From a virus: a stretch of 60,141 nt of DNA. Where the stretch lies: the IMG/VR virus record IMGVR_UViG_3300017767_000010, positions 1 through 60,141 of that record; one strand, written 5' to 3'. Position numbers and translations under genes: made by a program. This document shows positions 1 through 60,141 of this stretch, piece after piece. Under the pieces are notes generated by a model. That model was not told the DNA's origin and made no database searches. It was given only the letters and a program-made list of their open reading frames with translations. Position 1 is the first letter of the stretch; the number at the start of each line of letters is the position of its first letter.

Positions 1-132
1 AAAACCTGGAGTGAAATGTCACCATCTGAAAAAAAGCGGGCGGTTGCAGAAAAGAAACGGGTTGGTATGGGAAGAAAGACTTCTCAAATAAGAAGAAGAA
101 AAACAAATGCCAAAAAAAAGAAAAGATCCTAA
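1..132 (+). CDS. 3' end of a small basic protein (partial)
   Basis: The reading frame is open from the first base and ends at TAA 130-132, giving the last 43 residues of a protein whose start lies left of the window. The visible part is rich in Lys and Arg and ends in a run of lysines. It overlaps the start of the next gene by 26 bases, like other tightly packed genes here. No family recognised; nucleic-acid binding is only a guess from composition. Confidence 0.6.
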   Translation, partial: KTWSEMSPSEKKRAVAEKKRVGMGRKTSQIRRRKTNAKKKKRS

Positions 133-406
133 AGTAGGTACAGGTAAGAAACCAAAAGGTTCTGGCCGTAGACTATATACAGATGAAAACCCTAAAGATA
201 CAGTGGGTATCAAATTTAAGACCCCAGCTGATGCTAGGGCCACAGTGGCTAAGGTAAAGAAAGTAAATAAGCCTTATGCTAGAAAGATACAGATATTAAC
301 TGTAGGGGAACAAAGAGCGCGTGTCATGGGTAAAAGACAAGTTGCTTCTATATTTAAAAAAGGTAAAGAACAAATAAGAAAGGCTCATGGACGCAAAAAA
401 ACTTAA
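107..406 (+). CDS. small basic phage protein, 99 aa
   Basis: A 99-residue Lys/Arg-rich protein starting MPKKRKDPKVG and ending in RKKT. The middle (about residues 35-75) looks folded rather than repetitive, with a stretch around 'KTPADARATVAKVK', so it is not simply a polybasic tail. I recall similar small proteins in marine phages but cannot name a function. It overlaps the genes on both sides, so it is part of a co-transcribed row of tiny basic genes leading to groEL. Confidence 0.8.
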   Translation: MPKKRKDPKVGTGKKPKGSGRRLYTDENPKDTVGIKFKTPADARATVAKVKKVNKPYARKIQILTVGEQRARVMGKRQVASIFKKGKEQIRKAHGRKKT

Positions 407-503
407 AAAAATTTCGGCTGAATTACGTAAAGCCTCAGCTATGCATAAAAGCCAAGCTGTAAGAATAGAAAAAATGTTAAAATCAGTAAACAAAAATAAA
501 TAA
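387..503 (+). CDS. tiny helical basic protein, 38 aa
   Basis: ATG 387 to TAA 501-503 encodes 38 residues (MDAKKLKKISAELRKAS...). It is predicted to be one amphipathic, lysine-rich helix. It overlaps the preceding gene by 20 bases and ends one base before the next ATG (505). The compact spacing and full use of the frame argue for a real gene, though it is short. Function unknown. Confidence 0.6.
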   Translation: MDAKKLKKISAELRKASAMHKSQAVRIEKMLKSVNKNK

Positions 504-504
504 T

Positions 505-639
505 ATGGGAAAACCAGGACCGAAGGCTTATTCAATAATTAATGACCTTCTAAAAAAAGCAAAAGGCAAGTCACCTTTAAAGCAACAAAAGTTACCAATG
601 AATAACTCTGCGGTGCCAGCTTATAAAAAATACATGTAA
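505..639 (+). CDS. tiny basic protein, 44 aa
   Basis: ATG 505 to TAA 637-639 gives 44 residues (MGKPGPKAYSIINDLLKKAK...YKKYM). It fits exactly between its neighbours (next ATG at 642). Lys/Pro-rich, no recognised domain. Supported mainly by gene packing and by the absence of any other open frame here. Confidence 0.55.
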   Translation: MGKPGPKAYSIINDLLKKAKGKSPLKQQKLPMNNSAVPAYKKYM

Positions 640-641
640 TC

Positions 642-1037
642 ATGCCAGGAACAAATTACATGAAAAAAGTTAAGGAGCGAATGACGTTTTCTGAAAGTAT
701 GAGGCCTAGCGCCTTACAGAGTAATAAATTTATAGGCGAATTAAAAAAAGCTCAAGAAAATAATCAAGATTCTTTTGTTGTTAACGGAAAAACATATGAA
801 ACAAAAGGAAGCTCACTTACTAGACTTAATAAAAATATGGAATTAGAAACCATGACACCTAAAAACGCAACAGCAATGTCTGCTATGCCGGGTCAAGGTA
901 TGCCAAATCCAAATAATGTTTTGCAAAGAGCAAGCAAAATGTCTAAGGCTAAGTTTCCTTTGATGCCAACAAAATATATGAATCCACCTAAAATGGGAAC
1001 TATATTTTCTAAAGCAAATAAATCAAAGAAAAAATAG
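642..1037 (+). CDS. hypothetical phage protein, 131 aa
   Basis: 131 residues, basic, with a central Met/Pro-rich part (about residues 75-110, 'MSAMPGQGMPNPNNV') and a lysine-rich C terminus. No recognised family. It ends with TAG at 1035-1037, which overlaps the GTG start of the next gene, so translation is probably coupled. If TAG were read through here only a few codons would be added before a TAA. Confidence 0.75.
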   Translation: MPGTNYMKKVKERMTFSESMRPSALQSNKFIGELKKAQENNQDSFVVNGKTYETKGSSLTRLNKNMELETMTPKNATAMSAMPGQGMPNPNNVLQRASKMSKAKFPLMPTKYMNPPKMGTIFSKANKSKKK

Positions 1038-1273
1038 TGCCTGATACATTTATAAAGAATAACTTATCTATAGTTATTATGTTTGTAACTGCAGTATTTA
1101 CAGCAGGTGGTATATTTTCTGAATTTACATCAGTTAAGGATGAAATACACTTAGTGCATGAAAGGCTAGATGAAAAGATTATTATTATAGATAAACTTGA
1201 AACACGTATACTTGAAATTGAAAAACAACTAGAGTATGAGCGTGGACTGCTTGATGCAATAAAAAACCAATAG
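1037..1273 (+). CDS. membrane-anchored coiled-coil protein, 78 aa
   Basis: Starts with GTG at 1037, overlapping the upstream TAG. Residues about 9-28 form one hydrophobic membrane segment; residues about 30-78 are heptad-like and charged (EIHLVHERLDEKI...), a probable coiled coil. This layout is seen in inner-membrane spanins and in other small phage membrane proteins. A small possible lipoprotein lies at 1973-2191, so a spanin pair is conceivable, but the lysis genes are 11 kb away and this is only a suggestion. Confidence 0.7.
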   Translation: MPDTFIKNNLSIVIMFVTAVFTAGGIFSEFTSVKDEIHLVHERLDEKIIIIDKLETRILEIEKQLEYERGLLDAIKNQ

Positions 1274-1275
1274 TT

Positions 1276-1377
1276 ATGCCATATAAAAGTAATGCACAGC
1301 GTAAGGCTGTATGGGCTAGTCGTAACGAACAGGCTGAAAAAAAGAAACGTAAAAGAAAACGTAAGAAAAAAAAGTAA
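1276..1377 (+). CDS. tiny polybasic protein, 33 aa
   Basis: ATG 1276 to TAA 1375-1377 encodes 33 residues (MPYKSNAQRKAVWASRNEQ then an almost pure Lys/Arg tail). It begins two bases after the previous stop and its TAA shares a base with the next ATG (TAATG). The tail could bind nucleic acid; the conserved-looking N terminus suggests more than a low-complexity artefact. Unknown function. Confidence 0.6.
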   Translation: MPYKSNAQRKAVWASRNEQAEKKKRKRKRKKKK

Positions 1378-1601
1378 TGGCTTATAAACTCAGCAAGAGT
1401 GGTAAAGTAAAGAAAAAGAAAAGAGATCTTAAATTTGCTAAAACCACAAGAAGAACCAGAATGAAGGCTGAGAATCAAAAAAAGCGCAGAGCTGCTAAAA
1501 AGAAAGGTATAAATATAAAAGGTAAGGATTACGACCATACTAAGAAAAAATTTGTATCTATTAAAAAGAATAGAGGCGGTTTTGGTAAAGGAACTAAATA
1601 A
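1377..1601 (+). CDS. small basic phage protein, 74 aa
   Basis: 74 residues, more than one third Lys/Arg, with a Gly-rich end (GGFGKGTK). It overlaps the upstream stop by one base and ends one base before the next ATG at 1603. Composition resembles ribosomal or DNA-condensing proteins, but no family is recognised. Member of the row of small basic genes. Confidence 0.75.
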   Translation: MAYKLSKSGKVKKKKRDLKFAKTTRRTRMKAENQKKRRAAKKKGINIKGKDYDHTKKKFVSIKKNRGGFGKGTK

Positions 1602-1602
1602 T

Positions 1603-1965
1603 ATGAAAGTATTACCAGTAACACATAAGCACTCCATCTGTGGAAGAAACGATATGGAACTTCAGGGTGGTCCGCTTGAAAGAAAAAGAAAAAATGCTCC
1701 TTCTCGCAAAAAGTCTTTAGGCTATTACAATAAAGCTAATAAAACTGGTACCGGTGCTAAAGCAGGTGGTGGTATGAGTCAAAAAGGAGTTTCAAAGTAT
1801 AGAAGAGATAATCCTGGGAGTAAGCTTAAAACAGCAGTAACGACTCCTCCTTCAAAACTGAAGAAAGGTAGTAAAGCTGCAAAAAGAAGAAAGTCATTCT
1901 GTGCCAGATCTAAAAGCTGGAAATCAGAAAGAGGTAGAGCCGCTAGAAGAAGGTGGAACTGCTAA
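1603..1965 (+). CDS. phage protein ending in a conserved KTAVTTPPSKL...RWNC module, 120 aa
   Basis: I place the start at ATG 1603, just after the upstream stop, rather than at in-frame codons inside the previous gene. The C-terminal half has 'NPGSKLKTAVTTPPSKLK', 'KAAKRRKSFCARS' and a final 'RRRWNC'. I recall this Cys-containing basic module from many phage proteins as a domain of unknown function (perhaps DUF6321; name not verified). Two Cys residues flank the Arg-rich end. It sits among other basic small genes upstream of groEL. Confidence 0.75.
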   Translation: MKVLPVTHKHSICGRNDMELQGGPLERKRKNAPSRKKSLGYYNKANKTGTGAKAGGGMSQKGVSKYRRDNPGSKLKTAVTTPPSKLKKGSKAAKRRKSFCARSKSWKSERGRAARRRWNC

Positions 1966-1972
1966 AAAAAAA

Positions 1973-2191
1973 ATGAAAAAAATAATTGCTATCTTATTGT
2001 TAATTGTATGTTATTCTTGTGCTTCTATTAAAGGACAAGCTTATATAGATGTTAATGAAAACATGGATTTTGAACCAAATGAAGATGTTAGATTTAGAAC
2101 TAGGTTTAAAGTTGGCTATAAAATATATATAGGAGAAAAGAAAACATTGTTTGAAAAAAAACAAAAACAAAAAGATAAACTATTCCAATAA
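1973..2191 (+). CDS. putative small lipoprotein, 72 aa
   Basis: Start chosen at ATG 1973 because it begins a clear signal peptide (MKKIIAILLLIVCYSC); an in-frame GTG at 1901 would add 24 residues inside the preceding gene. Cys16 after Y-S is a plausible lipid-attachment site. The rest is charged and ends in a Lys/Gln-rich tail. Possible outer-membrane spanin or exclusion-type protein; neither is proven. Confidence 0.65.
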   Translation: MKKIIAILLLIVCYSCASIKGQAYIDVNENMDFEPNEDVRFRTRFKVGYKIYIGEKKTLFEKKQKQKDKLFQ

Positions 2192-2215
2192 AATAATATA
2201 ATTTAATCAAATCAA

Positions 2216-3811
2216 ATGGGAGTACAATTCGGTGGGCCTAAAATAGTAAAGGCCCTTAGTTTTAAAAAAGAAGCCAAAGATGGCCTTATTAAAGGTATTA
2301 AAAAGCTATCGGATGCAGTGTCAGTAACACTTGGTGCATCTGGTAGAACAGTAGTTTTAGAAGATGACTTTGGTAATCCTCACGTAACAAAAGACGGTGT
2401 TACAGTAGCAAGCTACGTAAACCTAGAAGATCCACTGGAAAATCTAGGTGCTACTATGCTAAAGCAAGCCGCAAAACAAACAGCAACAAAAGCAGGCGAC
2501 GGAACAACAACATCTACAGTACTAGCTGAAAACATAATGAAAAGCTACTTTAATTTAAAAGGAGAAGATTTTTCATTTAGAGATATTAAAAGCGGTATAG
2601 ATAAGTTTGTAAAAAAAGTCGTAGAGTTTTTAAATAAAAAAGCATCACCGGTAGATGAAAAGATGTTAAATCATGTATCTACCATTTCTTGTAACAACGA
2701 CAAAGAACTTGGCAACTTTATAGCAGATGCGTTTAAATTAGCAGGTGAAAACGGTGTAGTAACAATGGAAACATCACCGACAAATGAAACCTATATAGAT
2801 TCAATAAACGGTACACATATAAAGTCAATAAGTAAAAGTATACATTTTTATACTAATAGGGAAAAAGAAGTGTCGGAGCTTGAGAAGCCATTAATATTTT
2901 TATGTGCTTCTGATATAGATAATATCCGACGTATTCAACCAATCTTGGAGTTCGCGATCAAGTCCAACCAATCGTTGTTACTCATTGCCCCTTGCGATCA
3001 GCAAATCATTTCAGCATTAGCGATGAATTTCGTAAAGGGCAATATACGTTGCAATGTTATCGATCCACCTTCTTTCGGACTTAAAAGAAAGGATATATTA
3101 GATGACATTGCCCTTTTAACGGGTGCAACTGTTATAGATGAAAATCTAGGTGACTCACTAGATAACATTACATCAGACGTGCTCGGTAATGCATCAAAAG
3201 CTATAATTGATACAGATGGTACAACTGTAGCTATAGATGAGATTCCAGAAGGAGTCAAAGAAAGAGTCGAGTATCTTCAAAAACAATTAGATGAAGAAGA
3301 TCATCATATAATGAGACCACATTTAGAATATAGGCTATCTATATTGAATGGAGGTGTTTCAATGGTTTATGTTGGTGGAGATACTGAAGTGGAAGTATCA
3401 GAAAAAAAAGACAGGGTTGATGATGCAATTCATGCCGTTAGAGCTGCAAAAAAAGAAGGTATACTACCCGGGGGCGGTGTAGCACTAGTAGCAGCAGCAA
3501 ATATGGATTGGGAGTTAACACTTAATCAAGGTGAACTAAAGGGTATTGATATAATGAAAGAAGCACTTTTATCACCATACAATATGATACTAAGCAATGC
3601 AGGATTAAATCCTGAAGATTTTAAAGGTATATCATTTAAAAAAGGTGTTGACGTAATGGATGCAACCGTAAAAGATATGATAAAAGCCGGTATAGTCGAT
3701 CCACTGCTTGTAACTAAATCAGCACTATTAAATGCTGTATCAGTTGCAACTACTATACTTTCAACCGATTGTGTAATTTCAAACGTTAGAGATTATGAAA
3801 GCGATAGGTAA
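2216..3811 (+). CDS. groEL: phage GroEL-type chaperonin, 531 aa
   Basis: A group I chaperonin of nearly normal length. Visible family features are the nucleotide-binding 'TLGASGRTVVLE' (residues 38-49), Asp60 in 'TKDGVTVA', the P-loop-like GDGTTT at 94-99, the 'DDAIHAVRAAKKEGILPGGG' block of the second equatorial half, and the C-terminal 'AGIVDPLLVTKSALLNAVSV' ATP-pocket block. The usual C-terminal GGM repeats are absent. It probably forms an ATP-driven folding ring for phage structural proteins. The groES-like gene overlaps its end by 17 bases. The apical-domain segment at about 2930-3095 has GC-richer codons (ATC, TTC, AAG, CGT) than the rest of the gene. Confidence 0.93.
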   Translation: MGVQFGGPKIVKALSFKKEAKDGLIKGIKKLSDAVSVTLGASGRTVVLEDDFGNPHVTKDGVTVASYVNLEDPLENLGATMLKQAAKQTATKAGDGTTTSTVLAENIMKSYFNLKGEDFSFRDIKSGIDKFVKKVVEFLNKKASPVDEKMLNHVSTISCNNDKELGNFIADAFKLAGENGVVTMETSPTNETYIDSINGTHIKSISKSIHFYTNREKEVSELEKPLIFLCASDIDNIRRIQPILEFAIKSNQSLLLIAPCDQQIISALAMNFVKGNIRCNVIDPPSFGLKRKDILDDIALLTGATVIDENLGDSLDNITSDVLGNASKAIIDTDGTTVAIDEIPEGVKERVEYLQKQLDEEDHHIMRPHLEYRLSILNGGVSMVYVGGDTEVEVSEKKDRVDDAIHAVRAAKKEGILPGGGVALVAAANMDWELTLNQGELKGIDIMKEALLSPYNMILSNAGLNPEDFKGISFKKGVDVMDATVKDMIKAGIVDPLLVTKSALLNAVSVATTILSTDCVISNVRDYESDR

Positions 3812-4055
3812 GTATATAGTAATATCTGAAATAAAAGAAGATATAAAGAAAACAGAAGGTGGGTTACTTCTTGCTGAAAACCACAGAGAAGATATAAGAT
3901 ACAGAACTGCTACAGTTGTATCAATTGGTACACATGTAGAAGGAATAAAAAATAGCGACAAAATTTATTACGATAGAGTCGCAGGACACAATATAGAAAT
4001 AGATAACAATATATTTAAAGTAATACAAGAACAAGACGTAATAATAGTATTATAA
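3795..4055 (+). CDS. groES: GroES-like co-chaperonin, 86 aa
   Basis: 86 residues, shorter than bacterial GroES (about 97). The N-terminal strand 'AIGKYIVISEIKED', the mobile-loop region 'TEGGLLLAEN' and 'TATVVSIGTHVEGIKNSDKIYYD' follow the GroES order (VLVK, GGIVL, G.VVAVG, VK.GD.V). It overlaps groEL by 17 bases and shares a base with the next gene, so the chaperonin pair is co-expressed. The mobile loop keeps the GGLLL hydrophobic contact for GroEL. The order GroEL-GroES is the reverse of the bacterial groESL operon. Confidence 0.82.
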   Translation: MKAIGKYIVISEIKEDIKKTEGGLLLAENHREDIRYRTATVVSIGTHVEGIKNSDKIYYDRVAGHNIEIDNNIFKVIQEQDVIIVL

Positions 4056-4504
4056 TGAACCGCTCGGATTTTATAGAAAGAGGAGAAGTTAAGGTTGATT
4101 TTTTAAAATACTATAGATTAGTTTCCAGATGGGCATGCAAACAACATGAGTTAAACATTGCTGATTTGGAATTGCTATTTTATCTCGATCCTATTAAATA
4201 TTTTACAATAGACGATTTTAAAAGCGGAACCTTGTATTACAGTTGGGATAAAACTAGATTTTACAGATTGCAAAAAAATGATTGGATTAAAAAAATTCAT
4301 AAAGGTAACGGTAGACTAGGAGATCATAACAAATACACTGTTTCAGCAAAAGGGAAAAGACTTATAAATAGAATATATAAAATATTAATAGATAAGGAAA
4401 GTTTGCCTGAATCATCGCGAAGAAACAAAATAATGAAAAGAGAAACATATATAGATAAAGTCTATTCGCAAGCAATAAGTAAATTTAACAAAAAAGATTT
4501 ATAA
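4055..4504 (+). CDS. winged-helix-like protein, 149 aa
   Basis: 149 residues. Residues about 10-110 have the pattern of a MarR-like winged helix: helices ending in 'ELNIADLELLFYL', a turn with 'RFYRLQKNDWIKKIHKG' as possible recognition helix and wing, then 'KYTVSAKGKRLINRIYKIL'. I recall similar proteins beside structural genes in marine phages. It may regulate late genes or bind DNA in the virion. Start overlaps groES by one base. Confidence 0.65.
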   Translation: MNRSDFIERGEVKVDFLKYYRLVSRWACKQHELNIADLELLFYLDPIKYFTIDDFKSGTLYYSWDKTRFYRLQKNDWIKKIHKGNGRLGDHNKYTVSAKGKRLINRIYKILIDKESLPESSRRNKIMKRETYIDKVYSQAISKFNKKDL

Positions 4505-4833
4505 TGGCTAAAATATCATCATTTCCACAAGACACAACTGTCGAGGCTGGAGATAAACTATTAGGAACAGATGTTTCAGGTGCTACAAAAAACTTTAGTA
4601 TTACATCAATTGTACAGTCAACACCATTTGCAAGTCACGGGGGAACTACAACACATACACAGGGGTCAGCATCAGCTACATGGACAATAACTCATAATTT
4701 AAATAAATTTCCATCTGTTACAATAGTAGATTCCGAAGAAGAACAAGTATTTGGAGTTGTTGATTATCAAAGTGCTAATACAATAGTATTAACATTTTCA
4801 GCCGCAATATCAGGGAAAGCATATTTAAACTAA
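4504..4833 (+). CDS. short tail-fibre-like protein, 109 aa
   Basis: Begins MAKISSFPQDTTVEAGDKLLGTD, an opening I know from marine phage fibre proteins (a short N-terminal module followed by beta-rich sequence). The C-terminal part 'ATWTITHNLNKFPSVTIVDS' resembles beta-sandwich fibre ends also found at the end of the next gene (HGLATRDVMAQV). Probably a small fibre or base-attachment protein. First gene of the adhesin block. Confidence 0.7.
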   Translation: MAKISSFPQDTTVEAGDKLLGTDVSGATKNFSITSIVQSTPFASHGGTTTHTQGSASATWTITHNLNKFPSVTIVDSEEEQVFGVVDYQSANTIVLTFSAAISGKAYLN

Positions 4834-4839
4834 CAAAAA

Positions 4840-5751
4840 ATGGCAATAAAACATTTAGCAAATCTCGATTTAAATAACAACGAAATAAAAAACGTTAAAG
4901 TTGATGTAGTTACTTCAGACCCAAGTGGGATGGGTGCTGCAAATGTAGGTAGAATAATCTACAATTCTGATAACAGTAGTAAGCAAATAAAATACTGGGA
5001 TGGATCAGCTTGGGTTAGTATGAAAAATACTGATACCGATGTTGACGTTAGTATAGCTAATTTAAAAGCGAGATTACCACAAATATCAGATAGTTTTACT
5101 ATAGGTGACGCTACAGATGTAACGGTAACAACATCTGGTGATTTAACTGTAACAGGTGATTTAACTGTAAGCGGTACTACAACAACTGTTAATACAGCTA
5201 CGTTAGATATTGAAGACAATATAATAACACTTAATAAAAATCAAACTGGTACTCCGGCAACTACACTGCGATCAGGTATTGAAGTTGAAAGAGGAGATTC
5301 AGCTAACGCTATATTACAGTTTAATGAAGATACAGATAAATTTGAATTTTCAATTGATGGGGGTTCAAGTTTTACTAATATAGTTGGTGTAGTAGATTCT
5401 TCAGAAACAGTAAAAGGTATAGTTGAATTAGCAACAACTGCAGAAGCAACTACAGGTACTGACACAGCAAGGGCGGTAACACCTGCTGGGCTAGCTGCTC
5501 ATAATGCAGCAAGAAGCTTTGCTGTTAATTTAGAAGCTTCAAACTCTGCTGTAGCAAAATCCACAAATACATATACAGTAACACACGGTTTAGCCACTAG
5601 AGATGTTATGGCACAAGTTTATGAAGCTGCATCTCCATATGAAACTGTACAAGTAGATATTGCTAGAGCATCAACGGGAACTATAACAGTTGCATTTTCA
5701 GATACCGTAACAGATGGAGCCTATAGAGTTCTTATCACTAAAATAGACTAA
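4840..5751 (+). CDS. tail fibre protein, 303 aa
   Basis: Thr/Ser/Asn/Val-rich beta-structured protein. Residues about 90-125 hold 'TVTTSGDLTVTGDLTVSGTT', a module I know from marine phage fibres. Residues about 190-220 have 'VKGIVELATTAEATTGTD', the repeat typical of tail-fibre/collar proteins (KGIVxLAT). The C terminus resembles the preceding short protein. Likely part of the receptor-binding apparatus. Ends TAA; the next gene follows after TAATATATG. Confidence 0.82.
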   Translation: MAIKHLANLDLNNNEIKNVKVDVVTSDPSGMGAANVGRIIYNSDNSSKQIKYWDGSAWVSMKNTDTDVDVSIANLKARLPQISDSFTIGDATDVTVTTSGDLTVTGDLTVSGTTTTVNTATLDIEDNIITLNKNQTGTPATTLRSGIEVERGDSANAILQFNEDTDKFEFSIDGGSSFTNIVGVVDSSETVKGIVELATTAEATTGTDTARAVTPAGLAAHNAARSFAVNLEASNSAVAKSTNTYTVTHGLATRDVMAQVYEAASPYETVQVDIARASTGTITVAFSDTVTDGAYRVLITKID

Positions 5752-5757
5752 TAATAT

Positions 5758-8343
5758 ATGTCGATTAAATTTAAATCAAAATTATCCGAGTTAGATGTAG
5801 ATGGTAAAATCGTACAATCTAAACATCGGACAATAAGACATACCGACGCAGTTCAGACTTTAGAAGTTAAAGTTATAACTAAAACCACTGCACATCCATC
5901 TCATGGATCCGGTAGTAGTTATGGTTATACTATAGACGGAGTTGAAGGTGCTTATCTTGAATTAACTCCCGGTATTACATATAAGTTTGATCAATCAGAT
6001 AGTTCAAACGGTGGAACTGGTACTGGTGGTGGTGCTCATCCATTATTATTTGCAACAGCTGCAGATGCCGCAGGAAGTACTCAATATACTACAGGTGTAA
6101 CTACAAGCGGTTCACCTGGAAGTTCTGGTGCATACACACAAATTATTCCAACAACAACAACTCCCCCTATATTACATTACTATTGTTCATCTCACACTGG
6201 GATGGGTAGCTATGCTAAATTTGGTACTGGCACAGTAGGAGACACATATTCTATAAATGTAGCGACAGATGGAAGTAATGTTGACTTAAACTTAGATGCA
6301 GCAAGTGGTACAGATTCAACTGTGCAATTAACAGCTGGTTCAAATATATCACTTACTAGAAACGATGCTCAGCAAGTTACTATAGCCGCCTCAGGTGGTG
6401 CACTAACTGTACAAGAAGAAGGTTCTTCATTATCGACTGCAGCAACTACATTAAATTTTACAGGTTCAGCCGTAACCGCTTCAGGTACGGGTGCAACAAA
6501 AACAATAAATATACCCGGTGGCAGTGGGGTAACGGTACAAGAAGAAGGTAGCTCACTATCTACAGCGGGTACAACTTTAAACTTTGTTGGTTCAGGTGTA
6601 ACTGCTTCAGGCACAGGAGCTACTAAAACAATTACCGTAAGTGGTGGTGGAAGTAGTGGACAAGTAACAACACAATTAAATGTATCAGGAGATGGTACTA
6701 CACAAGCTACAGATGGATCAAGAACTGCATTTACAATATCATCTGCTCCTGCTTCTGAAAACAATTTACAAATATATTTAGACGGTGTTTACCAGGCAAA
6801 AAGTGATTTTTCTGTAAGTGGAACAACTGTAACACTAGATGCTGCTCCAGCAACAGGAACTGTATTAGAAATAATACACTTTACTGTTATAGATGCTAAT
6901 ATATTTTTACAATCACATACTACAGCAAATAACAGTACAACCTCGTTTTCGGCAGGTGGAGTTATAGCAAATGAAAACGATACACAGGTTTACATAGATG
7001 GAGTTTATCAAAGTAAAAGTAATTATTCTGTTTCTGGAAGTAATGTAGTTTTAAGTACTGCACCCGCAACAGGAGCTGTTGTTGAAATAGTAAATATAAA
7101 AGCTAGTACAACATCATCTGGTTCTATAACTTGGGAAACAGGAATTAAAACATCTAGTTTTACTGCAGCAGCAGGTAAAGGGTATTTTGTAAATACAACA
7201 TCAGGGGCTGTAACGGTTAGTTTACCAGCAGGAAGTGCTGGAGAAGAAATACACTTTACGGACTACGCAAGCACATTTGATACCAATTCACTGATACTAG
7301 ATGCAAATGGTAGTCAAAAAATACAAGGAGGCACAGCTAATAAGCAATGTACTACAGAAAATGCTACTGTAAGATTAATATATCAAGATGATACTAAAGG
7401 TTGGACTGCTGATAATATTCTTATACCTCCAGTTACTGTAAATTATTTAGTTATTGCAGGAGGTGGAGCAGGTGGCGGTTATTATAGAGCTGGAGGCGGT
7501 GGTGCCGGTGGTTTAAGAACATCTTATGGTTCAGCTTCCGGTGGTGGGGGATCAGCAGAAAGTGCTTTAAGCCTAGCGGCTGCAACAAATTTTACTGTTA
7601 CCGTAGGTGCTGGTGGTGCCGGAGCTGCTTTCTCAGCTAGCAATGGTGGTAGTGGATCAGATTCTGTATTTTCTACTATAACATCCACAGGTGGTGGAGG
7701 TGGAGGTAGATATACTGGTAGTACTGGAACAGCTGGAGCTGCGGGTGGATCCGGTGGTGGTGGTGGCGGTGATAGTACCGGTGGCGCTGCTGGTGCTGGA
7801 ACTGCAAACCAAGGTTATGCTGGAGGAGCTGGAGCTGGATCCGGTGTACAATGTGGCGGCGGCGGCGGTGGTGCAGGTGCTGTTGGTCAGGCTGGTGGCG
7901 GTGGTGCAGAATCAGGAGATGGCGGTGATGGTATTCAATCTGCTATTTTAAATTATGCTAACGCAGGAACCGCAAGTGTAGGTGAACAAATAAGCGGATC
8001 ACAAGTATGGTATGCAGGTGGTGGTGGTGGTGGTAGTTATAGTTCTGGAAATGATACAATACCCGGTAAGGGTGGTGGAGGTGAAGGAACTGCTCAATCA
8101 AATTACCCTGGTAATGGTAGTAATGCTGACGCTAATACCGGTGGCGGAGGTGGAGGTGCTTCTGGAGACGCAGGTATTGTTGGTGGAACAGGTGGTTCAG
8201 GTGTAGTTATATTAAGATACCCTTCATCAAACACAGTAACTGTAGGATCGGGCTTAACAGAATCGAGTGGTTCACCTTTTACTGAAGGATCTGATAAAAT
8301 ATCTGTATTTACTGCAGGTACTGGAACAATAACATTTAGTTAA
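5758..8343 (+). CDS. glycine-rich tail fibre/adhesin with cupredoxin-like motif, 861 aa
   Basis: Four parts are visible. (1) Residues about 55-155 resemble the small copper-protein fold: His94 in 'GAHPLLFAT' and Cys143-x2-His146-x2-Met149 in 'YYCSSHTGMG', the ligand pattern of type 1 copper sites. (2) Two tandem copies of a 42-residue unit (VQEEGSSLSTA...GTGATKTI) from residues 218 and 260. (3) Two copies of a 72-residue unit with '(I/V)Y(L/I)DGVYQ(A/S)KS'. (4) Residues about 560-825, a very Gly-rich domain beginning 'NYLVIAGGGAGGG', likely a polyglycine-II-type receptor-binding tip. Probable distal fibre. Copper binding is inferred from motif only. Confidence 0.82.
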   Translation: MSIKFKSKLSELDVDGKIVQSKHRTIRHTDAVQTLEVKVITKTTAHPSHGSGSSYGYTIDGVEGAYLELTPGITYKFDQSDSSNGGTGTGGGAHPLLFATAADAAGSTQYTTGVTTSGSPGSSGAYTQIIPTTTTPPILHYYCSSHTGMGSYAKFGTGTVGDTYSINVATDGSNVDLNLDAASGTDSTVQLTAGSNISLTRNDAQQVTIAASGGALTVQEEGSSLSTAATTLNFTGSAVTASGTGATKTINIPGGSGVTVQEEGSSLSTAGTTLNFVGSGVTASGTGATKTITVSGGGSSGQVTTQLNVSGDGTTQATDGSRTAFTISSAPASENNLQIYLDGVYQAKSDFSVSGTTVTLDAAPATGTVLEIIHFTVIDANIFLQSHTTANNSTTSFSAGGVIANENDTQVYIDGVYQSKSNYSVSGSNVVLSTAPATGAVVEIVNIKASTTSSGSITWETGIKTSSFTAAAGKGYFVNTTSGAVTVSLPAGSAGEEIHFTDYASTFDTNSLILDANGSQKIQGGTANKQCTTENATVRLIYQDDTKGWTADNILIPPVTVNYLVIAGGGAGGGYYRAGGGGAGGLRTSYGSASGGGGSAESALSLAAATNFTVTVGAGGAGAAFSASNGGSGSDSVFSTITSTGGGGGGRYTGSTGTAGAAGGSGGGGGGDSTGGAAGAGTANQGYAGGAGAGSGVQCGGGGGGAGAVGQAGGGGAESGDGGDGIQSAILNYANAGTASVGEQISGSQVWYAGGGGGGSYSSGNDTIPGKGGGGEGTAQSNYPGNGSNADANTGGGGGGASGDAGIVGGTGGSGVVILRYPSSNTVTVGSGLTESSGSPFTEGSDKISVFTAGTGTITFS
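6409..6660 (+). repeat. two tandem 126-bp coding repeats in the fibre gene
   Basis: Two adjacent 42-codon units begin with GTA CAA GAA GAA GGT at 6409 and 6535. The proteins are close to identical, while many third bases differ, so the duplication is not very recent and the protein sequence has been maintained. Confidence 0.7.
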
Positions 8344-8345
8344 TT

Positions 8346-8714
8346 ATGGCACATTACGCTTTTTTAAATATGCAAAATATCGTTACTGAATTAATAGTAG
8401 GTAAAGAAGAAACAGAAGGGCCAATAAATTGGGAAATGCATTATGGTAATATTCGTGAACAAGTTTGCAAACGAACATCTTATAATACTATAGGGGGAAC
8501 ACATAAAAATGGGGGAACTCCTTTTAGAAAAAACTATGCTGGCATAGGATTTACTTATGACTACACAAAAGATGCATTTATACCTCCTAAACCTTTTAAT
8601 AGTTGGAAATTAAATTCTAACTCATGTATGTGGGAAGCGCCCACAGCGCGTCCTAATGATGATAAGATATATATATGGGACGAAGATAATAAAGAATGGA
8701 TTTTAACAGAATAA
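8346..8714 (+). CDS. fibre-associated phage protein, 122 aa
   Basis: 122 residues. Contains 'RKNYAGIGFTYDYTKDAFIPP' split by short gaps and 'SWKLNSNSCMWEAPTARP', a set I know from many marine phage proteins encoded beside tail fibres; no biochemical role known to me. The C-terminal 'YIWDEDNKEWIL' resembles short fibre-end or chaperone modules. Starts two bases after the fibre gene stop, so it may assist or attach to that fibre. Confidence 0.75.
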   Translation: MAHYAFLNMQNIVTELIVGKEETEGPINWEMHYGNIREQVCKRTSYNTIGGTHKNGGTPFRKNYAGIGFTYDYTKDAFIPPKPFNSWKLNSNSCMWEAPTARPNDDKIYIWDEDNKEWILTE

Positions 8715-8718
8715 TAAA

Positions 8719-9093
8719 ATGGCATTAACAAAAGTAACACATAACGTATTAGAAAATAGATACACAGCAATCAATGCTATTGGTACTACCTCTGGTGGAT
8801 TTAATATTGACTTTTCTTTAGGGGTTGTTCATACTATAACATTAGGAGGTGCTCATACAGGCACGTTTATTAATTTTAAAGTTGGACAAGTAATTGATAT
8901 AATTATAACAGGAGATTATGCATTAACGCTTAGTGCAACTGCATCGGGTACCCCATCTATAAATAAAATTGGTTCTACTGATTATGCTGGAGCATCTACA
9001 AATGTTATACAAGTAGTTTGTACATCAGCTAGTAGCTCAACACCCCAATTTTTATATTCAGTAAATACATACGCAAGCGATACAACACCATAA
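8719..9093 (+). CDS. short beta-rich fibre protein, 124 aa
   Basis: Starts MALTKVTHNVLENRYTA, an opening I recall from phage fibre or neck proteins, then Thr/Ser/Gly-rich beta sequence 'IITGDYALTLSATASG'. Ends at TAA 9091-9093. No catalytic motif. Likely a small trimeric fibre or a carrier for the following proteins. Confidence 0.7.
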   Translation: MALTKVTHNVLENRYTAINAIGTTSGGFNIDFSLGVVHTITLGGAHTGTFINFKVGQVIDIIITGDYALTLSATASGTPSINKIGSTDYAGASTNVIQVVCTSASSSTPQFLYSVNTYASDTTP

Positions 9094-9097
9094 TAAT

Positions 9098-9595
9098 ATA
9101 AAAGCACGAATAGAATCAGGCAAAATTATAAAATATCCTACTTTACCAAATTCATTTAAAAGTGGAGGTGTAGTTGTTGAAAATTTTAGCAAAGCAAGTA
9201 ATGATGTTTTAGAATCTTATGGTTTTTATGATATAGTTATTCCAACCTATGATAGCAAAACAGAATATATACATAATTTACGTACTGTTGACGATTATAA
9301 AGATTCGGAAGGTAATACTAAAACGGTTTTTACTTATGATGTAAGTGAAAAAACTTTCACTGAATCTCTTGTTGAATTAAAAAAAATTAAAATACAACAA
9401 TTAAAATCTTTAGCTAATCAAAAATTACAACCAACAGATTGGTATATAATTAGAAAAATAGAAAAAGGATCATCTATCCCAGATAATATACAAACACAAA
9501 GAAATAACATAAAAAGTCAGGTAGATACTCAAGAAGCATCTATTAATTCTAAAACAAATAAATTAGATGTGTTTAACTTTGAAATAAATTTATAA
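9098..9595 (+). CDS. fibre-associated protein with apparent ATA start, 165 aa
   Basis: No ATG, GTG or TTG stands at the start, yet 9098-9592 is an uninterrupted, protein-like frame ending at TAA 9593-9595, directly before ATG 9596. The translation from ATA 9098 would be MKARIESGKIIKYPTLPNSF..., an opening I recall from phage proteins next to tail fibres. The context TAATAATATA differs by one base from the TAATAATATG that starts other genes here, so a start ATG appears changed to ATA. The C-terminal part is helical (VELKKIKIQQLKSLANQKL) and ends with 'NKLDVFNFEINL'. Either ATA initiates after the preceding stop, or the gene is damaged, or the base is a consensus error. Confidence 0.75.
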   Translation: MKARIESGKIIKYPTLPNSFKSGGVVVENFSKASNDVLESYGFYDIVIPTYDSKTEYIHNLRTVDDYKDSEGNTKTVFTYDVSEKTFTESLVELKKIKIQQLKSLANQKLQPTDWYIIRKIEKGSSIPDNIQTQRNNIKSQVDTQEASINSKTNKLDVFNFEINL

Positions 9596-12397
9596 ATGTC
9601 TTTAGGGAAAAAAATATTTCATCAAAATCCAGCAGCAACAGGCGATGTAGATGCAGCGCAAGGGCTAGTTATACATGTGGATGCTAATGATGAGGATAGC
9701 ATTGAAAGCGGAGGTGCTAATACAGGTGCAGGAAGTGGTACTTGGTTTGATATAGCTAACCACAATTTAAATGTACCTTTAGCGGATAAAGCAGATAATT
9801 TACAATTACATCTTAATGCAAGTGATACAACTTCCTATGGGGGTAGTGGCTCAACTTGGACAGATATAAGTGGAAATTCAAGAAACGGTACAATCAATGG
9901 TGGTGTTGAAAGCACTTATACAACAGATCTAAGAGGAAGTTTTGATTTAGTAAAAAACTCCGGAGATTATTTTGAAATTCCACATCATAATGATATTAGT
10001 CCTAGTTCAAACGGGGTAACTTTTGAATCATGGGTAACACCTGATAATATAAACACTACTAACAATATTTTTTATATTGGTAATGATTCAGGTTATGGAG
10101 AATTTTCAGGAGGTACAAATAATGCTACAGCTTTTATTACTACAATGACTTCAAGTGCTTATGTAAATAATGTAGCTACAGGTAATGTTATAACAGCTGG
10201 AAAATTACATCATATTGTTTTTACAATGAGTAATGTAACAAATCCTGTAGTTAATATATATGTTGATGGTACATTATCAGTAACAAACACAGGTTCAGGT
10301 ACAGTAATTGATACCAATGGAAATTTAAAAATAGGTAGATACACAACAGGAAATGCAAATGATTTTGATGGTAAAATACATGCAATAAGAGTTTATAATA
10401 CAGTACTTACAGCATCAGAAGTAGCACAAAACTTTAGAGCAGGTAATTTTTTAAGCTATAGTTCTTTAGTTACTTCTAAAGACCAAGCAAATCCAGGTTC
10501 ATTATATACAAGTAATTTAGCATTTCATTTAGATGCAAATGGTCATTCAGGTACATATTGGACTGATAGTGCTAGTAGTATTAATGGTACAATTAGTGGA
10601 GCAACCTATGTTAACGATAATAATTCAGATTATTTTACTTTTGATGGAAGTAATGACACTGTAACTTTTCCAGCTTCTGATACTTCACCTGTAAATTTTT
10701 CAAGTGAAACTCATACAATAGAATTTTGGGTAAATTTTAATAATTTAGCTGATGATGATGTAATAGTAGGAAAATTTGGTGGTAGCAATACTTTAAAATC
10801 TTTTCAAATACAAGTATCAAATAGTAATAAAATAACAGTATTAGAAAGAGATGGCAGCTCAAATAATACTTTTGAAACTACCGGCACATTTTCAAATGGG
10901 ACTTGGGCACATTTTACATATGTAAGGTCAGCATCTCAAGTAATATTATATATAAATGGTGCATTAGACGCTACACATTCTGCATCAAATGCTATAAATG
11001 CAGGTTCTACTCAAGACATAACAATAGGTAATCAAGCCGGTGCAAGTGTTTATTTTGATGGTAAATTAGCTCAGGTAAGAATTTATAGTTCTACTTTAAA
11101 TTCTTCACAAGTAAAAACTAATTACAATGCTACTAAAGCATTATATCAAAATCCTACTTTGCAAATGAATCTATTAGGTTCAGCATATACAAGTGGTACA
11201 ACTTGGAGTGATTCAGCTAATAGTAATGATGGCACAATATCAAACGGAAGTGCTTCTTTTGATAAAGAACTAGGTAATTTTTTAGTCTTTGACGGCAGTC
11301 CAAGATTAACTGTTCCAATGTTTTCAGCATTATCGACTGCCACCATTTTTTCTATAGAATTATGGTTTAAATCATCCACAGCAACAAGTGATGGAATGAT
11401 AATGAATGTTTATAATGGGGCTGGTACTACTGAAAGTAAATTTAGTTTAAGTTGGAACGGTAATAAATTTAGATGGGTAGTATACGGTGGTTCAAATAAT
11501 GGTTACGATGCGTCCCAGGATTTATTTACTACAAATACCTTTTCAACAAATACTTGGCTTCATGTAGTTGCAACGTATAGCTATGACTCTGAAATGAAAA
11601 TATATGTAAATGGAGTTTTAGAAGGTGCAGAAGGAGATCCTGATCACGGAGTAAGTACAAATTCAAGTACACAAATTAGATGGAGTGATAGAAGTGATGG
11701 ATATGGTGTAGATACACAAATAGGAGAAACTCGTATTTATACTGGTGTACTTACACAAGCACAAGTAGCACAAAACTATTTAGCTAAAAAGAATGATTAT
11801 CCTAATGGATTTAATTTTTCAATTAATAGCGCTACTTTTTCAACAAATTCAAGTCCAGCATACAACTATTTTCGTTCTGATGCTGCTGCTGAAAAACTTA
11901 CATCTGGTACTGTGGATATTGACATAAGTATGGGTATGACTGTTTCCGTATGGTTAAGAAGACACGCTACAACAGGGACATATCAGCAACAGTTTAGAAT
12001 GACAGGAGATGGCTTTACATCTTATTTATTTATGATTGCTGGAAATGGAGATACAAGGTATTTTTATTCCGATGGTACAGGAAATGTAATTAATACAGCA
12101 GCAGGTTTTGGAGATTGGACAACGGATTGGATAAATATAATTCACGTGAGAGAAGCAAATGGAGCAGGTACAACTAACAACAGGGGAGAAATATATTTAA
12201 ACGGAGTTTCTGGACATACACAAACTGATTTAACAGCAGCAACAAATATCACAAGCATTGGGTTTGGAAATAATTTGACTTCAAGTAGAGTTGACAATGT
12301 TGATTCCGGTATGTTAAAACTATTTCAAAGACCATTTTCTGATGCAGAAGCATTAGCTGAATTTAACGCAACAAAAGCAACGTTTGGTATATCATAA
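9596..12397 (+). CDS. LamG-like repeat adhesin/tail fibre, 933 aa
   Basis: After a short N-terminal part with 'IHVDANDEDS', there are about four concanavalin/laminin-G-like units of roughly 200 residues. Each has 'L(H/N)L...TWTD...NDGTI' near its start, 'ESWV' or 'IEFWV' or 'IELWF' in the core, 'H(I/F/V)V.T......IYVDG' and 'IG...........IRVYN..L..SEV.QN(F/Y)' at the end. Such domains bind carbohydrate. Together with the glycine-rich fibre this is probably the host-range determinant, attaching to surface polysaccharide. The copies are diverged from one another. Confidence 0.85.
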   Translation: MSLGKKIFHQNPAATGDVDAAQGLVIHVDANDEDSIESGGANTGAGSGTWFDIANHNLNVPLADKADNLQLHLNASDTTSYGGSGSTWTDISGNSRNGTINGGVESTYTTDLRGSFDLVKNSGDYFEIPHHNDISPSSNGVTFESWVTPDNINTTNNIFYIGNDSGYGEFSGGTNNATAFITTMTSSAYVNNVATGNVITAGKLHHIVFTMSNVTNPVVNIYVDGTLSVTNTGSGTVIDTNGNLKIGRYTTGNANDFDGKIHAIRVYNTVLTASEVAQNFRAGNFLSYSSLVTSKDQANPGSLYTSNLAFHLDANGHSGTYWTDSASSINGTISGATYVNDNNSDYFTFDGSNDTVTFPASDTSPVNFSSETHTIEFWVNFNNLADDDVIVGKFGGSNTLKSFQIQVSNSNKITVLERDGSSNNTFETTGTFSNGTWAHFTYVRSASQVILYINGALDATHSASNAINAGSTQDITIGNQAGASVYFDGKLAQVRIYSSTLNSSQVKTNYNATKALYQNPTLQMNLLGSAYTSGTTWSDSANSNDGTISNGSASFDKELGNFLVFDGSPRLTVPMFSALSTATIFSIELWFKSSTATSDGMIMNVYNGAGTTESKFSLSWNGNKFRWVVYGGSNNGYDASQDLFTTNTFSTNTWLHVVATYSYDSEMKIYVNGVLEGAEGDPDHGVSTNSSTQIRWSDRSDGYGVDTQIGETRIYTGVLTQAQVAQNYLAKKNDYPNGFNFSINSATFSTNSSPAYNYFRSDAAAEKLTSGTVDIDISMGMTVSVWLRRHATTGTYQQQFRMTGDGFTSYLFMIAGNGDTRYFYSDGTGNVINTAAGFGDWTTDWINIIHVREANGAGTTNNRGEIYLNGVSGHTQTDLTAATNITSIGFGNNLTSSRVDNVDSGMLKLFQRPFSDAEALAEFNATKATFGIS

Positions 12398-12414
12398 AAT
12401 TTTAATTAAATAAT

Positions 12415-12825
12415 ATGAAAAAAAAATTTAAAGACACTGCAGTTGGAAAGTTTTTATTAAATAAAATTCCAGCTGTAGTAGGGTCAATAGCTAGCGGTAC
12501 ACCAGCTGGCGGTATCATAGAGGCTATAATAGGTAGTAGTGAGATGTCTCAAGGCGATAAAGAAATTGCTTTGGAAAAACTAAAACTTGAAAGAGCTGAA
12601 ATAGATGGGACAACAGAAAGATGGGTTGCAGATGCAAACTCGGGAGCATGGCTTGCGGCTAATGTTCGTCCTTTAGTATTAATATTTTTAACAGTAAGCT
12701 ATGTAATTGGGTGGTACTTAAGTTATCCACTTGATTCAATAACCGGTTTATTAACAATAGTAATCGGAGGCTATTTCGGATCACGAGGTGTGGAGAAAGT
12801 CTTTGGAAACAAAATGCACAAATAA
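12415..12825 (+). CDS. holin of the 3-TM gene-transfer-release type, 136 aa
   Basis: The segment 'RWVADANSGAWLAANVRPL' (residues 72-90) followed by hydrophobic 'VLIFLTVSYVIGWYL', another membrane stretch 'GLLTIVIGGYFGSRG' and 'VEKVFG' matches the holin family I know as GTA_holin_3TM. The N-terminal third contains an amphipathic or weak membrane segment (KIPAVVGSIASGTPAGG). It would permeabilise the inner membrane at lysis. The endolysin is two genes downstream. Confidence 0.85.
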   Translation: MKKKFKDTAVGKFLLNKIPAVVGSIASGTPAGGIIEAIIGSSEMSQGDKEIALEKLKLERAEIDGTTERWVADANSGAWLAANVRPLVLIFLTVSYVIGWYLSYPLDSITGLLTIVIGGYFGSRGVEKVFGNKMHK

Positions 12826-12826
12826 A

Positions 12827-12976
12827 ATGCAAGACTTAAGAATTTATGGTATAAGTTTAGGTGGATTCACCTTTTCTATAATGCCAGATATAAATCCGCT
12901 GCTACAAACAGTAGTATTAGTATTAACTATAATATATACCATTATAGGTATAAAAAATAAATTAAATCAAAAATAA
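12827..12976 (+). CDS. small membrane protein in lysis cassette, 49 aa
   Basis: ATG 12827 is two bases after the holin stop. 49 residues, with one clear membrane segment (about residues 24-43, 'LLQTVVLVLTIIYTIIGIK') and a weakly hydrophobic N-terminal part. I recall proteins starting 'MQDLRIY...SLGG' beside phage holins. Probably an accessory holin or antiholin; not proven. Confidence 0.65.
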   Translation: MQDLRIYGISLGGFTFSIMPDINPLLQTVVLVLTIIYTIIGIKNKLNQK

Positions 12977-12977
12977 A

Positions 12978-13328
12978 ATGCCTTTAAAATATTTTAATGA
13001 ATCTGAATTTAATGAATTTAAATTGATGAATAAAAAACTTCTTAGTATGTTAGATAACTTGCGAGAAGTATATGGTTCACCATTAAAAATAACATCAAGT
13101 TATAGAAGCCCTGATCATCCAATAGAAGCAAAGAAAAAAGCGCCAGGCGAACACGCATACGGTAATGCTGTTGATATTGCAAGTGTAGGTGGTGAGGCAA
13201 CATTTAAATTAGTTAAAGCTGCTATGGAAGTTGGCTTTACAAGAATAGGTGTAAGTAGAAAAAATAATTTTGTCCATGTAGGTATTGGTTATCCCGATGC
13301 TCCTAAAATAACTCTTTGGACGTATTAA
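12978..13328 (+). CDS. endolysin, M15-type peptidase, 116 aa
   Basis: Compact zinc peptidase of the VanY/M15 group. It has 'ITSSYRSPDHP' (substrate loop), His59 and Asp66 in 'EHAYGNAVDIA', and His100 in 'NFVHVGIGY', which are the three expected zinc ligands. It should cleave D-Ala- or meso-diaminopimelate-linked peptide bonds in peptidoglycan. No signal peptide, so it relies on the holin. 'MPLKYFNESEF' is a common opening for phage M15 lysins. Confidence 0.88.
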   Translation: MPLKYFNESEFNEFKLMNKKLLSMLDNLREVYGSPLKITSSYRSPDHPIEAKKKAPGEHAYGNAVDIASVGGEATFKLVKAAMEVGFTRIGVSRKNNFVHVGIGYPDAPKITLWTY

Positions 13329-13340
13329 ATAAAATTTAAA

Positions 13341-13601
13341 GTGGAACAATTCTTAATTGAATTTATTGTAATTATAGCAATATTTTTTGTGTTAAAAATA
13401 TTTTGGAATGCTAGATTAAAATTCTGGCTAGGTAATTTTGTAATAGGAATGAATGTATTTGCATGCATATTGTATTTATACGGTTTCTATAGTAATGTTA
13501 TGCCTTATGGTGATGCATTTAGTAAAGTACTATTACATTCCGTTGTAGCTATAATTATACATACACTTTTTAGTTTAGATGAAAAAAAGAAAATTAAATG
13601 A
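13341..13601 (+). CDS. membrane protein, 86 aa
   Basis: Starts with GTG 13341 (no ATG close by). About three membrane segments: residues 5-22, 32-50 and 62-78, then a lysine-rich end (DEKKKIK). Its position after holin and endolysin suggests a lysis or superinfection role, but no family is recognised. Its TGA overlaps the next ATG (ATGA). Confidence 0.65.
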   Translation: MEQFLIEFIVIIAIFFVLKIFWNARLKFWLGNFVIGMNVFACILYLYGFYSNVMPYGDAFSKVLLHSVVAIIIHTLFSLDEKKKIK

Positions 13602-13816
13602 AATTAATAAGAAAAATATCAATTGGCCAAGACTATAAAAACGAAGCTATGCATTATTCTGTAGGGCAAGAGGTTTATGGTGGGCATACAATATGTGATA
13701 TATTTGAAAAAGATAATGGCTATCATATATACATAGAAAAAGATAGTAATCAGATACCATGGAAACATTTTAATACAAATATGGCTGTTTCTGTAGAATA
13801 CAATTTAGATTATTAA
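13598..13816 (+). CDS. hypothetical phage protein, 72 aa
   Basis: 72 residues, soluble, with 'GQEVYGGHTICDI' and 'NGYHIYIEKD' giving a beta-rich impression. Overlaps both neighbours (ATGA at 13598; shared base with ATG 13816). Similar small proteins occur between lysis and packaging genes in marine phages by my recollection. Function unknown. Confidence 0.7.
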   Translation: MKLIRKISIGQDYKNEAMHYSVGQEVYGGHTICDIFEKDNGYHIYIEKDSNQIPWKHFNTNMAVSVEYNLDY

Positions 13817-14412
13817 TGAAATCACTTTACAATTATATTATATATACTGATAGCAGATACGACAATAAAAAATACATAGATGGCAAAGAACTAATAATTA
13901 ATTCTGAATTATCTGAAAGAGATTATAAGTTTGTTAATAGAATAGGTACAGTTAAAAGCATACCTATAAATTATAAAACAAGAATAAAACCAGGTGATAA
14001 AGTAATTGTTAATCACAATGTATTTAGAAGATGGATTGATGTTAGGGGTAAAGAAAAAAATTCATCATCATATATTGATGAAAATATTTATTCCGTTAGT
14101 CCAGAACAAGTGTATGCATACAAAAATAATGGTGAATGGAAATGTCCTGACAAATATTGTTTTGTTAAACCATTACCACAAGATTTTAAATGGAGTCTTT
14201 TAAAAGAAAAAGAATTAGTTGGTGAGCTTGTATATAATAATAAGCTTTTAAGTTCGTTAAACGTGTCCGTAGGCGATATAGTGGGCTTTACACCAGATTC
14301 CGAATATGAGTTTAATATTGAGGATCAAAAATTATATAGAATTTTATCACATCATATAACAATCAACTATGGACGTAAAAAAAACAAGAGAGAGACTACT
14401 CAAAGCTGCTGA
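13816..14412 (+). CDS. putative tandem GroES-fold protein, 198 aa
   Basis: Two consecutive segments follow the GroES order. First: 'YIIYTD', then 'RIGTVKSIPINYKTRIKPGD' with 'KVIVNHNVF' and a final strand 'SVSPEQVYAY'. Second: 'KYCFVKPLPQ', then 'LVGELVYN', 'LNVSVGDIVGF' and the final 'LYRILSHHITI'. In GroES the matching parts are RVLVK, GEVLAVG, VKVGDIVIF and LIMSESDILAI. No zinc or enzymatic motif is visible. It could be a co-chaperonin variant or a capsid-assembly factor; it overlaps the gene before terminase. Structural inference from pattern only. Confidence 0.6.
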   Translation: MKSLYNYIIYTDSRYDNKKYIDGKELIINSELSERDYKFVNRIGTVKSIPINYKTRIKPGDKVIVNHNVFRRWIDVRGKEKNSSSYIDENIYSVSPEQVYAYKNNGEWKCPDKYCFVKPLPQDFKWSLLKEKELVGELVYNNKLLSSLNVSVGDIVGFTPDSEYEFNIEDQKLYRILSHHITINYGRKKNKRETTQSC

Positions 14413-14626
14413 AAACTCTATAGAAGAGTTAATAAAAGTTATGAATAAAAAAATGGATCCAGAAGAATTAGATCCTGAAAAAGTAAAAATATCAGCATCA
14501 GCCTATAGATTAGCTATGGAAGACGCTATAGCTATGATGGCTAAAGTAGAAGAACTTAACAGTGTAGGAAAAGAAGACAACCCTAAAAAACAAGAATTCT
14601 TCGGTGTAGAAGATCGTATTAAATAA
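14369..14626 (+). CDS. possible small terminase subunit, 85 aa
   Basis: 85 residues, helical and charged, overlapping the upstream gene by 44 bases and sharing one base with the terminase start. The opening 'TRERLLKAAENSIEELIKVM' resembles helix-turn-helix starts of small terminases, and 'SASAYRLAMEDAIAMMAKVEEL' could be an oligomerisation helix. It is short for TerS (usually 120-180 residues). The call rests mainly on position directly before TerL. Confidence 0.5.
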   Translation: MDVKKTRERLLKAAENSIEELIKVMNKKMDPEELDPEKVKISASAYRLAMEDAIAMMAKVEELNSVGKEDNPKKQEFFGVEDRIK

Positions 14627-16866
14627 TGTATAATCAAACCTTATATAAGATACACACCGAACATTTATCATCTAAATTAGTTAAAAATAATAATAGATAT
14701 AAAAAATTCGAGTACGGTTATAATAAAGATTTAGATTGTGTTGTTATAAGTAAAGACGGTACAATAGGTGAAATATATGAAATACAAGGATTAAAAATTG
14801 CACTTCCTTTAATACCTAAAGAAATTAATGGTAAAGAATTAAAAAAAGAAGATCAAGTATTTATTCAAACACCTAAACCAGCTACACTTAAAAAAATAAA
14901 AAGTATATATAATTTTAAGTCGTATAATGAGGATATAAAAGAAAAGTATTATGAATATATTAACAAGGAGTTTGATTTTCGTTCTGATGGTTACTGGTTC
15001 ATGTGCAACGGTGAGCCATGTTACCTCACCGGCTCCCATTATATATACCTCAATTGGACAAAGATCGATGTGGGTTCACCCGATTTTAGACACGCAAACA
15101 GATTATTTTTTTATTTCTGGGAGGCGTGCAAGGCGGATTATAGGTGTTATGGAATGTGCTACCTCAAGAACAGACGGTCTGGTTTCTCCTTTATGGCGAG
15201 TTCGGAAGTTGTCAACGTGGCAACTGTTACCAGAGATGCAAGATTTGGGATACTTTCAAAGACTGGAGGAGACGCGAAGAAGATGTTCACGGATAAGGTT
15301 GTCCCAATTTCCACGAACTACCCATTCTTTTTTAAACCAATACAGGATGGCATGGAGAGGCCAAAGACAGAATTATCGTATAAGGTACCATCGAGAAGGC
15401 TCACAAGAAAGACGATACAAGCAACCACCTCAACCACCGAAGAGAGTGATCAAATGGGACTTGACACCACCATCGACTGGAAGAATACAGGTGACAATTC
15501 CTACGACGGGGAGAAACTACAGATCCTCGTCCATGATGAATCGGGCAAGTGGGAGAAGCCGGACAACATTCTCAATAACTGGAGGGTCACAAAGACGTGT
15601 CTCCGTCTCGGTTCGAAGATAGTTGGTAAATGTATGATGGGATCTACATCTAATGCGTTAGACAAAGGTGGTAGTAATTTTAAAAAAATTTATAATGACT
15701 CAGATCTCACAAAGAAAAAAAGAAATCGCAATGGGCAGACTGCTAGTGGATTATATGCTTTGTTCATTCCTATGGAATGGAACTTCGAAGGATTCATTAA
15801 CAAATTTGGTTTTCCTGTCTTCGACACTCCGGAAACTCCGGCTGAAGGAATTGACAGGGAGCTTATCTACAACGGAGTTATCGATCATTGGGAGAATGAA
15901 GCAGATGGGCTCAAAGATAATGCCGATGCTTTAAACGAATATTATAGACAGTTTCCTAGAACTGAAAAACATGCATTTAGAGATGAAACAAAAGAATCAA
16001 TATTTAATTTATCAAGGATATATGAACAGATAGATTTTAATGAAGAAATGGTTGCATCAGGATATGTAACAAGAGGTTCTTTTCAATGGAAGAATGGTGT
16101 TAAAAATACTAAAGTACAATTTTATCCTAATCCTGAAGGAAAATTTAGAATATCTTGGATTCTTCCAACGGATATGCAGAATAATATAGAAATTAAAAAT
16201 GGAATTAAATATCCAGGTAATAAAGCTTATGGTGCTTTTGGTTGTGATAGCTACGATATAAGTGGAACAACAGATGGTGGCGGTTCAAATGGATCGCTAC
16301 ACGGATTAACAAGTTTTTCGTTATCACCAGATGTTCCTAAGTCACAATTTTTTTTAGAATATATTGCAAGACCACAAACAGCTGAAATGTTTTTTGAAGA
16401 TGTATTAATGGCTATTATATTTTATGGTATGCCAATACTTGCAGAAAATAATAAGCCTAGATTATTATATCATTTAAAAAGAAGAGGTTATAGAGGATTC
16501 TCTATGAATCGACCAGATAAAGCTAGAAATAAATTATCTGTAACAGAAAAAGAATTAGGTGGAATTCCTAATACATCAGAAGATATAAAACAAGCACATG
16601 CGTCTGCTATAGAATCCTATATAGAAAACAATGTAGGCATAACAGATGAAGAACATGGTAGAATGTATTTTCAAAGAACACTTGAAGATTGGTCTAAGTT
16701 TAATATTAACAATAGAACAAAGTTTGATGCTTCAATAAGTAGTGGTTTAGCTATAATGGCTTGCCAAAGACATTTATATGCTCCAAGAGCAGAAAGACAA
16801 ACAAGAAAGATAGATTTTGGATTTTCTAAATATAATAATTCAGGATTAAAAAGTAAAATATTATAA
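14626..16866 (+). CDS. terL: terminase large subunit, 746 aa
   Basis: DNA-packaging ATPase/nuclease. An unusual Walker A-like loop 'KNRRSGFSFMASSE' starts at residue 181: the Lys-Ser pair of GKS is replaced by Phe-Ser, with Arg183/Arg184 possibly supplying the charge. Walker B 'ILVHDE' is at 300-305 (Asp304, Glu305) and the coupling motif 'GSTSNA' at 339-344. The nuclease domain begins near 540 with 'FGCDSYDISG' and continues to 'SISSGLAIMACQ'. Codons 120-331 (about 14985-15620) and about 380-433 are markedly GC-richer than flanking codons, and a second frame is open for 223 codons there. It acts with the portal at the procapsid vertex. Confidence 0.93.
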   Translation: MYNQTLYKIHTEHLSSKLVKNNNRYKKFEYGYNKDLDCVVISKDGTIGEIYEIQGLKIALPLIPKEINGKELKKEDQVFIQTPKPATLKKIKSIYNFKSYNEDIKEKYYEYINKEFDFRSDGYWFMCNGEPCYLTGSHYIYLNWTKIDVGSPDFRHANRLFFYFWEACKADYRCYGMCYLKNRRSGFSFMASSEVVNVATVTRDARFGILSKTGGDAKKMFTDKVVPISTNYPFFFKPIQDGMERPKTELSYKVPSRRLTRKTIQATTSTTEESDQMGLDTTIDWKNTGDNSYDGEKLQILVHDESGKWEKPDNILNNWRVTKTCLRLGSKIVGKCMMGSTSNALDKGGSNFKKIYNDSDLTKKKRNRNGQTASGLYALFIPMEWNFEGFINKFGFPVFDTPETPAEGIDRELIYNGVIDHWENEADGLKDNADALNEYYRQFPRTEKHAFRDETKESIFNLSRIYEQIDFNEEMVASGYVTRGSFQWKNGVKNTKVQFYPNPEGKFRISWILPTDMQNNIEIKNGIKYPGNKAYGAFGCDSYDISGTTDGGGSNGSLHGLTSFSLSPDVPKSQFFLEYIARPQTAEMFFEDVLMAIIFYGMPILAENNKPRLLYHLKRRGYRGFSMNRPDKARNKLSVTEKELGGIPNTSEDIKQAHASAIESYIENNVGITDEEHGRMYFQRTLEDWSKFNINNRTKFDASISSGLAIMACQRHLYAPRAERQTRKIDFGFSKYNNSGLKSKIL

Positions 16867-16868
16867 TA

Positions 16869-17987
16869 ATGGCAGAAGCTACAGGATATACAACTCAATT
16901 TCCCAGCCAATCGGTTGATGACGCTACAAAAAATAGCGAAAAATACGGAATGGAAGTGGCAAGAGGTATAAAAAATGAGTGGTTTAGAAAGAGTGCCGGT
17001 ACAGGTAGATTCCTTCAAAACCAACGAGAATTCCATAGACTAAAATTATATGCTAGAGGTGAACAATCAACACAAAAATATAAAGATGAATTTTCTATAA
17101 ATGGTGATTTATCTTATTTAAATCTTGATTGGAAACCCGTACCTATAATTCCAAAATTTGTTGATATAGTTGTAAATGGTATGCAAGATAGATTGTTTAC
17201 AATTAAAACATTTGCACAAGATCCTTCGTCTACAAAGAAAAGAACTGATTTTGTAGAAATGATGCAGGAGGACATGAATACAAAAGATTTTATAGAGAAT
17301 ATAGATCAACAACTAGGTATTAATGTACAAAATTTTAAAAATAAAGAAATACCTGATTCAGATGAAGAATTAGAGCTTCATATGCAGCTTAATTATAAAC
17401 AAACTATTGAGCTTGCTCATGAACAAGCTATTGATAATGTATTTAAAAGAAATAATTATTATGAACTTAAAAAACGTTTAGATTATGACCAAACTGTCTT
17501 GGGTATATCTTGCGCTAAGCATACTTTTAATAATACTGATGGTATTAAACTCGAATACGTAGATCCAGCTAATTTAGTATATTCATATACAGAAGATCCA
17601 AATTTTCAAGATGTATATTACTTTGGAGAAATAAAACAAATAAAATCTAACGAACTTAAAAAACAATTTCCTGGATTATCAGATGAAGAATTTGAAGATT
17701 GTATAAAAAAATCTGGTAAAACTAATCAATACGATTATACTAATAATGATTCTGAAGATTCATATGATTCTAATACATTAACAGTATTATATTTTAATTG
17801 GAAATCTTGGGAAAAAAGTGTTTTTAAAATAAAAGAAACATCTTCTGGCGCTAAAAAAGCAATTAAAAAAGACGATAATTTTAATCCGCCTAAAGATCAA
17901 AGAACAAGATTTGAAAGAGTAGCACAAGCAAGAGAAGTTATATATGAGGGTGTTATGGTTTTAGGTGCTAATAAACTTTTAAAATAG
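16869..17987 (+). CDS. portal protein, N-terminal part up to in-frame TAG, 372 aa
   Basis: First part of the portal (head-tail connector ring). Visible are a long helical N-terminal domain, 'RLKLYARGEQSTQKYKDEF', 'DIVVNGMQDRLFTI' and 'YDQTVLGISCAKHTFNNTDG'. It stops at TAG 17985-17987 after 'VLGANKLLK'. The downstream frame 18003-19229 is in the same phase, separated only by TAG and five codons (E K A Q N), and continues the same protein family. Read together they would give about 786 residues. My recollection of relatives is Trp at the TAG position (TGG to TAG is one base), which I cannot check here. Confidence 0.82.
   Translation: MAEATGYTTQFPSQSVDDATKNSEKYGMEVARGIKNEWFRKSAGTGRFLQNQREFHRLKLYARGEQSTQKYKDEFSINGDLSYLNLDWKPVPIIPKFVDIVVNGMQDRLFTIKTFAQDPSSTKKRTDFVEMMQEDMNTKDFIENIDQQLGINVQNFKNKEIPDSDEELELHMQLNYKQTIELAHEQAIDNVFKRNNYYELKKRLDYDQTVLGISCAKHTFNNTDGIKLEYVDPANLVYSYTEDPNFQDVYYFGEIKQIKSNELKKQFPGLSDEEFEDCIKKSGKTNQYDYTNNDSEDSYDSNTLTVLYFNWKSWEKSVFKIKETSSGAKKAIKKDDNFNPPKDQRTRFERVAQAREVIYEGVMVLGANKLLK
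17985..17987 (+). other. in-frame amber (TAG) codon interrupting the portal gene
   Basis: The portal frame started at 16869 reaches TAG at codon 373 and continues open from GAA 17988 to 19229. The downstream bases are GAAAAAGCACAAAATATGG, with ATG at 18003. Neither visible tRNA has a CTA anticodon, and TAG is used as an ordinary terminator elsewhere, including a tandem TAGTAG at the end of the primase-helicase gene. Readthrough, re-initiation, a null mutation in the sampled population, or a consensus error are all possible. Confidence 0.9.
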
Positions 17988-18002
17988 GAAAAAGCACAAA
18001 AT

Positions 18003-19229
18003 ATGGTTCGTCCTGATTCTAACGTGAATACTGTTATGATGAATTATATTGTTAGCTCACCTAGATTTTACAAAGGTAAAATTGAAAGCTTAGTTAGCAG
18101 GATGGTTACTTATGCTGATCTTATTCAACTAACACATTTAAAATTACAACAAGTAATACAAAGAATGACACCTTCCGGTGTATTTGTAGATGCAGACGGG
18201 TTATCTGAAATAGATTTAGGTAATGGTACAAATTATAATCCACAAGAAGCATTAAATTTATATTTTCAAACAGGATCTATTATTGGGCGTTCTATGACTG
18301 TGGATGGTGATATGAATCCTGGTAAAGTACCTATTCAAGAATTACCAGGTGGTGGTGGTCAACAATCTACACTTTTAATTCAATCATATAATTATTATTT
18401 AAATATGATAAGAGATGTGACCGGGTTAAATGAAGCTAGAGATGGTTCTGATCCAGATCCTCATGCTTTAGTTGGTGTACAAAAACTAGCAGCTGCTAAT
18501 TCAAACACAGCTACAAGGCATATATTAAATAGTTCTATGTATATAACAAGTGAACTTGCGGAGGCTATTTCTATAAGAATAAAAGATGTACTTACGTATC
18601 ATCCTCAAAGAGATGTGTTTATTAAAAGTTTAGGTAGATTTACTGTGGGAGCATTGAAAGAATTAGAAAATGTACATATGCATGATTTTGGTGTATTTAT
18701 TGAATTAGATCCTGATGAAGATGAAAAACAATTAGTTGAAAATAATATACAAGCTGCTTTATCAAGAGACCAAATACAACTAGAAGATGTAATAGATATT
18801 AGAGCAATTAAAAATATTAAATTAGCTAATCAACTATTAAAATTTAGAAGAGTAAAAAAAGCTACATTTGATCAAATAAAAGCAGAAAGAAATATTGCTG
18901 CTCAATCAGAAGCTAATGCAAAAGCGGCTCAGGCCGCTGAGATGGCAAAGGCACAATCTGAAAATATGAAAGTGCAAGCTAAAGTAAAACTTAGTGAAGC
19001 ACAGAAAAATTTTGATATTCAAAAACTTCAAAGTGAAGCTAGTGCTAAAAAAGAACTTATGCAATTTGAGTTTGATTTGAATATGAAATTAAAAAGAATG
19101 GAATTAGATTCAAAAGAAAAAGTAGAACTTAGTAAACCTATTAGAAGTGCAAAGCCTAATAAAGCATTTGAGTCTAAAGGTAATGACGTTCTAGGGGGGT
19201 TAGATCTTTCAAGATTTGAACCTAAATAA
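18003..19229 (+). CDS. portal protein, C-terminal part, 408 aa
   Basis: Continues the portal frame from ATG 18003, 15 bases after the internal TAG. It holds the conserved core: 'MIRDVTGLNEARDGSDPDPHALVG' (in pieces), 'KLAAANSNTATRHIL' and the C-terminal Ala/Gln/Lys-rich coiled-coil barrel, ending 'NDVLGGLDLSRFEPK'. If translation restarts here the portal would be two chains; if the TAG is suppressed it is one. The sequence is otherwise intact with no further lesions, which argues against an old pseudogene. Confidence 0.82.
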   Translation: MVRPDSNVNTVMMNYIVSSPRFYKGKIESLVSRMVTYADLIQLTHLKLQQVIQRMTPSGVFVDADGLSEIDLGNGTNYNPQEALNLYFQTGSIIGRSMTVDGDMNPGKVPIQELPGGGGQQSTLLIQSYNYYLNMIRDVTGLNEARDGSDPDPHALVGVQKLAAANSNTATRHILNSSMYITSELAEAISIRIKDVLTYHPQRDVFIKSLGRFTVGALKELENVHMHDFGVFIELDPDEDEKQLVENNIQAALSRDQIQLEDVIDIRAIKNIKLANQLLKFRRVKKATFDQIKAERNIAAQSEANAKAAQAAEMAKAQSENMKVQAKVKLSEAQKNFDIQKLQSEASAKKELMQFEFDLNMKLKRMELDSKEKVELSKPIRSAKPNKAFESKGNDVLGGLDLSRFEPK

Positions 19230-19257
19230 ATTTTAAATTATTATATATTATTAAATT

Positions 19258-20541
19258 ATGGAAAAGTGGAAAGTAAAAGGAATCGTCACAGACGAGCCAA
19301 AATCTAAACAACAAACAGAACAAGCTGTTTTAGATAAAGCTGTAGAAAAAGGTGAAATTGAACCAGAAGCTGCAGGCAAAAAAGATAACGAAGTTATAAA
19401 AGTTGATTTAGATAAACTAAAAAATAAAGAAAAAGATGCCGTTCAAAAGCAAAGCACAAATGAGGTATCTGTACGCGACGGATCCGAAACTAGCAAAGAA
19501 GTTCAAAAAGAAAACAAAGAGGAAACTAAAGAACCTGCCGGAGAAAATAAACAAGAAGAAAACAATAAAGGTAACAAAGAAGAACAAAGGGAAGAAGTAG
19601 ATTCTCCTATTGAACTTATAAAAGAAGAAGAAAATAAACAGCCTAAAAAAGTTGAAGATAATCAACCTAAAGTTGATCAACAGGCGGCTGAAGTAAATAA
19701 AAAGCCTGAACCAAAAGAACCTGAAATAAACTTACCAGAAAATGTTGATAAGCTAGTAAAGTTTATGGATGAAACAGGAGGTTCAATTGAAGATTATGTA
19801 GCTCTTAATAAAGACGTGTCTGCTTTAAAAGATGGGGAATTATTAAGGGAATTTTATACAAAATCTAAACCATGGGAACAATCTGAAATATCAGAATATA
19901 TGGAAGATAATTTTTCATTTACTGAAGAAGATGATCCTAAAGAAATACGTGCTAAAAAGCGCGCATATAAAGAAGAAATACATAAAGCTAAACAGTTTTT
20001 TACTGTTAACAGGGATAAATATTATGCTGACATCAAGTTGAATAAGCAAAACGAAATACCTGAACAATATGAAAATGCTTTAAAGTTTTATGAAAATTCA
20101 CAAAAGAACGAAGAAATAAACAAAGAAATAACAAATAAATTTTTGAAAAGAACAGAAAATGTTTTTAGTAATGATTTTAAAGGATTTGATTTCCAAGTTG
20201 GAAATAATAAATATAGATATAAAGTCAATAATATTACAGAAACAAAAAATGCTCAATCTAATCTTGAAAATTTTATAAATCAATTTGTAAATAGCAAAGG
20301 AGATTTAGAAAATGTAAGTGGTTACCATAAAGCTTTATTTACTGCAAGAAATGCAGATAAAATAGCTCAACATTTTTATGAGCAAGGCCGTGCCGATGCT
20401 TTACAACAAAATGCAAAAGAAGCTAAAAATATAAATATGGATCCACGAAAAGAAGGAATTTTAGAAACAAAAACAGGACAAAAATTTAGAGTTGTTTCAG
20501 GTAATTCTAGTTCAAAACTTAGAGTTAAACTTAAACAATAA
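19258..20541 (+). CDS. scaffolding protein, 427 aa
   Basis: Residues 1-165 are a long Lys/Glu-rich low-complexity region (KEENKEETKEP..., PEPKEPEINLPEN). Residues 165-427 are charged and helical with no enzymatic motif and end in a basic tail 'SSKLRVKLKQ'. Position between portal and major capsid protein and this composition fit a capsid scaffold, with the basic C terminus as the likely capsid-binding end. No protease domain seen. Confidence 0.75.
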   Translation: MEKWKVKGIVTDEPKSKQQTEQAVLDKAVEKGEIEPEAAGKKDNEVIKVDLDKLKNKEKDAVQKQSTNEVSVRDGSETSKEVQKENKEETKEPAGENKQEENNKGNKEEQREEVDSPIELIKEEENKQPKKVEDNQPKVDQQAAEVNKKPEPKEPEINLPENVDKLVKFMDETGGSIEDYVALNKDVSALKDGELLREFYTKSKPWEQSEISEYMEDNFSFTEEDDPKEIRAKKRAYKEEIHKAKQFFTVNRDKYYADIKLNKQNEIPEQYENALKFYENSQKNEEINKEITNKFLKRTENVFSNDFKGFDFQVGNNKYRYKVNNITETKNAQSNLENFINQFVNSKGDLENVSGYHKALFTARNADKIAQHFYEQGRADALQQNAKEAKNINMDPRKEGILETKTGQKFRVVSGNSSSKLRVKLKQ

Positions 20542-20554
20542 AAATTTATAAAAA

Positions 20555-22003
20555 ATGAGTCTTACAACTGGAATAGAACATTTGACACCTTCGCCTAGCA
20601 AAGGCCAATTGTTCCAAGGTAATTATATTACCAATTTTGATTTTACAAACCAGTTCTTACCTGACGTTTATGAAAAGCAAGCTGAAATTTATGGAAACAG
20701 ATCTATTGGTGGTTTCTTAAAATTAGTATCTGCAGAGATGCCTTCAGCTTCCGATGAAATAAGATGGGTAGAACAAGGAAGATTACATATAGCTTACAAA
20801 AACGTAGCTATTTCAACTGTTACGTTTACAGTAACTTTTGATACATTACCTGACGGCACATCAGCCGGTACCGCACAAGTACCTGCTGTTAGAGTAGGCC
20901 AAACCATTATGGTTCAAGGTCTTACATCAGGTGGAGCTCATACGGGCCCTGTACAAAAAGGTGTTGTAACTGTAGCTGGTGCAAATGCAAACAGTACAAC
21001 AGGTACATTCCAAGCTAAATGTTTAGAAGCTGCTAACTGGAATGCTGTTACAGGCGCAGCTAGTTTTAGTAAAGCTACTGTATTAGTATATGGTTCTGAA
21101 TTTGCAAAAGGTTCTGCTGGAATGACAGGAGAAGTTGATGCAGTATATCAGTCTTATACTAATAAGCCTATGATATTAAAAGACAACTATGCTATTAATG
21201 GTTCTGATACTGCACAAATAGGATGGATTGAAGTTACTTCTGAAAACGGAGCTTCAGGATATTTATGGTATTTACAATCTGAACACGAAACTCGTCAAAG
21301 ATTTGAAGATTACTTAGAAATGTCTATGATTGAATCTGTTAAGAAAGATAGTAATTCAGCATTATCCGCTTCAGAATCACCAGGGGGTACAGAAGGTTTA
21401 TTTGCTGCATTAAGCGGTAGAGGAAATGTTTACACAGATCTTGCTGCTGATTTATCTGCATCTGGTCTTCCAATGACCGGCTTTGATACTATATTAAAGC
21501 AATTAGATAAAAACGGAGCTATTGAAGAAAACATGCTTTATATCAATAAGACATTATCTTTAGCTATTGACGACGCACTTGCTGCCAAAAACTCTTACGG
21601 TACTGGCGGTACTTCTTATGGTGTATTTAACAATAGTGAAGATATGGCATTAAACTTAGGTTTTTCAGGATTTAGAAGAGGTGGATATGACTTCTATAAA
21701 ACTGACTGGAAATATTTAAATGACTTTGGAACAAGAGGTCAATTTGGAGATATTGAAGGTGTATTAATTCCTGCTGGAACTTCTACAGTTTACGATCAAG
21801 AATTAGGTCAAAATATTAAAAGACCATTCTTGCACGTAAGATATAGAGCTTCAGAAGCTGATGATAGAAAAATGAAAACTTGGATTACAGGTTCTGTAGG
21901 TGGTGCTTATACTACTACTACAGATGAAATGCGAGTTTCATTCTTATCTGAAAGATGTTTAATAACGCAAGGAGCTAATAACTTCTTCTTATTGAAAAAC
22001 TAA
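20555..22003 (+). CDS. major capsid protein, 482 aa
   Basis: Called by position (after scaffold, before connectors), length and features of an HK97-fold capsid: an N-terminal helical part 'FDFTNQFLPDVYEKQAEIYG', a beta-rich insertion at about 90-200, a 'HETRQRFEDYLEMSMIESVKK' spine-type helix, and the end 'FLSERCLITQGANNFFLLKN'. Codons and composition are regular, and the start context AAAAATTTATAAAAAATG is strongly A/T-rich, as in highly expressed Bacteroidetes genes. A hairpin terminator follows directly. The length and order recall capsid proteins of crAss-like and related phages. Confidence 0.87.
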   Translation: MSLTTGIEHLTPSPSKGQLFQGNYITNFDFTNQFLPDVYEKQAEIYGNRSIGGFLKLVSAEMPSASDEIRWVEQGRLHIAYKNVAISTVTFTVTFDTLPDGTSAGTAQVPAVRVGQTIMVQGLTSGGAHTGPVQKGVVTVAGANANSTTGTFQAKCLEAANWNAVTGAASFSKATVLVYGSEFAKGSAGMTGEVDAVYQSYTNKPMILKDNYAINGSDTAQIGWIEVTSENGASGYLWYLQSEHETRQRFEDYLEMSMIESVKKDSNSALSASESPGGTEGLFAALSGRGNVYTDLAADLSASGLPMTGFDTILKQLDKNGAIEENMLYINKTLSLAIDDALAAKNSYGTGGTSYGVFNNSEDMALNLGFSGFRRGGYDFYKTDWKYLNDFGTRGQFGDIEGVLIPAGTSTVYDQELGQNIKRPFLHVRYRASEADDRKMKTWITGSVGGAYTTTTDEMRVSFLSERCLITQGANNFFLLKN

Positions 22004-22019
22004 TTTTTAATTTAGAGAT

Positions 22020-22041
22020 GGGGTGTCCTAACGGGCACCTC
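22020..22041 (+). terminator. hairpin terminator after the capsid gene
   Basis: GGGGTGTCC (22020-22028) pairs with GGGCACCTC (22033-22041) around loop TAAC, with two G-T pairs; flanking AGAT/ATCT can extend it. It is followed by TTTATTTATTTTATT. Likely a rho-independent or partial terminator that sets capsid mRNA apart from the following connector genes. Confidence 0.75.
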
Positions 22042-22072
22042 AATCTTTATTTATTTTATTAAATTATATATT

Positions 22073-22792
22073 ATGAAAAACTGGGAAGTAAAAGAAAGAA
22101 CATATCAATTAAAAGATAGTTCTCCTTTAACATACAAAATAAGAAGCTCTAGAATGCTTTGGTTTGATGAAGACAAAGGCATTAATAGAGAAATACGATA
22201 TGCAAATAATCAAAAAAGTTTATTTGTAGAAGAACAAGACAAATATGCACAACTGCAACACATAGTATTTGAAAACGGAATGCTTACTGTTCCAAGAGAA
22301 AATCCTTTATTACAACAACTATTATCTTTATATCATCCTGATAAATGGTTATGGGAAGAATTAGATGCAGTTAAAGAAGCTAAAGATGATATTGATATGA
22401 TTGAACAAGAAATCGAAGCACAACGATTAGTTCAAGAATTAGAAATAGAACATCTTGAAGCTATACTTAGAACAGAAGTTGGTTCAGATGTGACTAAAAT
22501 GTCTACAAAAGAAATAAAAAGAGATTGTTATTTATTTGCAAAAAATAATCCTGAGTTTTTTATTGAAGTTGCTAACGATGAAGATATAAAACTTAGAAAC
22601 CTTGCAAATAGAGCTGTAGAATCACATTTAGTAAATCTAACTGATGACAATACAGTATTTAAATGGGCTAAAAATGGTAAAACAATAATGAAAGTACCAT
22701 TTGATGAACATCCTTACACAGCGTTTGCTCGTTTTCTTAAAACAGATAATGGAGTAGACGTTATGAAAGCTATACAAAAAAAGCTTACATAA
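22073..22792 (+). CDS. conserved structural-region protein, 239 aa
   Basis: 239 residues, acidic and helical, with a long coiled stretch 'DIDMIEQEIEAQRLVQELEIEHLEAILR' (seen in parts, residues about 100-135). The N-terminal part 'TYKIRSSRMLWFDED' and C-terminal 'DEHPYTAFARFLKTDNG' look folded. It lies between two hairpins, apparently its own transcription unit after the capsid gene. Possibly a head-decoration, neck or completion protein; no family named. Confidence 0.7.
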   Translation: MKNWEVKERTYQLKDSSPLTYKIRSSRMLWFDEDKGINREIRYANNQKSLFVEEQDKYAQLQHIVFENGMLTVPRENPLLQQLLSLYHPDKWLWEELDAVKEAKDDIDMIEQEIEAQRLVQELEIEHLEAILRTEVGSDVTKMSTKEIKRDCYLFAKNNPEFFIEVANDEDIKLRNLANRAVESHLVNLTDDNTVFKWAKNGKTIMKVPFDEHPYTAFARFLKTDNGVDVMKAIQKKLT

Positions 22793-22799
22793 AACACCA

Positions 22800-22827
22800 G
22801 GCTATGGCTATTCGCTTAGCCATAGTC
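22800..22827 (+). terminator. hairpin terminator
   Basis: GGCTATGGCTA (22800-22810) pairs with TAGCCATAGTC (22817-22827), one G-T pair, loop TTCGCT. It sits eight bases after a stop codon and before the next start at 22848. The downstream tract is A/T-rich but has no clean T run, so it may be a weak terminator or an mRNA-stabilising end. Confidence 0.65.
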
Positions 22828-22847
22828 AACTAATTAATAAATAAATA

Positions 22848-23564
22848 ATGGTACTTACAGATAGTGTTTATAAAACAGTATTAAATATACTAAATAAAGA
22901 AAACAGAGGTTATGTAACGCCGGCTGAGTTTAACACTTTAGCTAAGCAAGCACAGAATGAAATATTCGAAGGTTACTTTTCTTCAAGAAACTATGCTATA
23001 ACAAATTCTTCCGATTATTCTGATATAAGAAAAAATATAGAAGAAAAAATAGCTTTATTTGAAAATGAAGAAACAATAGATTCAGCAACCTTTAATAATG
23101 CTGCAGGTAACACAACCGCTAACTATTATGCTTATCCAAGTAATTTTTATAGGCTTAGTAGTGTATTTCATATATTAAGTTCTGTAAATATACCTATACA
23201 AGAAACAACAAATAAATTATTAAATGTCTTAAATAGGTCACCATTGGCAAAACCAACAACTACATCACCGGTATATGTGTTACATGAAAGTGGTTTAGTT
23301 GTAAATCCTACATCAGGTATATCAAGTATAAGAATTAATTACATAAGGAAACCAAATGATCCTAATTGGATTGGGGGTACAACAGCAGGACAAATTGTTG
23401 CAAATACTTCAGCTAGTGGATATAAGAATTTTGAGTTACATCCATCGGAGTTTCATGAATTAGTTATTAAAATACTTGCTTATGCAGGAGTTATTATAAG
23501 AGCTGCTGATATAACACAAGTAGCTTCCGCAAAAGAACAACAAATAATTCAAGCTGAAAGATAA
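22848..23564 (+). CDS. head-tail connector/ring protein, 238 aa
   Basis: 238 residues. N-terminal helices 'SVYKTVLNILNKENRGYVTPAEFN', then 'YAYPSNFYRLSSVFHI' and 'YVLHESGLVVNPTSG...RINYIRKPNDPNW', ending with 'FHELVIKILAYAGVIIRAADI'. This layout (helix bundle plus small beta domain between capsid and tail genes) is that of podovirus ring/adaptor proteins; I recall such proteins in crAss-like and marine phages. Its stop overlaps the next ATG. Confidence 0.72.
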   Translation: MVLTDSVYKTVLNILNKENRGYVTPAEFNTLAKQAQNEIFEGYFSSRNYAITNSSDYSDIRKNIEEKIALFENEETIDSATFNNAAGNTTANYYAYPSNFYRLSSVFHILSSVNIPIQETTNKLLNVLNRSPLAKPTTTSPVYVLHESGLVVNPTSGISSIRINYIRKPNDPNWIGGTTAGQIVANTSASGYKNFELHPSEFHELVIKILAYAGVIIRAADITQVASAKEQQIIQAER

Positions 23565-24514
23565 TGGCAGAAACTAGAAAACAATATACTGAACAACAGT
23601 ATTATGCACAACATCAAGGTGATAGCGGTAATATACCATCTGATTTTAAAGGATTAGGATATTATAGTAGAACTAGCTTAGAAGATATAATTAATAACTT
23701 TATAGTTGCTTATATAGGAGAAGATAAAGCTTTGCCTAAAGTACCAAAATATGAATTAGATTTTTGGGCACAAAGAGCAATGCAGGAATTTAGTTATGAT
23801 GTATTACATTCTGAAAAAAGTATGGAATTAGATTTAGGTGATTCTTTACAATTTCCATTACCACAAGATTATATAAACTATATTAAAATATCTTGTGTTG
23901 GAACAGATGGTGTAAAAAAAGTATTATTACCACAAAGAAGATCAGGAGATCCTACAATACCAGTACAAGATAATAATAGTAATATTACATTTGATGGCAC
24001 AGGCAAGATAATTACAGCGGCTAAATCAACTTTAGCAACACGTTTTCAAGATGCTAGTAATAGTGCAAACACATTACAATCTGCACAAGATTATTATTAT
24101 TCAAATTATAATAACGATAACTTTTCATATTTTAATAAAAGATATGGTGGTGTGCCAGAAGATATGAATGCAGCTGGAACTTACTTTATAGATCATAAAG
24201 CAGGATTAATATTTTTTGATGGATCATTTGCAAATAGAAACGAAGACTTAATTGTATTAGATTATATAAGTGATGGTTTAGATAATAATGCAGATTTAAG
24301 TAAAGTATATATGCCTAAGCTTGCAGAAGATGCAACGTATGCATACATGCTATATAATCTATCTAAAGTGCGACCTGCTAGTGCTGGCTTAACACCTTTA
24401 TATAAAAAAGAAGCAACTGCAAAATTAAGAAATACTAAAATAAGATTAAGCAATTATAAATTAGAAGAACTTGCTCAAATATTAAGAGGCAAAAGCAAGT
24501 GGATTAAACACTAA
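23564..24514 (+). CDS. tail tubular protein A-like connector, 316 aa
   Basis: 316 residues with 'DFWAQRAMQEFSYDVLHSEKS', 'LPQDYINYIKISCVG' and a C-terminal helical pair 'KKEATAKLRNTKIRLSNYKL' and 'ILRGKSKWIKH'. These resemble the gatekeeper/ring protein (T7 gp11-type role) of podovirus-like phages. It would sit below the portal. The start overlaps the preceding gene by one base, consistent with stoichiometric co-expression. Confidence 0.72.
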   Translation: MAETRKQYTEQQYYAQHQGDSGNIPSDFKGLGYYSRTSLEDIINNFIVAYIGEDKALPKVPKYELDFWAQRAMQEFSYDVLHSEKSMELDLGDSLQFPLPQDYINYIKISCVGTDGVKKVLLPQRRSGDPTIPVQDNNSNITFDGTGKIITAAKSTLATRFQDASNSANTLQSAQDYYYSNYNNDNFSYFNKRYGGVPEDMNAAGTYFIDHKAGLIFFDGSFANRNEDLIVLDYISDGLDNNADLSKVYMPKLAEDATYAYMLYNLSKVRPASAGLTPLYKKEATAKLRNTKIRLSNYKLEELAQILRGKSKWIKH

Positions 24515-24520
24515 AATTAA

Positions 24521-26344
24521 ATGGCACAAAGTAAAAGAACTTTTAATAAAGCTAAACTTGAAAGAGATTTAGATGATAGAATAGTTCCTCAAGGTACCTA
24601 TAGAGATGCTTTAAATATAAGTATAGATACTTCAGAAGATGCAAATGTTGGAGTAATAGAAAATATGAAAGGTAATGAGCTTATTTCTAATCAAAGTATA
24701 TTAGGGTTAAGTTCATCAACAAATCCAAATGCAAAAGTAATTGGTAGTTATTCTCATCCAGAAGAAAATAAAATTTATTATTTTGTTACAGGAGACAACA
24801 CAGATGGTATTTTTGAATATGATATTACAAATAATGCAATTAATACGTTATTATTAGATTCAACAAAACCTATTGTTTCTCAAAAAGTAACATTTACATT
24901 TACAATGGCCGGTGTAACTGGTAGTATATCTCAAAATGGTGTAATTAATCTTTTAGCCGGCAAAGGGTCCGCTGTTGCAGTAACACCAAGATTTCCCGCA
25001 AATACTTCAGGATCTACAAAATCAGTAAAAATACCAGTAAAAGTAAGAGTACCAAGAGGTTATGCAAACTATAAATCTTCTGGTGCATATGTAACAGGAT
25101 CTATAACGGCATCTCAAGTTTCATTAACAGCCCCAACACCAACAACAGCATCCGCTACTAATGTTTCACTAACTACAGCTACCCTAAATGGAGAACTAGA
25201 CAACGACGATGTTAACGTAACTAGTCAAGGTTTCTTTTTTGGATATAAGTCAGCAAGTAATACAGCTTTAACTGTTTCTGAATTAACAAGTGGAGGAAGC
25301 GGGATAGTTAGAAGTACAGTAACATCAACAGGTGTTAATAATGATTTTAATAAAGATGTAACTGGAATACCTAATAGTAAATTAGTTAGTTTTGTAGCAA
25401 TTGCAACTAATAGTGTTGGACAAGGTGTTGCAACAAATGTTCTTACATTTACAACATCGGCAGCCCCTGTAGCCCCTGCGGCAAATAGACCATATGCAAA
25501 CAGATTATATATTCATCCTGTTGTAGGGCCCGATTTAGGTACTGGTATTACTACTAATGACTCTAAGCAAATAGGATATGGTAATATTATAAAATCAGAT
25601 AATAGAATTTATTTTACAGTCTTTGGTTTTAATGCTTCAACAGGGCTATATACAGATCAAGCTGTTATAATGGATAATACACCAGCTACTGGTGGTGTTG
25701 ACGATAGAATTCAAGTAACAGCAAACGCTTCTGGTCCTGCTACATTAACATTATCAAATAGTAATTCTTTTGCAATTAGTAGTGGAGATATTAGATTTAG
25801 CGGCTTTAATTCTGCTGCTTTAGGTTCTCAAACAGCTGGTATGTATACAATTACAGCAACAGGGCTAGCGGGTGGTACTGTAGCAAACTTTACACCTGCT
25901 ACATTACAAGTTAAAATTGGTTCCCCTAGTGCTACAACTTTTACATCAACAATACAACCCGCTTTTGCTAAAACAGGCACAGGCACAACACCATTTTTAT
26001 CACAATCTGGATCTGGAGATTATGCTTATAATGAAGGAGGGTCAAGAACATCCTTTTCAAATATAGGAATAGGGCCTATGGAATCTGGTAATAAAGGCAT
26101 AGCTATTATACCTTTTTCAAATACAACAGGTACCTTTGATACTTTTTCTGGTTTTGATGCTACAAAAGTTGCAGTTTCTATATCAGGTAAAACAGCAGGA
26201 ACTGATTATGATTATTATATTTTTGATACATGTCCTGTTATATATGGTACTACTCCTGGTATAATGATCGAAGCAGATCCTAACGTTTTAAATGATGGAA
26301 CAACTTCAGTTACACATACAGTAACTATAACTTATAATTATTAA
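24521..26344 (+). CDS. tail stabilisation protein, first segment with FN3-like domain, 607 aa
   Basis: Begins 'RTFNKAKLERDLDDRIVPQG' and 'TYRDALNISIDTSEDANVGV', then 'SHPEENKIYYFVTGDN'. This is the opening of the large podovirus tail (stabilisation) protein family. Residues about 205-310 are a fibronectin-like sandwich with 'VTSQGFFFGYKS' and 'SFVAIATNSVGQG', a style common in Bacteroidetes proteins. The rest (330-607) is Thr/Ser-rich beta sequence. The family's next part is in the genes at 26602 and 30795, so the protein is split here into separate chains. Confidence 0.75.
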   Translation: MAQSKRTFNKAKLERDLDDRIVPQGTYRDALNISIDTSEDANVGVIENMKGNELISNQSILGLSSSTNPNAKVIGSYSHPEENKIYYFVTGDNTDGIFEYDITNNAINTLLLDSTKPIVSQKVTFTFTMAGVTGSISQNGVINLLAGKGSAVAVTPRFPANTSGSTKSVKIPVKVRVPRGYANYKSSGAYVTGSITASQVSLTAPTPTTASATNVSLTTATLNGELDNDDVNVTSQGFFFGYKSASNTALTVSELTSGGSGIVRSTVTSTGVNNDFNKDVTGIPNSKLVSFVAIATNSVGQGVATNVLTFTTSAAPVAPAANRPYANRLYIHPVVGPDLGTGITTNDSKQIGYGNIIKSDNRIYFTVFGFNASTGLYTDQAVIMDNTPATGGVDDRIQVTANASGPATLTLSNSNSFAISSGDIRFSGFNSAALGSQTAGMYTITATGLAGGTVANFTPATLQVKIGSPSATTFTSTIQPAFAKTGTGTTPFLSQSGSGDYAYNEGGSRTSFSNIGIGPMESGNKGIAIIPFSNTTGTFDTFSGFDATKVAVSISGKTAGTDYDYYIFDTCPVIYGTTPGIMIEADPNVLNDGTTSVTHTVTITYNY

Positions 26345-26345
26345 T

Positions 26346-26600
26346 ATGACAACAAAAATATTAAGGCATGAGTCTGTCTTTTTTAACGAAGAATCTTTTA
26401 CACCTTCTGTAGATATTAAAATAAATAAAATAAGAAATGCTTATAAACTTCCTATAAATTTTGAAAAAGGTAATACTATAAATGCTGGTACAGAATTAAT
26501 AATTAAAGAAATGAATCTTAATTTTTTAGAAGATCTTGAATTAGTAAACGGTGTTAGAGATACTGATCCTAAAGTTATAATAGAATATACAGAAATATAA
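26346..26600 (+). CDS. small linker protein between tail segments, 84 aa
   Basis: 84 residues starting at ATG 26346, one base after the previous stop, and ending one base before the next ATG. 'HESVFFNEESFTPSVDIKINKIRN' and 'GNTINAGTELIIKEMNLN' suggest a small beta protein. No homologue recognised. It sits exactly between two pieces of the stabilisation protein and may help assemble them. Confidence 0.65.
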   Translation: MTTKILRHESVFFNEESFTPSVDIKINKIRNAYKLPINFEKGNTINAGTELIIKEMNLNFLEDLELVNGVRDTDPKVIIEYTEI

Positions 26601-26601
26601 T

Positions 26602-29600
26602 ATGGCAGGTAATATATTAAATTTTAGTACTAATCGTTTAATTACAGGCATAAACGTTATAGACGGTATGCTATTTTGGACAGATGACGAAACTGAGCCA
26701 CACAAAATTAACATTGAAAAATTTAAAGGTAACTTTACCGGTGTTGATGTTGACCACACTTCTGGTACAACTCAAATATACAATAGACCTTTTGAGTTAA
26801 GAGATGTTACAGTTCTTAAAGATCATCCTACAGAAAGTTTACAAACGGATTTTACTACAGTCCCTATGTCTGACCCTATTGATACTCTTGTTGACCCTGA
26901 CCCGGATGATGGAAATGGTGGTAGTGGTAATACTGTAAAAAGCATTAGCACTAAAAAATTACAAGTAAGAACATTCCCGACTAGATCTGCATCTGTTGTA
27001 GAAACTAAACTAACAGGAATGGTTTCTAATACTAAAAAGTTAATAGAAGCTGGATTTTATTGGTCAAATACTAATTCAACGTATAAAACTATATTAGCAG
27101 GAATAAACGCATCTCCAGCAACTTCTTTTAAAGTTGTTACAGACACAAATGTTATTACACAAGATGTTAATATTACTGTTAATTTAGATACTATTATTCA
27201 ATCTACAGATAGCACTGCATCAAATCAAAGCTATAATACAAGCTTATCTACTGGAGCATTAAGTTGGTTCGCTTTTGGTAAAGAAGAAGGATTTCCAAAA
27301 GAAGACTATGGGGAAATACAAAATACTCAAGTAAAAGCGCAACCTTCTGCACAAGGAAGTGGAAGTACAACAGATTTTTTAGCTACTGGTAGTTATAGCC
27401 CATACTTAACTGGAGCAATAACATTAAATGCAACTTATAAAACTGATATTACTGTTTCTAGTCAAGGGTTTTATATTAGTAAACCTTATGTTAATAGTGA
27501 TTATGGCTCTCCTACTGTGGCTGAAGTTATAGCACAAGCAGATAAAAATACAGATCCTACTAAACAATTTCCAGGTAAATATGAAGTTAGAGATGATTTT
27601 GGTAATTCAAGTGGTTCACCATTACCTAGCTTTTCAAAAATTCTTAGAGATGTTCAAGGGGGGTATACTTATTTTTTCGTAGGATATTTAATTGATAGAA
27701 ATGGAACACAATATTCAGATAGTCACACAACTGCAGCTACTGTTAAAACAAAAGTTATTACAGCTGGGGCTAAAAATAAACCTGGTTTATATAATTTAAA
27801 AGGAGTTTCCTTATCTGGTGGTGCAGTATTAAAAGCTGAAATATATAATACTGGATTTACTGGAGCAAATATTTCTGATTATGGTTTTTATTTTTCTACA
27901 ACTATTTCAGATCCTTATGATTTAGCCGATGAATTTTCTTCAGGCATAAATTCAAACGGTACACCAACTAAAACAGGCGCGGCTGCAAATACTTTTAAAT
28001 TATCTTGTGCTTCTACTCATCCTCTTCAAAGTAATGGGGTTGGAAATTTTGCTTTAGATACTACTATAGCTGTACAAAATTTAGCGGCCGGAACTACAAT
28101 ATATTATGTAGCATATGCAACAAATTCAGCAGGTGAAGCTTTAGCTACAAATCATGGTTCTTATCAATATAGTATGCAGTCTAAAGCTGCTGAAATAGCA
28201 GAAGTGCAAACAGCTAAAGATTTAGATGCGCCTATAATACAAATAAGTGATATTGCTGTTAAAAGTCTTGAAACTAGAACTTTTAAAACAGTTAACGGTA
28301 GTGAAGACCTTACAATATTAGATAATGCTACAGCTACTACTAGCACAACCAATGCTTATGATGTAAAAATACATTTTTCACATTCACCTGCAGCTTTAGG
28401 TAATCCTGAATCAATTGTATTACATCAATGCAGACCTTCTAATAACGATGTTGATATAAATCATTATAATGGTTTTGATGATATAGATGATTTAATTAAA
28501 GCTATAGAAGAATATGGAGATAATACTGGTACAGGGCTATTATTAGATTTATCAGGTGTAAGTGGTAGTGGATTAGCTTTATATCCTGTTGCTGGTACAA
28601 GATTATTCTCTAATGGTGGTTCTCATACATTTTCTTTAAATCCATCAGATAGAGCAGGTACTCAATTGTTTTCTTTTAATCCAGATAAAAGTACTGATAC
28701 AACTCCTACACAAAGTAATTTTATAGGAGAATATACTACAGATTTTAAATTAGCAGTTAGAGAGCCATCGTTTGAAGATATGGTTGGTGGAAGAGGTGAT
28801 AAAAAATATAAGACTGACAATAAAGGATGGGATTATTTATATACTTATCATGGGAATAGTGGTACTAATTATAAAAGTGCTATATATAAAGCACACACTT
28901 TTATAGCTCAAGTCGTATATGCTAATGGGAAAGAATTTTTTAGCAAATTACAATACGGAGGTCCTCCAACTTCCTTTTCTGTAGCAGCAAACACACAAGG
29001 AACCTGTGGGTTAGTAGCGGGAGCTCCTACTGTTAAAACTCATGACAGCACTGGAGACGGGTTTTTAAAATCTTCTGTTACTCAAAATGCTGTAAAACTT
29101 TTAGGAATGATTGGTGCTAATGGAGGGGCAGGTGTTGGACAGCAAGTTGCACAAACTTGTGGTTTTAAATATAGTACAACAAAACCTTCTACGACAAATG
29201 TTTCTTATTTTGGTACAGGAGCAAATGATGATTTAGATACTTGGGCAAGTTCAGCTTCATCTGCATTATTAAGCTCATCAACTTCACCAACTACTTTAGC
29301 ACAAGCACGTACACATGCTATTTCTGATGACCCTGATACGTCTGATGCTAATGTAAATGGTTGTTATAGAGAATATGCAGTAGATGTAACTGGCTTAGCT
29401 GCTAACACAACATATTATTTTGTAGCATTTTGTTCTCCTAGTCAAGTTACACCAAGAGGAGGATATGCCTCTGTATTAAATCTAGCTAGAGATGATTATA
29501 ATGCTACAAAATATGGTCACGTTAAAGAATTCACTACCGAAGGCACTGGGAGTATTGTAGATCACCCTCCTACAATAACAGTATTAGACTCTGCAGTTGA

Positions 29601-30765
29601 CTCAAAATTAAGTAAAGTATTTTTAACTGGTGAAGCTATTGCTGAAGGCAAAAATTATAAAGTTAATTCTGTGGGATTTTATTTAAAACCCACTAGTAGC
29701 TTTTCATCTAGTGCTACTGAAGCACAAATATTAACTGAACTTGCAAATGCAAATTCAAGAACAACAATAACTGGTACTGTAGGAGTTTCAAGTGTTGACA
29801 ATTTATTTGAATCATCTAGTATAATATCTAGAGTAGATTACCATGCTTGCGCTTTCGCAACATTTAAAATAAATGGTGGTAATATAACAAATCCAGTATT
29901 AAGTAGTAATTCTATAAAAATTTTAAACAATGCAACTACTGCACCTCAATCTGCTTTACCTAGTGTATCAAGTATTAGATGGACTAAAAGTGGTAAAGGC
30001 GGGTCATTAACAGGTGAGGTAAGTTTAAATACTGCTAGTATAACTGCGGCTGGGTTTTATATAATTGGCAAACAAGGATTCCATGCAGCAAAAGCTGCTG
30101 CTATAGGCTCTTATAATGTAACAACTAGTTTTGCACAACCAGTAGATGGTGCAGCCTTAAAAGCTATTTTTGATTCTCCTCCTTCTGGAGTAGTCGCACA
30201 TAATGTAGCGGTTAGTTCTTCAAATATAACAGATCCTTTTAGGTCTTTTTCTGTACCTTTTACTGAATTTAAATTTGATCACACATATTATGCAGCAGCT
30301 TATGCAACAAATAGTGATGGCACAGCTCTTGCTCCTAGTTGTTTAGCTTTTTATGAAAGTCCTCCTATAACAGGTAGTTTAATTTTGACTACTTCTCAAT
30401 TAATTTATGATAGAAATGGGGCTTTTAAAACAGGAGATGGAAAAACTGGTGCATTTGGGGCTAATACTGTTTTTATAACCTCATCACCTACTGCCGGAGA
30501 GTTTAGAATTAAACAAAAGCCAACAAGATGGAATGTTTCTGGAGATGGAAGACTACCTATTACTACTATACAAAAATTATATGGTACACCATATGCAATA
30601 CATTTTAATATGGTAGGTGCTGTTAATAAAGGTGCAAAAAGACATTGTGAATATATTATAGAACATATAAAAACAAAAGAAACTGCTACAATTAAAATTA
30701 TACAAGAAGGAACAGGTACAGCTATGCCAAAATCTCCATTGTATGATCCGCAAGATGCACCATAA
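26602..30765 (+). CDS. tail stabilisation protein, middle segment with several FN3-like domains, 1387 aa
   Basis: Residues 1-60 hold the family core 'RLITGINVIDGMLFWTDDETE' (in two pieces) followed by 'PHKINIEKFKG'. After about residue 110 comes a long array of five or six fibronectin-like beta sandwiches with 'GFYWS', 'GFYIS', 'YGFYFS', and 'TTIYYVAYATNSAGEA' (about 500), 'NTTYYFVAFCS' (about 930) and 'HTYYAAAYATNSDGTA' (about 1230). These replace what in relatives is a short link to the next family part, now encoded at 30795. Probably a surface-exposed decoration of the tail that helps adsorption. Confidence 0.78.
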   Translation: MAGNILNFSTNRLITGINVIDGMLFWTDDETEPHKINIEKFKGNFTGVDVDHTSGTTQIYNRPFELRDVTVLKDHPTESLQTDFTTVPMSDPIDTLVDPDPDDGNGGSGNTVKSISTKKLQVRTFPTRSASVVETKLTGMVSNTKKLIEAGFYWSNTNSTYKTILAGINASPATSFKVVTDTNVITQDVNITVNLDTIIQSTDSTASNQSYNTSLSTGALSWFAFGKEEGFPKEDYGEIQNTQVKAQPSAQGSGSTTDFLATGSYSPYLTGAITLNATYKTDITVSSQGFYISKPYVNSDYGSPTVAEVIAQADKNTDPTKQFPGKYEVRDDFGNSSGSPLPSFSKILRDVQGGYTYFFVGYLIDRNGTQYSDSHTTAATVKTKVITAGAKNKPGLYNLKGVSLSGGAVLKAEIYNTGFTGANISDYGFYFSTTISDPYDLADEFSSGINSNGTPTKTGAAANTFKLSCASTHPLQSNGVGNFALDTTIAVQNLAAGTTIYYVAYATNSAGEALATNHGSYQYSMQSKAAEIAEVQTAKDLDAPIIQISDIAVKSLETRTFKTVNGSEDLTILDNATATTSTTNAYDVKIHFSHSPAALGNPESIVLHQCRPSNNDVDINHYNGFDDIDDLIKAIEEYGDNTGTGLLLDLSGVSGSGLALYPVAGTRLFSNGGSHTFSLNPSDRAGTQLFSFNPDKSTDTTPTQSNFIGEYTTDFKLAVREPSFEDMVGGRGDKKYKTDNKGWDYLYTYHGNSGTNYKSAIYKAHTFIAQVVYANGKEFFSKLQYGGPPTSFSVAANTQGTCGLVAGAPTVKTHDSTGDGFLKSSVTQNAVKLLGMIGANGGAGVGQQVAQTCGFKYSTTKPSTTNVSYFGTGANDDLDTWASSASSALLSSSTSPTTLAQARTHAISDDPDTSDANVNGCYREYAVDVTGLAANTTYYFVAFCSPSQVTPRGGYASVLNLARDDYNATKYGHVKEFTTEGTGSIVDHPPTITVLDSAVDSKLSKVFLTGEAIAEGKNYKVNSVGFYLKPTSSFSSSATEAQILTELANANSRTTITGTVGVSSVDNLFESSSIISRVDYHACAFATFKINGGNITNPVLSSNSIKILNNATTAPQSALPSVSSIRWTKSGKGGSLTGEVSLNTASITAAGFYIIGKQGFHAAKAAAIGSYNVTTSFAQPVDGAALKAIFDSPPSGVVAHNVAVSSSNITDPFRSFSVPFTEFKFDHTYYAAAYATNSDGTALAPSCLAFYESPPITGSLILTTSQLIYDRNGAFKTGDGKTGAFGANTVFITSSPTAGEFRIKQKPTRWNVSGDGRLPITTIQKLYGTPYAIHFNMVGAVNKGAKRHCEYIIEHIKTKETATIKIIQEGTGTAMPKSPLYDPQDAP

Positions 30766-30794
30766 GATACAACTTATAATTTATAAATTTATAA

Positions 30795-33700
30795 ATGTCA
30801 AATAAAAAACCTTTTGAAAAAACATTTCCGTATTTAAGCTATAGATGGAAATACGACGACGGAGAATATTCTCCATTTGCTCCTTTTACGGAAGTGCAAT
30901 TTGCAGCTATTGAAAACCCTAGTGATTCTGAAAGATTAAAAAATGGTTTTAATATATTTATGACTAATAATCTTGAAAGTATTATAATTACTAATATACC
31001 TATTGGTAGAGAAGATGTAGTAGCTGTAGATATATTATATACAGAATCAATAAGTTCAACTATATATGTTTTAAAAACTATTGAAATTGATGTAGAAGAT
31101 AGAGGTAAAACTGCTCTTAGTGATATAATTATAAATAGAAGATCATTTGGTGCGGCTTTACCTGCTAACCAATTAACAAGACATTTTGATAATGTACCTA
31201 GAAAAGCTAAAGCGCAGGAGTTTACGGCAAATAGAATAATATATGGTAATTATTTACAAAAATTTGATCAGGGTAAAAATGATTTAGGTGGTAATGGTTT
31301 AATTATAGAACCTGAAATAGGTTATAAATCAACACCTGTATCAGGCCCTTCTGTAAAAACAAATAGATCTTATGAAATTGCAGTAATGTATATTGATCCT
31401 TTTGGTAGGCAAGGTGGATTATTAACACAAAAAATACCTAATTCTGATTATGGGGGTAGTTCTTTAATAAAAACAGATTATACATATGACTCAAGAATAT
31501 GTTTAAAAGCATGTATTAAATCCGAAGCGCCCTCTTGGGCCAAGTATTATAGATATTTTGTAAAAGATATTTCTAATACCGCATTTAATTTAACAGCATT
31601 TCATTCATATTCTGATGGTGAAGGTGATGAAAATGTAAATTGTTATGTACAATTTGATTCTAAAGATAGAAGTAAAATTACAGAAGATTCTTTTCTTTTA
31701 TTAAAAAGAGAAACACATAGAAAAAATAGTACAGGCGGTATAGTTATGAATAAGGTATCAAGATTGCCTGTGTTAGCTATAGAAAACGAAGCACCTGATA
31801 TTGTTAAAGCACAAATAGTAGAAAGATTTAGTTCATCATTTTTTAGAATAACGGATGGAGTGGCCAATATTGTTTCAGGTTTTGGATCATCTACTGCAAA
31901 CGGCATCTCAAGTACTACACAAGATATTTTTATTAGAACTGCTGATAATACTGATTTTGCAACAATAGGAGGTTTATCTGCATTAAATACTTATTTTACC
32001 GCGCAAGGTATTGCATCTAGTGCTCTTTTTGAATTAGATGATTCAGGAACTGGTACGGCAGAAATTTCTATTGATTGTACAAGTTTTGCAGAAAGATTAG
32101 CTGTAAAATTAGAATCAAAACAAATATCAACAAATAGCGTTATTGGAGAATCTAAAAAAGTATTAGTAGACACTATAATTTTTGGTAAAGGAACTAGTGA
32201 TAAACAAAGAACAACAATAAAAATAGTTACATCAAATCAAATAAATGACGACGATCAAGTTGTTTCTACATTAGGTCTTGGAAGTACTTTAGCTTCTGGT
32301 ATAGCCGGGGGATCTTTTGATTTAGACCCTAACGATACTAATGTTAAGCAATCTGTAATTTTTTATAAAAGAGGTTTAACTGAAGAGGGTGCTAAAAAAT
32401 TAAAAGGATCTTTCTTTGTTAAAATACCAAAAAAATTACCAGATATGGATCCTTTAGATCCAAATAATAGGATATTTAATATTCCTATTGGGCAAACAAC
32501 ATTTGATGACGAAGGTAATATTAAAAATTTACAATTAATAGATTTTGAAACAGAACCCGCGGATGAATCTAATTTAGATATATACTGGGAAGGCTCAGAT
32601 ACATTTTTAATATCTGAGGATGATAATTCTAATGAACATGGAAAAGTAAATCAAATACCATGGAGCAATTGTATTGCAACAGTAGGTGGTTCTACAAATG
32701 AAATATATAGAGAATCTGTAACTATATTAGATAAATTTAACGCAACTACATTAGTTAAAGGAATAAGAGTAAATACACCTGAACCTTTTTATGCAGAAGA
32801 AAGAAGAAAGGCTGGTTTAATATTTTCTGGTTTATATAATTCAAGAACGGGTATAAACTTATTAAATAATTTTTCTGATATAGATGGGATTACTAAAGAA
32901 TTAGAACCTAATTATGGTGGAATACAAAAACTTTATGCGTTAGATACAAATTTATTAACACTTACTGAAGATAAAGTATTTAAAGTGTTAGCGGATAAAG
33001 ATGCATTGTTTAATGCCGACGAGGGTGTAAACGTTACTGCTACTAAACTAGTTTTAGGTCAAGCAATAGCATACCAAGGTAATTATGGTATAAGTACACA
33101 TCCTGAATCGTTTATATATTTTAGAAATAATGTTTATTTTTCAGATGCAAAAAGAGGTAGTATTGTACAATTAACACCTATTAATGGACAAATGTTTCCT
33201 ATTAGTTCTAAGGGCATGTCAAACTTTTTTAGGGATAGGTTAAGAACAGCTACTAATATCATAGGTGCTTACGATGGGCAGAAAAAAATATATGTAGTAT
33301 CATTACAAGGGTATGACCAAACGGACGCTTCTATTGGCTCCGAAAGTATACCAAATGAAACGTCTAACATCACTTTAGCATATAGTTTAAATTCACAAGG
33401 GTGGACAAGTAGATATTCGTTTATTCCTGAAACAGGAGTAAGTATAAATAATAGATTTTATACATTTAAAAACGGCAAAGTTTATTTACATCATTCTAAT
33501 ACTGCTAATAGAAATAATTTTTATGGTGTAGCTGGAAATTCAGAAGTACAAATAATATTTAATGATAATCCTTCTTTTGTTTCAGATTGGCTTGCATTAA
33601 ATTATGAAGGTACAACAGGATGGACGGTATCAGAAATAATAGGTGAACAAGATTCAACTTATAGTATAACCAATGTTAGACTGCTAGATTCGGAAGAATC

Positions 33701-33953
33701 TAATTTTGACGGTTGGTTTTTAAAAGAAGGAAAGTATCACGGGTCAATAGTAGGTACACAACCTGTATATATTGTACAACCAGGTAGTTCTATTGGAGCA
33801 GATGGATTTTTTCCACTAATTCAAGACGGATCAAATACACAAGACATATCCGGTACAAAAGGCTTTTTCTTAAAAGCAAGATTTAAAAATACATCAACTT
33901 CTGTTTGTGAACTTGCAGCAGTTGGAAGTGAATATTATATTAGTCAAACTTAA
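30795..33953 (+). CDS. tail stabilisation protein, C-terminal segment, 1052 aa
   Basis: Starts with 'PYLSYRWKYDDGEYSPFAPF' and includes 'TRHFDNVPRKAKAQEFTANR' and 'IIYGNYLQKFD', hallmarks of the large stabilisation/tail protein as I know it from crAss-like and marine podoviruses. Later parts are beta-rich ('ESFIYFRNNVYFSDAKRGSI', 'YSLNSQGWTSRYSFIP'), compatible with a beta-propeller-like hub. It lacks the family's N-terminal part, supplied by 24521-26344 and the start of 26602-30765. Confidence 0.8.
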   Translation: MSNKKPFEKTFPYLSYRWKYDDGEYSPFAPFTEVQFAAIENPSDSERLKNGFNIFMTNNLESIIITNIPIGREDVVAVDILYTESISSTIYVLKTIEIDVEDRGKTALSDIIINRRSFGAALPANQLTRHFDNVPRKAKAQEFTANRIIYGNYLQKFDQGKNDLGGNGLIIEPEIGYKSTPVSGPSVKTNRSYEIAVMYIDPFGRQGGLLTQKIPNSDYGGSSLIKTDYTYDSRICLKACIKSEAPSWAKYYRYFVKDISNTAFNLTAFHSYSDGEGDENVNCYVQFDSKDRSKITEDSFLLLKRETHRKNSTGGIVMNKVSRLPVLAIENEAPDIVKAQIVERFSSSFFRITDGVANIVSGFGSSTANGISSTTQDIFIRTADNTDFATIGGLSALNTYFTAQGIASSALFELDDSGTGTAEISIDCTSFAERLAVKLESKQISTNSVIGESKKVLVDTIIFGKGTSDKQRTTIKIVTSNQINDDDQVVSTLGLGSTLASGIAGGSFDLDPNDTNVKQSVIFYKRGLTEEGAKKLKGSFFVKIPKKLPDMDPLDPNNRIFNIPIGQTTFDDEGNIKNLQLIDFETEPADESNLDIYWEGSDTFLISEDDNSNEHGKVNQIPWSNCIATVGGSTNEIYRESVTILDKFNATTLVKGIRVNTPEPFYAEERRKAGLIFSGLYNSRTGINLLNNFSDIDGITKELEPNYGGIQKLYALDTNLLTLTEDKVFKVLADKDALFNADEGVNVTATKLVLGQAIAYQGNYGISTHPESFIYFRNNVYFSDAKRGSIVQLTPINGQMFPISSKGMSNFFRDRLRTATNIIGAYDGQKKIYVVSLQGYDQTDASIGSESIPNETSNITLAYSLNSQGWTSRYSFIPETGVSINNRFYTFKNGKVYLHHSNTANRNNFYGVAGNSEVQIIFNDNPSFVSDWLALNYEGTTGWTVSEIIGEQDSTYSITNVRLLDSEESNFDGWFLKEGKYHGSIVGTQPVYIVQPGSSIGADGFFPLIQDGSNTQDISGTKGFFLKARFKNTSTSVCELAAVGSEYYISQT

Positions 33954-33964
33954 AAATAATAATA

Positions 33965-34588
33965 ATGGCAATAGGTTTAGGGGCTTTAGTTGGCCCAGCA
34001 ATGCAAATTTTTGGGGCATCACGAGCTAGGGGGGAAATAATGGATAACTTTAGAGGAGCTCAAGCTCAAGTAAGGCAAGATAATCAAAATCTTAGAGGTT
34101 TTGAATTTACAAATCAATTTAGAGATAATCAAAATTTACTTGAAGATGTTACTATTGATAGAACATCATATGATGCTCAAATGCAAGGTATAGATAGAAG
34201 CAGTGCACAAGCTTTAGATGCTTTAGTACAATCAGGTGTTGGAGGAGGAGGTGCAGCCCAAGCTATTTTAGATAGTGTTACAAAAAACCAAGGGTTAGTA
34301 CAAGGAGAAGCTGCTAAAAGACAACAAGCTATAGATTTAGCCGCTGCACAAGCGGGTATGCAGTTACAGTATCAAGATTCTACCGCTGCTGATGATATGC
34401 AACTAAGACAGTTTAGTAAATTACAACAAGATGCAAATAGAAGCAGATACCAACTAGCTGGAGCTGAAGCAGCTGCTCGACAAAATACAGCTGCTTTAAC
34501 TGGTGGAATAGGCAGCGCGTATGAAGCTGTTGGAGGATTAGGTGGTATTGCTAGCGGTATAAAAGGTTTATTTGGGGGCTCTAAATAA
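33965..34588 (+). CDS. internal virion/ejection protein, 207 aa
   Basis: 207 residues, Ala/Gln/Gly-rich and helical, with hydrophobic Gly-rich ends: 'MAIGLGALVGPAMQIFGA' and 'GGLGGIASGIKGLFGGSK'. This matches small ejection proteins (T7 gp14-like in role) that leave the capsid first and insert in the membrane. It precedes two large internal proteins, the usual order of podovirus ejection genes. Confidence 0.75.
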   Translation: MAIGLGALVGPAMQIFGASRARGEIMDNFRGAQAQVRQDNQNLRGFEFTNQFRDNQNLLEDVTIDRTSYDAQMQGIDRSSAQALDALVQSGVGGGGAAQAILDSVTKNQGLVQGEAAKRQQAIDLAAAQAGMQLQYQDSTAADDMQLRQFSKLQQDANRSRYQLAGAEAAARQNTAALTGGIGSAYEAVGGLGGIASGIKGLFGGSK

Positions 34589-34603
34589 TAATATAATATA
34601 AAT

Positions 34604-36904
34604 ATGAAGAATAAAAACACAAGTCCGCTTTTTGCTTTAGGGCAAGGTATAACTAATTATGAAGATTATAAAGCTTTAGCTTTTGTAGGTGCTCCTGTGG
34701 ATTTTACAGGACAAGCTATTGTTCAATTAGGTGCTCTTATATCACAAGAAGACGCAAATAAATTTGCTGAAATTAATGCCGATGATGAAAAAAAAGAACC
34801 TATAAAAGAAGAGGAGGTAAAATTTCCTGATTTTAAACCTGCAGAAATAAAAGTTAACCCCAATATTCCTGGTTCTGCAAAAACATTTGATGGGCTAGGT
34901 GTAGGTTTGCCTTTAAATAATGAAGATAAAAATAAAGTAGGCGGTGGTGTTTTGCCAGATTATAAAACAGCATATAACAATATGTCATCTACAGCTCAGG
35001 CAACATATACAAAACTTGGTAAAGCACAAGGCATATCTGGAATGCAGTTTTATACAAACCAGCAAGAAGGAATGTCTAAAGAACAAAAAGCAGCTAGAGA
35101 AAAAGTAAGGTTATGGGCAAGTAAAAATCTTAATAAAGGAGAAGAGTTTAATGTTAATAATCCTGTACATGTTGCAGCTTGGAAAAAAGATCCTAACTTT
35201 GACCCATTATCACTTATGGGTAAAGGTGAAGAAAATAATCCAGATTTAAATACAGATACAGATCCAGATCCAAATAAAAATAAAGGAAGTAAAAAATTTG
35301 GCACTCTAGACTATTTAGGTTTGAGAGGGATGGTTGATAATGTTGGAAACTTTTTTAATACCCAAAATGATAATAATAACACTTTTACATTAGAAGATGC
35401 ACCTCAAACTACATATACTATAGACTCTTCTAGTAAACGACTTAAGCCAGAAATATTAAAAATAATAAAAAATTCTGTTTATGATAAAAAAGGAGAAAAA
35501 GACACAAGGTTTCAAAGAATAGCACATGTGTTAACAAGCCCTTTTCATAAAACAGACAATGTGTCTTATAAATATTTAAGAAGAGCTGTTATGCCTAAAT
35601 ATGCACAACAAGGTTTAGGATCAGCTGCGGCTGAAGGCTATAATTTAAGAGTTGATGCTATGAATTACAATAGAGCTGTTAAGGCTTCATTTGATTCTGA
35701 TTTAGAAAAAGAAATAGGCAGTTTAGATGTTCCAGCGCCAAGTGATTATTCAACTTCTAATCAAAGAAATGATTTATTACAAATAGGATTAGATTCTAAA
35801 AAACAATTAGCTGACGCGTTCAATTCTTACGCTATTAAAGGAGATATGAGTAAGCTAGAATATGAACAGTTAAAAGATAGATTACAAGCAAGAGTTGGAA
35901 ATATTTCAGCTAGCATTAAGGTATTTAATGGGGCTAGTAAAACCTACATAGAAAATAAAGATAAGATTGATCCCGATGCTAGTGACACTAAAATGATGGA
36001 TTTTTATGAAACATTAGAAAAAGCACCTGAAAGTATAGGTATAAAACAAATAGATGGTGCGGATTATTTTGTAGGTAAAACAATAGGTGGACAAGACTTT
36101 AAGGTTTCTGTTTCACAAGTTGCAAATGGTAATGCTAAATTTCAATTAACTGAAAAAGCAGATGCAGGGAAAATTGCTACTGATGTTTTAAAAGATATGC
36201 TTACTCAAAAATCAGAAGTTAGAACAGCTCAAGGGTTTGGGTTAGCTCAATATACTGATGATTCTACCGAGGATAAAACAAGCTTTATTAGAAATCTTGC
36301 AGAAAATAAACTTGTACAAATGTTTAATACTAATCCAGACACGGCTAGATCTTTAGCAACGCAAGTTTCAAATATGGATTTTAATGCATATCAAAATGCT
36401 ATAGGAAGAGATATAAATGGTGATGGTATTGTGGATAATAGTGAAATAAAAGAAAACGAAAAATTATTATACAAAGATTTAGCATCTGAATTTTACAATC
36501 TTTTTATTAAAGATGTTTATAATCCACAAACATTTACTACTGCAAGAACTACAGGAAGTAAATCAAGCGGTAGGTCTTCGCAAAAAGAAAGAGAAAGAGC
36601 TCAATTTATAGCTAGCTGGAATCAATTCCCTATGCCTAATACAAATAATATTCTTTCTTATAATAAATATTTAAGTAACAATAATCTTAATATAGTAAAA
36701 GATGATAAAGGCAATTATGGTGTTATAAATATAAAAACAGGTAAGTCTGTTCCAGGCAGTAAATTTGATTTTGAAAATAGATCACCTGCACAAATTAAGG
36801 AACAAATACTAGGTTATACAGGTTTTTTAACATTTGATAATAATGTTGCTAGTAACAGATCTAGAGAAGATGTTTTTAATCAATATATAGTATCAAAAAA
36901 ATAA
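34604..36904 (+). CDS. internal virion/cargo protein, 766 aa
   Basis: Begins 'PLFALGQGITNYEDYKALAF'; residues about 60-250 are low-complexity and charged (DDEKKEPIKEEEVKF, PDLNTDTDPDPNKNKGSKK), the rest is helical. It includes 'DINGDGIVDNSEI' (about residue 605), an EF-hand-like DxNxDGxxD calcium loop. No enzymatic motif is clear. By position between the small ejection protein and the giant protein it is a likely ejected cargo protein. Confidence 0.68.
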   Translation: MKNKNTSPLFALGQGITNYEDYKALAFVGAPVDFTGQAIVQLGALISQEDANKFAEINADDEKKEPIKEEEVKFPDFKPAEIKVNPNIPGSAKTFDGLGVGLPLNNEDKNKVGGGVLPDYKTAYNNMSSTAQATYTKLGKAQGISGMQFYTNQQEGMSKEQKAAREKVRLWASKNLNKGEEFNVNNPVHVAAWKKDPNFDPLSLMGKGEENNPDLNTDTDPDPNKNKGSKKFGTLDYLGLRGMVDNVGNFFNTQNDNNNTFTLEDAPQTTYTIDSSSKRLKPEILKIIKNSVYDKKGEKDTRFQRIAHVLTSPFHKTDNVSYKYLRRAVMPKYAQQGLGSAAAEGYNLRVDAMNYNRAVKASFDSDLEKEIGSLDVPAPSDYSTSNQRNDLLQIGLDSKKQLADAFNSYAIKGDMSKLEYEQLKDRLQARVGNISASIKVFNGASKTYIENKDKIDPDASDTKMMDFYETLEKAPESIGIKQIDGADYFVGKTIGGQDFKVSVSQVANGNAKFQLTEKADAGKIATDVLKDMLTQKSEVRTAQGFGLAQYTDDSTEDKTSFIRNLAENKLVQMFNTNPDTARSLATQVSNMDFNAYQNAIGRDINGDGIVDNSEIKENEKLLYKDLASEFYNLFIKDVYNPQTFTTARTTGSKSSGRSSQKERERAQFIASWNQFPMPNTNNILSYNKYLSNNNLNIVKDDKGNYGVINIKTGKSVPGSKFDFENRSPAQIKEQILGYTGFLTFDNNVASNRSREDVFNQYIVSKK

Positions 36905-36916
36905 TTAAATTAATAC

Positions 36917-39900
36917 ATGGAAGAATTAAATAGTATTATTGATAATATGCTTGCTAATGGCGAATCGCAAGAAACTATGAATATGGTAATTGCAGAATGG
37001 GAAAGAAGAAATCCCGGTAAATTATCATTAAATACAAATGATAAACCTTATACTCATCCAGATGAAGAAAGAGGATTTTTTCAAGCATTAATTTTTGATC
37101 CTTTGGAAAAGGGCTTAGCGCAGGGTGGCTCTACCGATGAAGCATTCGATGTTTTTTATGGTAACAACCTTGCTGGTGATTTTTCTCCTGAAACAATACA
37201 GGCATTTAGAGAGGCTGATAAAGTTGCACAGGAATCTGGTATGACAGAAGAAGGAATAGCATATGAAAAAGCCGTTGACCAAAGAATTAAAAAAGGGGAA
37301 AATCCTATAGCAGCTTATTTTAGAGAATTAACTAGCAATAAAATGGGTGCTGCTCAATATATGTTACAGTCAATGGTTGCAGCTGGAAAAGCTGGCACAG
37401 AAGCCCCTATGGTAGTTGCAGGTACAACTGCAGTAGGTGCAGGAATAGGTTCTGCCGGTGGTCCCATTGGTACTGCTTTTGGAGGAGTTAGAGGCCTTAT
37501 GTCTGGTTCTATGCTTGCTTTAGAAAGTGCTTCAAGAATGACAGAATTAGCTAGGGAGTATTTTGAAGAAAACGGTCTTGATTGGAACAACGACGCTGAC
37601 TGGCAAAAACTTAAAAATGATCCAGAAGCTATACGTGAAATACAATTAAAAGGTACTGGTGCAGGTGTAACTATTGCCGGTGCTGAATATTTTGGCGGTA
37701 AACTAGGAGGTAAAGCTGTTTCAAAAGCTGTAGGATTAGTAGGTAATAAAATTGGTAAAGCAGCTGTTAAAACAGTTGGTTCTATAGGATCTGAAGCTTT
37801 AGTTGGAGGGCTTGGAGAAGCTGGGGCATTATCTGTTATGGGTAGAGATATTACAACTACAGAAAGTTTAAAAGAAATTGGTATGGAATCCGTTATTGGA
37901 ACAATAGGTGCTCCAATTACTGCAGCGGAAGCTACTTTTGAACAAATTAAAAATAAAAATCAATATATTGTTAATGGAGATAAAACCACAAAAGCAAAAG
38001 TAAATAATATAATTGAGAACTCTAAAGATAAAGATTTTGTAGGAGTAAAAGCAAATACTGATGACTCTGCAATAAATGAAAAAATACAGAAAAGAAGAAA
38101 AAAAATAATTAAAGAAAATAAAGAAGCATTAAAAGGTAAAGTTAAGCCTGAAGTAGTTAAAGATGTAGAAAATAGATTAGATAAAGAAATTTCAAAATTA
38201 CAAATAGAGCTACAAAAAGTTAAAGAAACAGATGGTCCTATTGCAGCTAAAGCTTTTGAATTAAAATTAGAAGAATTAAAAGAAAAGAAAAAACAACTTA
38301 ATGAACAATTAAATTTTCAAATAGATCAATTAAGTGAAGAAGAAACTCTTAATTTAATGAATATAAATGATAAAGTATCATTATATCAATCTATTTTAAA
38401 TGATCCTAGTTCTTCAGATTTAGCAAAACAATCTGCACAAGAACAAATAGCTTTAGCTAAAGTAGAACAATTAAACCAAGTAAACAATCCGGATTCTATT
38501 GATATGGCTAAAGAAGATGGTCCTGTTAAACAAAAAAATATTGATTTATCAGAAAAAACTCAAAAAGCTTATGAAAAAAATGGAGTTAATGCATGGGCTG
38601 AAGTTTCTGAATATCAAGCAGGTATTATAAATACTATAGCTAATTCTATGTGGTCTAAAATACCAAAAGAAAAAAGAATAGGCACTATAGATGATTTTAT
38701 ATCTGGTCTTAAAAGTGATAAAGAAGGAATAAGAGGATTACTTAAAACTTATGATTCTACAACAGGTGTTCCTTTAGCTGCTTATATTCAAAACCCTAGA
38801 TCTGGAATAAGAGTAAGAGCTAATAGAATAGTAAAAAACTATGTAAAGCAAGAAATAGAAGCAAACGTGGATAGTGAGCAATTTAAAAATTATTATGCCA
38901 CAGAGGATGCTATAAATTTAGATAGAAGATATTTACATGATAAGCTTGGGCTAAATCCTATATTAGCAGATTTAGAAAGTACAACAGAAATAGCATACCA
39001 AAAAGCTAGAAATGTATTAGAAACAATAGGTAATGTTACGCAGAAAAAACAAAGAAAAGCTTTAACAGACGCATTTAATAAAATACTAAAAGGTAAATAC
39101 GATAAAAAAATAAAAGAATTTACGGGTAAAAATACTAAAACTCAAAAAAAGTTTACTGAATTTTTAAAAAATAATTTACCTGCATTAAAGTTAGCGGTAG
39201 TATCAAATATTAATACTCAAAAGTCTAATGATAAAATTTTAAGTACATGGTCAAAAATACCGCCTTCTGACCAAGATTTTTTAGATTATTATGAGGGTAA
39301 AGATATTATGCCTACTCAACCTGCGAGTACTAAAGGTGATCGTAAAATAGCATTAGTTAATGCTATTATAAAACAGTTGGGTATAGACGCTCGCGCTTCG
39401 TTTAGAGAACAATTTGCTGAAGATTTACCTCAATTCCAACAAATTAATCCAACAAAAGATTTTAATAGTAATTCTTTTATTGAAACACTTTATAAAGTTT
39501 CTATTGCGCTTGCTGAACCTAGTGAAATTATTGGAAAAGAAGCTACAGAAGTACAAGATGCTGAAGTAGAAAAAAATATTAATAAGCTTATTAGAAATAC
39601 AGTTGTTAAAAATTTACAAGAAAATTTTGGAAATGAAAATACAAAAGAATTAGACCCTAATAATGAAAACGATTTATTAGAAATATATGAAGAATGGGTA
39701 AAAAATATTACTAATGGCTTTGTATCTCCTGCCGTATTACAAAAAATGGGACAGTTTGGAGCAAAAGTTGTTTATAAAGGTGCAAATGGTAAATTTTATC
39801 CTAATAAAAAAGCTGCTAAATTAGGTAATGATAAAGCTAAACCTAAAAAGTATTATGAAATGAAAGATGCTGTTGAGGGGTCTGAAGAGTCTAATGGAAA

Positions 39901-42900
39901 ACAATATTTATCGTTTGATGTTGATACTAAAAACCCTGAGCTTGAAGGAAAATTTAAACCTGCAAGAGGCAGCTTATATTATGGTACTGTAGATCCTTTA
40001 TATAAAAGTCATTTAAAGTTAGCTAAAGAAAATTATACTAAAGATCAAATTTCTAAAAAAGGAAAATTAAATTTATTTGGTAAATTAAATAATGTAATAT
40101 CAAATAATATTATAAACTATCCTATATTAAAAAAATTGGTAAATAACTATGCCCCAAATGTAAAAGCAAATCAAGATATTGTTATACAAATGGTTAAAGA
40201 TATGGCTGACGCTACACAACAAGGCGCAAACCCATGGGTAATGTCATTAGGAATAAAAACAGCATATAAAGGTACTGATGGGCTATTAAAAACATCATAT
40301 GAATTTAAAGGTTACGAAAAAGGTATATTAGAATTTGGGGAAGGTAAGTTTGCTGAAGATTATAAAGGTAATTCTAAACGTAGAACAAGAGAAGAACACT
40401 CTCCTCCTGTTAGTTCATTTGCTGCTAAACTTTTGCAAGCTACATCTATGCTGGAATCTAAAAATATAGATTCTCTTTTAGGTCGAATGTATAAGGATGC
40501 AGGGCAATATTTAATTTCATTTAAACATGACCAGGATCTAGATACAGCTAAATTAGGAGCTAGTATTGTAGAGGGTGATGTTATTGGAAAAAATTCTGGA
40601 TTACATAGACTTTTACAAGTTATTCCTGCAAATAAATTAGTTTTAATTAAAGATAATATTACTGTAGAAGCATTAAATGATAAAATTAAAGATGCAATTC
40701 TAACGGAAAAGCCTATAGAAAGAATATTACAAGGCGTAACACAGCAATTTCAACAAGATAACAAAGAAGATATTCCTTTATCAAATAATGAAGCAGTAGA
40801 AGCTCTCACTGACATACTTAGTTTAGCTTATCCTGATAAAATTATAATGACCAACAAGGAGGATGTTATTAAATATTTAGCAGCTAATTTTCCTAATAGA
40901 TTTCCTAGTGAAAAAGCAGCAAGGGAAGCAATTGAAAAAACAAAAGGATTTAGAGATCCTGATGTTATATATATTAGTAGTGAAAAAGCTACATTGGATA
41001 CTGTTATGCATGAATTTACTCATGAATGGGCTGATTTAGTTAATAGTAAAGACCCTGAATTATTTAATGCAATATATGAAAAAATAAAAACTCATCCTAG
41101 ATATGAAGAGGCTGTTGCAAGAATGAAAGAACCAGGTCCTGGTAAATATAATGAGATGGGACCTGACTCGTTTAATTATAAAAATGAGGTAATAGCTTTT
41201 ATATTAGGAGAAGAAGGTGCATCCCTTTATCAATTATTTAAAAATGACACAGAAGCTATATCTTTAATAGATAAATTTTTTAATTATGTTAGAGAATTTT
41301 TAGGTTTTGATCCTACTATTAAAAACTTTTCAGATTTAACAATTGAAGAAGTTATCAAATTAACTGTTAAAGATATTGTAGAAGGTAATCCTGCTGCAAA
41401 TTTTGATAGATTAAAAAATAAATCTGAAGGAAAAAGTTGGTTTGCTAAAACAGAAGCAAATCAAAGTCAGATGATTAAAGATAAAAAGAATCCTATATTA
41501 AGAGCTTTTAATAAAATTAAGTTATCTTATAGAGACAATAAAGATTTGTCAAAAGCCATTGTTGATGCTTATTCCGAGGTTGAAAGTATAATGGAATTTG
41601 GAGATTTTGTTAAATTAATAATAAAAAATACTAAAGAAACTGAAATTGGTAAATCTAAAACTCTTATTATAGCAAAACAAGACGTATTAAAAGCAGATAA
41701 AATAGCTGAAGAAAGTGTAAAAAAATTAGAAGAAGATAAAATTAAAGAAGAAAATAAATCAGATCTTCAAAATAAATTTAGAAGAATGATTTATAAAGCT
41801 GCTGGTGAAGGTGCAAAAACATCTAGATGGTTTATACCACCAAACGCTGAAGACTTTAAAGGTTTGCTATACACATTTTTACCAAAAGGCAAAGATGGTA
41901 TTGAAGCTCGTAAATTTTTAGAAGAAACTTTATTAAAACCTTATTCTGATGGAATTGCTGCGCTTGATACTGAAATATTAAACAAAAGTAAAGCTTGGGA
42001 AAAAATGTCTAAGGGTTATAAATTTAATGAAAAAGTTGAAGGTACACCATATACATTAGGTGATGCTATAAAAATTTATAATGCTATCCAGCGTGGTGAT
42101 AATGTTACTATTGCAAAACAAAAGCATATGGACGCTTTAATTCATACTGTTGAAAGTGATCAAAACCTTTTAGATTTAGCCGAGGCTATTGAAGAAAGTT
42201 TCCCTATAGATATAAAAGATGGATGGCAAAATAAAACTTTAGCTAAAGAAATATTTGATGCTATAAATAGTGGAGCAAGAGATAGAGCTTTAACAACCTT
42301 TTCTGAAAATGTAGATTCAATATTTAATGATACCACTATGGATCTTATTGGTGATCAGTTTGGAAACAACTTTAAACAAGCGTTAAAAAACACTCTTAGA
42401 AGGATGAAATCTGGTCGTAATAGGGTAAGTACAGACGCACAGTCCAATGTGTGGCTAAACTGGATTAATAGAGCCGTGGGGACGACTATGTTCTTTAACA
42501 GTAGATCAGCTTTGCTACAAACCATATCATCACTAAATTTTATAGGATTAAAAGATAATAATATATTTAAAGCAGCTGCTGCGTATGCAAATACAAAGCA
42601 GTTTAATGAAGATTATAAAAAATTATGGAATAGTGATTATTTAAGAAACAGAAGAGATGGTGCTAAGTTTGATGTATTAGCAGATGAAATTGCAGAAGGA
42701 GATCCAAAGGGATTAAATAAATTATTAAAGAATGGATTTTTACCAACTAGATATGCAGATAGTTTTGCTATTGCTTTAGGAGGTGCTGCGTTTTATAGAA
42801 ATAGAGTTAATTCTTTAGTTAAAAATGGGATGGAGGTAAAACAAGCAGAAGAACAAGCAATGAATGATTGGCGAAGAGAAGCTGAAAATTCACAACAATC

Positions 42901-44017
42901 TGCGGATCCTTCTAAAATATCTGAAATACAAGCATCGTCACTTGGTAGAATTGTATATGCTTTTGCTAATACACCTTTTCAGTATGCTAGAATTGTTAAA
43001 AGAAGATTACAAGATATAACATCTGGTAGATCAGCGGCTGAGGGTAGAGTACAAAGTGATCTTGGCACTATATTATATTATGGTGCTGTACAAGCTGTAA
43101 TGTTTAATGCATTACAATCAGGATTAGCTGCACTTGCTTTTGGTGATGATGAAGATGAAGAAATTAAAGAATTAAAAAGTAAAAAATATTTAATGTCTAT
43201 AGAAAGAGGTTTAACTTCTTTTGCTAAATCTTTAGGTAACCCGGGTGCTGTTTCTGCTACACTTTATTCTTTATTAAAAGAAGGTTATTTGCAACAGACC
43301 GGTAAAAAAAGACCCGATGCAAATGTGTTTGCAATAACAGCTACAAGTATATCTCCACCTATAAACTCTAAGCTTAGGGATTTATCATCGGCTTATAGAG
43401 CATTTAATAAAATAGAAGAAGATGATTTAGTAACACCATCTTTGGATAGTGAAGCATTAACTATGTCTGGAGAGGTTGCATCTTTTGCAGGTGTTCCTTT
43501 AGATAGGGTTATTCGTAAAGCTAGACATTTAGCTGCTATTAAAAACGAAGAGCTTGAAACTTGGCAAAAAATATGGTTAGTTTTAGGATGGAATGAATGG
43601 GACTTAGGTGTTGATACAAAAGCAAGTAAAGATTTATTTAATTTTGATGTTAACTTTGATGATATTAACTTTGATGATGTTGACTTTGATACTATAGATT
43701 CTTCGTTTAAAAAATTAAAACCTGGTGTTGCGGGTGTTGCAAATAACGATGGTACTATTGAGTTAGCATCTGACTTGTCACCTGAAGAAAAAAAGAAAAC
43801 TATTCAACACGAGAAGCAACATTTGCTTGATATGAAAAATAAAAAATACAAGTTAAACTATGATGATAACTTTGTTTATTATAAAGATAAAAAATATAAA
43901 AGAGTAAATGGTAATATAGTATATAACGGGAAATCCTATATAGAGGGTCACCCAGATTTGCCTTGGGAAAAGAGGGCGTACAAAGCAGAGAAAACTAGAA
44001 AGTTTTTATATGCATAA
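36917..44017 (+). CDS. giant internal virion protein with two HExxH motifs, 2366 aa
   Basis: A polyvalent-type ejection protein. Residues about 145-200 and 245-310 are Gly/Ala-rich, membrane-active-looking segments; about 395-500 is coiled coil. A zincin motif HEFTHEW is at 1365-1371, followed by 'NEVIAFILGEEG', a plausible third ligand. Residues about 1835-2040 ('SRSALLQTISSLNFIG', 'YADSFAIALGGAAFYRNRVN', 'QQSADPSKISEIQASSLGR', 'ANTPFQYARIVKRR') match a C-terminal domain common to giant phage proteins. A second motif HEKQH is at 2298-2302 with 'LPWEKRAY' as possible third-ligand site. Probable roles are cell-wall or inner-membrane passage of DNA and cleavage of host protein; substrates unknown. 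Confidence 0.83.
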   Translation: MEELNSIIDNMLANGESQETMNMVIAEWERRNPGKLSLNTNDKPYTHPDEERGFFQALIFDPLEKGLAQGGSTDEAFDVFYGNNLAGDFSPETIQAFREADKVAQESGMTEEGIAYEKAVDQRIKKGENPIAAYFRELTSNKMGAAQYMLQSMVAAGKAGTEAPMVVAGTTAVGAGIGSAGGPIGTAFGGVRGLMSGSMLALESASRMTELAREYFEENGLDWNNDADWQKLKNDPEAIREIQLKGTGAGVTIAGAEYFGGKLGGKAVSKAVGLVGNKIGKAAVKTVGSIGSEALVGGLGEAGALSVMGRDITTTESLKEIGMESVIGTIGAPITAAEATFEQIKNKNQYIVNGDKTTKAKVNNIIENSKDKDFVGVKANTDDSAINEKIQKRRKKIIKENKEALKGKVKPEVVKDVENRLDKEISKLQIELQKVKETDGPIAAKAFELKLEELKEKKKQLNEQLNFQIDQLSEEETLNLMNINDKVSLYQSILNDPSSSDLAKQSAQEQIALAKVEQLNQVNNPDSIDMAKEDGPVKQKNIDLSEKTQKAYEKNGVNAWAEVSEYQAGIINTIANSMWSKIPKEKRIGTIDDFISGLKSDKEGIRGLLKTYDSTTGVPLAAYIQNPRSGIRVRANRIVKNYVKQEIEANVDSEQFKNYYATEDAINLDRRYLHDKLGLNPILADLESTTEIAYQKARNVLETIGNVTQKKQRKALTDAFNKILKGKYDKKIKEFTGKNTKTQKKFTEFLKNNLPALKLAVVSNINTQKSNDKILSTWSKIPPSDQDFLDYYEGKDIMPTQPASTKGDRKIALVNAIIKQLGIDARASFREQFAEDLPQFQQINPTKDFNSNSFIETLYKVSIALAEPSEIIGKEATEVQDAEVEKNINKLIRNTVVKNLQENFGNENTKELDPNNENDLLEIYEEWVKNITNGFVSPAVLQKMGQFGAKVVYKGANGKFYPNKKAAKLGNDKAKPKKYYEMKDAVEGSEESNGKQYLSFDVDTKNPELEGKFKPARGSLYYGTVDPLYKSHLKLAKENYTKDQISKKGKLNLFGKLNNVISNNIINYPILKKLVNNYAPNVKANQDIVIQMVKDMADATQQGANPWVMSLGIKTAYKGTDGLLKTSYEFKGYEKGILEFGEGKFAEDYKGNSKRRTREEHSPPVSSFAAKLLQATSMLESKNIDSLLGRMYKDAGQYLISFKHDQDLDTAKLGASIVEGDVIGKNSGLHRLLQVIPANKLVLIKDNITVEALNDKIKDAILTEKPIERILQGVTQQFQQDNKEDIPLSNNEAVEALTDILSLAYPDKIIMTNKEDVIKYLAANFPNRFPSEKAAREAIEKTKGFRDPDVIYISSEKATLDTVMHEFTHEWADLVNSKDPELFNAIYEKIKTHPRYEEAVARMKEPGPGKYNEMGPDSFNYKNEVIAFILGEEGASLYQLFKNDTEAISLIDKFFNYVREFLGFDPTIKNFSDLTIEEVIKLTVKDIVEGNPAANFDRLKNKSEGKSWFAKTEANQSQMIKDKKNPILRAFNKIKLSYRDNKDLSKAIVDAYSEVESIMEFGDFVKLIIKNTKETEIGKSKTLIIAKQDVLKADKIAEESVKKLEEDKIKEENKSDLQNKFRRMIYKAAGEGAKTSRWFIPPNAEDFKGLLYTFLPKGKDGIEARKFLEETLLKPYSDGIAALDTEILNKSKAWEKMSKGYKFNEKVEGTPYTLGDAIKIYNAIQRGDNVTIAKQKHMDALIHTVESDQNLLDLAEAIEESFPIDIKDGWQNKTLAKEIFDAINSGARDRALTTFSENVDSIFNDTTMDLIGDQFGNNFKQALKNTLRRMKSGRNRVSTDAQSNVWLNWINRAVGTTMFFNSRSALLQTISSLNFIGLKDNNIFKAAAAYANTKQFNEDYKKLWNSDYLRNRRDGAKFDVLADEIAEGDPKGLNKLLKNGFLPTRYADSFAIALGGAAFYRNRVNSLVKNGMEVKQAEEQAMNDWRREAENSQQSADPSKISEIQASSLGRIVYAFANTPFQYARIVKRRLQDITSGRSAAEGRVQSDLGTILYYGAVQAVMFNALQSGLAALAFGDDEDEEIKELKSKKYLMSIERGLTSFAKSLGNPGAVSATLYSLLKEGYLQQTGKKRPDANVFAITATSISPPINSKLRDLSSAYRAFNKIEEDDLVTPSLDSEALTMSGEVASFAGVPLDRVIRKARHLAAIKNEELETWQKIWLVLGWNEWDLGVDTKASKDLFNFDVNFDDINFDDVDFDTIDSSFKKLKPGVAGVANNDGTIELASDLSPEEKKKTIQHEKQHLLDMKNKKYKLNYDDNFVYYKDKKYKRVNGNIVYNGKSYIEGHPDLPWEKRAYKAEKTRKFLYA

Positions 44018-44020
44018 AAA

Positions 44021-44052
44021 AAAGGGATGTTACAATTAAGTAGCATCCCTTT
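44021..44052. terminator. bidirectional terminator between convergent halves
   Basis: AAAGGGATGTTAC (44021-44033) pairs with GTAGCATCCCTTT (44040-44052), 13 pairs with one G-T, loop AATTAA. A run of A precedes it and TTATTATTTT follows, so it gives a U-rich tail in both directions. It separates + strand virion genes from - strand metabolic genes. Confidence 0.88.
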
Positions 44053-44058
44053 ATTATT

Positions 44059-44250
44059 TTAGAAGAACAATAGTCCAACTATTATACCAAAGACCGGACC
44101 AAGTATAGCCCAAACTTTATATAGTTTTATAATGTTATTCTCTTTAGAAGAATAAATATTATCTTCTGTATTTAAATTTAAAGACTCTAGTTTATTTTCT
44201 AAGTCTTTTATTTTTGCTTTTGCATCAGCAAAGGTAAATCTTTTCGCCAT
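44059..44250 (-). CDS. small coiled-coil membrane protein, 63 aa
   Basis: 63 residues: an N-terminal basic and coiled part 'DAKAKIKDLENKLESLNLN', then one C-terminal membrane segment 'VWAILGPVFGIIVGLLFF'. Last gene of the - strand transcription unit before the shared terminator, 14 bases after nrdA. A tail-anchored membrane protein of unknown role. Confidence 0.7.
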   Translation of the reverse strand: MAKRFTFADAKAKIKDLENKLESLNLNTEDNIYSSKENNIIKLYKVWAILGPVFGIIVGLLFF

Positions 44251-44264
44251 ATTATTATTTTATA

Positions 44265-46007
44265 TTAACCATCGCAGCTTAAACAATTAGGATCCATAGC
44301 TGCTGCTGCTATATCTCCTCTCAATACAGACTCTGTCCTCATATAATATAAGGTCTTTATTCCATGTTTCCATGCGTCCATATGTACCGTATTAATCCAT
44401 CTAGGTGTAGCCTCAGAAGGAAAAGCTAAATTAAGTGATACTGATTGATCAATATAATCTTGTCTTATACCTGCTTGTCTAACTAATTCTAGTTGGTTTA
44501 TTTCTTTAAATGTTTTAAATACGTTTTTGACTGGCTCTCCGTCTTCTTTATTAAGTCTTCCTCTTTCGTCATAATACCATCCGTTGAGTGCATCGAGTGT
44601 TTGAATGGATCCACCATCGGCAAGTATCTTATCCCATGTATCTTTGTTATCAATCCCAAGTTTTTTAAGTATTTTTTTAAGTTCGTTATTTTTTCTAATA
44701 AATGTTCCTTTAGCAGATTGCTCTGTAAATATATTAGCAGCCCATGGTTCAATACCGGCTGAAACATTTCCTGATAGTTTTGAATTACTAACAGTTGGTG
44801 CAATAGATCTTAAGTGTGTATTTCTAAATCCTGTACCAACACACCATAAGGGTTCACCATATATTTCAGCAAGTTCTCTTGAAGCTCTTTCAGTTTCTAT
44901 TTTTATTTTTGAAAATATTTCTCGCGTTTTGAATTGTGCTAATAAACTTTCGAAAGCTATTCCTCTTTTTTGTAGCAGGCTGTGCCATCCAAGGACACCA
45001 AGTCCAAGTGCCCTGCCTTTTTCCGCACTGCGTACAGAGTTCTCGAATCCCTTCATATTCTTTGCTCTCTGAATAAATTCTTCTAGCACACCGTCCAGGA
45101 ACCATGTCGCGTCGTAAATTAAATTTGTATTCTTCCATTCATCGTATTTATCTAAATTAAGTGAAGATAAACAACAAACAAAACTATGTGATTCATCCGT
45201 ATGCAGTACAATCTCACTACATATATTAGTCATATGTACTTTTAAACTGTTTTTCTTATATGCTGCTGGATTAGCTTTGTTTGTATTTCCTTTAAACAAG
45301 ATATATGGTTCTCCAGTTGCTTTACGTTTTTGGATAAGTTTGGACCATCTAATTCTTGCTTCTTCGTCTCCAAGCTCAAGCTTTCGCATAAACTTATCGC
45401 CAACGACAGCACACTGCTGCAGGTTAAGAGATTGTCTATTGACATCTCCTTTAGGTTCTCTAATTTCCAACCATTCGAGGAAATCATCGTGTTCAATATT
45501 GATATTAACGCTTGCAGCTCCTCTTCTAACGGAACCTTGGTTGGTCGCCAATATAGTTGAGTCGTATATTTTGCAAAAAGGGACAACGCCATCTGAAGTT
45601 CCATTACCTGTAATTTTAGCACCAGCGGGACGAATCATATTAACTCCGATACCTACACCCCCGCCGTGTTTTGCAAGCAACATCATTTCTAAATTTTTAT
45701 TACCTATGTCTTGTATACTATCTGAAACATCAATTCCAAAACAACTTATAGGTAAACCTCTATCTGAACCTGTGTTAGACAATACAGGTGATGCTAAACA
45801 CAACCACCCTTTCCATATATAATCAAAAAACTTATCAGCTAGTTCTGGCTTATATAAACGCTTTGCTACTGTTTTAGCAACACGCATATATGCATCACGT
45901 GGTGATTCACCATTAATTAAATATCCACCTGATATTGTTTTCTTATATATATCTGTATCACCCCACACAGGGTAATCTTTATTTTTTTTCCAATTACTAT
46001 TCCACAT
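44265..46007 (-). CDS. nrdA: class I ribonucleotide reductase large subunit, 580 aa
   Basis: Catalyses reduction of ribonucleotides to deoxyribonucleotides. Visible: 'ASPVLSNTG' (72-80), Cys89 in 'LPISCF', the active-site set Asn261-Cys263-Glu265 in 'TNICSE', Cys278/279 in 'FVCCLSSLN', the radical-path Tyr554-Tyr555 in 'LYYMRTES', and the C-terminal redox pair Cys575/Cys578 in 'NCLSCDG'. It has no N-terminal ATP-cone, so it probably lacks dATP inhibition. Three patches (about 44520-44640, 44955-45112, 45380-45690) have GC-richer codons than the rest. nrdB lies upstream, separated by two small membrane or secreted genes. Confidence 0.93.
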   Translation of the reverse strand: MWNSNWKKNKDYPVWGDTDIYKKTISGGYLINGESPRDAYMRVAKTVAKRLYKPELADKFFDYIWKGWLCLASPVLSNTGSDRGLPISCFGIDVSDSIQDIGNKNLEMMLLAKHGGGVGIGVNMIRPAGAKITGNGTSDGVVPFCKIYDSTILATNQGSVRRGAASVNINIEHDDFLEWLEIREPKGDVNRQSLNLQQCAVVGDKFMRKLELGDEEARIRWSKLIQKRKATGEPYILFKGNTNKANPAAYKKNSLKVHMTNICSEIVLHTDESHSFVCCLSSLNLDKYDEWKNTNLIYDATWFLDGVLEEFIQRAKNMKGFENSVRSAEKGRALGLGVLGWHSLLQKRGIAFESLLAQFKTREIFSKIKIETERASRELAEIYGEPLWCVGTGFRNTHLRSIAPTVSNSKLSGNVSAGIEPWAANIFTEQSAKGTFIRKNNELKKILKKLGIDNKDTWDKILADGGSIQTLDALNGWYYDERGRLNKEDGEPVKNVFKTFKEINQLELVRQAGIRQDYIDQSVSLNLAFPSEATPRWINTVHMDAWKHGIKTLYYMRTESVLRGDIAAAAMDPNCLSCDG

Positions 46008-46356
46008 TTAAATAATATATTAAATATCCTATTGACACGTTTAAATTTACTAATACTAAGTTCCATTGTTTTGCAACCCACACTTGTGGTATAGATAGCA
46101 TACCCCCTATAATATAGGTTGTAATACCTATATTACCTTGTGCTAATAAATAGGGTGACATCATAATAAACGCTGTGCCCATATATCCTAATCTATTTGC
46201 AATTCTTTCTTTTGCTGTAAGTCTTCTATCTTGAACCAATAATCTCACGAAAGAACGCTTCCATCTAAACTCACAGCTTATACATGTTTTCTTGCCTAGA
46301 TGTTTAAACTTATGGTCTTTTTTCTTTTTCTTACAGACATTACAAACTCTCACCAA
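45997..46356 (-). CDS. zinc-ribbon membrane protein, 119 aa
   Basis: N-terminal CxxC pairs ('CNVCKKKKKDHKF' and 'CISCEFRWKR', Cys5, Cys8, Cys25, Cys28) form a probable zinc ribbon like those in HNH-type phage proteins, here without the HNH residues. Two hydrophobic stretches follow (about 57-72 and 78-112). It ends TAG TAA inside the nrdA start region. Placed between nrdB and nrdA; function unknown. Confidence 0.68.
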   Translation of the reverse strand: MVRVCNVCKKKKKDHKFKHLGKKTCISCEFRWKRSFVRLLVQDRRLTAKERIANRLGYMGTAFIMMSPYLLAQGNIGITTYIIGGMLSIPQVWVAKQWNLVLVNLNVSIGYLIYYLNVE

Positions 46357-46595
46357 TTACATCTATTAGTACGTCTATATATTATAGTTGTACTATTATT
46401 TGGATAAGTATATAATAAATTATAATCATAATTATATATAGGATTTGTAGATATAATATATAATTGGTCTTGCATAGTGTTCATATAATGAATATTATTA
46501 TTATAATCTTGGTTATAATTATAAAATAATTGATCGTTAAGTTGTGCATTGCTATAAAATCCTATAGCTAAAAATAATATTAAAATTTTTTTCAT
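46350..46595 (-). CDS. small secreted protein, 81 aa
   Basis: Signal peptide 'MKKILILFLAIGFYSNAQ' with a likely cleavage after Ala17 before Gln18, a pattern typical of Bacteroidetes exports. The mature part is Asn/Tyr-rich (YNYNQDYNNNIHYMNTM), acidic to neutral, and ends 'RRTNRCNW'. Overlaps the next gene by 7 bases. Its export during infection suggests an envelope role, but nothing more can be said. Confidence 0.65.
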   Translation of the reverse strand: MKKILILFLAIGFYSNAQLNDQLFYNYNQDYNNNIHYMNTMQDQLYIISTNPIYNYDYNLLYTYPNNSTTIIYRRTNRCNW

Positions 46596-46620
46596 AATTA
46601 ATTATTGTTTAAAAGTTTAT

Positions 46621-47589
46621 TTACCAAATATCTTCAAAGTCTTCCCCTTCATTAGCTTTCGAATAATCAGTCGGCCTAATAGAAAAGAAATCAGTATGAG
46701 TGTGCCCGCCGGTAAGATGGTAGAACCAGTCCAAACTGCTCGCTCCAACTTCGTCATATTCAAAGTACTTCCCGCTGTTTGAGTAACCGAGTTCAACAAT
46801 TTTTTCGTTAAGACGTTTCCTGATAAATTGTTTAAGGTCATATGCTTTGAGGTTTTCAATATCCCCTTGTTCAAACATTTTGTCAATATATCTTTCTTCT
46901 GCTTTAAGCATTGTTTTTGCTGCTTTAATAACGTGTTCATAACAGTCATCTTGTAATCCTTTAATTTCTTTACACATATGTCTAAATAACTGACATCCCA
47001 TTTTAGAATGCAGCGATTCATCTCTTACACTCCATTTCATTTGTTGACCAATTCCTTTTAGCAAATTACGCAACTGAAAACTATATAACACAGCGAAAGC
47101 GGAATAAAGACTAACACCCTCTGCAAATGCAGAAAACACAGCAAGAGACTTACCTATACCAACTGGATTTTTACCTGTATAACTTACAAGATTTTCAAAT
47201 CTTTCAGCAGTTGCTGGCTCGTGTAAAAATGCTTCAAAGTTTTCAAGCCCTAGCGTTTCATTTAAATAAGAATAAGCAACAGCATGAATTGTTTCTTGTG
47301 AACCAAACATCATTGCCATTTGTTGTATTTCATGTTTAGGAAACCAACCTACAACCTTCTGTGTCCAATAATCTGATACCGCACATTCTGTTTGTGCAAA
47401 TCCTAAAAGTATGTTGCCAACTAAATTTTTTTCTGATTTAGTTAATTTTTCATTCCAGTCTTTAACATCGCTTGACATTGGTATTTCAGTATGTAACCAA
47501 AAAGCTTGTGCTTGTTTTAGCCAACCTTCTGTATAATATTCAGGATATTCAAAAGGTTTATAAGGTATTCTTTCGTCAAATAATCCCAT
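46621..47589 (-). CDS. nrdB: class I ribonucleotide reductase small subunit, 322 aa
   Basis: Di-iron radical subunit. Ligands: Glu68 (in 'FAQTECAVSDYW'), Glu99 and His102 in 'QETIHAVAY', Glu157 in 'AFAEGV', Glu191 and His194 in 'RDESLH'. Tyr106 is seven residues after Glu99, as the radical tyrosine is in E. coli (Glu115/Tyr122), so a tyrosyl radical is expected. The C-terminal region around 'SSLDWFYHLTGGHTHTDFF' and the end 'GEDFEDIW' should dock NrdA. Codons at about 46640-46820 are GC-richer. Starts one base from the upstream gene stop. Confidence 0.93.
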   Translation of the reverse strand: MGLFDERIPYKPFEYPEYYTEGWLKQAQAFWLHTEIPMSSDVKDWNEKLTKSEKNLVGNILLGFAQTECAVSDYWTQKVVGWFPKHEIQQMAMMFGSQETIHAVAYSYLNETLGLENFEAFLHEPATAERFENLVSYTGKNPVGIGKSLAVFSAFAEGVSLYSAFAVLYSFQLRNLLKGIGQQMKWSVRDESLHSKMGCQLFRHMCKEIKGLQDDCYEHVIKAAKTMLKAEERYIDKMFEQGDIENLKAYDLKQFIRKRLNEKIVELGYSNSGKYFEYDEVGASSLDWFYHLTGGHTHTDFFSIRPTDYSKANEGEDFEDIW

Positions 47590-47795
47590 TACTTTTTTTC
47601 TTCTTTTTCAGGTTCTTTTGTATTTTCTTTCTTAAGTTCTTCAAGAGCTTCAGCATAACCAGGTAATTTTTTTGTAAGCATCATTGTACCTACAGATAAA
47701 TCTTTTAAGTTATGTAACTCTTGTACTATCCTATTCATAGAGTTGCCTAGCACTTCTATTTTATTACGCATTTCTATTAGCTTAGCTTCCTTCAT
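47589..47795 (-). CDS. small helical phage protein, 68 aa
   Basis: 68 residues: a helical N-terminal part 'LIEMRNKIEVLGNSMNRIVQ', then 'HLKDLSVGTMMLTKKLPGY' and a Lys/Glu tail 'KKENTKEPEKEEKK'. I recall the 'LRDLxVGT...PGY' pattern from small proteins upstream of RNR in marine phages. Its stop overlaps nrdB's ATG, so it is translated with nrdB. Role unknown. Confidence 0.72.
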   Translation of the reverse strand: MKEAKLIEMRNKIEVLGNSMNRIVQELHNLKDLSVGTMMLTKKLPGYAEALEELKKENTKEPEKEEKK

Positions 47796-48003
47796 TTTTT
47801 AAAAAATAATTTGTTAAAGTATTTATTCTATCATCTGCATCAACTAACATTTGTAATGCTTGCTCTGCGTTTTTATAATAATCATCAGTTGAATGATCAC
47901 CTATACCTGCAGCTTTATTGCTTAACAAATCTAAACTAAGCATTGCTTTTGCTTTATCTGCTTCAGCAGATTTTAATAACATTTCATATAATTGTTTGTA
48001 CAT
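47782..48003 (-). CDS. small helical phage protein, 73 aa
   Basis: 73 residues with 'KAKAMLSLDLLSNKAAGIGD' followed by 'HSTDDYYKNAEQAL' and 'LVDADDRINTL'. The 'GIGDHST' loop is a feature I know from a small conserved phage protein of unknown function near nrd genes. It overlaps both neighbours by 14-20 bases. Confidence 0.72.
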   Translation of the reverse strand: MYKQLYEMLLKSAEADKAKAMLSLDLLSNKAAGIGDHSTDDYYKNAEQALQMLVDADDRINTLTNYFLKNEGS

Positions 48004-48199
48004 CTTTACTAAGTATTATAGGGCTTGCGTCCTTATTGTTTTTAACTTCAATATGTGTTTCTTTAATAGTAATAATTGGATCAATAGTTTCAATTACTCT
48101 TCTAGTTATATTACCGTGTTGATCTCTTATTACTTTCTTTTTAGAAAAAGTTTTTTTGTATTTTTTTAAAACGTATTCTTTTAGCTTTTCTTTATTCAT
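47984..48199 (-). CDS. hypothetical protein, 71 aa
   Basis: 71 residues. Basic N terminus 'KLKEYVLKKYKKTFSKKK', then a beta-rich part 'RVIETIDPIITIKETHIEVK'. No family recognised. Overlaps the following gene by 20 bases and the preceding short gene by 8. Confidence 0.65.
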   Translation of the reverse strand: MNKEKLKEYVLKKYKKTFSKKKVIRDQHGNITRRVIETIDPIITIKETHIEVKNNKDASPIILSKDVQTII

Positions 48200-48335
48200 A
48201 ATGTATTGTTAAACATATTTCTACAAAAGGTACATATAATACATGTTCTATAAATGTTTCCTCAGGATAACTTCGTATACCTACTAAGACGCCTGGATAT
48301 AATCCTAAACTAATTTCCCAACCTGCTATTTTCAT
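48192..48335 (-). CDS. tiny conserved-looking protein, 47 aa
   Basis: ATG at 48333-48335 to TAA at 48192-48194 encodes 47 residues opening 'MKIAGWEISLGLYPGVLVG' and ending 'CLTIHYE'. The pattern 'GWEIxLGxYPGxLxGxR' followed by 'HVLYVPFVE' is one I recall from small phage proteins. Eight-base overlap with the next gene supports translation. Confidence 0.7.
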   Translation of the reverse strand: MKIAGWEISLGLYPGVLVGIRSYPEETFIEHVLYVPFVEICLTIHYE

Positions 48336-48435
48336 TAAAATAATAATTTAACATTTTCATATGAAACTTTATTCTTTCGATATAATGATGTCGAAGTGAA
48401 GGTATTTCTGTGTCTTTAAATTCCGTGTTGTTCAT
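48310..48435 (-). CDS. tiny protein, 41 aa
   Basis: ATG at 48433-48435 to TAG at 48310-48312 gives 41 residues ('MNNTEFKDTEIPSLRHHYIE' then 'RIKFHMKMLNYYFNENSR'). Overlaps both neighbours by about 20-26 bases. Sequence has helical, non-random character. Function unknown. Confidence 0.6.
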   Translation of the reverse strand: MNNTEFKDTEIPSLRHHYIERIKFHMKMLNYYFNENSRLGN

Positions 48436-48634
48436 GTATCTTTAATATATCTTTATACTTTATAGGATTTCTTTTTATTAATTTTTTAATTTCCTTATCT
48501 ATCTTTCTTCGTCTATACATTATCTCTGCCTCTTTCTTCTTCTTGATTCTTTGATCAAATTTATCGTCAGATCTACTTCTTTCTGATTTTGAGGCTTGTA
48601 AAGTATCTTTCCAATATTGTTTTTCGTGAGCCAT
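48416..48634 (-). CDS. basic helical protein, 72 aa
   Basis: 72 residues, about one third Lys/Arg, almost entirely helical. It overlaps the preceding endonuclease gene by 115 bases in another frame, unusually long for this genome. A later start at Met39 ('MYRRRKIDKEIKK') would shorten the overlap to none; the upstream part 'HEKQYWKDTLQASKSE' looks protein-like, so I keep the longer form with reduced confidence. Confidence 0.55.
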   Translation of the reverse strand: MAHEKQYWKDTLQASKSERSRSDDKFDQRIKKKKEAEIMYRRRKIDKEIKKLIKRNPIKYKDILKIHEQHGI

Positions 48635-48981
48635 AATTTAAAAAGTTTCCATCTTAATGGGAAAGATTCATTTGGTCTGCCTTTGCATTCTATAATATAA
48701 TCTTTACCAATAAAATCTGGTGTATATTTTATACCTAATATTTTTTTAATTCCTCTATTTATATATTCGCCTTTACCATTAGCTTGTTTTTCATAACTTG
48801 TATTAGGAAATTCAAATGTATTTATTAATTGAAAAGTTTCATTTTCATATCCTTCAAACAATTTATTTTTTTTTAAAGCTATATAAGTGTATCTTTCAAG
48901 ACCCGAAGCAAAATTAATACCATCATATGATATTTTTTTAGCCTGTACAGGGCCTCGCTTTTTACTTTTACGTCTTCTCAT
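48520..48981 (-). CDS. PD-(D/E)xK endonuclease, 153 aa
   Basis: Residues about 20-30 'NFASGLERYTYIALKKN' supply a conserved Glu; 'ILGIKYTPDFIGKDYIIECKG' gives the Asp (YTPDF) and the ExK pair (IECKG) of a PD-(D/E)xK nuclease, followed by 'RPNESFPLRWKLFKLWL'. This is the layout of phage resolvase/VSR-like endonucleases (similar role to T7 endonuclease I). N terminus MRRRKSKKRG is basic. It likely resolves branches before packaging. Confidence 0.8.
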   Translation of the reverse strand: MRRRKSKKRGPVQAKKISYDGINFASGLERYTYIALKKNKLFEGYENETFQLINTFEFPNTSYEKQANGKGEYINRGIKKILGIKYTPDFIGKDYIIECKGRPNESFPLRWKLFKLWLTKNNIGKILYKPQNQKEVDLTINLIKESRRRKRQR

Positions 48982-48982
48982 G

Positions 48983-49258
48983 CTAATATGTAATATCCCA
49001 ATCTTTACCTGTGTTATCTGATGTCCAACTAGATTCAGGATATTTAGTTAGCTTTTTGTTTTCTTCAAATAATACAGCTCTAGCTTTTTCAATATAATTA
49101 GCAGCATCCATAAGCTCTTCTTGTAAATGATTAAGCCAAGCGTCTAATGGTTGATCATCTTTATCTAAACCTACACCATATTTTTTGTAACCTGCTTCAG
49201 CACGTTTTTGAATCTTTTCAATTACGCGATTAATTATTTTGTCGTTTATCTTACTCAT
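48983..49258 (-). CDS. MazG-like protein, 91 aa
   Basis: 91 residues with 'GYKKYGVGLDKDDQPLDAWL' and 'HLQEELMDAANYIEKAR', the helix-forming EE/D pattern of small MazG-superfamily phage proteins (dNTP pyrophosphohydrolase-like). Catalytic-type residues would be Glu47, Glu48 and Asp51. Only half of a typical four-helix unit, so it probably works as a dimer or tetramer. It overlaps the GIY-YIG-MazG gene by 8 bases. Confidence 0.72.
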   Translation of the reverse strand: MSKINDKIINRVIEKIQKRAEAGYKKYGVGLDKDDQPLDAWLNHLQEELMDAANYIEKARAVLFEENKKLTKYPESSWTSDNTGKDWDITY

Positions 49259-50009
49259 CTTTTACAAATGTTCCGTTAACCATTTTACCTGTTCGTTTTG
49301 AAATAACATTAAATGAAGAATCAATACAATCTTCAATTTTAAATCCTTCAAGCTCTGAAAGATTTGCAAGCACTATTACCATATCACCAATAGCATCTTG
49401 TATTTCATCTTTATCTTGTTTTAATAATGCTTGAGCAAGCTCACCTGCTTCTTCCATTAATTTAACATACTGTGTTTTACTATCACCTTTTTGATAAAGG
49501 TTACGTTGTTTAGCCCAGCTTCTTATTTTATTAAAAGATGAATCATTATTAGAAAATGCTTCTATAAAAGCTTTATTATATATGTAGCATGTACCTGGCC
49601 CAAATTGGCTAGCATGTACATTAGCTAATATCCAATCTATATATTCTTGTTTGTTTAATTCAAATGTATCTTCAGCAAATTTTAATACTATATTTCTTAA
49701 AAATTCAGCATTAATATCACTAGGCGATATTTTAAATGTTGTTGTTGCTTGTGATGAGCTATGTTTATTCATTTTTTTAGTAAATAAATCTTTATATAAT
49801 TTAATATCTTTTTTATATTTAAGTTCTTCTTGCAAAGTTCTTTCAGCTTCTGAAGCCTCTACTATATCATCTGTTTCATATAGTATATCGTATTCACCAG
49901 GTTTATAACCTTGTTCTTTTTCTACACGTTTTTTAATATTAGTTGTACAACCAATCTTAACTCCAGGTATATGGTATATTTTGTACTTACCGCTTTTTAG
50001 TTCTATCAT
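49251..50009 (-). CDS. GIY-YIG domain fused to MazG-type pyrophosphohydrolase, 252 aa
   Basis: Residues 9-65 fit a GIY-YIG nuclease: 'YKIYHIPGVKIG' for GIY...YIG, Arg28 in 'NIKKRVEKEQGY', and Glu56 in 'EASEAERTLQEEL' as possible metal ligand. Residues 165-230 fit MazG: 'WAKQRNLYQKGDSKTQYVKL', then 'MEEAGELAQALLK' (Glu186, Glu187, Glu190) and 'DEIQDAIGDMVIV' (Glu202, Asp205, Asp209). A helical middle part links them. It could couple DNA cleavage or damage sensing with clean-up of non-canonical or alarmone nucleotides. Placed between thyA and another MazG-like gene. Confidence 0.75.
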   Translation of the reverse strand: MIELKSGKYKIYHIPGVKIGCTTNIKKRVEKEQGYKPGEYDILYETDDIVEASEAERTLQEELKYKKDIKLYKDLFTKKMNKHSSSQATTTFKISPSDINAEFLRNIVLKFAEDTFELNKQEYIDWILANVHASQFGPGTCYIYNKAFIEAFSNNDSSFNKIRSWAKQRNLYQKGDSKTQYVKLMEEAGELAQALLKQDKDEIQDAIGDMVIVLANLSELEGFKIEDCIDSSFNVISKRTGKMVNGTFVKDE

Positions 50010-50830
50010 GTATTTAATTTTGCTTTAATTGGTGGGTGTGGATTATAATTTTTTATTTTAATCATATCTGATGTAGGTATCACTATAAACTCACGTGGTC
50101 CTTGTTCAACAGTAAGTCCGAGAGAAATATCAACATTAGGTAGTTTCCTAAAATCATTATTAAGTTGTTGTTTAGCTTGCTCGATATGGTTGCTATACAA
50201 ATGACAATCACCAAGGGAAGCAATAAGCTGACCTTCTTTATAGCCATTCCCTTTAGCAAGTAACTTAAGTAATAAACCATACATTGCAATATCATAAGGC
50301 AACCCAAGGAAAACATCAACTGATCGTTGTTGCCACATAAGATTAATTTTTCCATCATTTATATATATTTGAAAACCATAGTGGCAAGGAGGTAACACCA
50401 TATCATCCATATCATTGGGATTCCATAAGCTTGCCATAATGCGCCGCGAGCTTGGCTCTTCTTTAATTTGGATGAGTATTCGTTTAAGCTGATCAATACC
50501 ATTAAAGTCCCTAAGCTGCTTGCCGTAAATAGGACCAAGCGTGCCGTCAGTTCTACCTGATCTATTATAATCAGCATCCCAGTAACTAACACCATTAGAC
50601 TGAAGGTAATGAATATCAGTACGACCTTGTAATATCCATAATAGTTCCGTAACTGCATGTTTAAAATATATTTTTTTAGTTGTTAATAATGGAAAGCCAA
50701 GTGACATATCGTGCTTTATTGTTCTACCAAATACAGATTTAGTACCTGTACCTGTTCGATCTTCTTTTGCTTTGCCACTATATAATACACCAGCTAATAA
50801 GCCTCTATATTCATCTTGTATGTTTATCAT
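50006..50830 (-). CDS. thyA: thymidylate synthase (ThyA type), 274 aa
   Basis: Makes dTMP from dUMP with methylene-tetrahydrofolate. I chose ATG at 50830 (MINIQDEYRGLL), which overlaps the upstream gene by 20 bases; an earlier in-frame ATG adds 19 residues inside that gene. Catalytic Cys149 is in 'LPPCHYGFQ'; 'EDRTGTGT' (23-30), 'SSRRIMASLWNP' (127-138) and 'QQRSVDVFLGLPYD' (167-180) form the dUMP/phosphate site. The end 'KIKNYNPHPPIKAKL' is normal. Codons at about 50440-50545 are GC-richer. Confidence 0.94.
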   Translation of the reverse strand: MINIQDEYRGLLAGVLYSGKAKEDRTGTGTKSVFGRTIKHDMSLGFPLLTTKKIYFKHAVTELLWILQGRTDIHYLQSNGVSYWDADYNRSGRTDGTLGPIYGKQLRDFNGIDQLKRILIQIKEEPSSRRIMASLWNPNDMDDMVLPPCHYGFQIYINDGKINLMWQQRSVDVFLGLPYDIAMYGLLLKLLAKGNGYKEGQLIASLGDCHLYSNHIEQAKQQLNNDFRKLPNVDISLGLTVEQGPREFIVIPTSDMIKIKNYNPHPPIKAKLNT

Positions 50831-51098
50831 AATAGTATTTACACATTTTATAATATTCAGGCCATATAGTATGTTTATCATAAACACTTGGTGAAAAACT
50901 TATAGTCTCGCCTTTCTTATATAAACCAAAAGCAATTGCTATTTTCCATTTACCAGGTTCTTGATGTATACCATAAGGTGATATTCTTATATTATTATCA
51001 ACACAATGTTTTTGCCATGTTTCTTCTTCTATACTAGTTGAGTAGGACGGCATTTTATATGCATTCTTTTTTCCTCTGCCTACTAATCCACTTCCCAT
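50811..51098 (-). CDS. hypothetical phage protein, 95 aa
   Basis: 95 residues with 'MPSYSTSIEEETWQKHCVDN' and 'YGIHQEPGKWKIAIAFG', then Tyr/Lys-rich end. The 'EPGKW.I.I..G......SP..Y' pattern looks like a small conserved phage protein, but I cannot name it. Overlaps the primase-helicase end by 16 bases and the thyA start by 20. Confidence 0.68.
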   Translation of the reverse strand: MGSGLVGRGKKNAYKMPSYSTSIEEETWQKHCVDNNIRISPYGIHQEPGKWKIAIAFGLYKKGETISFSPSVYDKHTIWPEYYKMCKYYYDKHTR

Positions 51099-52792
51099 GG
51101 CATATCATTTTTTATTTGTTGTGTTATTGGTATATAGTTACCGCTTACTTTATCCCATGTAAAATGTGCTTCAGCTTGATTCTCACCTAAGTTTTGAAAC
51201 TTTACTTTAAGAACTTTAACTTTTACAGTTTGCTTTTCATAATCTCTATGCACGAGCAATCCGTGATAAGATGCATCATACCATTCACCACCACCTTTAA
51301 TATTATACATATTAGGTTCGTCAATAGTACCATCATCTTTCTTATACATTTTAGTGGGATGAGCTACAACAATAACAAGTACATCATGCTTCTTAGCAAA
51401 AGCTTCAACTCTAGTTAAGTATTCCATAGTAGCATCTGTAATACTCATATTACTAGCACCATTCATCTTAACTTTATTATAAGGGTCTATAACTAAACAC
51501 TTTATACCTTTACGTTTTACAAGCTCTGCACCTTTCTCTAAAACAGAATCTAAATCATATCTTTCATTTTCTATAAAGAAAAAGTTATTGTTAACTACAT
51601 CAGTTACTTCATTCCATTTATCAGAACCTATATCTGTTTCTCTTGGCATCCAACCACCTATTTTACGAATAAGCTTATGACCATGTAGAAACGTAGGTTT
51701 ATTTTCTGGTGAAGCAAAAGCTGTTTTCCAACCATATTTTAAATAATAACCTATAATCATTCTATCTACAAAATCTGATTTACCTGAACTAGGTACACCT
51801 GTTACTGTAATAAACTGACCGGTATATGTTGAAAATATATTATCAAAAGGCTCTAACCCGATTTGATAACCGGGTTTGAAACCTTCTTTAATAAACTCTT
51901 TTAATTCATTACTTACATCTGATAATGTTAAAACATTTTCAAGAGGGACGGGGCTAGCATTATTAATGATGCCAGCAAGCATGTCGCTCCCATTGTGAAT
52001 AAGAAATTCATTAGCGTCTTTGTGATTACCGAAGTCGATCGTATAGCACGCTTCTGCTCCGAGTCTTCGAATAAGTTCTTGCTTAAGATTTTCTCCTGCC
52101 TCATCCTGATCAACTGCGAGAATGATTTTTTCTTTTGATTCAAAATAATCAATGCAGTTGTCCAAGTAATCAAGGTTAGTGTTATTAATTGTAGCTCCGT
52201 TTGGGACGCTAACCACTGAATCAATCCCAGCTTCAATAAAAGATAAAGCGTCAATCTCTCCTTCCACAATAACCACATATCTATGACTAAGAGTAGAATC
52301 AATATTATAAAATATTTTTTCTGCCCCTTTAACAAGTTTAAAATTTTTTCTTCCATCTCTATACTTTATGTTTGTTAATTCGTTATTAATAAAGTAATTA
52401 AATTGGATTGTGTTTTCTTTTTGTCCTGTCTGTGGCATATATTCTAATCCTTCAGATACTTTCATTTTATCTAAAGTACTTTCTGATATACCACGCTGTT
52501 TAAACCATTGAATAACTTTATTACTTAGTTTAGTATTTGTAATAGGTTCCGGCTTAACATATTCTTTATCAGGGTTTTTCCTTTTAAAGGTATGTAGCTG
52601 GAATGTATTATTACAATTATGACAAGTTCCAAGACCACGTTTCCAGTCGTAAGATGCACATTTCTTTTTCTGGTTAGCAGGTTTCCTGTCAGCAGAGCAA
52701 AGAGGACAAACGCCCTCTTGCTCACCAACTTTAAGATTATATTGATTAAATATATCTATATCGAAACCATTAATCTCGATGTCATTTATCAT
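51083..52792 (-). CDS. primase-helicase (T7 gp4/Twinkle type), 569 aa
   Basis: Bifunctional replisome enzyme. Zinc finger Cys29, Cys32, Cys57, Cys60; TOPRIM 'VIVEGEIDALSF' (Glu177) and 'ILAVDQDEAGENL' (DxD); RecA-type helicase with Walker A 'GVPSSGKS' near residue 333, Walker B 'CLVIDPYN', 'VLVIVVAHPTKM' and C-terminal 'VKVLKVKFQNLGENQ' (arginine-finger/DNA-loop region). Domain order and length are normal. It ends with tandem TAGTAG. TOPRIM codons at about 51940-52270 are GC-richer than the rest. The replicative DNA polymerase is not in the window. Confidence 0.93.
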   Translation of the reverse strand: MINDIEINGFDIDIFNQYNLKVGEQEGVCPLCSADRKPANQKKKCASYDWKRGLGTCHNCNNTFQLHTFKRKNPDKEYVKPEPITNTKLSNKVIQWFKQRGISESTLDKMKVSEGLEYMPQTGQKENTIQFNYFINNELTNIKYRDGRKNFKLVKGAEKIFYNIDSTLSHRYVVIVEGEIDALSFIEAGIDSVVSVPNGATINNTNLDYLDNCIDYFESKEKIILAVDQDEAGENLKQELIRRLGAEACYTIDFGNHKDANEFLIHNGSDMLAGIINNASPVPLENVLTLSDVSNELKEFIKEGFKPGYQIGLEPFDNIFSTYTGQFITVTGVPSSGKSDFVDRMIIGYYLKYGWKTAFASPENKPTFLHGHKLIRKIGGWMPRETDIGSDKWNEVTDVVNNNFFFIENERYDLDSVLEKGAELVKRKGIKCLVIDPYNKVKMNGASNMSITDATMEYLTRVEAFAKKHDVLVIVVAHPTKMYKKDDGTIDEPNMYNIKGGGEWYDASYHGLLVHRDYEKQTVKVKVLKVKFQNLGENQAEAHFTWDKVSGNYIPITQQIKNDMPWEVD

Positions 52793-52793
52793 A

Positions 52794-53105
52794 CTAAAAT
52801 GGTAAATCTGGTTCTTGTTCCTTAGGAGTATTCATTTGCATCGCCGGTTGACCATCTCTTGGTGGTGGATCTGGAAATGAACCATTACTCCATACTACTT
52901 GCACATTACCTAAATAAACTTTATCAACTTTTGATTCTCTTTCTTCTTTAGATTGAGAAACAATCATTGGCCCTTGATTATTAAATTGATCAACCTCATC
53001 GTTAACCGTTATAGTGATAGGTAAATACTTACCTTTCTTACCATCAATAATCTTATCTTTAGGTATTGCAGATAAATTAATACTTCCTTTTACAATACCT
53101 GCCAT
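52794..53105 (-). CDS. single-stranded DNA-binding protein, 103 aa
   Basis: Short OB-fold-like protein: 'GIVKGSINLSAIPKDKI', 'KGKYLPITITVNDEVDQFNN', 'KVYLGNVQVVWSNG', then a Pro/Gln-rich tail ending 'EPDLPF', like the acidic C-terminal peptide of SSB that recruits replication proteins. Located directly before the primase-helicase gene. Shorter than bacterial SSB, similar to small phage SSBs. Confidence 0.82.
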   Translation of the reverse strand: MAGIVKGSINLSAIPKDKIIDGKKGKYLPITITVNDEVDQFNNQGPMIVSQSKEERESKVDKVYLGNVQVVWSNGSFPDPPPRDGQPAMQMNTPKEQEPDLPF

Positions 53106-53272
53106 TAATAACTATTTATTTGAGTGAATAATCTTCTAAGCTGATCTTTGTTCGCGCCTGTAGTTCTTCTTAAGTTGTCTACAGCTTTAACATGCGATTG
53201 ATTAGAATAAAAGTTTTTTGTATTTGTAGTTATACCTGTAACATCACAGGTCATTTTTTTAGTTCTTGCCAT
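53105..53272 (-). CDS. small basic protein, 55 aa
   Basis: ATG at 53270-53272 to TAA at 53105-53107 encodes 55 residues ('MARTKKMTCDVTGITTNTKN' then 'FYSNQSHVKAVDNLRRTTGA...QINSY'). Overlaps the ssb start by one base. The 'TKKMTCDVTGI' start resembles a half zinc site. Probable small DNA-associated protein; no family. Confidence 0.62.
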   Translation of the reverse strand: MARTKKMTCDVTGITTNTKNFYSNQSHVKAVDNLRRTTGANKDQLRRLFTQINSY

Positions 53273-53288
53273 ATTAAATTAATTTAAA

Positions 53289-54020
53289 TTAAAGTGTTTT
53301 TGAAATATAAAATTGTGTTAAATCAAATTGCTCATCACCGAAAAATTCATTATAAGCTTGGGCTGCTCTTGCAACTTTATTTTGTCCTGATTGCAGGAAA
53401 TCACTGCTGCAGTCATATAAACCTAATTGATGTGTTTTTTTATCTACTACTATAAACACTAGCTCATAGCCAAACAGTTTAGAATATATATAAGCTTGGC
53501 TGTCATAATTAAATTTATATGCACTAGAACGAAATGAATCGATCGATGATGTAGTTTTTAAATCTACTATTAGTTGTTGTGTATGGTTAATAATATCTGC
53601 TTTACCTTTCCATGTCACACCTTCTAATTCGGTGACACCCGGAACCTCATAATCAACTTTACCTTCTTGTATTAAGTCTTTAAATAATTCAACTTCAAGG
53701 ACTCTCTCACGCATGTTCTGAATAGAATCCGCTTCATGCTCTAACAAACATATCTCGCCGCCGGAGAGTTCTTTGTAGACTTTTGTGTTCCTTGTTGTTG
53801 CGTTAATTATTTTATACTTATCTAGTTTATGAGGTTCGAGTATACACGTATGAAAATAACCACCTATTGCAAAAGCAGTAGAAGGTTCACTAGGCTTCTT
53901 AAAATCAAGAGGATTATTTAATAGTGCTCTTATGTCACTATTAGAAAGAAACTGTTTACCATAATCACCATAATAGTGTTCATCAGATTTTAGTTTCTTT
54001 AATATTTCCTCTTTATTCAT
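53289..54020 (-). CDS. RecB/Cas4-like exonuclease, 243 aa
   Basis: PD-(D/E)xK exonuclease: His57 in 'AIGGYFHTCILEP', Glu131, Asp142 in 'WKGKADII', Asp153 and Lys155 in 'IVDLKTTSS', and the QxxxY-type 'YDSQAYIY' at 172-179. The start 'LSNSDIRALLNNPLDFK' is typical of phage recombination exonucleases of this type. No Cys cluster of Cas4 is seen. Paired with the ERF annealing protein, with overlapping genes, as in phage recombination modules. Confidence 0.87.
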   Translation of the reverse strand: MNKEEILKKLKSDEHYYGDYGKQFLSNSDIRALLNNPLDFKKPSEPSTAFAIGGYFHTCILEPHKLDKYKIINATTRNTKVYKELSGGEICLLEHEADSIQNMRERVLEVELFKDLIQEGKVDYEVPGVTELEGVTWKGKADIINHTQQLIVDLKTTSSIDSFRSSAYKFNYDSQAYIYSKLFGYELVFIVVDKKTHQLGLYDCSSDFLQSGQNKVARAAQAYNEFFGDEQFDLTQFYISKTL

Positions 54021-54594
54021 TTACAAGCTCAGTCCTAGCTTCACTGGTTATTGTATATTTATCTTCAAGTGTCTTCATTAATCCACCATTAGATAAAAAT
54101 TTCTTTGCCTGTTCTATATTAGCTTTATTAATTAATGGTTTTTTAGTTGCTGCTATCTTAGTTTCTAAATTTTGAACTTTAGATTTAAACGATGTGTCTT
54201 GTCCGTGTACATTTGTAGCATCCGCATCTGCAGTATCATCAATTAATAATAAATTACCCAGCGCATATTTTTTACCATATGAGGACGCACTACCAAATCT
54301 CTGTGGCATTTGCTGTCCTTTAGCATTTAAATCAATACCAACTATCGCTGTAGCTTCTATTGTATCGCCTGATTCAGCATCAACAATGTTAGCTGTTGAA
54401 TGTATTATAGGAAAATCTCCCATAGTTAAGTTTTCTTTAACTATAAAATAAACGCCATACTTTTCATTTAATGGCTTTAATGATTCAAGTATATCTTCAG
54501 CCGATCTAAAGTTATACTTACCAAAAGCATTATAACGAGACTTTCTGGATTTAAATTCATATTGTATTCTACTTAATTTTTCTCGTATATTCAT
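54013..54594 (-). CDS. ERF-family single-strand annealing protein, 193 aa
   Basis: N-terminal 'IREKLSRIQYEFKSRKSRYN', core 'YNFRSAEDILESLKPLNEKYGVYF' (in parts), and the family signature 'RFGSASSYGKKYALGNLLLI' with acidic 'DDTADADA' (99-125). ERF proteins anneal single strands for recombination-dependent replication or repair. It overlaps the exonuclease gene by 8 bases. Confidence 0.87.
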   Translation of the reverse strand: MNIREKLSRIQYEFKSRKSRYNAFGKYNFRSAEDILESLKPLNEKYGVYFIVKENLTMGDFPIIHSTANIVDAESGDTIEATAIVGIDLNAKGQQMPQRFGSASSYGKKYALGNLLLIDDTADADATNVHGQDTSFKSKVQNLETKIAATKKPLINKANIEQAKKFLSNGGLMKTLEDKYTITSEARTELVNE

Positions 54595-54832
54595 AATTAG
54601 TTGTTTTGTGCCACTTTTTATTTTTCATTTTTAATTGTCTAATTGCATACTTTTTATCTTTATAATACAAATTATGATAAAGGGCATCGCCATGCAATTG
54701 TGTATCAGTATCTTTTTTATCATCTGTCGATGTATCGATGTTAAAATAACTTAGTGCTTCAGATAGATTTGAAGTATCACCTCTATCTATTGCATCATCT
54801 TCAATGTCGTAAAGTATATGTTTATGTTCCAT
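54569..54832 (-). CDS. hypothetical protein, 87 aa
   Basis: 87 residues with an acidic N-terminal half ('YDIEDDAIDRGDTSNLSEAL', 'TSTDDKKDTDTQ') and a basic C-terminal half ('LKMKNKKWHKTTNYEYTRK'). No family recognised. It lies in the same frame as the sigma-like gene upstream, separated by TAG and 13 codons without a stop. Overlaps the ERF start by 26 bases. Confidence 0.65.
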   Translation of the reverse strand: MEHKHILYDIEDDAIDRGDTSNLSEALSYFNIDTSTDDKKDTDTQLHGDALYHNLYYKDKKYAIRQLKMKNKKWHKTTNYEYTRKIK

Positions 54833-54871
54833 TGTCTTATTATATATTACATAAAAAACTAGTAATGTATA

Positions 54872-55603
54872 CTATTTTTCTAAAAATTTTTCAATTATTT
54901 CTTTTACTTCAATTTGTTTTAATTTTTGCAAAGCTTTAGCTTTTGTTTTCTTAATCCATACAATTGATTTGTTATATTTTTCAGCTATTCTAGCTAAACT
55001 TACTTTTCTATCGAATGGTTCATCTATACCATAAAACATGCATATAATATCTTTTTCAAAAGGTGTTAAAAATATATTCATAACATCATTTAAATGTTCA
55101 TTTAATCTATCATTATTATAATTTGATATTTGATCAACTACATCCATATAATGCGCATTGAAAAATGATGCAAATGTTCTAGTTAAGAATATATCCATTT
55201 GATAGTTTAAATCATATTTACCTTCATATGCAGCTCCGTGAGGCTTTAACTTATAATATGCCTCAGGAATCCTAATAGTATCTCTATCGTGAGCTATGGC
55301 TCGTTTAATGCCGTTTTTAATATTAATTTTAATATAATTAATTATAATACCAGTTTGTTCTTCTTCTGGTGCTGCATTAATCATATTCCAATCAAGTTTT
55401 AACCAAGCTCTATAAAAACAATAATAGCCTTCCTGTAATAAATCATTTAAATCTAATATACCTATCCTGTTCCATGACCTTTCAAATGAATTAGCCAAAC
55501 TTCTTGGCCATTGTATATAAGGCATATGGTCGGGGTCTATTAGCTTACCGCTGTCTATTTCTTTTAAATGAAATTTATATGTTGGGTGGCTATACCACTT
55601 CAT
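54872..55603 (-). CDS. sigma70-like transcription factor, 243 aa
   Basis: Region-2-like part 'ILDLNDLLQEGYYCFYRAWL' and 'IIINYIKINIKNGIKRAI', then a charged linker, and a region-4-like helix-turn-helix 'LTPFEKDIICMFYGIDEP' and 'KVSLARIAEKYNKSIVWIKK' followed by 'TKAKALQKLKQ'. This spacing is that of short alternative sigma factors. It would direct host RNA polymerase to phage promoters, probably late ones. Ends TAG at 54872-54874. Start overlaps the upstream tiny gene (ATGA). Confidence 0.8.
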   Translation of the reverse strand: MKWYSHPTYKFHLKEIDSGKLIDPDHMPYIQWPRSLANSFERSWNRIGILDLNDLLQEGYYCFYRAWLKLDWNMINAAPEEEQTGIIINYIKINIKNGIKRAIAHDRDTIRIPEAYYKLKPHGAAYEGKYDLNYQMDIFLTRTFASFFNAHYMDVVDQISNYNNDRLNEHLNDVMNIFLTPFEKDIICMFYGIDEPFDRKVSLARIAEKYNKSIVWIKKTKAKALQKLKQIEVKEIIEKFLEK

Positions 55604-55701
55604 CTTCTATTTCTTTTTTTAGGTTTTCTAAATTCTTTAATTTTTGTTGCTATTTCGAATTTGTTCGTGTATAGCAAATGTTTATATATTTTTTTACTCA
55701 T
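55600..55701 (-). CDS. tiny basic protein, 33 aa
   Basis: ATG at 55699-55701 to TGA at 55600-55602 (ATGA with the sigma start) encodes 33 residues ('MSKKIYKHLLYTNKFEIATK' then a basic tail 'IKEFRKPKKRNRR'). Coupling to the sigma gene suggests it is expressed with it. Unknown function. Confidence 0.55.
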   Translation of the reverse strand: MSKKIYKHLLYTNKFEIATKIKEFRKPKKRNRR

Positions 55702-55702
55702 A

Positions 55703-55861
55703 TTAATCCATTTTATGAATCCAAGTTAATCCTTTACTATTATACCACAACCATTTATTTTTGTCGTGCTTATCAAAACTTGGTGGTATGTCACCAATTA
55801 AATAAGGTTTAAATTCAAACCTTATGCCTATTCTAGTTGATTTTAATTTTTTGTTTTTCAT
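55703..55861 (-). CDS. small protein, 52 aa
   Basis: 52 residues: 'MKNKKLKSTRIGIRFEFKPY' followed by 'LIGDIPPSFDKHDKNKWLWY' and 'NSKGLTWIHKMD'. The Trp-rich end 'KWLWYNSKGLTW' is clearly protein-like and I recall similar small phage proteins. Its ATG overlaps the upstream TGA (ATGA). The exact left-right boundary could be off by one base, because I had difficulty counting an A run near 55800. Confidence 0.6.
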   Translation of the reverse strand: MKNKKLKSTRIGIRFEFKPYLIGDIPPSFDKHDKNKWLWYNSKGLTWIHKMD

Positions 55862-56016
55862 ATTACATCTTTAATTGTTATTTCATCAAACCATTCCCAT
55901 TCAGCACCAGCATAACTATTAAGTATTGAATTAATAGTTTGTTCTTGTACTTTATGAGACACATCGGTATTAATTATATAAACTTTATTATTTACTATTA
56001 GTTTTCCTAAACTCAT
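55858..56016 (-). CDS. small protein, 52 aa
   Basis: 52 residues: 'MSLGKLIVNNKVYIINTDVS' then 'HKVQEQTINSILNSYAGAEW' and 'EWFDEITIKDVI'. It looks like a small alpha/beta protein. TGA overlaps the next ATG and its own ATG overlaps the upstream TGA, so it is part of a chain of coupled tiny genes. Confidence 0.6.
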   Translation of the reverse strand: MSLGKLIVNNKVYIINTDVSHKVQEQTINSILNSYAGAEWEWFDEITIKDVI

Positions 56017-56093
56017 TTATTAATTATTAACCCAATTATACATATTAGAATCCACATTAATCCTAGACCTAATATAATTATATCTTCATTCAT
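56013..56093 (-). CDS. tiny single-span membrane protein, 26 aa
   Basis: 26 residues 'MNEDIIILGLGLMWILICII' plus 'GLIINK': almost entirely one membrane segment. It overlaps both neighbours (TAATG at 56093, ATGA at 56013). Very short, but the position in a coupled chain and the perfect membrane span support it. Confidence 0.5.
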   Translation of the reverse strand: MNEDIIILGLGLMWILICIIGLIINK

Positions 56094-56335
56094 TATTTAT
56101 ATTTTTGATACATTACAAATACAATAACCTTAAGCATAGTACCTGCCATAACACCAACAGCTATTGTTAATTTTATTTGAACAATTGACGCAATCATAAA
56201 AATTGTTACAGCATCAAATGCAAACATTATAGGCATAAGCATTACTAATCCTTGTTTAAGTTTAAGTGTATCGCCTAGCAAAGCTACTACATATGCCGAT
56301 AATGCAAATAGAAAAGCAATAGAAAAACTACTCAT
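56093..56335 (-). CDS. small membrane protein, 80 aa
   Basis: About three membrane segments (residues 3-21, 29-50, 53-76). I start at the ATG overlapping the DNA ligase stop (ATGAGTAG), not at an ATG 22 codons upstream inside the ligase gene. No family recognised; it may be a phage membrane or exclusion protein. Confidence 0.65.
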   Translation of the reverse strand: MSSFSIAFLFALSAYVVALLGDTLKLKQGLVMLMPIMFAFDAVTIFMIASIVQIKLTIAVGVMAGTMLKVIVFVMYQKYK

Positions 56336-57164
56336 AGTTTCTAATTGTTTTAGCTCTTGGAAATCTGTAAGCTCCGGCTGGAGTTCTTTCAAAGAATTCA
56401 AATGTTAATAGCTTACCGATATATTCTTTTCTTGCTTGCCACATTTGTTTTCTGTTTTCAATAGTTAGTGTAGGCCAAGGTATTTCAACTTCTCTACCGT
56501 CTTTATCAAGAGCTAGCCACTTACCAAGACCTTTAGCAAACTTGCCTTTACCTTCAACATAACCTGTAATAGTTGCTTCAGTATCCGACCAGTCTTTTAC
56601 TTTTTGTAGTGTGTAACTTCGTTTTTGTTCATATAAGCTATTTGTTCTAAGCATTGAGCCTTCGTAGCCGTTTGCTTTGTTTTGTTTGTGGTATTTGTTT
56701 AGTTTATCATCATTACAAACTACTTTAGTATCAACTTCATGAGTGAACTTAAGTTTATATTTGCTTTTAAGATTTGTAATAGCAAGTGTACGATCAATAA
56801 ATTTTAGATAACTAGAAAATAAGTCGTAGCAATGGAACTGTAAATAACTTGCTGACTCAAATTTATCAGCTTGTGTTGGCTTTTGCTTTTTAACAAGTGA
56901 TATAATTTTATTAAAATTATTTTTAAACTTATGATTGTAAAGCTCACCATCGAGGATAAGAAAAGGATTATCAGCAAAAAGTGGTTTAAGCTCAGTTAGT
57001 ATATGTTTACAATTGTGGAATTGCTTACCGTTTCTACTATGAGCTCCGTAGCGTGTAATAATGCATCGTACACCGTCGAGCTTTGGCTGAATAAAATGTG
57101 TTTCATCTTGCCAGTTGATTGTTTTAGATACTGGATGAGCCAGCATTGGTTTAAAGTTTGTCAT
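56328..57164 (-). CDS. ATP-dependent DNA ligase, 278 aa
   Basis: Seals nicks in replication and repair. Start at ATG 57164 (MTNFKPMLAHP), overlapping the upstream gene by 14 bases. Motif I Lys28 in 'QPKLDGVRC', motif III 'LILDGELYNH' (Glu74), motif IV 'YEGSMLR' (Glu168), motif V 'LQKVKDW' (187-192), followed by a small OB-type domain 'VEGKGKFAKGLGKWLAL'. Compact like T7 ligase and other phage ligases. Ends with TAG. Confidence 0.92.
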   Translation of the reverse strand: MTNFKPMLAHPVSKTINWQDETHFIQPKLDGVRCIITRYGAHSRNGKQFHNCKHILTELKPLFADNPFLILDGELYNHKFKNNFNKIISLVKKQKPTQADKFESASYLQFHCYDLFSSYLKFIDRTLAITNLKSKYKLKFTHEVDTKVVCNDDKLNKYHKQNKANGYEGSMLRTNSLYEQKRSYTLQKVKDWSDTEATITGYVEGKGKFAKGLGKWLALDKDGREVEIPWPTLTIENRKQMWQARKEYIGKLLTFEFFERTPAGAYRFPRAKTIRNYE

Positions 57165-57444
57165 ATTCTTTTTTAATTCTGTCATATATTTCATTTAATT
57201 CTATTACTAATTCGTATTTTTCATCAGCTAATAACTTAGCTCTTTTAATATCTAAATCTATTAATTGAGCTTTTAGCATATCTTTTTTAGTAGGATGTTT
57301 AATATTACCAAACCCATCTGTTTCAGCCTCAAAGAATTCTTTAGGTGTCATAGGTTTAAAGTCTTGTTGTATTCTAGCATCAAAAGCTAATAATATTTTA
57401 TCAGCTACTAATTGTGATAGTTTTTCTAAATCTTCAGGAGTCAT
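57151..57444 (-). CDS. hypothetical helical protein, 97 aa
   Basis: 97 residues, charged and helical: 'LEKLSQLVADKILLAFDARI' and 'QLIDLDIKRAKLLADEKYEL', with 'FEAETDGFGNIKHPTKKDML' between. Its start overlaps the upstream gene stop and its stop lies in the ligase start, so it is translated with ligase. No family recognised. Confidence 0.7.
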   Translation of the reverse strand: MTPEDLEKLSQLVADKILLAFDARIQQDFKPMTPKEFFEAETDGFGNIKHPTKKDMLKAQLIDLDIKRAKLLADEKYELVIELNEIYDRIKKEYDKL

Positions 57445-57670
57445 TGTTTACTATTATATTGTACATATATTTTAACAACTGTTGTTTTCTAGTTAAGCAT
57501 TCAATTTGCTTAGCTATTTCTTCTTTAGTAGGCCCAAAGAATGAATCAGGAGTCATATTTTTCCAGTCTTTTATTTTTTCATCTAAAGGACCTTGTCTAC
57601 TCATAATGTATATAAGTGCTTGACCTTTCAAATCGTCGTGGTCAAGCTTTAAGTGTTTGTCTTTCAGCAT
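57434..57670 (-). CDS. hypothetical helical protein, 78 aa
   Basis: 78 residues with 'DHDDLKGQALIYIMSRQGPL' and 'PDSFFGPTKEEIAKQIECLT'. Charged, helical, no membrane segment. Overlaps the next gene by 11 bases. Unknown function. Confidence 0.68.
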   Translation of the reverse strand: MLKDKHLKLDHDDLKGQALIYIMSRQGPLDEKIKDWKNMTPDSFFGPTKEEIAKQIECLTRKQQLLKYMYNIIVNNDS

Positions 57671-57680
57671 TTTAATTTAT

Positions 57681-58025
57681 TTAATAAATTGGTTCATCTT
57701 CTCTTACATTCAACCAGTTAAGAACTTCTTCTTCAGGTAAGAAAGCTTCAGTGTCAATATATATTTTAACTTCTTCACCATAACCTAAATCGTGGCATGT
57801 TTCTTCTATTCTATCCATAATAGTATCGAATTGAGGTTCATAATAATACACATCATTTTCCCAATCAATGTTTCTAGCATCATTTGTCATAACATATAAT
57901 GTATAATCATCAGCAGTATACCACTCAGATAATTCTAAGTCGGGGTTTCTCAACTCATCTTTAATTACAACTATACTATCATACTTATTGCCTAAGTATT
58001 TTTCTAATTTTTCTATATAATCCAT
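57681..58025 (-). CDS. acidic hypothetical protein, 114 aa
   Basis: Start set at ATG 58025 (MDYIEKLEKYLGNKY); the frame is open further back but that would run into tRNA-Gly. 114 residues, strongly acidic, with 'DDYTLYVMTNDARNIDWEND' and 'LGYGEEVKIYIDTEAFLPEE'. The first half looks like a small alpha/beta domain. Possibly a DNA-mimic or host-inhibitor type protein from its charge, but this is speculation. Confidence 0.7.
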   Translation of the reverse strand: MDYIEKLEKYLGNKYDSIVVIKDELRNPDLELSEWYTADDYTLYVMTNDARNIDWENDVYYYEPQFDTIMDRIEETCHDLGYGEEVKIYIDTEAFLPEEEVLNWLNVREDEPIY

Positions 58026-58045
58026 TTTATTTAATTTAAAGTTAG

Positions 58046-58118
58046 AGCGAAAAGTGGGCCTCGAACCCACAACCTTTAGATTGGAAATCTAATGCTCTGC
58101 CAATTGAGCTATTTTCGC
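58046..58118 (-). tRNA. tRNA-Gly(TCC)
   Basis: Full cloverleaf: acceptor GCGAAAA/TTTTCGC (7 pairs), D stem GCTC/GAGC, anticodon stem TTAGA/TCTAA with loop TTTCCAA (anticodon TCC), T arm GTGGG-TTCGAGG-CCCAC. The discriminator is U, as usual for tRNA-Gly. CCA is not encoded. Reads GGA/GGG, useful for the Gly-rich fibre gene. Confidence 0.95.
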
Positions 58119-58122
58119 ATAA

Positions 58123-58185
58123 GGAGACGACGGTTTGATTGCATTGATATTTTAAATTGTATCGCGCTCAGGTATATTCGTCTCC
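58123..58185. repeat. 8-bp inverted repeat between the two tRNAs
   Basis: GGAGACGA (58123-58130) and TCGTCTCC (58178-58185) are perfect inverted repeats enclosing 47 bases. On the - strand this gives a 7-8 bp acceptor-like stem of tRNA-like overall size (63 bases), but I see no T arm (no TTCRA) or clear anticodon arm. It could be a processing hairpin or a decayed tRNA. Confidence 0.6.
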
Positions 58186-58191
58186 AATTTA

Positions 58192-58265
58192 GTGCGCGGG
58201 GTGGACTCGAACCACCGACCTCGAGCTTATGAGGCTCGCGAGCTGACCATCTGCTCTACCGCGCA
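58192..58265 (-). tRNA. tRNA with CAT anticodon (Met or Ile2)
   Basis: Acceptor TGCGCGG/CCGCGCA, D stem GAGC/GCTC, anticodon stem CGAGC/GCTCG with loop CTCATAA (anticodon CAT), T arm GGTGG-TTCGAGT-CCACC. All stems pair. The anticodon stem lacks the three G-C pairs of initiator tRNA, so it is elongator Met or a lysidine-modified Ile2 type; the sequence cannot decide. The discriminator reads C, which is unusual. Confidence 0.92.
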
Positions 58266-58358
58266 ATATTATATCGTTTCCAATATTCTATTTCAAACAA
58301 ATCAATTTCTTGTTTTGTCATTTTTAATAGAACATTTTTTTTATTTTTTCTTTTCTTT

Positions 58359-58592
58359 TTAGTCAATGTAATCATCATCTATATCTTTTAACCATTCTTT
58401 TTTAGCATCTAATTCCATAATTTTAATTGTCATATAGTCAATTACATTTTGAATTGAAAACTTTTTAGATTTCATAAGTTCAGGATAAATTTTATTAATT
58501 GCATATTCAACTGAAAATGTATCAATATGATTTTCAACATTTTGTTTTAAATCTAGTATATCTGTATAGTTTTTTAAATCTATTTTATTCAT
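58359..58592 (-). CDS. hypothetical protein, 77 aa
   Basis: 77 residues, acidic C terminus 'LKDIDDDYID', helical 'LDLKQNVENHIDTFSVEYAI' and 'FSIQNVIDYMTIKIMELDAK'. First protein gene upstream of the tRNAs. Between it and tRNA-CAT (58266-58358) only a 21-codon frame is open and nothing convincing is seen. Confidence 0.65.
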   Translation of the reverse strand: MNKIDLKNYTDILDLKQNVENHIDTFSVEYAINKIYPELMKSKKFSIQNVIDYMTIKIMELDAKKEWLKDIDDDYID

Positions 58593-58617
58593 ATTTATTT
58601 ATTTAGTGTATAGCATT

Positions 58618-58812
58618 TTATCTAGCTAATTTTTGTTTATTTAATTCTTTTAATAATAAATTGTATATTTTAATTTCAAATTGGGCTAACTCTTTATCGT
58701 CTAAATTTTTTACATCTGGACTGTCGTGAATTTGCCAGTGAATAGTATCCCAAATTTGTTCATATACTACAGGCTCAATACAATCTACTATATTTTTTAT
58801 TTTCTTCTCCAT
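58618..58812 (-). CDS. hypothetical protein, 64 aa
   Basis: 64 residues with 'IWDTIHWQIHDSPDVKNLDD' and a helical end 'IKIYNLLLKELNKQKLAR'. Overlaps the preceding gene by 16 bases. No family recognised. Confidence 0.62.
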   Translation of the reverse strand: MEKKIKNIVDCIEPVVYEQIWDTIHWQIHDSPDVKNLDDKELAQFEIKIYNLLLKELNKQKLAR

Positions 58813-58991
58813 GATTTATGTACTAAGTTACTTAATTCTTGTGACACGATTTGTATACTATTTCCAGTTTTATGTTCTATTATAGGTACATAGCTAACTT
58901 GTTGTATTTCAGAACATTGTACACATTTATTATAACCTAATTCTATTCTAACTGGGTGTAGTACTGAACCACATCTACAAAATTTATTCAT
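58797..58991 (-). CDS. zinc-ribbon protein, 64 aa
   Basis: Cys5-x-Cys7 in 'FCRCGSVLHP' and Cys23-x2-Cys26 in 'NKCVQCS' can bind zinc; 'YVPIIEHKTGNSIQI' follows. I recall 'HKTGNSxQI' in small phage zinc proteins near replication genes. Might contact DNA or RNA polymerase. Overlaps both neighbours. Confidence 0.72.
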   Translation of the reverse strand: MNKFCRCGSVLHPVRIELGYNKCVQCSEIQQVSYVPIIEHKTGNSIQIVSQELSNLVHKSWRRK

Positions 58992-59103
58992 ATTTTAATT
59001 TATTTATTTCATTGATATCTTCAACTTCTAACTCGCTGAACATACTTATTATTTCTTTACTAATATTATCACTTTCAATATTAGTTTGTAACGTATTTTT
59101 CAT
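58984..59103 (-). CDS. tiny acidic protein, 39 aa
   Basis: ATG at 59101-59103 to TAA at 58984-58986: 39 residues ('MKNTLQTNIESDNISKEIIS' then 'MFSELEVEDINEINKLKYE'). Acidic helix, overlaps the next gene by 8 bases and lies two bases after the previous stop. Unknown. Confidence 0.55.
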   Translation of the reverse strand: MKNTLQTNIESDNISKEIISMFSELEVEDINEINKLKYE

Positions 59104-59105
59104 AA

Positions 59106-59225
59106 TTATTTTATTTTTTTTACAACACCGCAAACCATACATAAATAATGGTTTTCAGATGTTTTTATAAATGTATATTTATTGTTGCATTTATCACAAC
59201 TATCCACAAATTTCTCTTGTGCCAT
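59106..59225 (-). CDS. tiny zinc-ribbon protein, 39 aa
   Basis: 39 residues with two CxxC knuckles (Cys10/Cys13 in 'DSCDKCNNKY' and Cys30/Cys33 in 'YLCMVCGVV'), a complete minimal zinc ribbon. Overlaps the upstream gene by 26 bases. Too short for routine gene callers, but the spaced cysteines make it convincing. Confidence 0.62.
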   Translation of the reverse strand: MAQEKFVDSCDKCNNKYTFIKTSENHYLCMVCGVVKKIK

Positions 59226-59430
59226 CATTATTTATATCATATCTATGCTGATTATCTAAATCAAACGTTATAATTTTACCATTTGTTTCCATCCATTGAC
59301 AATTTGTCATATTATGACCTTTATCATCTAAAAATTGTTCAGCATCTTCACTATTTTTAAACCATTCTATTAATTCATATTGCCAAACATTTCTATTTTC
59401 AAGAACTGTTATATATTTTTTATCTTTCAT
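59200..59430 (-). CDS. hypothetical protein, 76 aa
   Basis: 76 residues: 'KYITVLENRNVWQYELIEWF' and 'SEDAEQFLDDKGHNMTNCQW', ending 'DINNDGTREICG' with TAG (then TTG TGA). Its ATG shares a base with the previous stop. Looks like a small alpha/beta protein; no family. Confidence 0.65.
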   Translation of the reverse strand: MKDKKYITVLENRNVWQYELIEWFKNSEDAEQFLDDKGHNMTNCQWMETNGKIITFDLDNQHRYDINNDGTREICG

Positions 59431-59846
59431 TATTTAAAATTTTTATTAAATTTATTTTTATTATATGCATCTATAAACAAATCTGAATCAAATTTTAATT
59501 TAGGTACTTGCTTTAGATGTCTTTTATTATATATTAATTTACCTTCATAATTATCAATTAATATTGCAATGCAATCTTGTTGTAATATATCGCATAAATC
59601 TTCAACTTTTTCTTTTATTTCTTTTATAGAAGCAATAATTGAAGTCAAACCTACAAAAGTTGGTTCTTCATCACCAAGATATTCACCTTTATCTACAAAG
59701 TAAGAATCATCATATATTTTAAAACCAGCTTGTCGTAATAATACCGCAACACCGTTTTCAGTATACATATGGCCATTTAAACCTATGTTAAATTCAACTT
59801 GAGTTATTTTAACTCCACTTCCAATACAATTTTCTATATTATTCAT
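59430..59846 (-). CDS. hypothetical protein, 138 aa
   Basis: 138 residues. 'GVKITQVEFNIGLNGHMYTE' and 'VAVLLRQAGFKIYDDSYFVD' look like a small alpha/beta domain; 'FVGLTSIIASIKEIKEKVED' and 'QDCIAILIDNYEGKLIYNKR' follow. No catalytic motif recognised. Overlaps the upstream gene by 8 bases. Confidence 0.68.
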   Translation of the reverse strand: MNNIENCIGSGVKITQVEFNIGLNGHMYTENGVAVLLRQAGFKIYDDSYFVDKGEYLGDEEPTFVGLTSIIASIKEIKEKVEDLCDILQQDCIAILIDNYEGKLIYNKRHLKQVPKLKFDSDLFIDAYNKNKFNKNFK

Positions 59847-59991
59847 CTAATTTTTTTCTTATTTTTAATAATTTATCTCTTAATTCAAGAGGTGTTAATC
59901 CAGTTGGTTTATTCATATTTAACATAAGTTGATTCATTACTGAATTTTTATGTTGTTTAATAAGTTTTGGATCTATTCTTGTAAATTTCAT
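59839..59991 (-). CDS. small helical protein, 50 aa
   Basis: ATG at 59989-59991 to TAA at 59839-59841 encodes 50 residues ('MKFTRIDPKLIKQHKNSVMN' ... 'LRDKLLKIRKKLDE'). Coupled by ATGA to the upstream gene. Basic, helical, unknown. Confidence 0.58.
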   Translation of the reverse strand: MKFTRIDPKLIKQHKNSVMNQLMLNMNKPTGLTPLELRDKLLKIRKKLDE

Positions 59992-60141
59992 ATTTCAATT
60001 TTATTTATTTCTTTGTATATTTTATCTAATTCTGATTCAAAATACGGTTGAATATTTTTAGGTTGAAACATAGAATAGTTTTTCTTGAAAGATTCAATTC
60101 TATGCTTTGCTAAATCAATCGCACATATATTTATATAGTGT
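59988..60141 (-). CDS. 3' part of a protein gene cut by the window edge
   Basis: Open on the - strand from the right edge to TGA at 59988-59990 (ATGA with the next gene). About 50 residues are visible, beginning 'HYINICAIDLAKHRIESFKK' and ending 'ESELDKIYKEINKIEI'. The start lies outside. No family recognised. Confidence 0.6.
   Translation of the reverse strand, partial: HYINICAIDLAKHRIESFKKNYSMFQPKNIQPYFESELDKIYKEINKIEI

Follow-up and report, generated by a model that had tools for sequence, protein, structure and literature searches.

We found that a gene of the tail-fibre assembly chaperone type, in an IMG/VR virus record of 60,141 bases (the whole stretch is called the window hereafter), begins with ATA at the codon where its relatives carry ATG. 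The gene itself is ordinary and of a known kind, and the replacement of its ATG by ATA is private to this record. The ATA is likely to be a stray substitution, either a consensus error or a sign of a defective genome.

The 9098–9595 frame and its relatives

The frame (9098..9595, plus strand) comprises 165 codons, from ATA at 9098–9100 to TAA at 9593–9595, and is already open from 9065. The first-pass annotation had described a protein-like frame of this length that fills the space between two genes and lacks any ATG, GTG or TTG start. We confirmed the gap, which extends from the end of the upstream gene (8719..9093, plus strand, 124 aa), whose stop lies 4 nt before the ATA, to the start of the downstream gene at 9596. 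The lack of a usable start also holds in practice, as the first such codon in the frame is a GTG at 9569, nine codons before its end.

We observed relatives of the frame at 30–96% identity in many viral contigs, with a similar type of neighbour, and dN/dS values of 0.20–0.37, indicative of purifying selection. A frame that is found in many contigs beside the same type of neighbour and that is under purifying selection is not a product of chance. Therefore, judged by these comparisons, the frame is a real gene.

The ancestral start codon

The nearest relative (L002/L111, on contig 3300017756_000079), which is 96% identical at the amino acid level, has ATG at the codon homologous to 9098, and the 60-base leader preceding the start is letter-for-letter identical in this relative and in the window. 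We compared the start codons of 82 relatives, comprising 76 of the 80 loci from an alignment-based search and six from the first search; several of these 82 loci are near-duplicates, and the number is not that of independent lineages. L177, L179, L182 and L184 were left out of this comparison. ATG was present at the start in all the relatives matched from residue 1 (71/71), and in the remaining 11, matched from a later residue, the start codon was at the homologous position or at most two codons from it. ATA was conserved at the start in none of the 82, and an exact-pattern search found no second record with the same allele or with ATA.

The earlier proposal of a start at codon 9098, altered from G to A at its third base (9100), is borne out by the ATG in the nearest relative and in these 71 relatives. 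The alignment of homologues was sought as a possible refutation, through an internal start; it revealed none, and the start mapped exactly to 9098. From the alignments, the present ATA occupies the place of the ancestral start, from which it differs by a single G-to-A base change at 9100. As the window gene differs from that of the nearest relative at only 11 nucleotides, the change from ATG to ATA is recent.

Resemblance to tail-fibre assembly chaperones

All 36 members of the family alignment matched phrog_27919, and 33 of them matched phrog_4912, 'tail fiber assembly' (best E=3.8e-8). The window protein itself matched phrog_4912 with E=0.0022 over residues 94–139 only, its N-terminal beta part lying outside the match. 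Matches to the Pfam family PF16778 (Phage_tail_APC) were weak and confined to three of the 36 members (E=0.0035 at best). In the AlphaFold2 model (pLDDT 93.2, pTM 0.63), a beta part at the N-terminus is followed by two long C-terminal helices, and some of the neighbours of the model in a viral structure library carry the names phage tail assembly chaperone or DUF4376. A PDB fold search with the model gave no match at E<=0.001, and only generic matches of the helical part with Z below 8. Solved structures searched by sequence yielded no match to the chaperone-type protein, and tblastn against annotated phage genomes yielded one weak match only. With chaperones of the phrog_4912, PF16778 and DUF4376 types, the window protein shares a conserved C-terminal TDWYxxRKxExGxxIP segment, the two long C-terminal helices and a fibre-gene neighbour, whereas it differs from the phrog_4912 and PF16778 types in its uncovered N-terminal beta part and in having no significant match among solved structures.

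At all 25 loci examined, the next ORF starts within −4 to +16 nt of the chaperone-type gene, and in all ten loci tested this following ORF has Laminin_G_3 or DUF7483 domains. In the window, it is a fibre-like gene of 933 aa with repeated Laminin_G_3 domains (9596..12397, plus strand), which is the probable client of the chaperone-type protein. The original description of the frame as fibre-associated is therefore supported by synteny, with a fibre-like gene of lectin-like or DUF7483 type directly 3′, as well as by the family matches. On the basis of family and position, the 9098–9595 product looks like a chaperone.

A known example of such a protein is gp27 of the Alteromonas phage V22, an intermolecular fibre chaperone with DUF4376-bearing homologues (PMC7289586). 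What the two share is small size and a coding position beside the receptor-binding fibre gene in a marine phage (PMC7289586). However, gp27 is encoded downstream of its fibre, whereas the window gene is upstream; the parallel is a functional one, with a putative role on the side of the window protein.

The terminase of the window is 46% identical to those of the Flavobacterium elemo phages and 60% identical to that of one unclassified Caudoviricetes record. These identities make a flavobacterial host probable, and the 9098–9595 gene would be one for a tail-fibre assembly chaperone in a flavobacterial phage of the elemo-like kind.

A second private G-to-A change and the quality of the record

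The portal gene (16869..19229, plus strand) is interrupted by a TAG at 17985–17987, which is also a private G-to-A change. The first-pass annotation had read this TAG as a former TGG and the ATA as a second G-to-A difference, and the comparison agrees: the residue at this site is W in 81/81 relatives, and the codon is TGG in 80 of them. The remaining codon readout, CAA, contradicts its own W and is probably due to a strand or coordinate slip. Since the portal is under purifying selection (dN/dS against relatives of 0.10–0.15 overall and 0.08–0.23 by half), its TAG is recent or an error. We considered TAG recoding or amber suppression and rejected it; TAG terminates several genes of the window, in part at stops shared with relatives, and no suppressor tRNA was found, tRNA-Gly(tcc) and tRNA-Met(cat) being the only tRNAs detected. 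The portal gene is, moreover, locally divergent, differing by about 10% from the relative G001 as against 0–3% in several flanking structural genes, a pattern that suggests recombination of this segment.

Among the window genes with aligned relatives, we detected no further frameshift, lost start or nonsense codon (stretches without close relatives fall outside this survey). Judged by these genes, the record is generally clean, a point against a stray change, and low overall quality was rejected as an explanation. Related records had 14 in-frame stops among 201,599 aligned codons. One gene accounted for 11 of these, all at two or three codons from its end, and another had two near its start; the clear premature stop interrupts the L084 portal gene at around codon 628 of the protein as aligned. 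L143 (378–833), a member of the same chaperone-like family, has an in-frame TAA at codon 89. These sporadic premature stops in the portal of L084 and in L143 count in favour of a stray change in the window. Start-codon loss was seen neither in about 425 core-gene starts of related records nor in the 82 relatives of the chaperone-type gene, so the ATA is not a common record error, and this too speaks against a stray change; the non-ATG codons in the base-rate scan were anchoring shifts, nearly all of them lying one or two codons from an ATG.

Record-private G>A and C>T changes stood at 11:3, compared with 31:23 in relatives (Fisher p=0.22), and the ratio of nonsynonymous plus stop to synonymous changes among G>A was 10:1 in the record versus 18:13 (Fisher p=0.07). 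Hypermutation of the record from G to A was rejected, as neither excess is significant.

Other genes of the window

The tRNA-Met(cat) gene (58192–58265, minus strand) is near that of tRNA-Gly(tcc) and has an initiator-like D-stem (A11:U24, read by eye). It also occurs in the relative G007, and an initiator, an elongator or an AUA-reading Ile type are all possible. A full-length GroEL-like chaperonin gene is located at 2216–3811 (phrog_5725, E=3.6e-131); four related records, some or all of them fragments, gave no match to it. The region 44265–50887 (minus strand) seems to carry nucleotide-metabolism genes, whose translations look, by eye, like the large and small subunits of ribonucleotide reductase and a thymidylate synthase.

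Origin of the ATA

We favour a stray change because the substitution is private to the record and recent, because relatives have ATG, and because the portal gene of this record likewise has a private nonsense change from G to A. The gene would normally begin at ATG, just past the upstream stop and just before the fibre gene that it probably serves, and one private G-to-A substitution would have turned this ATG into ATA. We infer that this very recent change is either a consensus or assembly error or an unfixed mutation of the sampled genome, which would lower or abolish expression. Adoption of ATA as an alternative start is unlikely.

The translation context bears on this question from both sides. 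Bacteroidetes initiate without Shine–Dalgarno sequences, prefer an A at −3 and avoid further AUGs close to the start codon (PMC6847099), and their start choice seems to lean on AUG itself together with A at −3 (PMC6847099). The loss of AUG should therefore be costly here. The leader of the window gene has A at −3 and at −6 and little structure, and no ATG is present within about 20 nt of the ATA; A was found at −3 in 38 of the 40 sequences counted, window included. In S. aureus, infC, ccpN and citZ use AUA starts, that of citZ being lineage-specific (PMC13009471), and in reporters the AUA of ccpN and of citZ reached about 10–30% of AUG expression (PMC13009471). These working starts, and the good context of the window ATA near the upstream stop, count against a stray error, and the remainder of the 9098–9595 frame is intact. 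There is a small chance that the ATA is real and acts as a weak start, where the initiator tRNA would mispair with AUA in a translation-coupled context and supply a reduced but sufficient amount of chaperone. The likeness to S. aureus lies in an AUA where AUG is expected, lineage-specific as in citZ; however, the S. aureus starts are supported by ribosome profiling or reporters (PMC13009471), whereas the window ATA is known from sequence. Furthermore, S. aureus is a Shine–Dalgarno-using host, while the probable host group of the window initiates without this element and seems reliant on AUG. A weak start is also at odds with the conservation of ATA in no relative, and it leaves the portal TAG of the same record unexplained.

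It is improbable that the ATA is real, the gene silent and its loss tolerated, as would be the case if the fibre folded unaided or another protein served. Such tolerance would fit the broken L143 in another record and the mosaic, fast-changing nature of fibre regions, but the gene is conserved under purifying selection across the family, with complete open frames obtained from 35 relatives. In addition, the start of the fibre gene touches the stop of the chaperone-type gene, and fibre expression could also drop.

We regard as highly improbable a genuine AUA initiation without Shine–Dalgarno that is aided by the phage tRNA-Met(cat), in which the near-cognate start would set the dosage of the chaperone. 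It is barely credible that the ATA is irrelevant because the frame is translated as a frameshift fusion to the upstream gene or from a different start within it: over the 11 codons before the ATA the frame is open and overlaps the upstream gene's end, but many relatives have an in-frame stop a few codons before their ATG, so the fusion is not conserved, and no ATG, GTG or TTG precedes 9569.

Implications

The annotation of the record can be corrected: it includes a fibre-chaperone gene with a start known from homologues, which a gene caller that accepts ATG, GTG and TTG only would overlook. Because two of its private G-to-A differences are disruptive, the record calls for caution in any use of its protein set. 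If the ATA were shown to work, it would allow near-cognate initiation to be tested cleanly in Bacteroidetes, a group whose start signal is believed to reside in good part in the AUG itself.

Follow-up and report, generated by a model that had tools for sequence, protein, structure and literature searches.

Analysis of the IMG/VR virus record IMGVR_UViG_3300017767_000010 pointed to a private nonsense change in the gene for the portal protein. The whole record, from a marine phage, is 60,141 bases long and constitutes the window analysed here. A single G-to-A change would have converted an invariant tryptophan codon, TGG, into TAG within an ordinary standard-code portal gene, and the TAG would have no decoding function. 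Judged from the consensus sequence, the TAG is probably (about 87%) such a private nonsense change, arising either as a consensus error or in a defective variant.

The portal frame opens at ATG 16869, runs for 372 codons to the TAG at 17985-17987 (codon 373), and continues for 413 codons to a TAA at 19227-19229, giving 786 positions in total. The first ATG 3' of the TAG lies at 18003, five codons on. The codon count thus confirmed what the first-pass annotation had described, a frame open on both sides of one in-frame TAG with five codons before the next ATG. Random codons of the same base composition would be expected to hold about 64 stops per 786 positions, and the portal frame has one internal stop; it is therefore one gene with one interruption, beyond what a chance overlap of frames would give. 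The features concerned are as follows.

16869..19229, plus strand: portal gene of 786 codons including the internal TAG, with a TAA terminator; matched to phrog_6547 by both halves, with a predicted fold like the portals of phicrAss001, Pan3 and P22
17985..17987, plus strand: in-frame TAG at codon 373; TGG (Trp) in every relative examined
16869..17987, plus strand: N-terminal portal fragment under table 11, 372 aa; from reading frame and profile match
18003..19229, plus strand: C-terminal portal fragment if translation restarts at the next ATG, 408 aa; from reading frame and profile match
14626..16866, plus strand: terminase large subunit (TerL), uninterrupted; phrog_6681
20555..22003, plus strand: virion structural protein, probable major capsid protein (MCP), uninterrupted; phrog_13704 "virion structural protein", with the MCP function suggested by gene order

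The gene at 20555..22003 had a match free of internal stops in 9 of the 11 records searched.

The assignment of the gene as a portal by the first-pass annotation was right, as both halves matched a single PHROG portal profile (phrog_6547) and the fused model had a portal fold. The N-terminal half matched residues 5-391 (1.8e-66) and the C-terminal half residues 404-780 (1.8e-61) of the 827 in the profile, which are consecutive stretches. With the TAG read as Trp, the fused model had a mean pLDDT of 71.7. Its best Foldseek matches were the portal chains of phicrAss001 (7qoi, 2.1e-22), with a VIA Z of 27.8 over 485 residues and an rmsd of 7.8, and a second structure aligner returned the portals of Pan3, GP4, phicrAss001 and P22 with Z from 24.5 to 28.6. 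The fused protein is thus predicted to fold like the phicrAss001 and P22-type portals, and W373 falls within a predicted beta-strand (369-375) in a block with pLDDT of about 75. A sequence search of the PDB gave no match for TerL and only weak, unrelated matches for the C-terminal portal half. In tblastn searches with each half, 87 of 50,697 phage records matched, 83 of which were Flavobacterium or Cellulophaga phages; all of the matches listed (40 of the 87 per half) were below 60% identity, the best of them showing 41-51% in each half. Three phage records that were examined carry a single annotated portal CDS between the terminase and a structural or hypothetical gene. A GroES-like gene adjoins the terminase in two isolate relatives, and the window itself encodes a GroEL-like chaperonin at 2216-3811 (phrog_5725, PF00118).

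Codon 373 was TGG in all 250 related rows and in all 187 distinct 600-bp contexts, and none of the 250 rows had a stop there. This count omits the window itself (L001) and takes in some contigs more than once through overlapping pieces, which explains the smaller number of distinct contexts. An earlier count over the portal searches had given TGG in 146 of 146; those searches covered the best 80 of 468 and the best 80 of 83 matches, and records nearest to the window's own may be absent by design, so that a sibling sharing the TAG could have been missed. Among bacterial and archaeal genome assemblies, 33 of 36 portal loci reached codon 373, and all 33 had TGG. The portal relatives L325-L360 lie in metagenome bins labelled Woesearchaeota, Aliivibrio, Maricaulis and others, labels that probably reflect binning contamination rather than hosts. 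When the viral contig collection was scanned with a pattern accepting either base, one other contig was found, the sibling L307, and it carried TGG. Alignment of the fused portal to its homologues, a check proposed with the original observation, showed W373 to be invariant in 81 sequences (the window's TAG entered as W), and the relatives run in frame across this position, so the tryptophan named in the first-pass annotation was correct. By these sequence comparisons, the TAG appears private to the window record among the relatives examined.

The closest comparison was given by L307 (contig 3300017760_002727), which covers 13439-18154 and is 99.8% identical to the window, with 10 differences in 4,716 bp. 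Polarised by the relatives, 8 of the 10 changes fell on the window branch: one intergenic (13753), five synonymous (14337, 15381, 15465, 15768 and 16203; the base at 15381 is also present in one relative), one missense (16105, TerL D494N) and one nonsense (17986). The two remaining changes (13509 and 13771) fell on the branch of the sibling. Five of the seven window-branch coding changes near the TAG were therefore synonymous (P 0.011 for random errors, with 24% synonymous assumed). This indicates that errors are not widespread in the consensus and that the lineage is apparently under ordinary purifying selection, against which the TAG stands out as unselected.

The TerL change D494N was found only in the window, with D in all 201 related rows. 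Like the portal nonsense change, it lies at an otherwise invariant site and is G to A on the plus strand. The two together would look like unselected damage, error or very recent mutation, two events being too few for a test. Loss of TerL catalysis through D494N was not indicated by motif, residue 494 being distinct from D541 and D701, the putative nuclease aspartates, which are both invariant in alignment A2. Among the relatives, 19 of the 77 portal rows and 24 of the 125 TerL rows had at least one private change at an otherwise invariant site; rows below 90% gene coverage or 65% identity were left out of this count, so that siblings are absent from it. Portal A397S was listed there as found only in the window, yet L307 has the same base. 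The window had no private change of this kind in its MCP, RNR or gp22073.

Lone stops, and stretches that are chimeric or recombinant, also occur in sibling contigs of the same population. The contig L306 shares its metagenome identifier with L307; within 7.7 kb it holds a private TAA, which stands at codon 65 of gp24521 (window position 24714), where the window has TCA. Its bases 1-125 (window 18030-18154, starting about 43 bases beyond the TAG site) match four contigs of a different phage (L061, L062, L063 and L070) at 100% identity, after which L306 switches to the sequence of the window; the switch is likely a chimeric join or a recombination point. The lone TAA and the foreign 125 bases together indicate a mixed source population, with recombination or troubled assembly near the TAG site in at least one sample. 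The TAG itself was not borrowed from the phage sharing this chimeric end, as all four contigs carry TGG. A further sibling, L308, is 99.7% identical over 12360-17224 and strongly different over 9634-11053, within the gene for a lectin/laminin-G-like protein (9596-12397), as expected of a fast-changing receptor-binding gene.

The background rate of such stops was estimated from relatives of eight genes, in which 6 in-frame stops, 3 of them clear, were found in 371,041 aligned codons. Duplicate rows were merged for this count (227 to 154 for the portal), and stretches below 45% identity or shorter than 60 residues were left out. The clear cases were codon 628 of the portal in L033, codon 718 of TerL in L180 (29 codons from the end) and codon 65 of gp24521 in L306; of the others, one lay at the natural C-terminus (codon 784 in L223) and two (L023 and L049) in apparently frame-shifted stretches. 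At this rate the 43 larger ORFs of the window, 17,275 codons in all, would be expected to hold 0.14 to 0.28 lone stops, and the probability of finding one or more is 0.13 to 0.24. Since lone stops also occur in relatives at this rate, one per 60-kb record is unremarkable.

The absence of the TAG from all relatives examined, the apparent use of TAG as a terminator elsewhere in the genome (described below) and the ordinary rate of lone stops together argue for a private, unselected nonsense change. Of the three options raised by the first-pass annotation, namely amber suppression, a two-chain portal, and a mutant or consensus error, it is the last that was supported, with TGG in all 250 rows including the 99.8% identical sibling. 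Two origins would account for the change, and from the sequences compared we rank a consensus error first (roughly 50%), through sequencing, amplification damage or mixed-strain assembly. Second would come a real loss-of-function mutation (roughly 37%), in which the phage copy would be dead or kept by complementation in co-infected cells. The synonymous-rich window branch is no less compatible with a true mutation than with an error. Which origin applies is our judgement, and under the preferred reading the change would presumably not be heritable in a free-living phage.

Readthrough of a genuine TAG, by a suppressor tRNA of host or phage or by leaky termination, would give a full-length portal and possibly tie assembly to the host; we regard it as very unlikely. 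It would agree with the portal frame being open and conserved after the TAG. Recoding of the genome was examined by comparing the window with 452 ORFs of at least 90 aa from 27 related loci, of which 359 matched. Within the genes that have close relatives among these loci, the stop at 17985 was the sole one to interrupt large relatives in mid-gene (8 ORFs), which bears out, within the reach of the relatives, the remark that everything else is intact. Each of eighteen other stop positions was hit by 1 to 3 ORFs; apart from one stop at residue 18 of a 600-aa ORF, near its start, these were short ORFs of 91-233 aa, presumably shadow frames. No frame split was reported in this comparison. Scans of viral contigs with gp34604 and gp26602 found no relative, and weaker relatives of the two were present in 7 and 19 of the collected related loci, respectively.

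Against readthrough, one mid-gene TAG was found in the window by this comparison, while TAG ends other genes at or near the TAA or TGA of their orthologues. TAG ended 12 of 75 mechanically chosen ORFs, the portal included; of the 11 others, 10 lie on the minus strand. Relatives aligned to within 15 residues of the C-terminal end were available for 7 of these 11, between 7 and 63 for each. Most of them have their TAA, TAG or TGA no more than 8 codons from the stop used in the window; for the ORF at 54872-55603, 3 of 36 relatives ended 23 codons later. Several of these TAG ends have another stop within 5 codons and are of little weight; the informative cases are 54872-55603 and 56328-57194, the only two of the seven that readthrough would extend by at least 20 codons (by 100 and 21, respectively). 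The comparison suggests that TAG also serves as a terminator for other genes of the window, at the ends of 11 further ORFs, 10 of which are minus-strand ORFs lying outside the late block. The plus-strand block has no other TAG end apart from 642-1037, for which there is no relative, so recoding limited to late genes was judged mainly by the absence of further TAGs.

A tRNA with a CTA anticodon, for which a genome-wide search had been proposed, was found neither in the window nor in 34 related loci, many of which are partial or overlapping. The window has tRNAs for Gly (TCC) and Met (CAT) only, and the same two were present in one of the related loci, the only one with tRNAs. Genome-wide recoding of TAG thus gained no support from the genes compared, and no phage-encoded amber suppressor was found in these loci. 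The tRNA search covered phage DNA, and a suppressor could come from the host; moreover, TAG-recoding phages can be without a detectable suppressor, 375 of 715 phages predicted to use table 15 encoding one according to PMC11210395. In the recoding crAss-like phages described in PMC7886860, TAG is reassigned mostly in late genes, often with suppressor tRNAs, and one genome reported there shows incipient recoding with TAGs arising in conserved genes. Many bacterial readthrough stops are argued in PMC7918605 to be short-lived, which makes non-conservation weaker counter-evidence than it appears; stops common to at least two species were used in that work to cut artefacts. Still, the TAG was seen in none of the 250 rows, the 99.8% identical sibling included, and with TAG apparently an ordinary terminator elsewhere and no CTA tRNA found, amber suppression as first proposed was not supported. 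A genuine TAG with the portal made only in hosts that misread UAG, so that assembly would be conditional on a host suppressor, is a case we would hardly expect to apply. If it did, a first step to stop-codon recoding would have been caught in a marine Bacteroidota phage; more generally, a real TAG that is read through would be a one-codon start of a code change in a marine phage.

Termination at 17985 followed by a restart at ATG 18003 would give a portal of two chains (1-372 and 379-786), which is highly improbable. In a scoring of upstream context, the A-rich 25 bases before 18003 obtained -0.72. The 42 mechanically chosen starts of the window averaged 1.56 (sd 3.72) under leave-one-out, with 10 of them at or below the value for 18003. 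A score as high was reached by 40 of 258 internal ATGs and, among the relatives, by 2 of 149 distinct contexts at 18003 (mean of the relatives -5.45). A looser first scoring (74 starts, no leave-one-out) had given 1.05 for 18003 and a mean of 3.24 for the starts, and 8.0% of 301 internal ATGs reached the 18003 value. The score at 18003 lies between real starts and internal ATGs, which makes the upstream context ambiguous; the unbroken sibling scores -2.02 at the same place, so most of the context predates the stop. A restart would also omit residues 373-378, including the invariant W373 and N378, and the cut would fall inside the predicted beta-strand 369-375. The Met at 18003 is internal in the relatives (ATG in 247 of 250 rows), and none of the 250 rows has a stop at codon 373. 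Homologues beginning as separate proteins at this Met, which the first-pass annotation had named as the sign of a true split, were not seen among the 250 in-frame rows or the three phage records, which annotate one CDS; the two-chain portal was accordingly not sustained.

Least probable is that the record is a decaying relic tolerating loss of its portal, for although the neighbouring TerL has a second private change at an invariant site (D494N), such changes are common in the rows counted above and absent from the MCP, RNR and gp22073 of the window, no other mid-gene stop was found relative to the relatives, the window-branch changes are mostly synonymous, and the length of 60.1 kb is near that of the listed Elemovirus records (59.7-61.1 kb), with Panino longer at 77 kb.

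The preferred reading, a private nonsense change, carries a caution for phages derived from metagenomes. Where an essential gene holds one isolated in-frame stop, near-identical siblings and the background frequency of such stops should be consulted before recoding or a split gene is put forward.

Compared with known systems, the window is most like the phages that carry the phrog_6547 portal (Elemovirus of Flavobacterium, Maribacter phage Panino and podovirus MW202828), with which it shares the order TerL, portal, structural genes and the length class. The three relatives examined have one uninterrupted portal gene with TGG, whereas the window has TAG at the same position. With the table-15 crAss-like phages that recode TAG, as described in PMC7886860, it has in common that an essential late gene contains an in-frame TAG; these phages reassign TAG across their late genes, whereas the window has one TAG, no CTA tRNA and other genes that TAG apparently terminates. 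Portal function in P22 is reported in PMC9320234 to need conserved wing Trp residues, one of which W373 might match. The laboratory P22 gene 1 amber mutants of that report also have a single nonsense codon in the portal gene, and in both cases rescue would need suppression or complementation. The P22 amber is a laboratory mutant, whereas the window is an environmental record with no suppressor known, in which the base itself is possibly an error.
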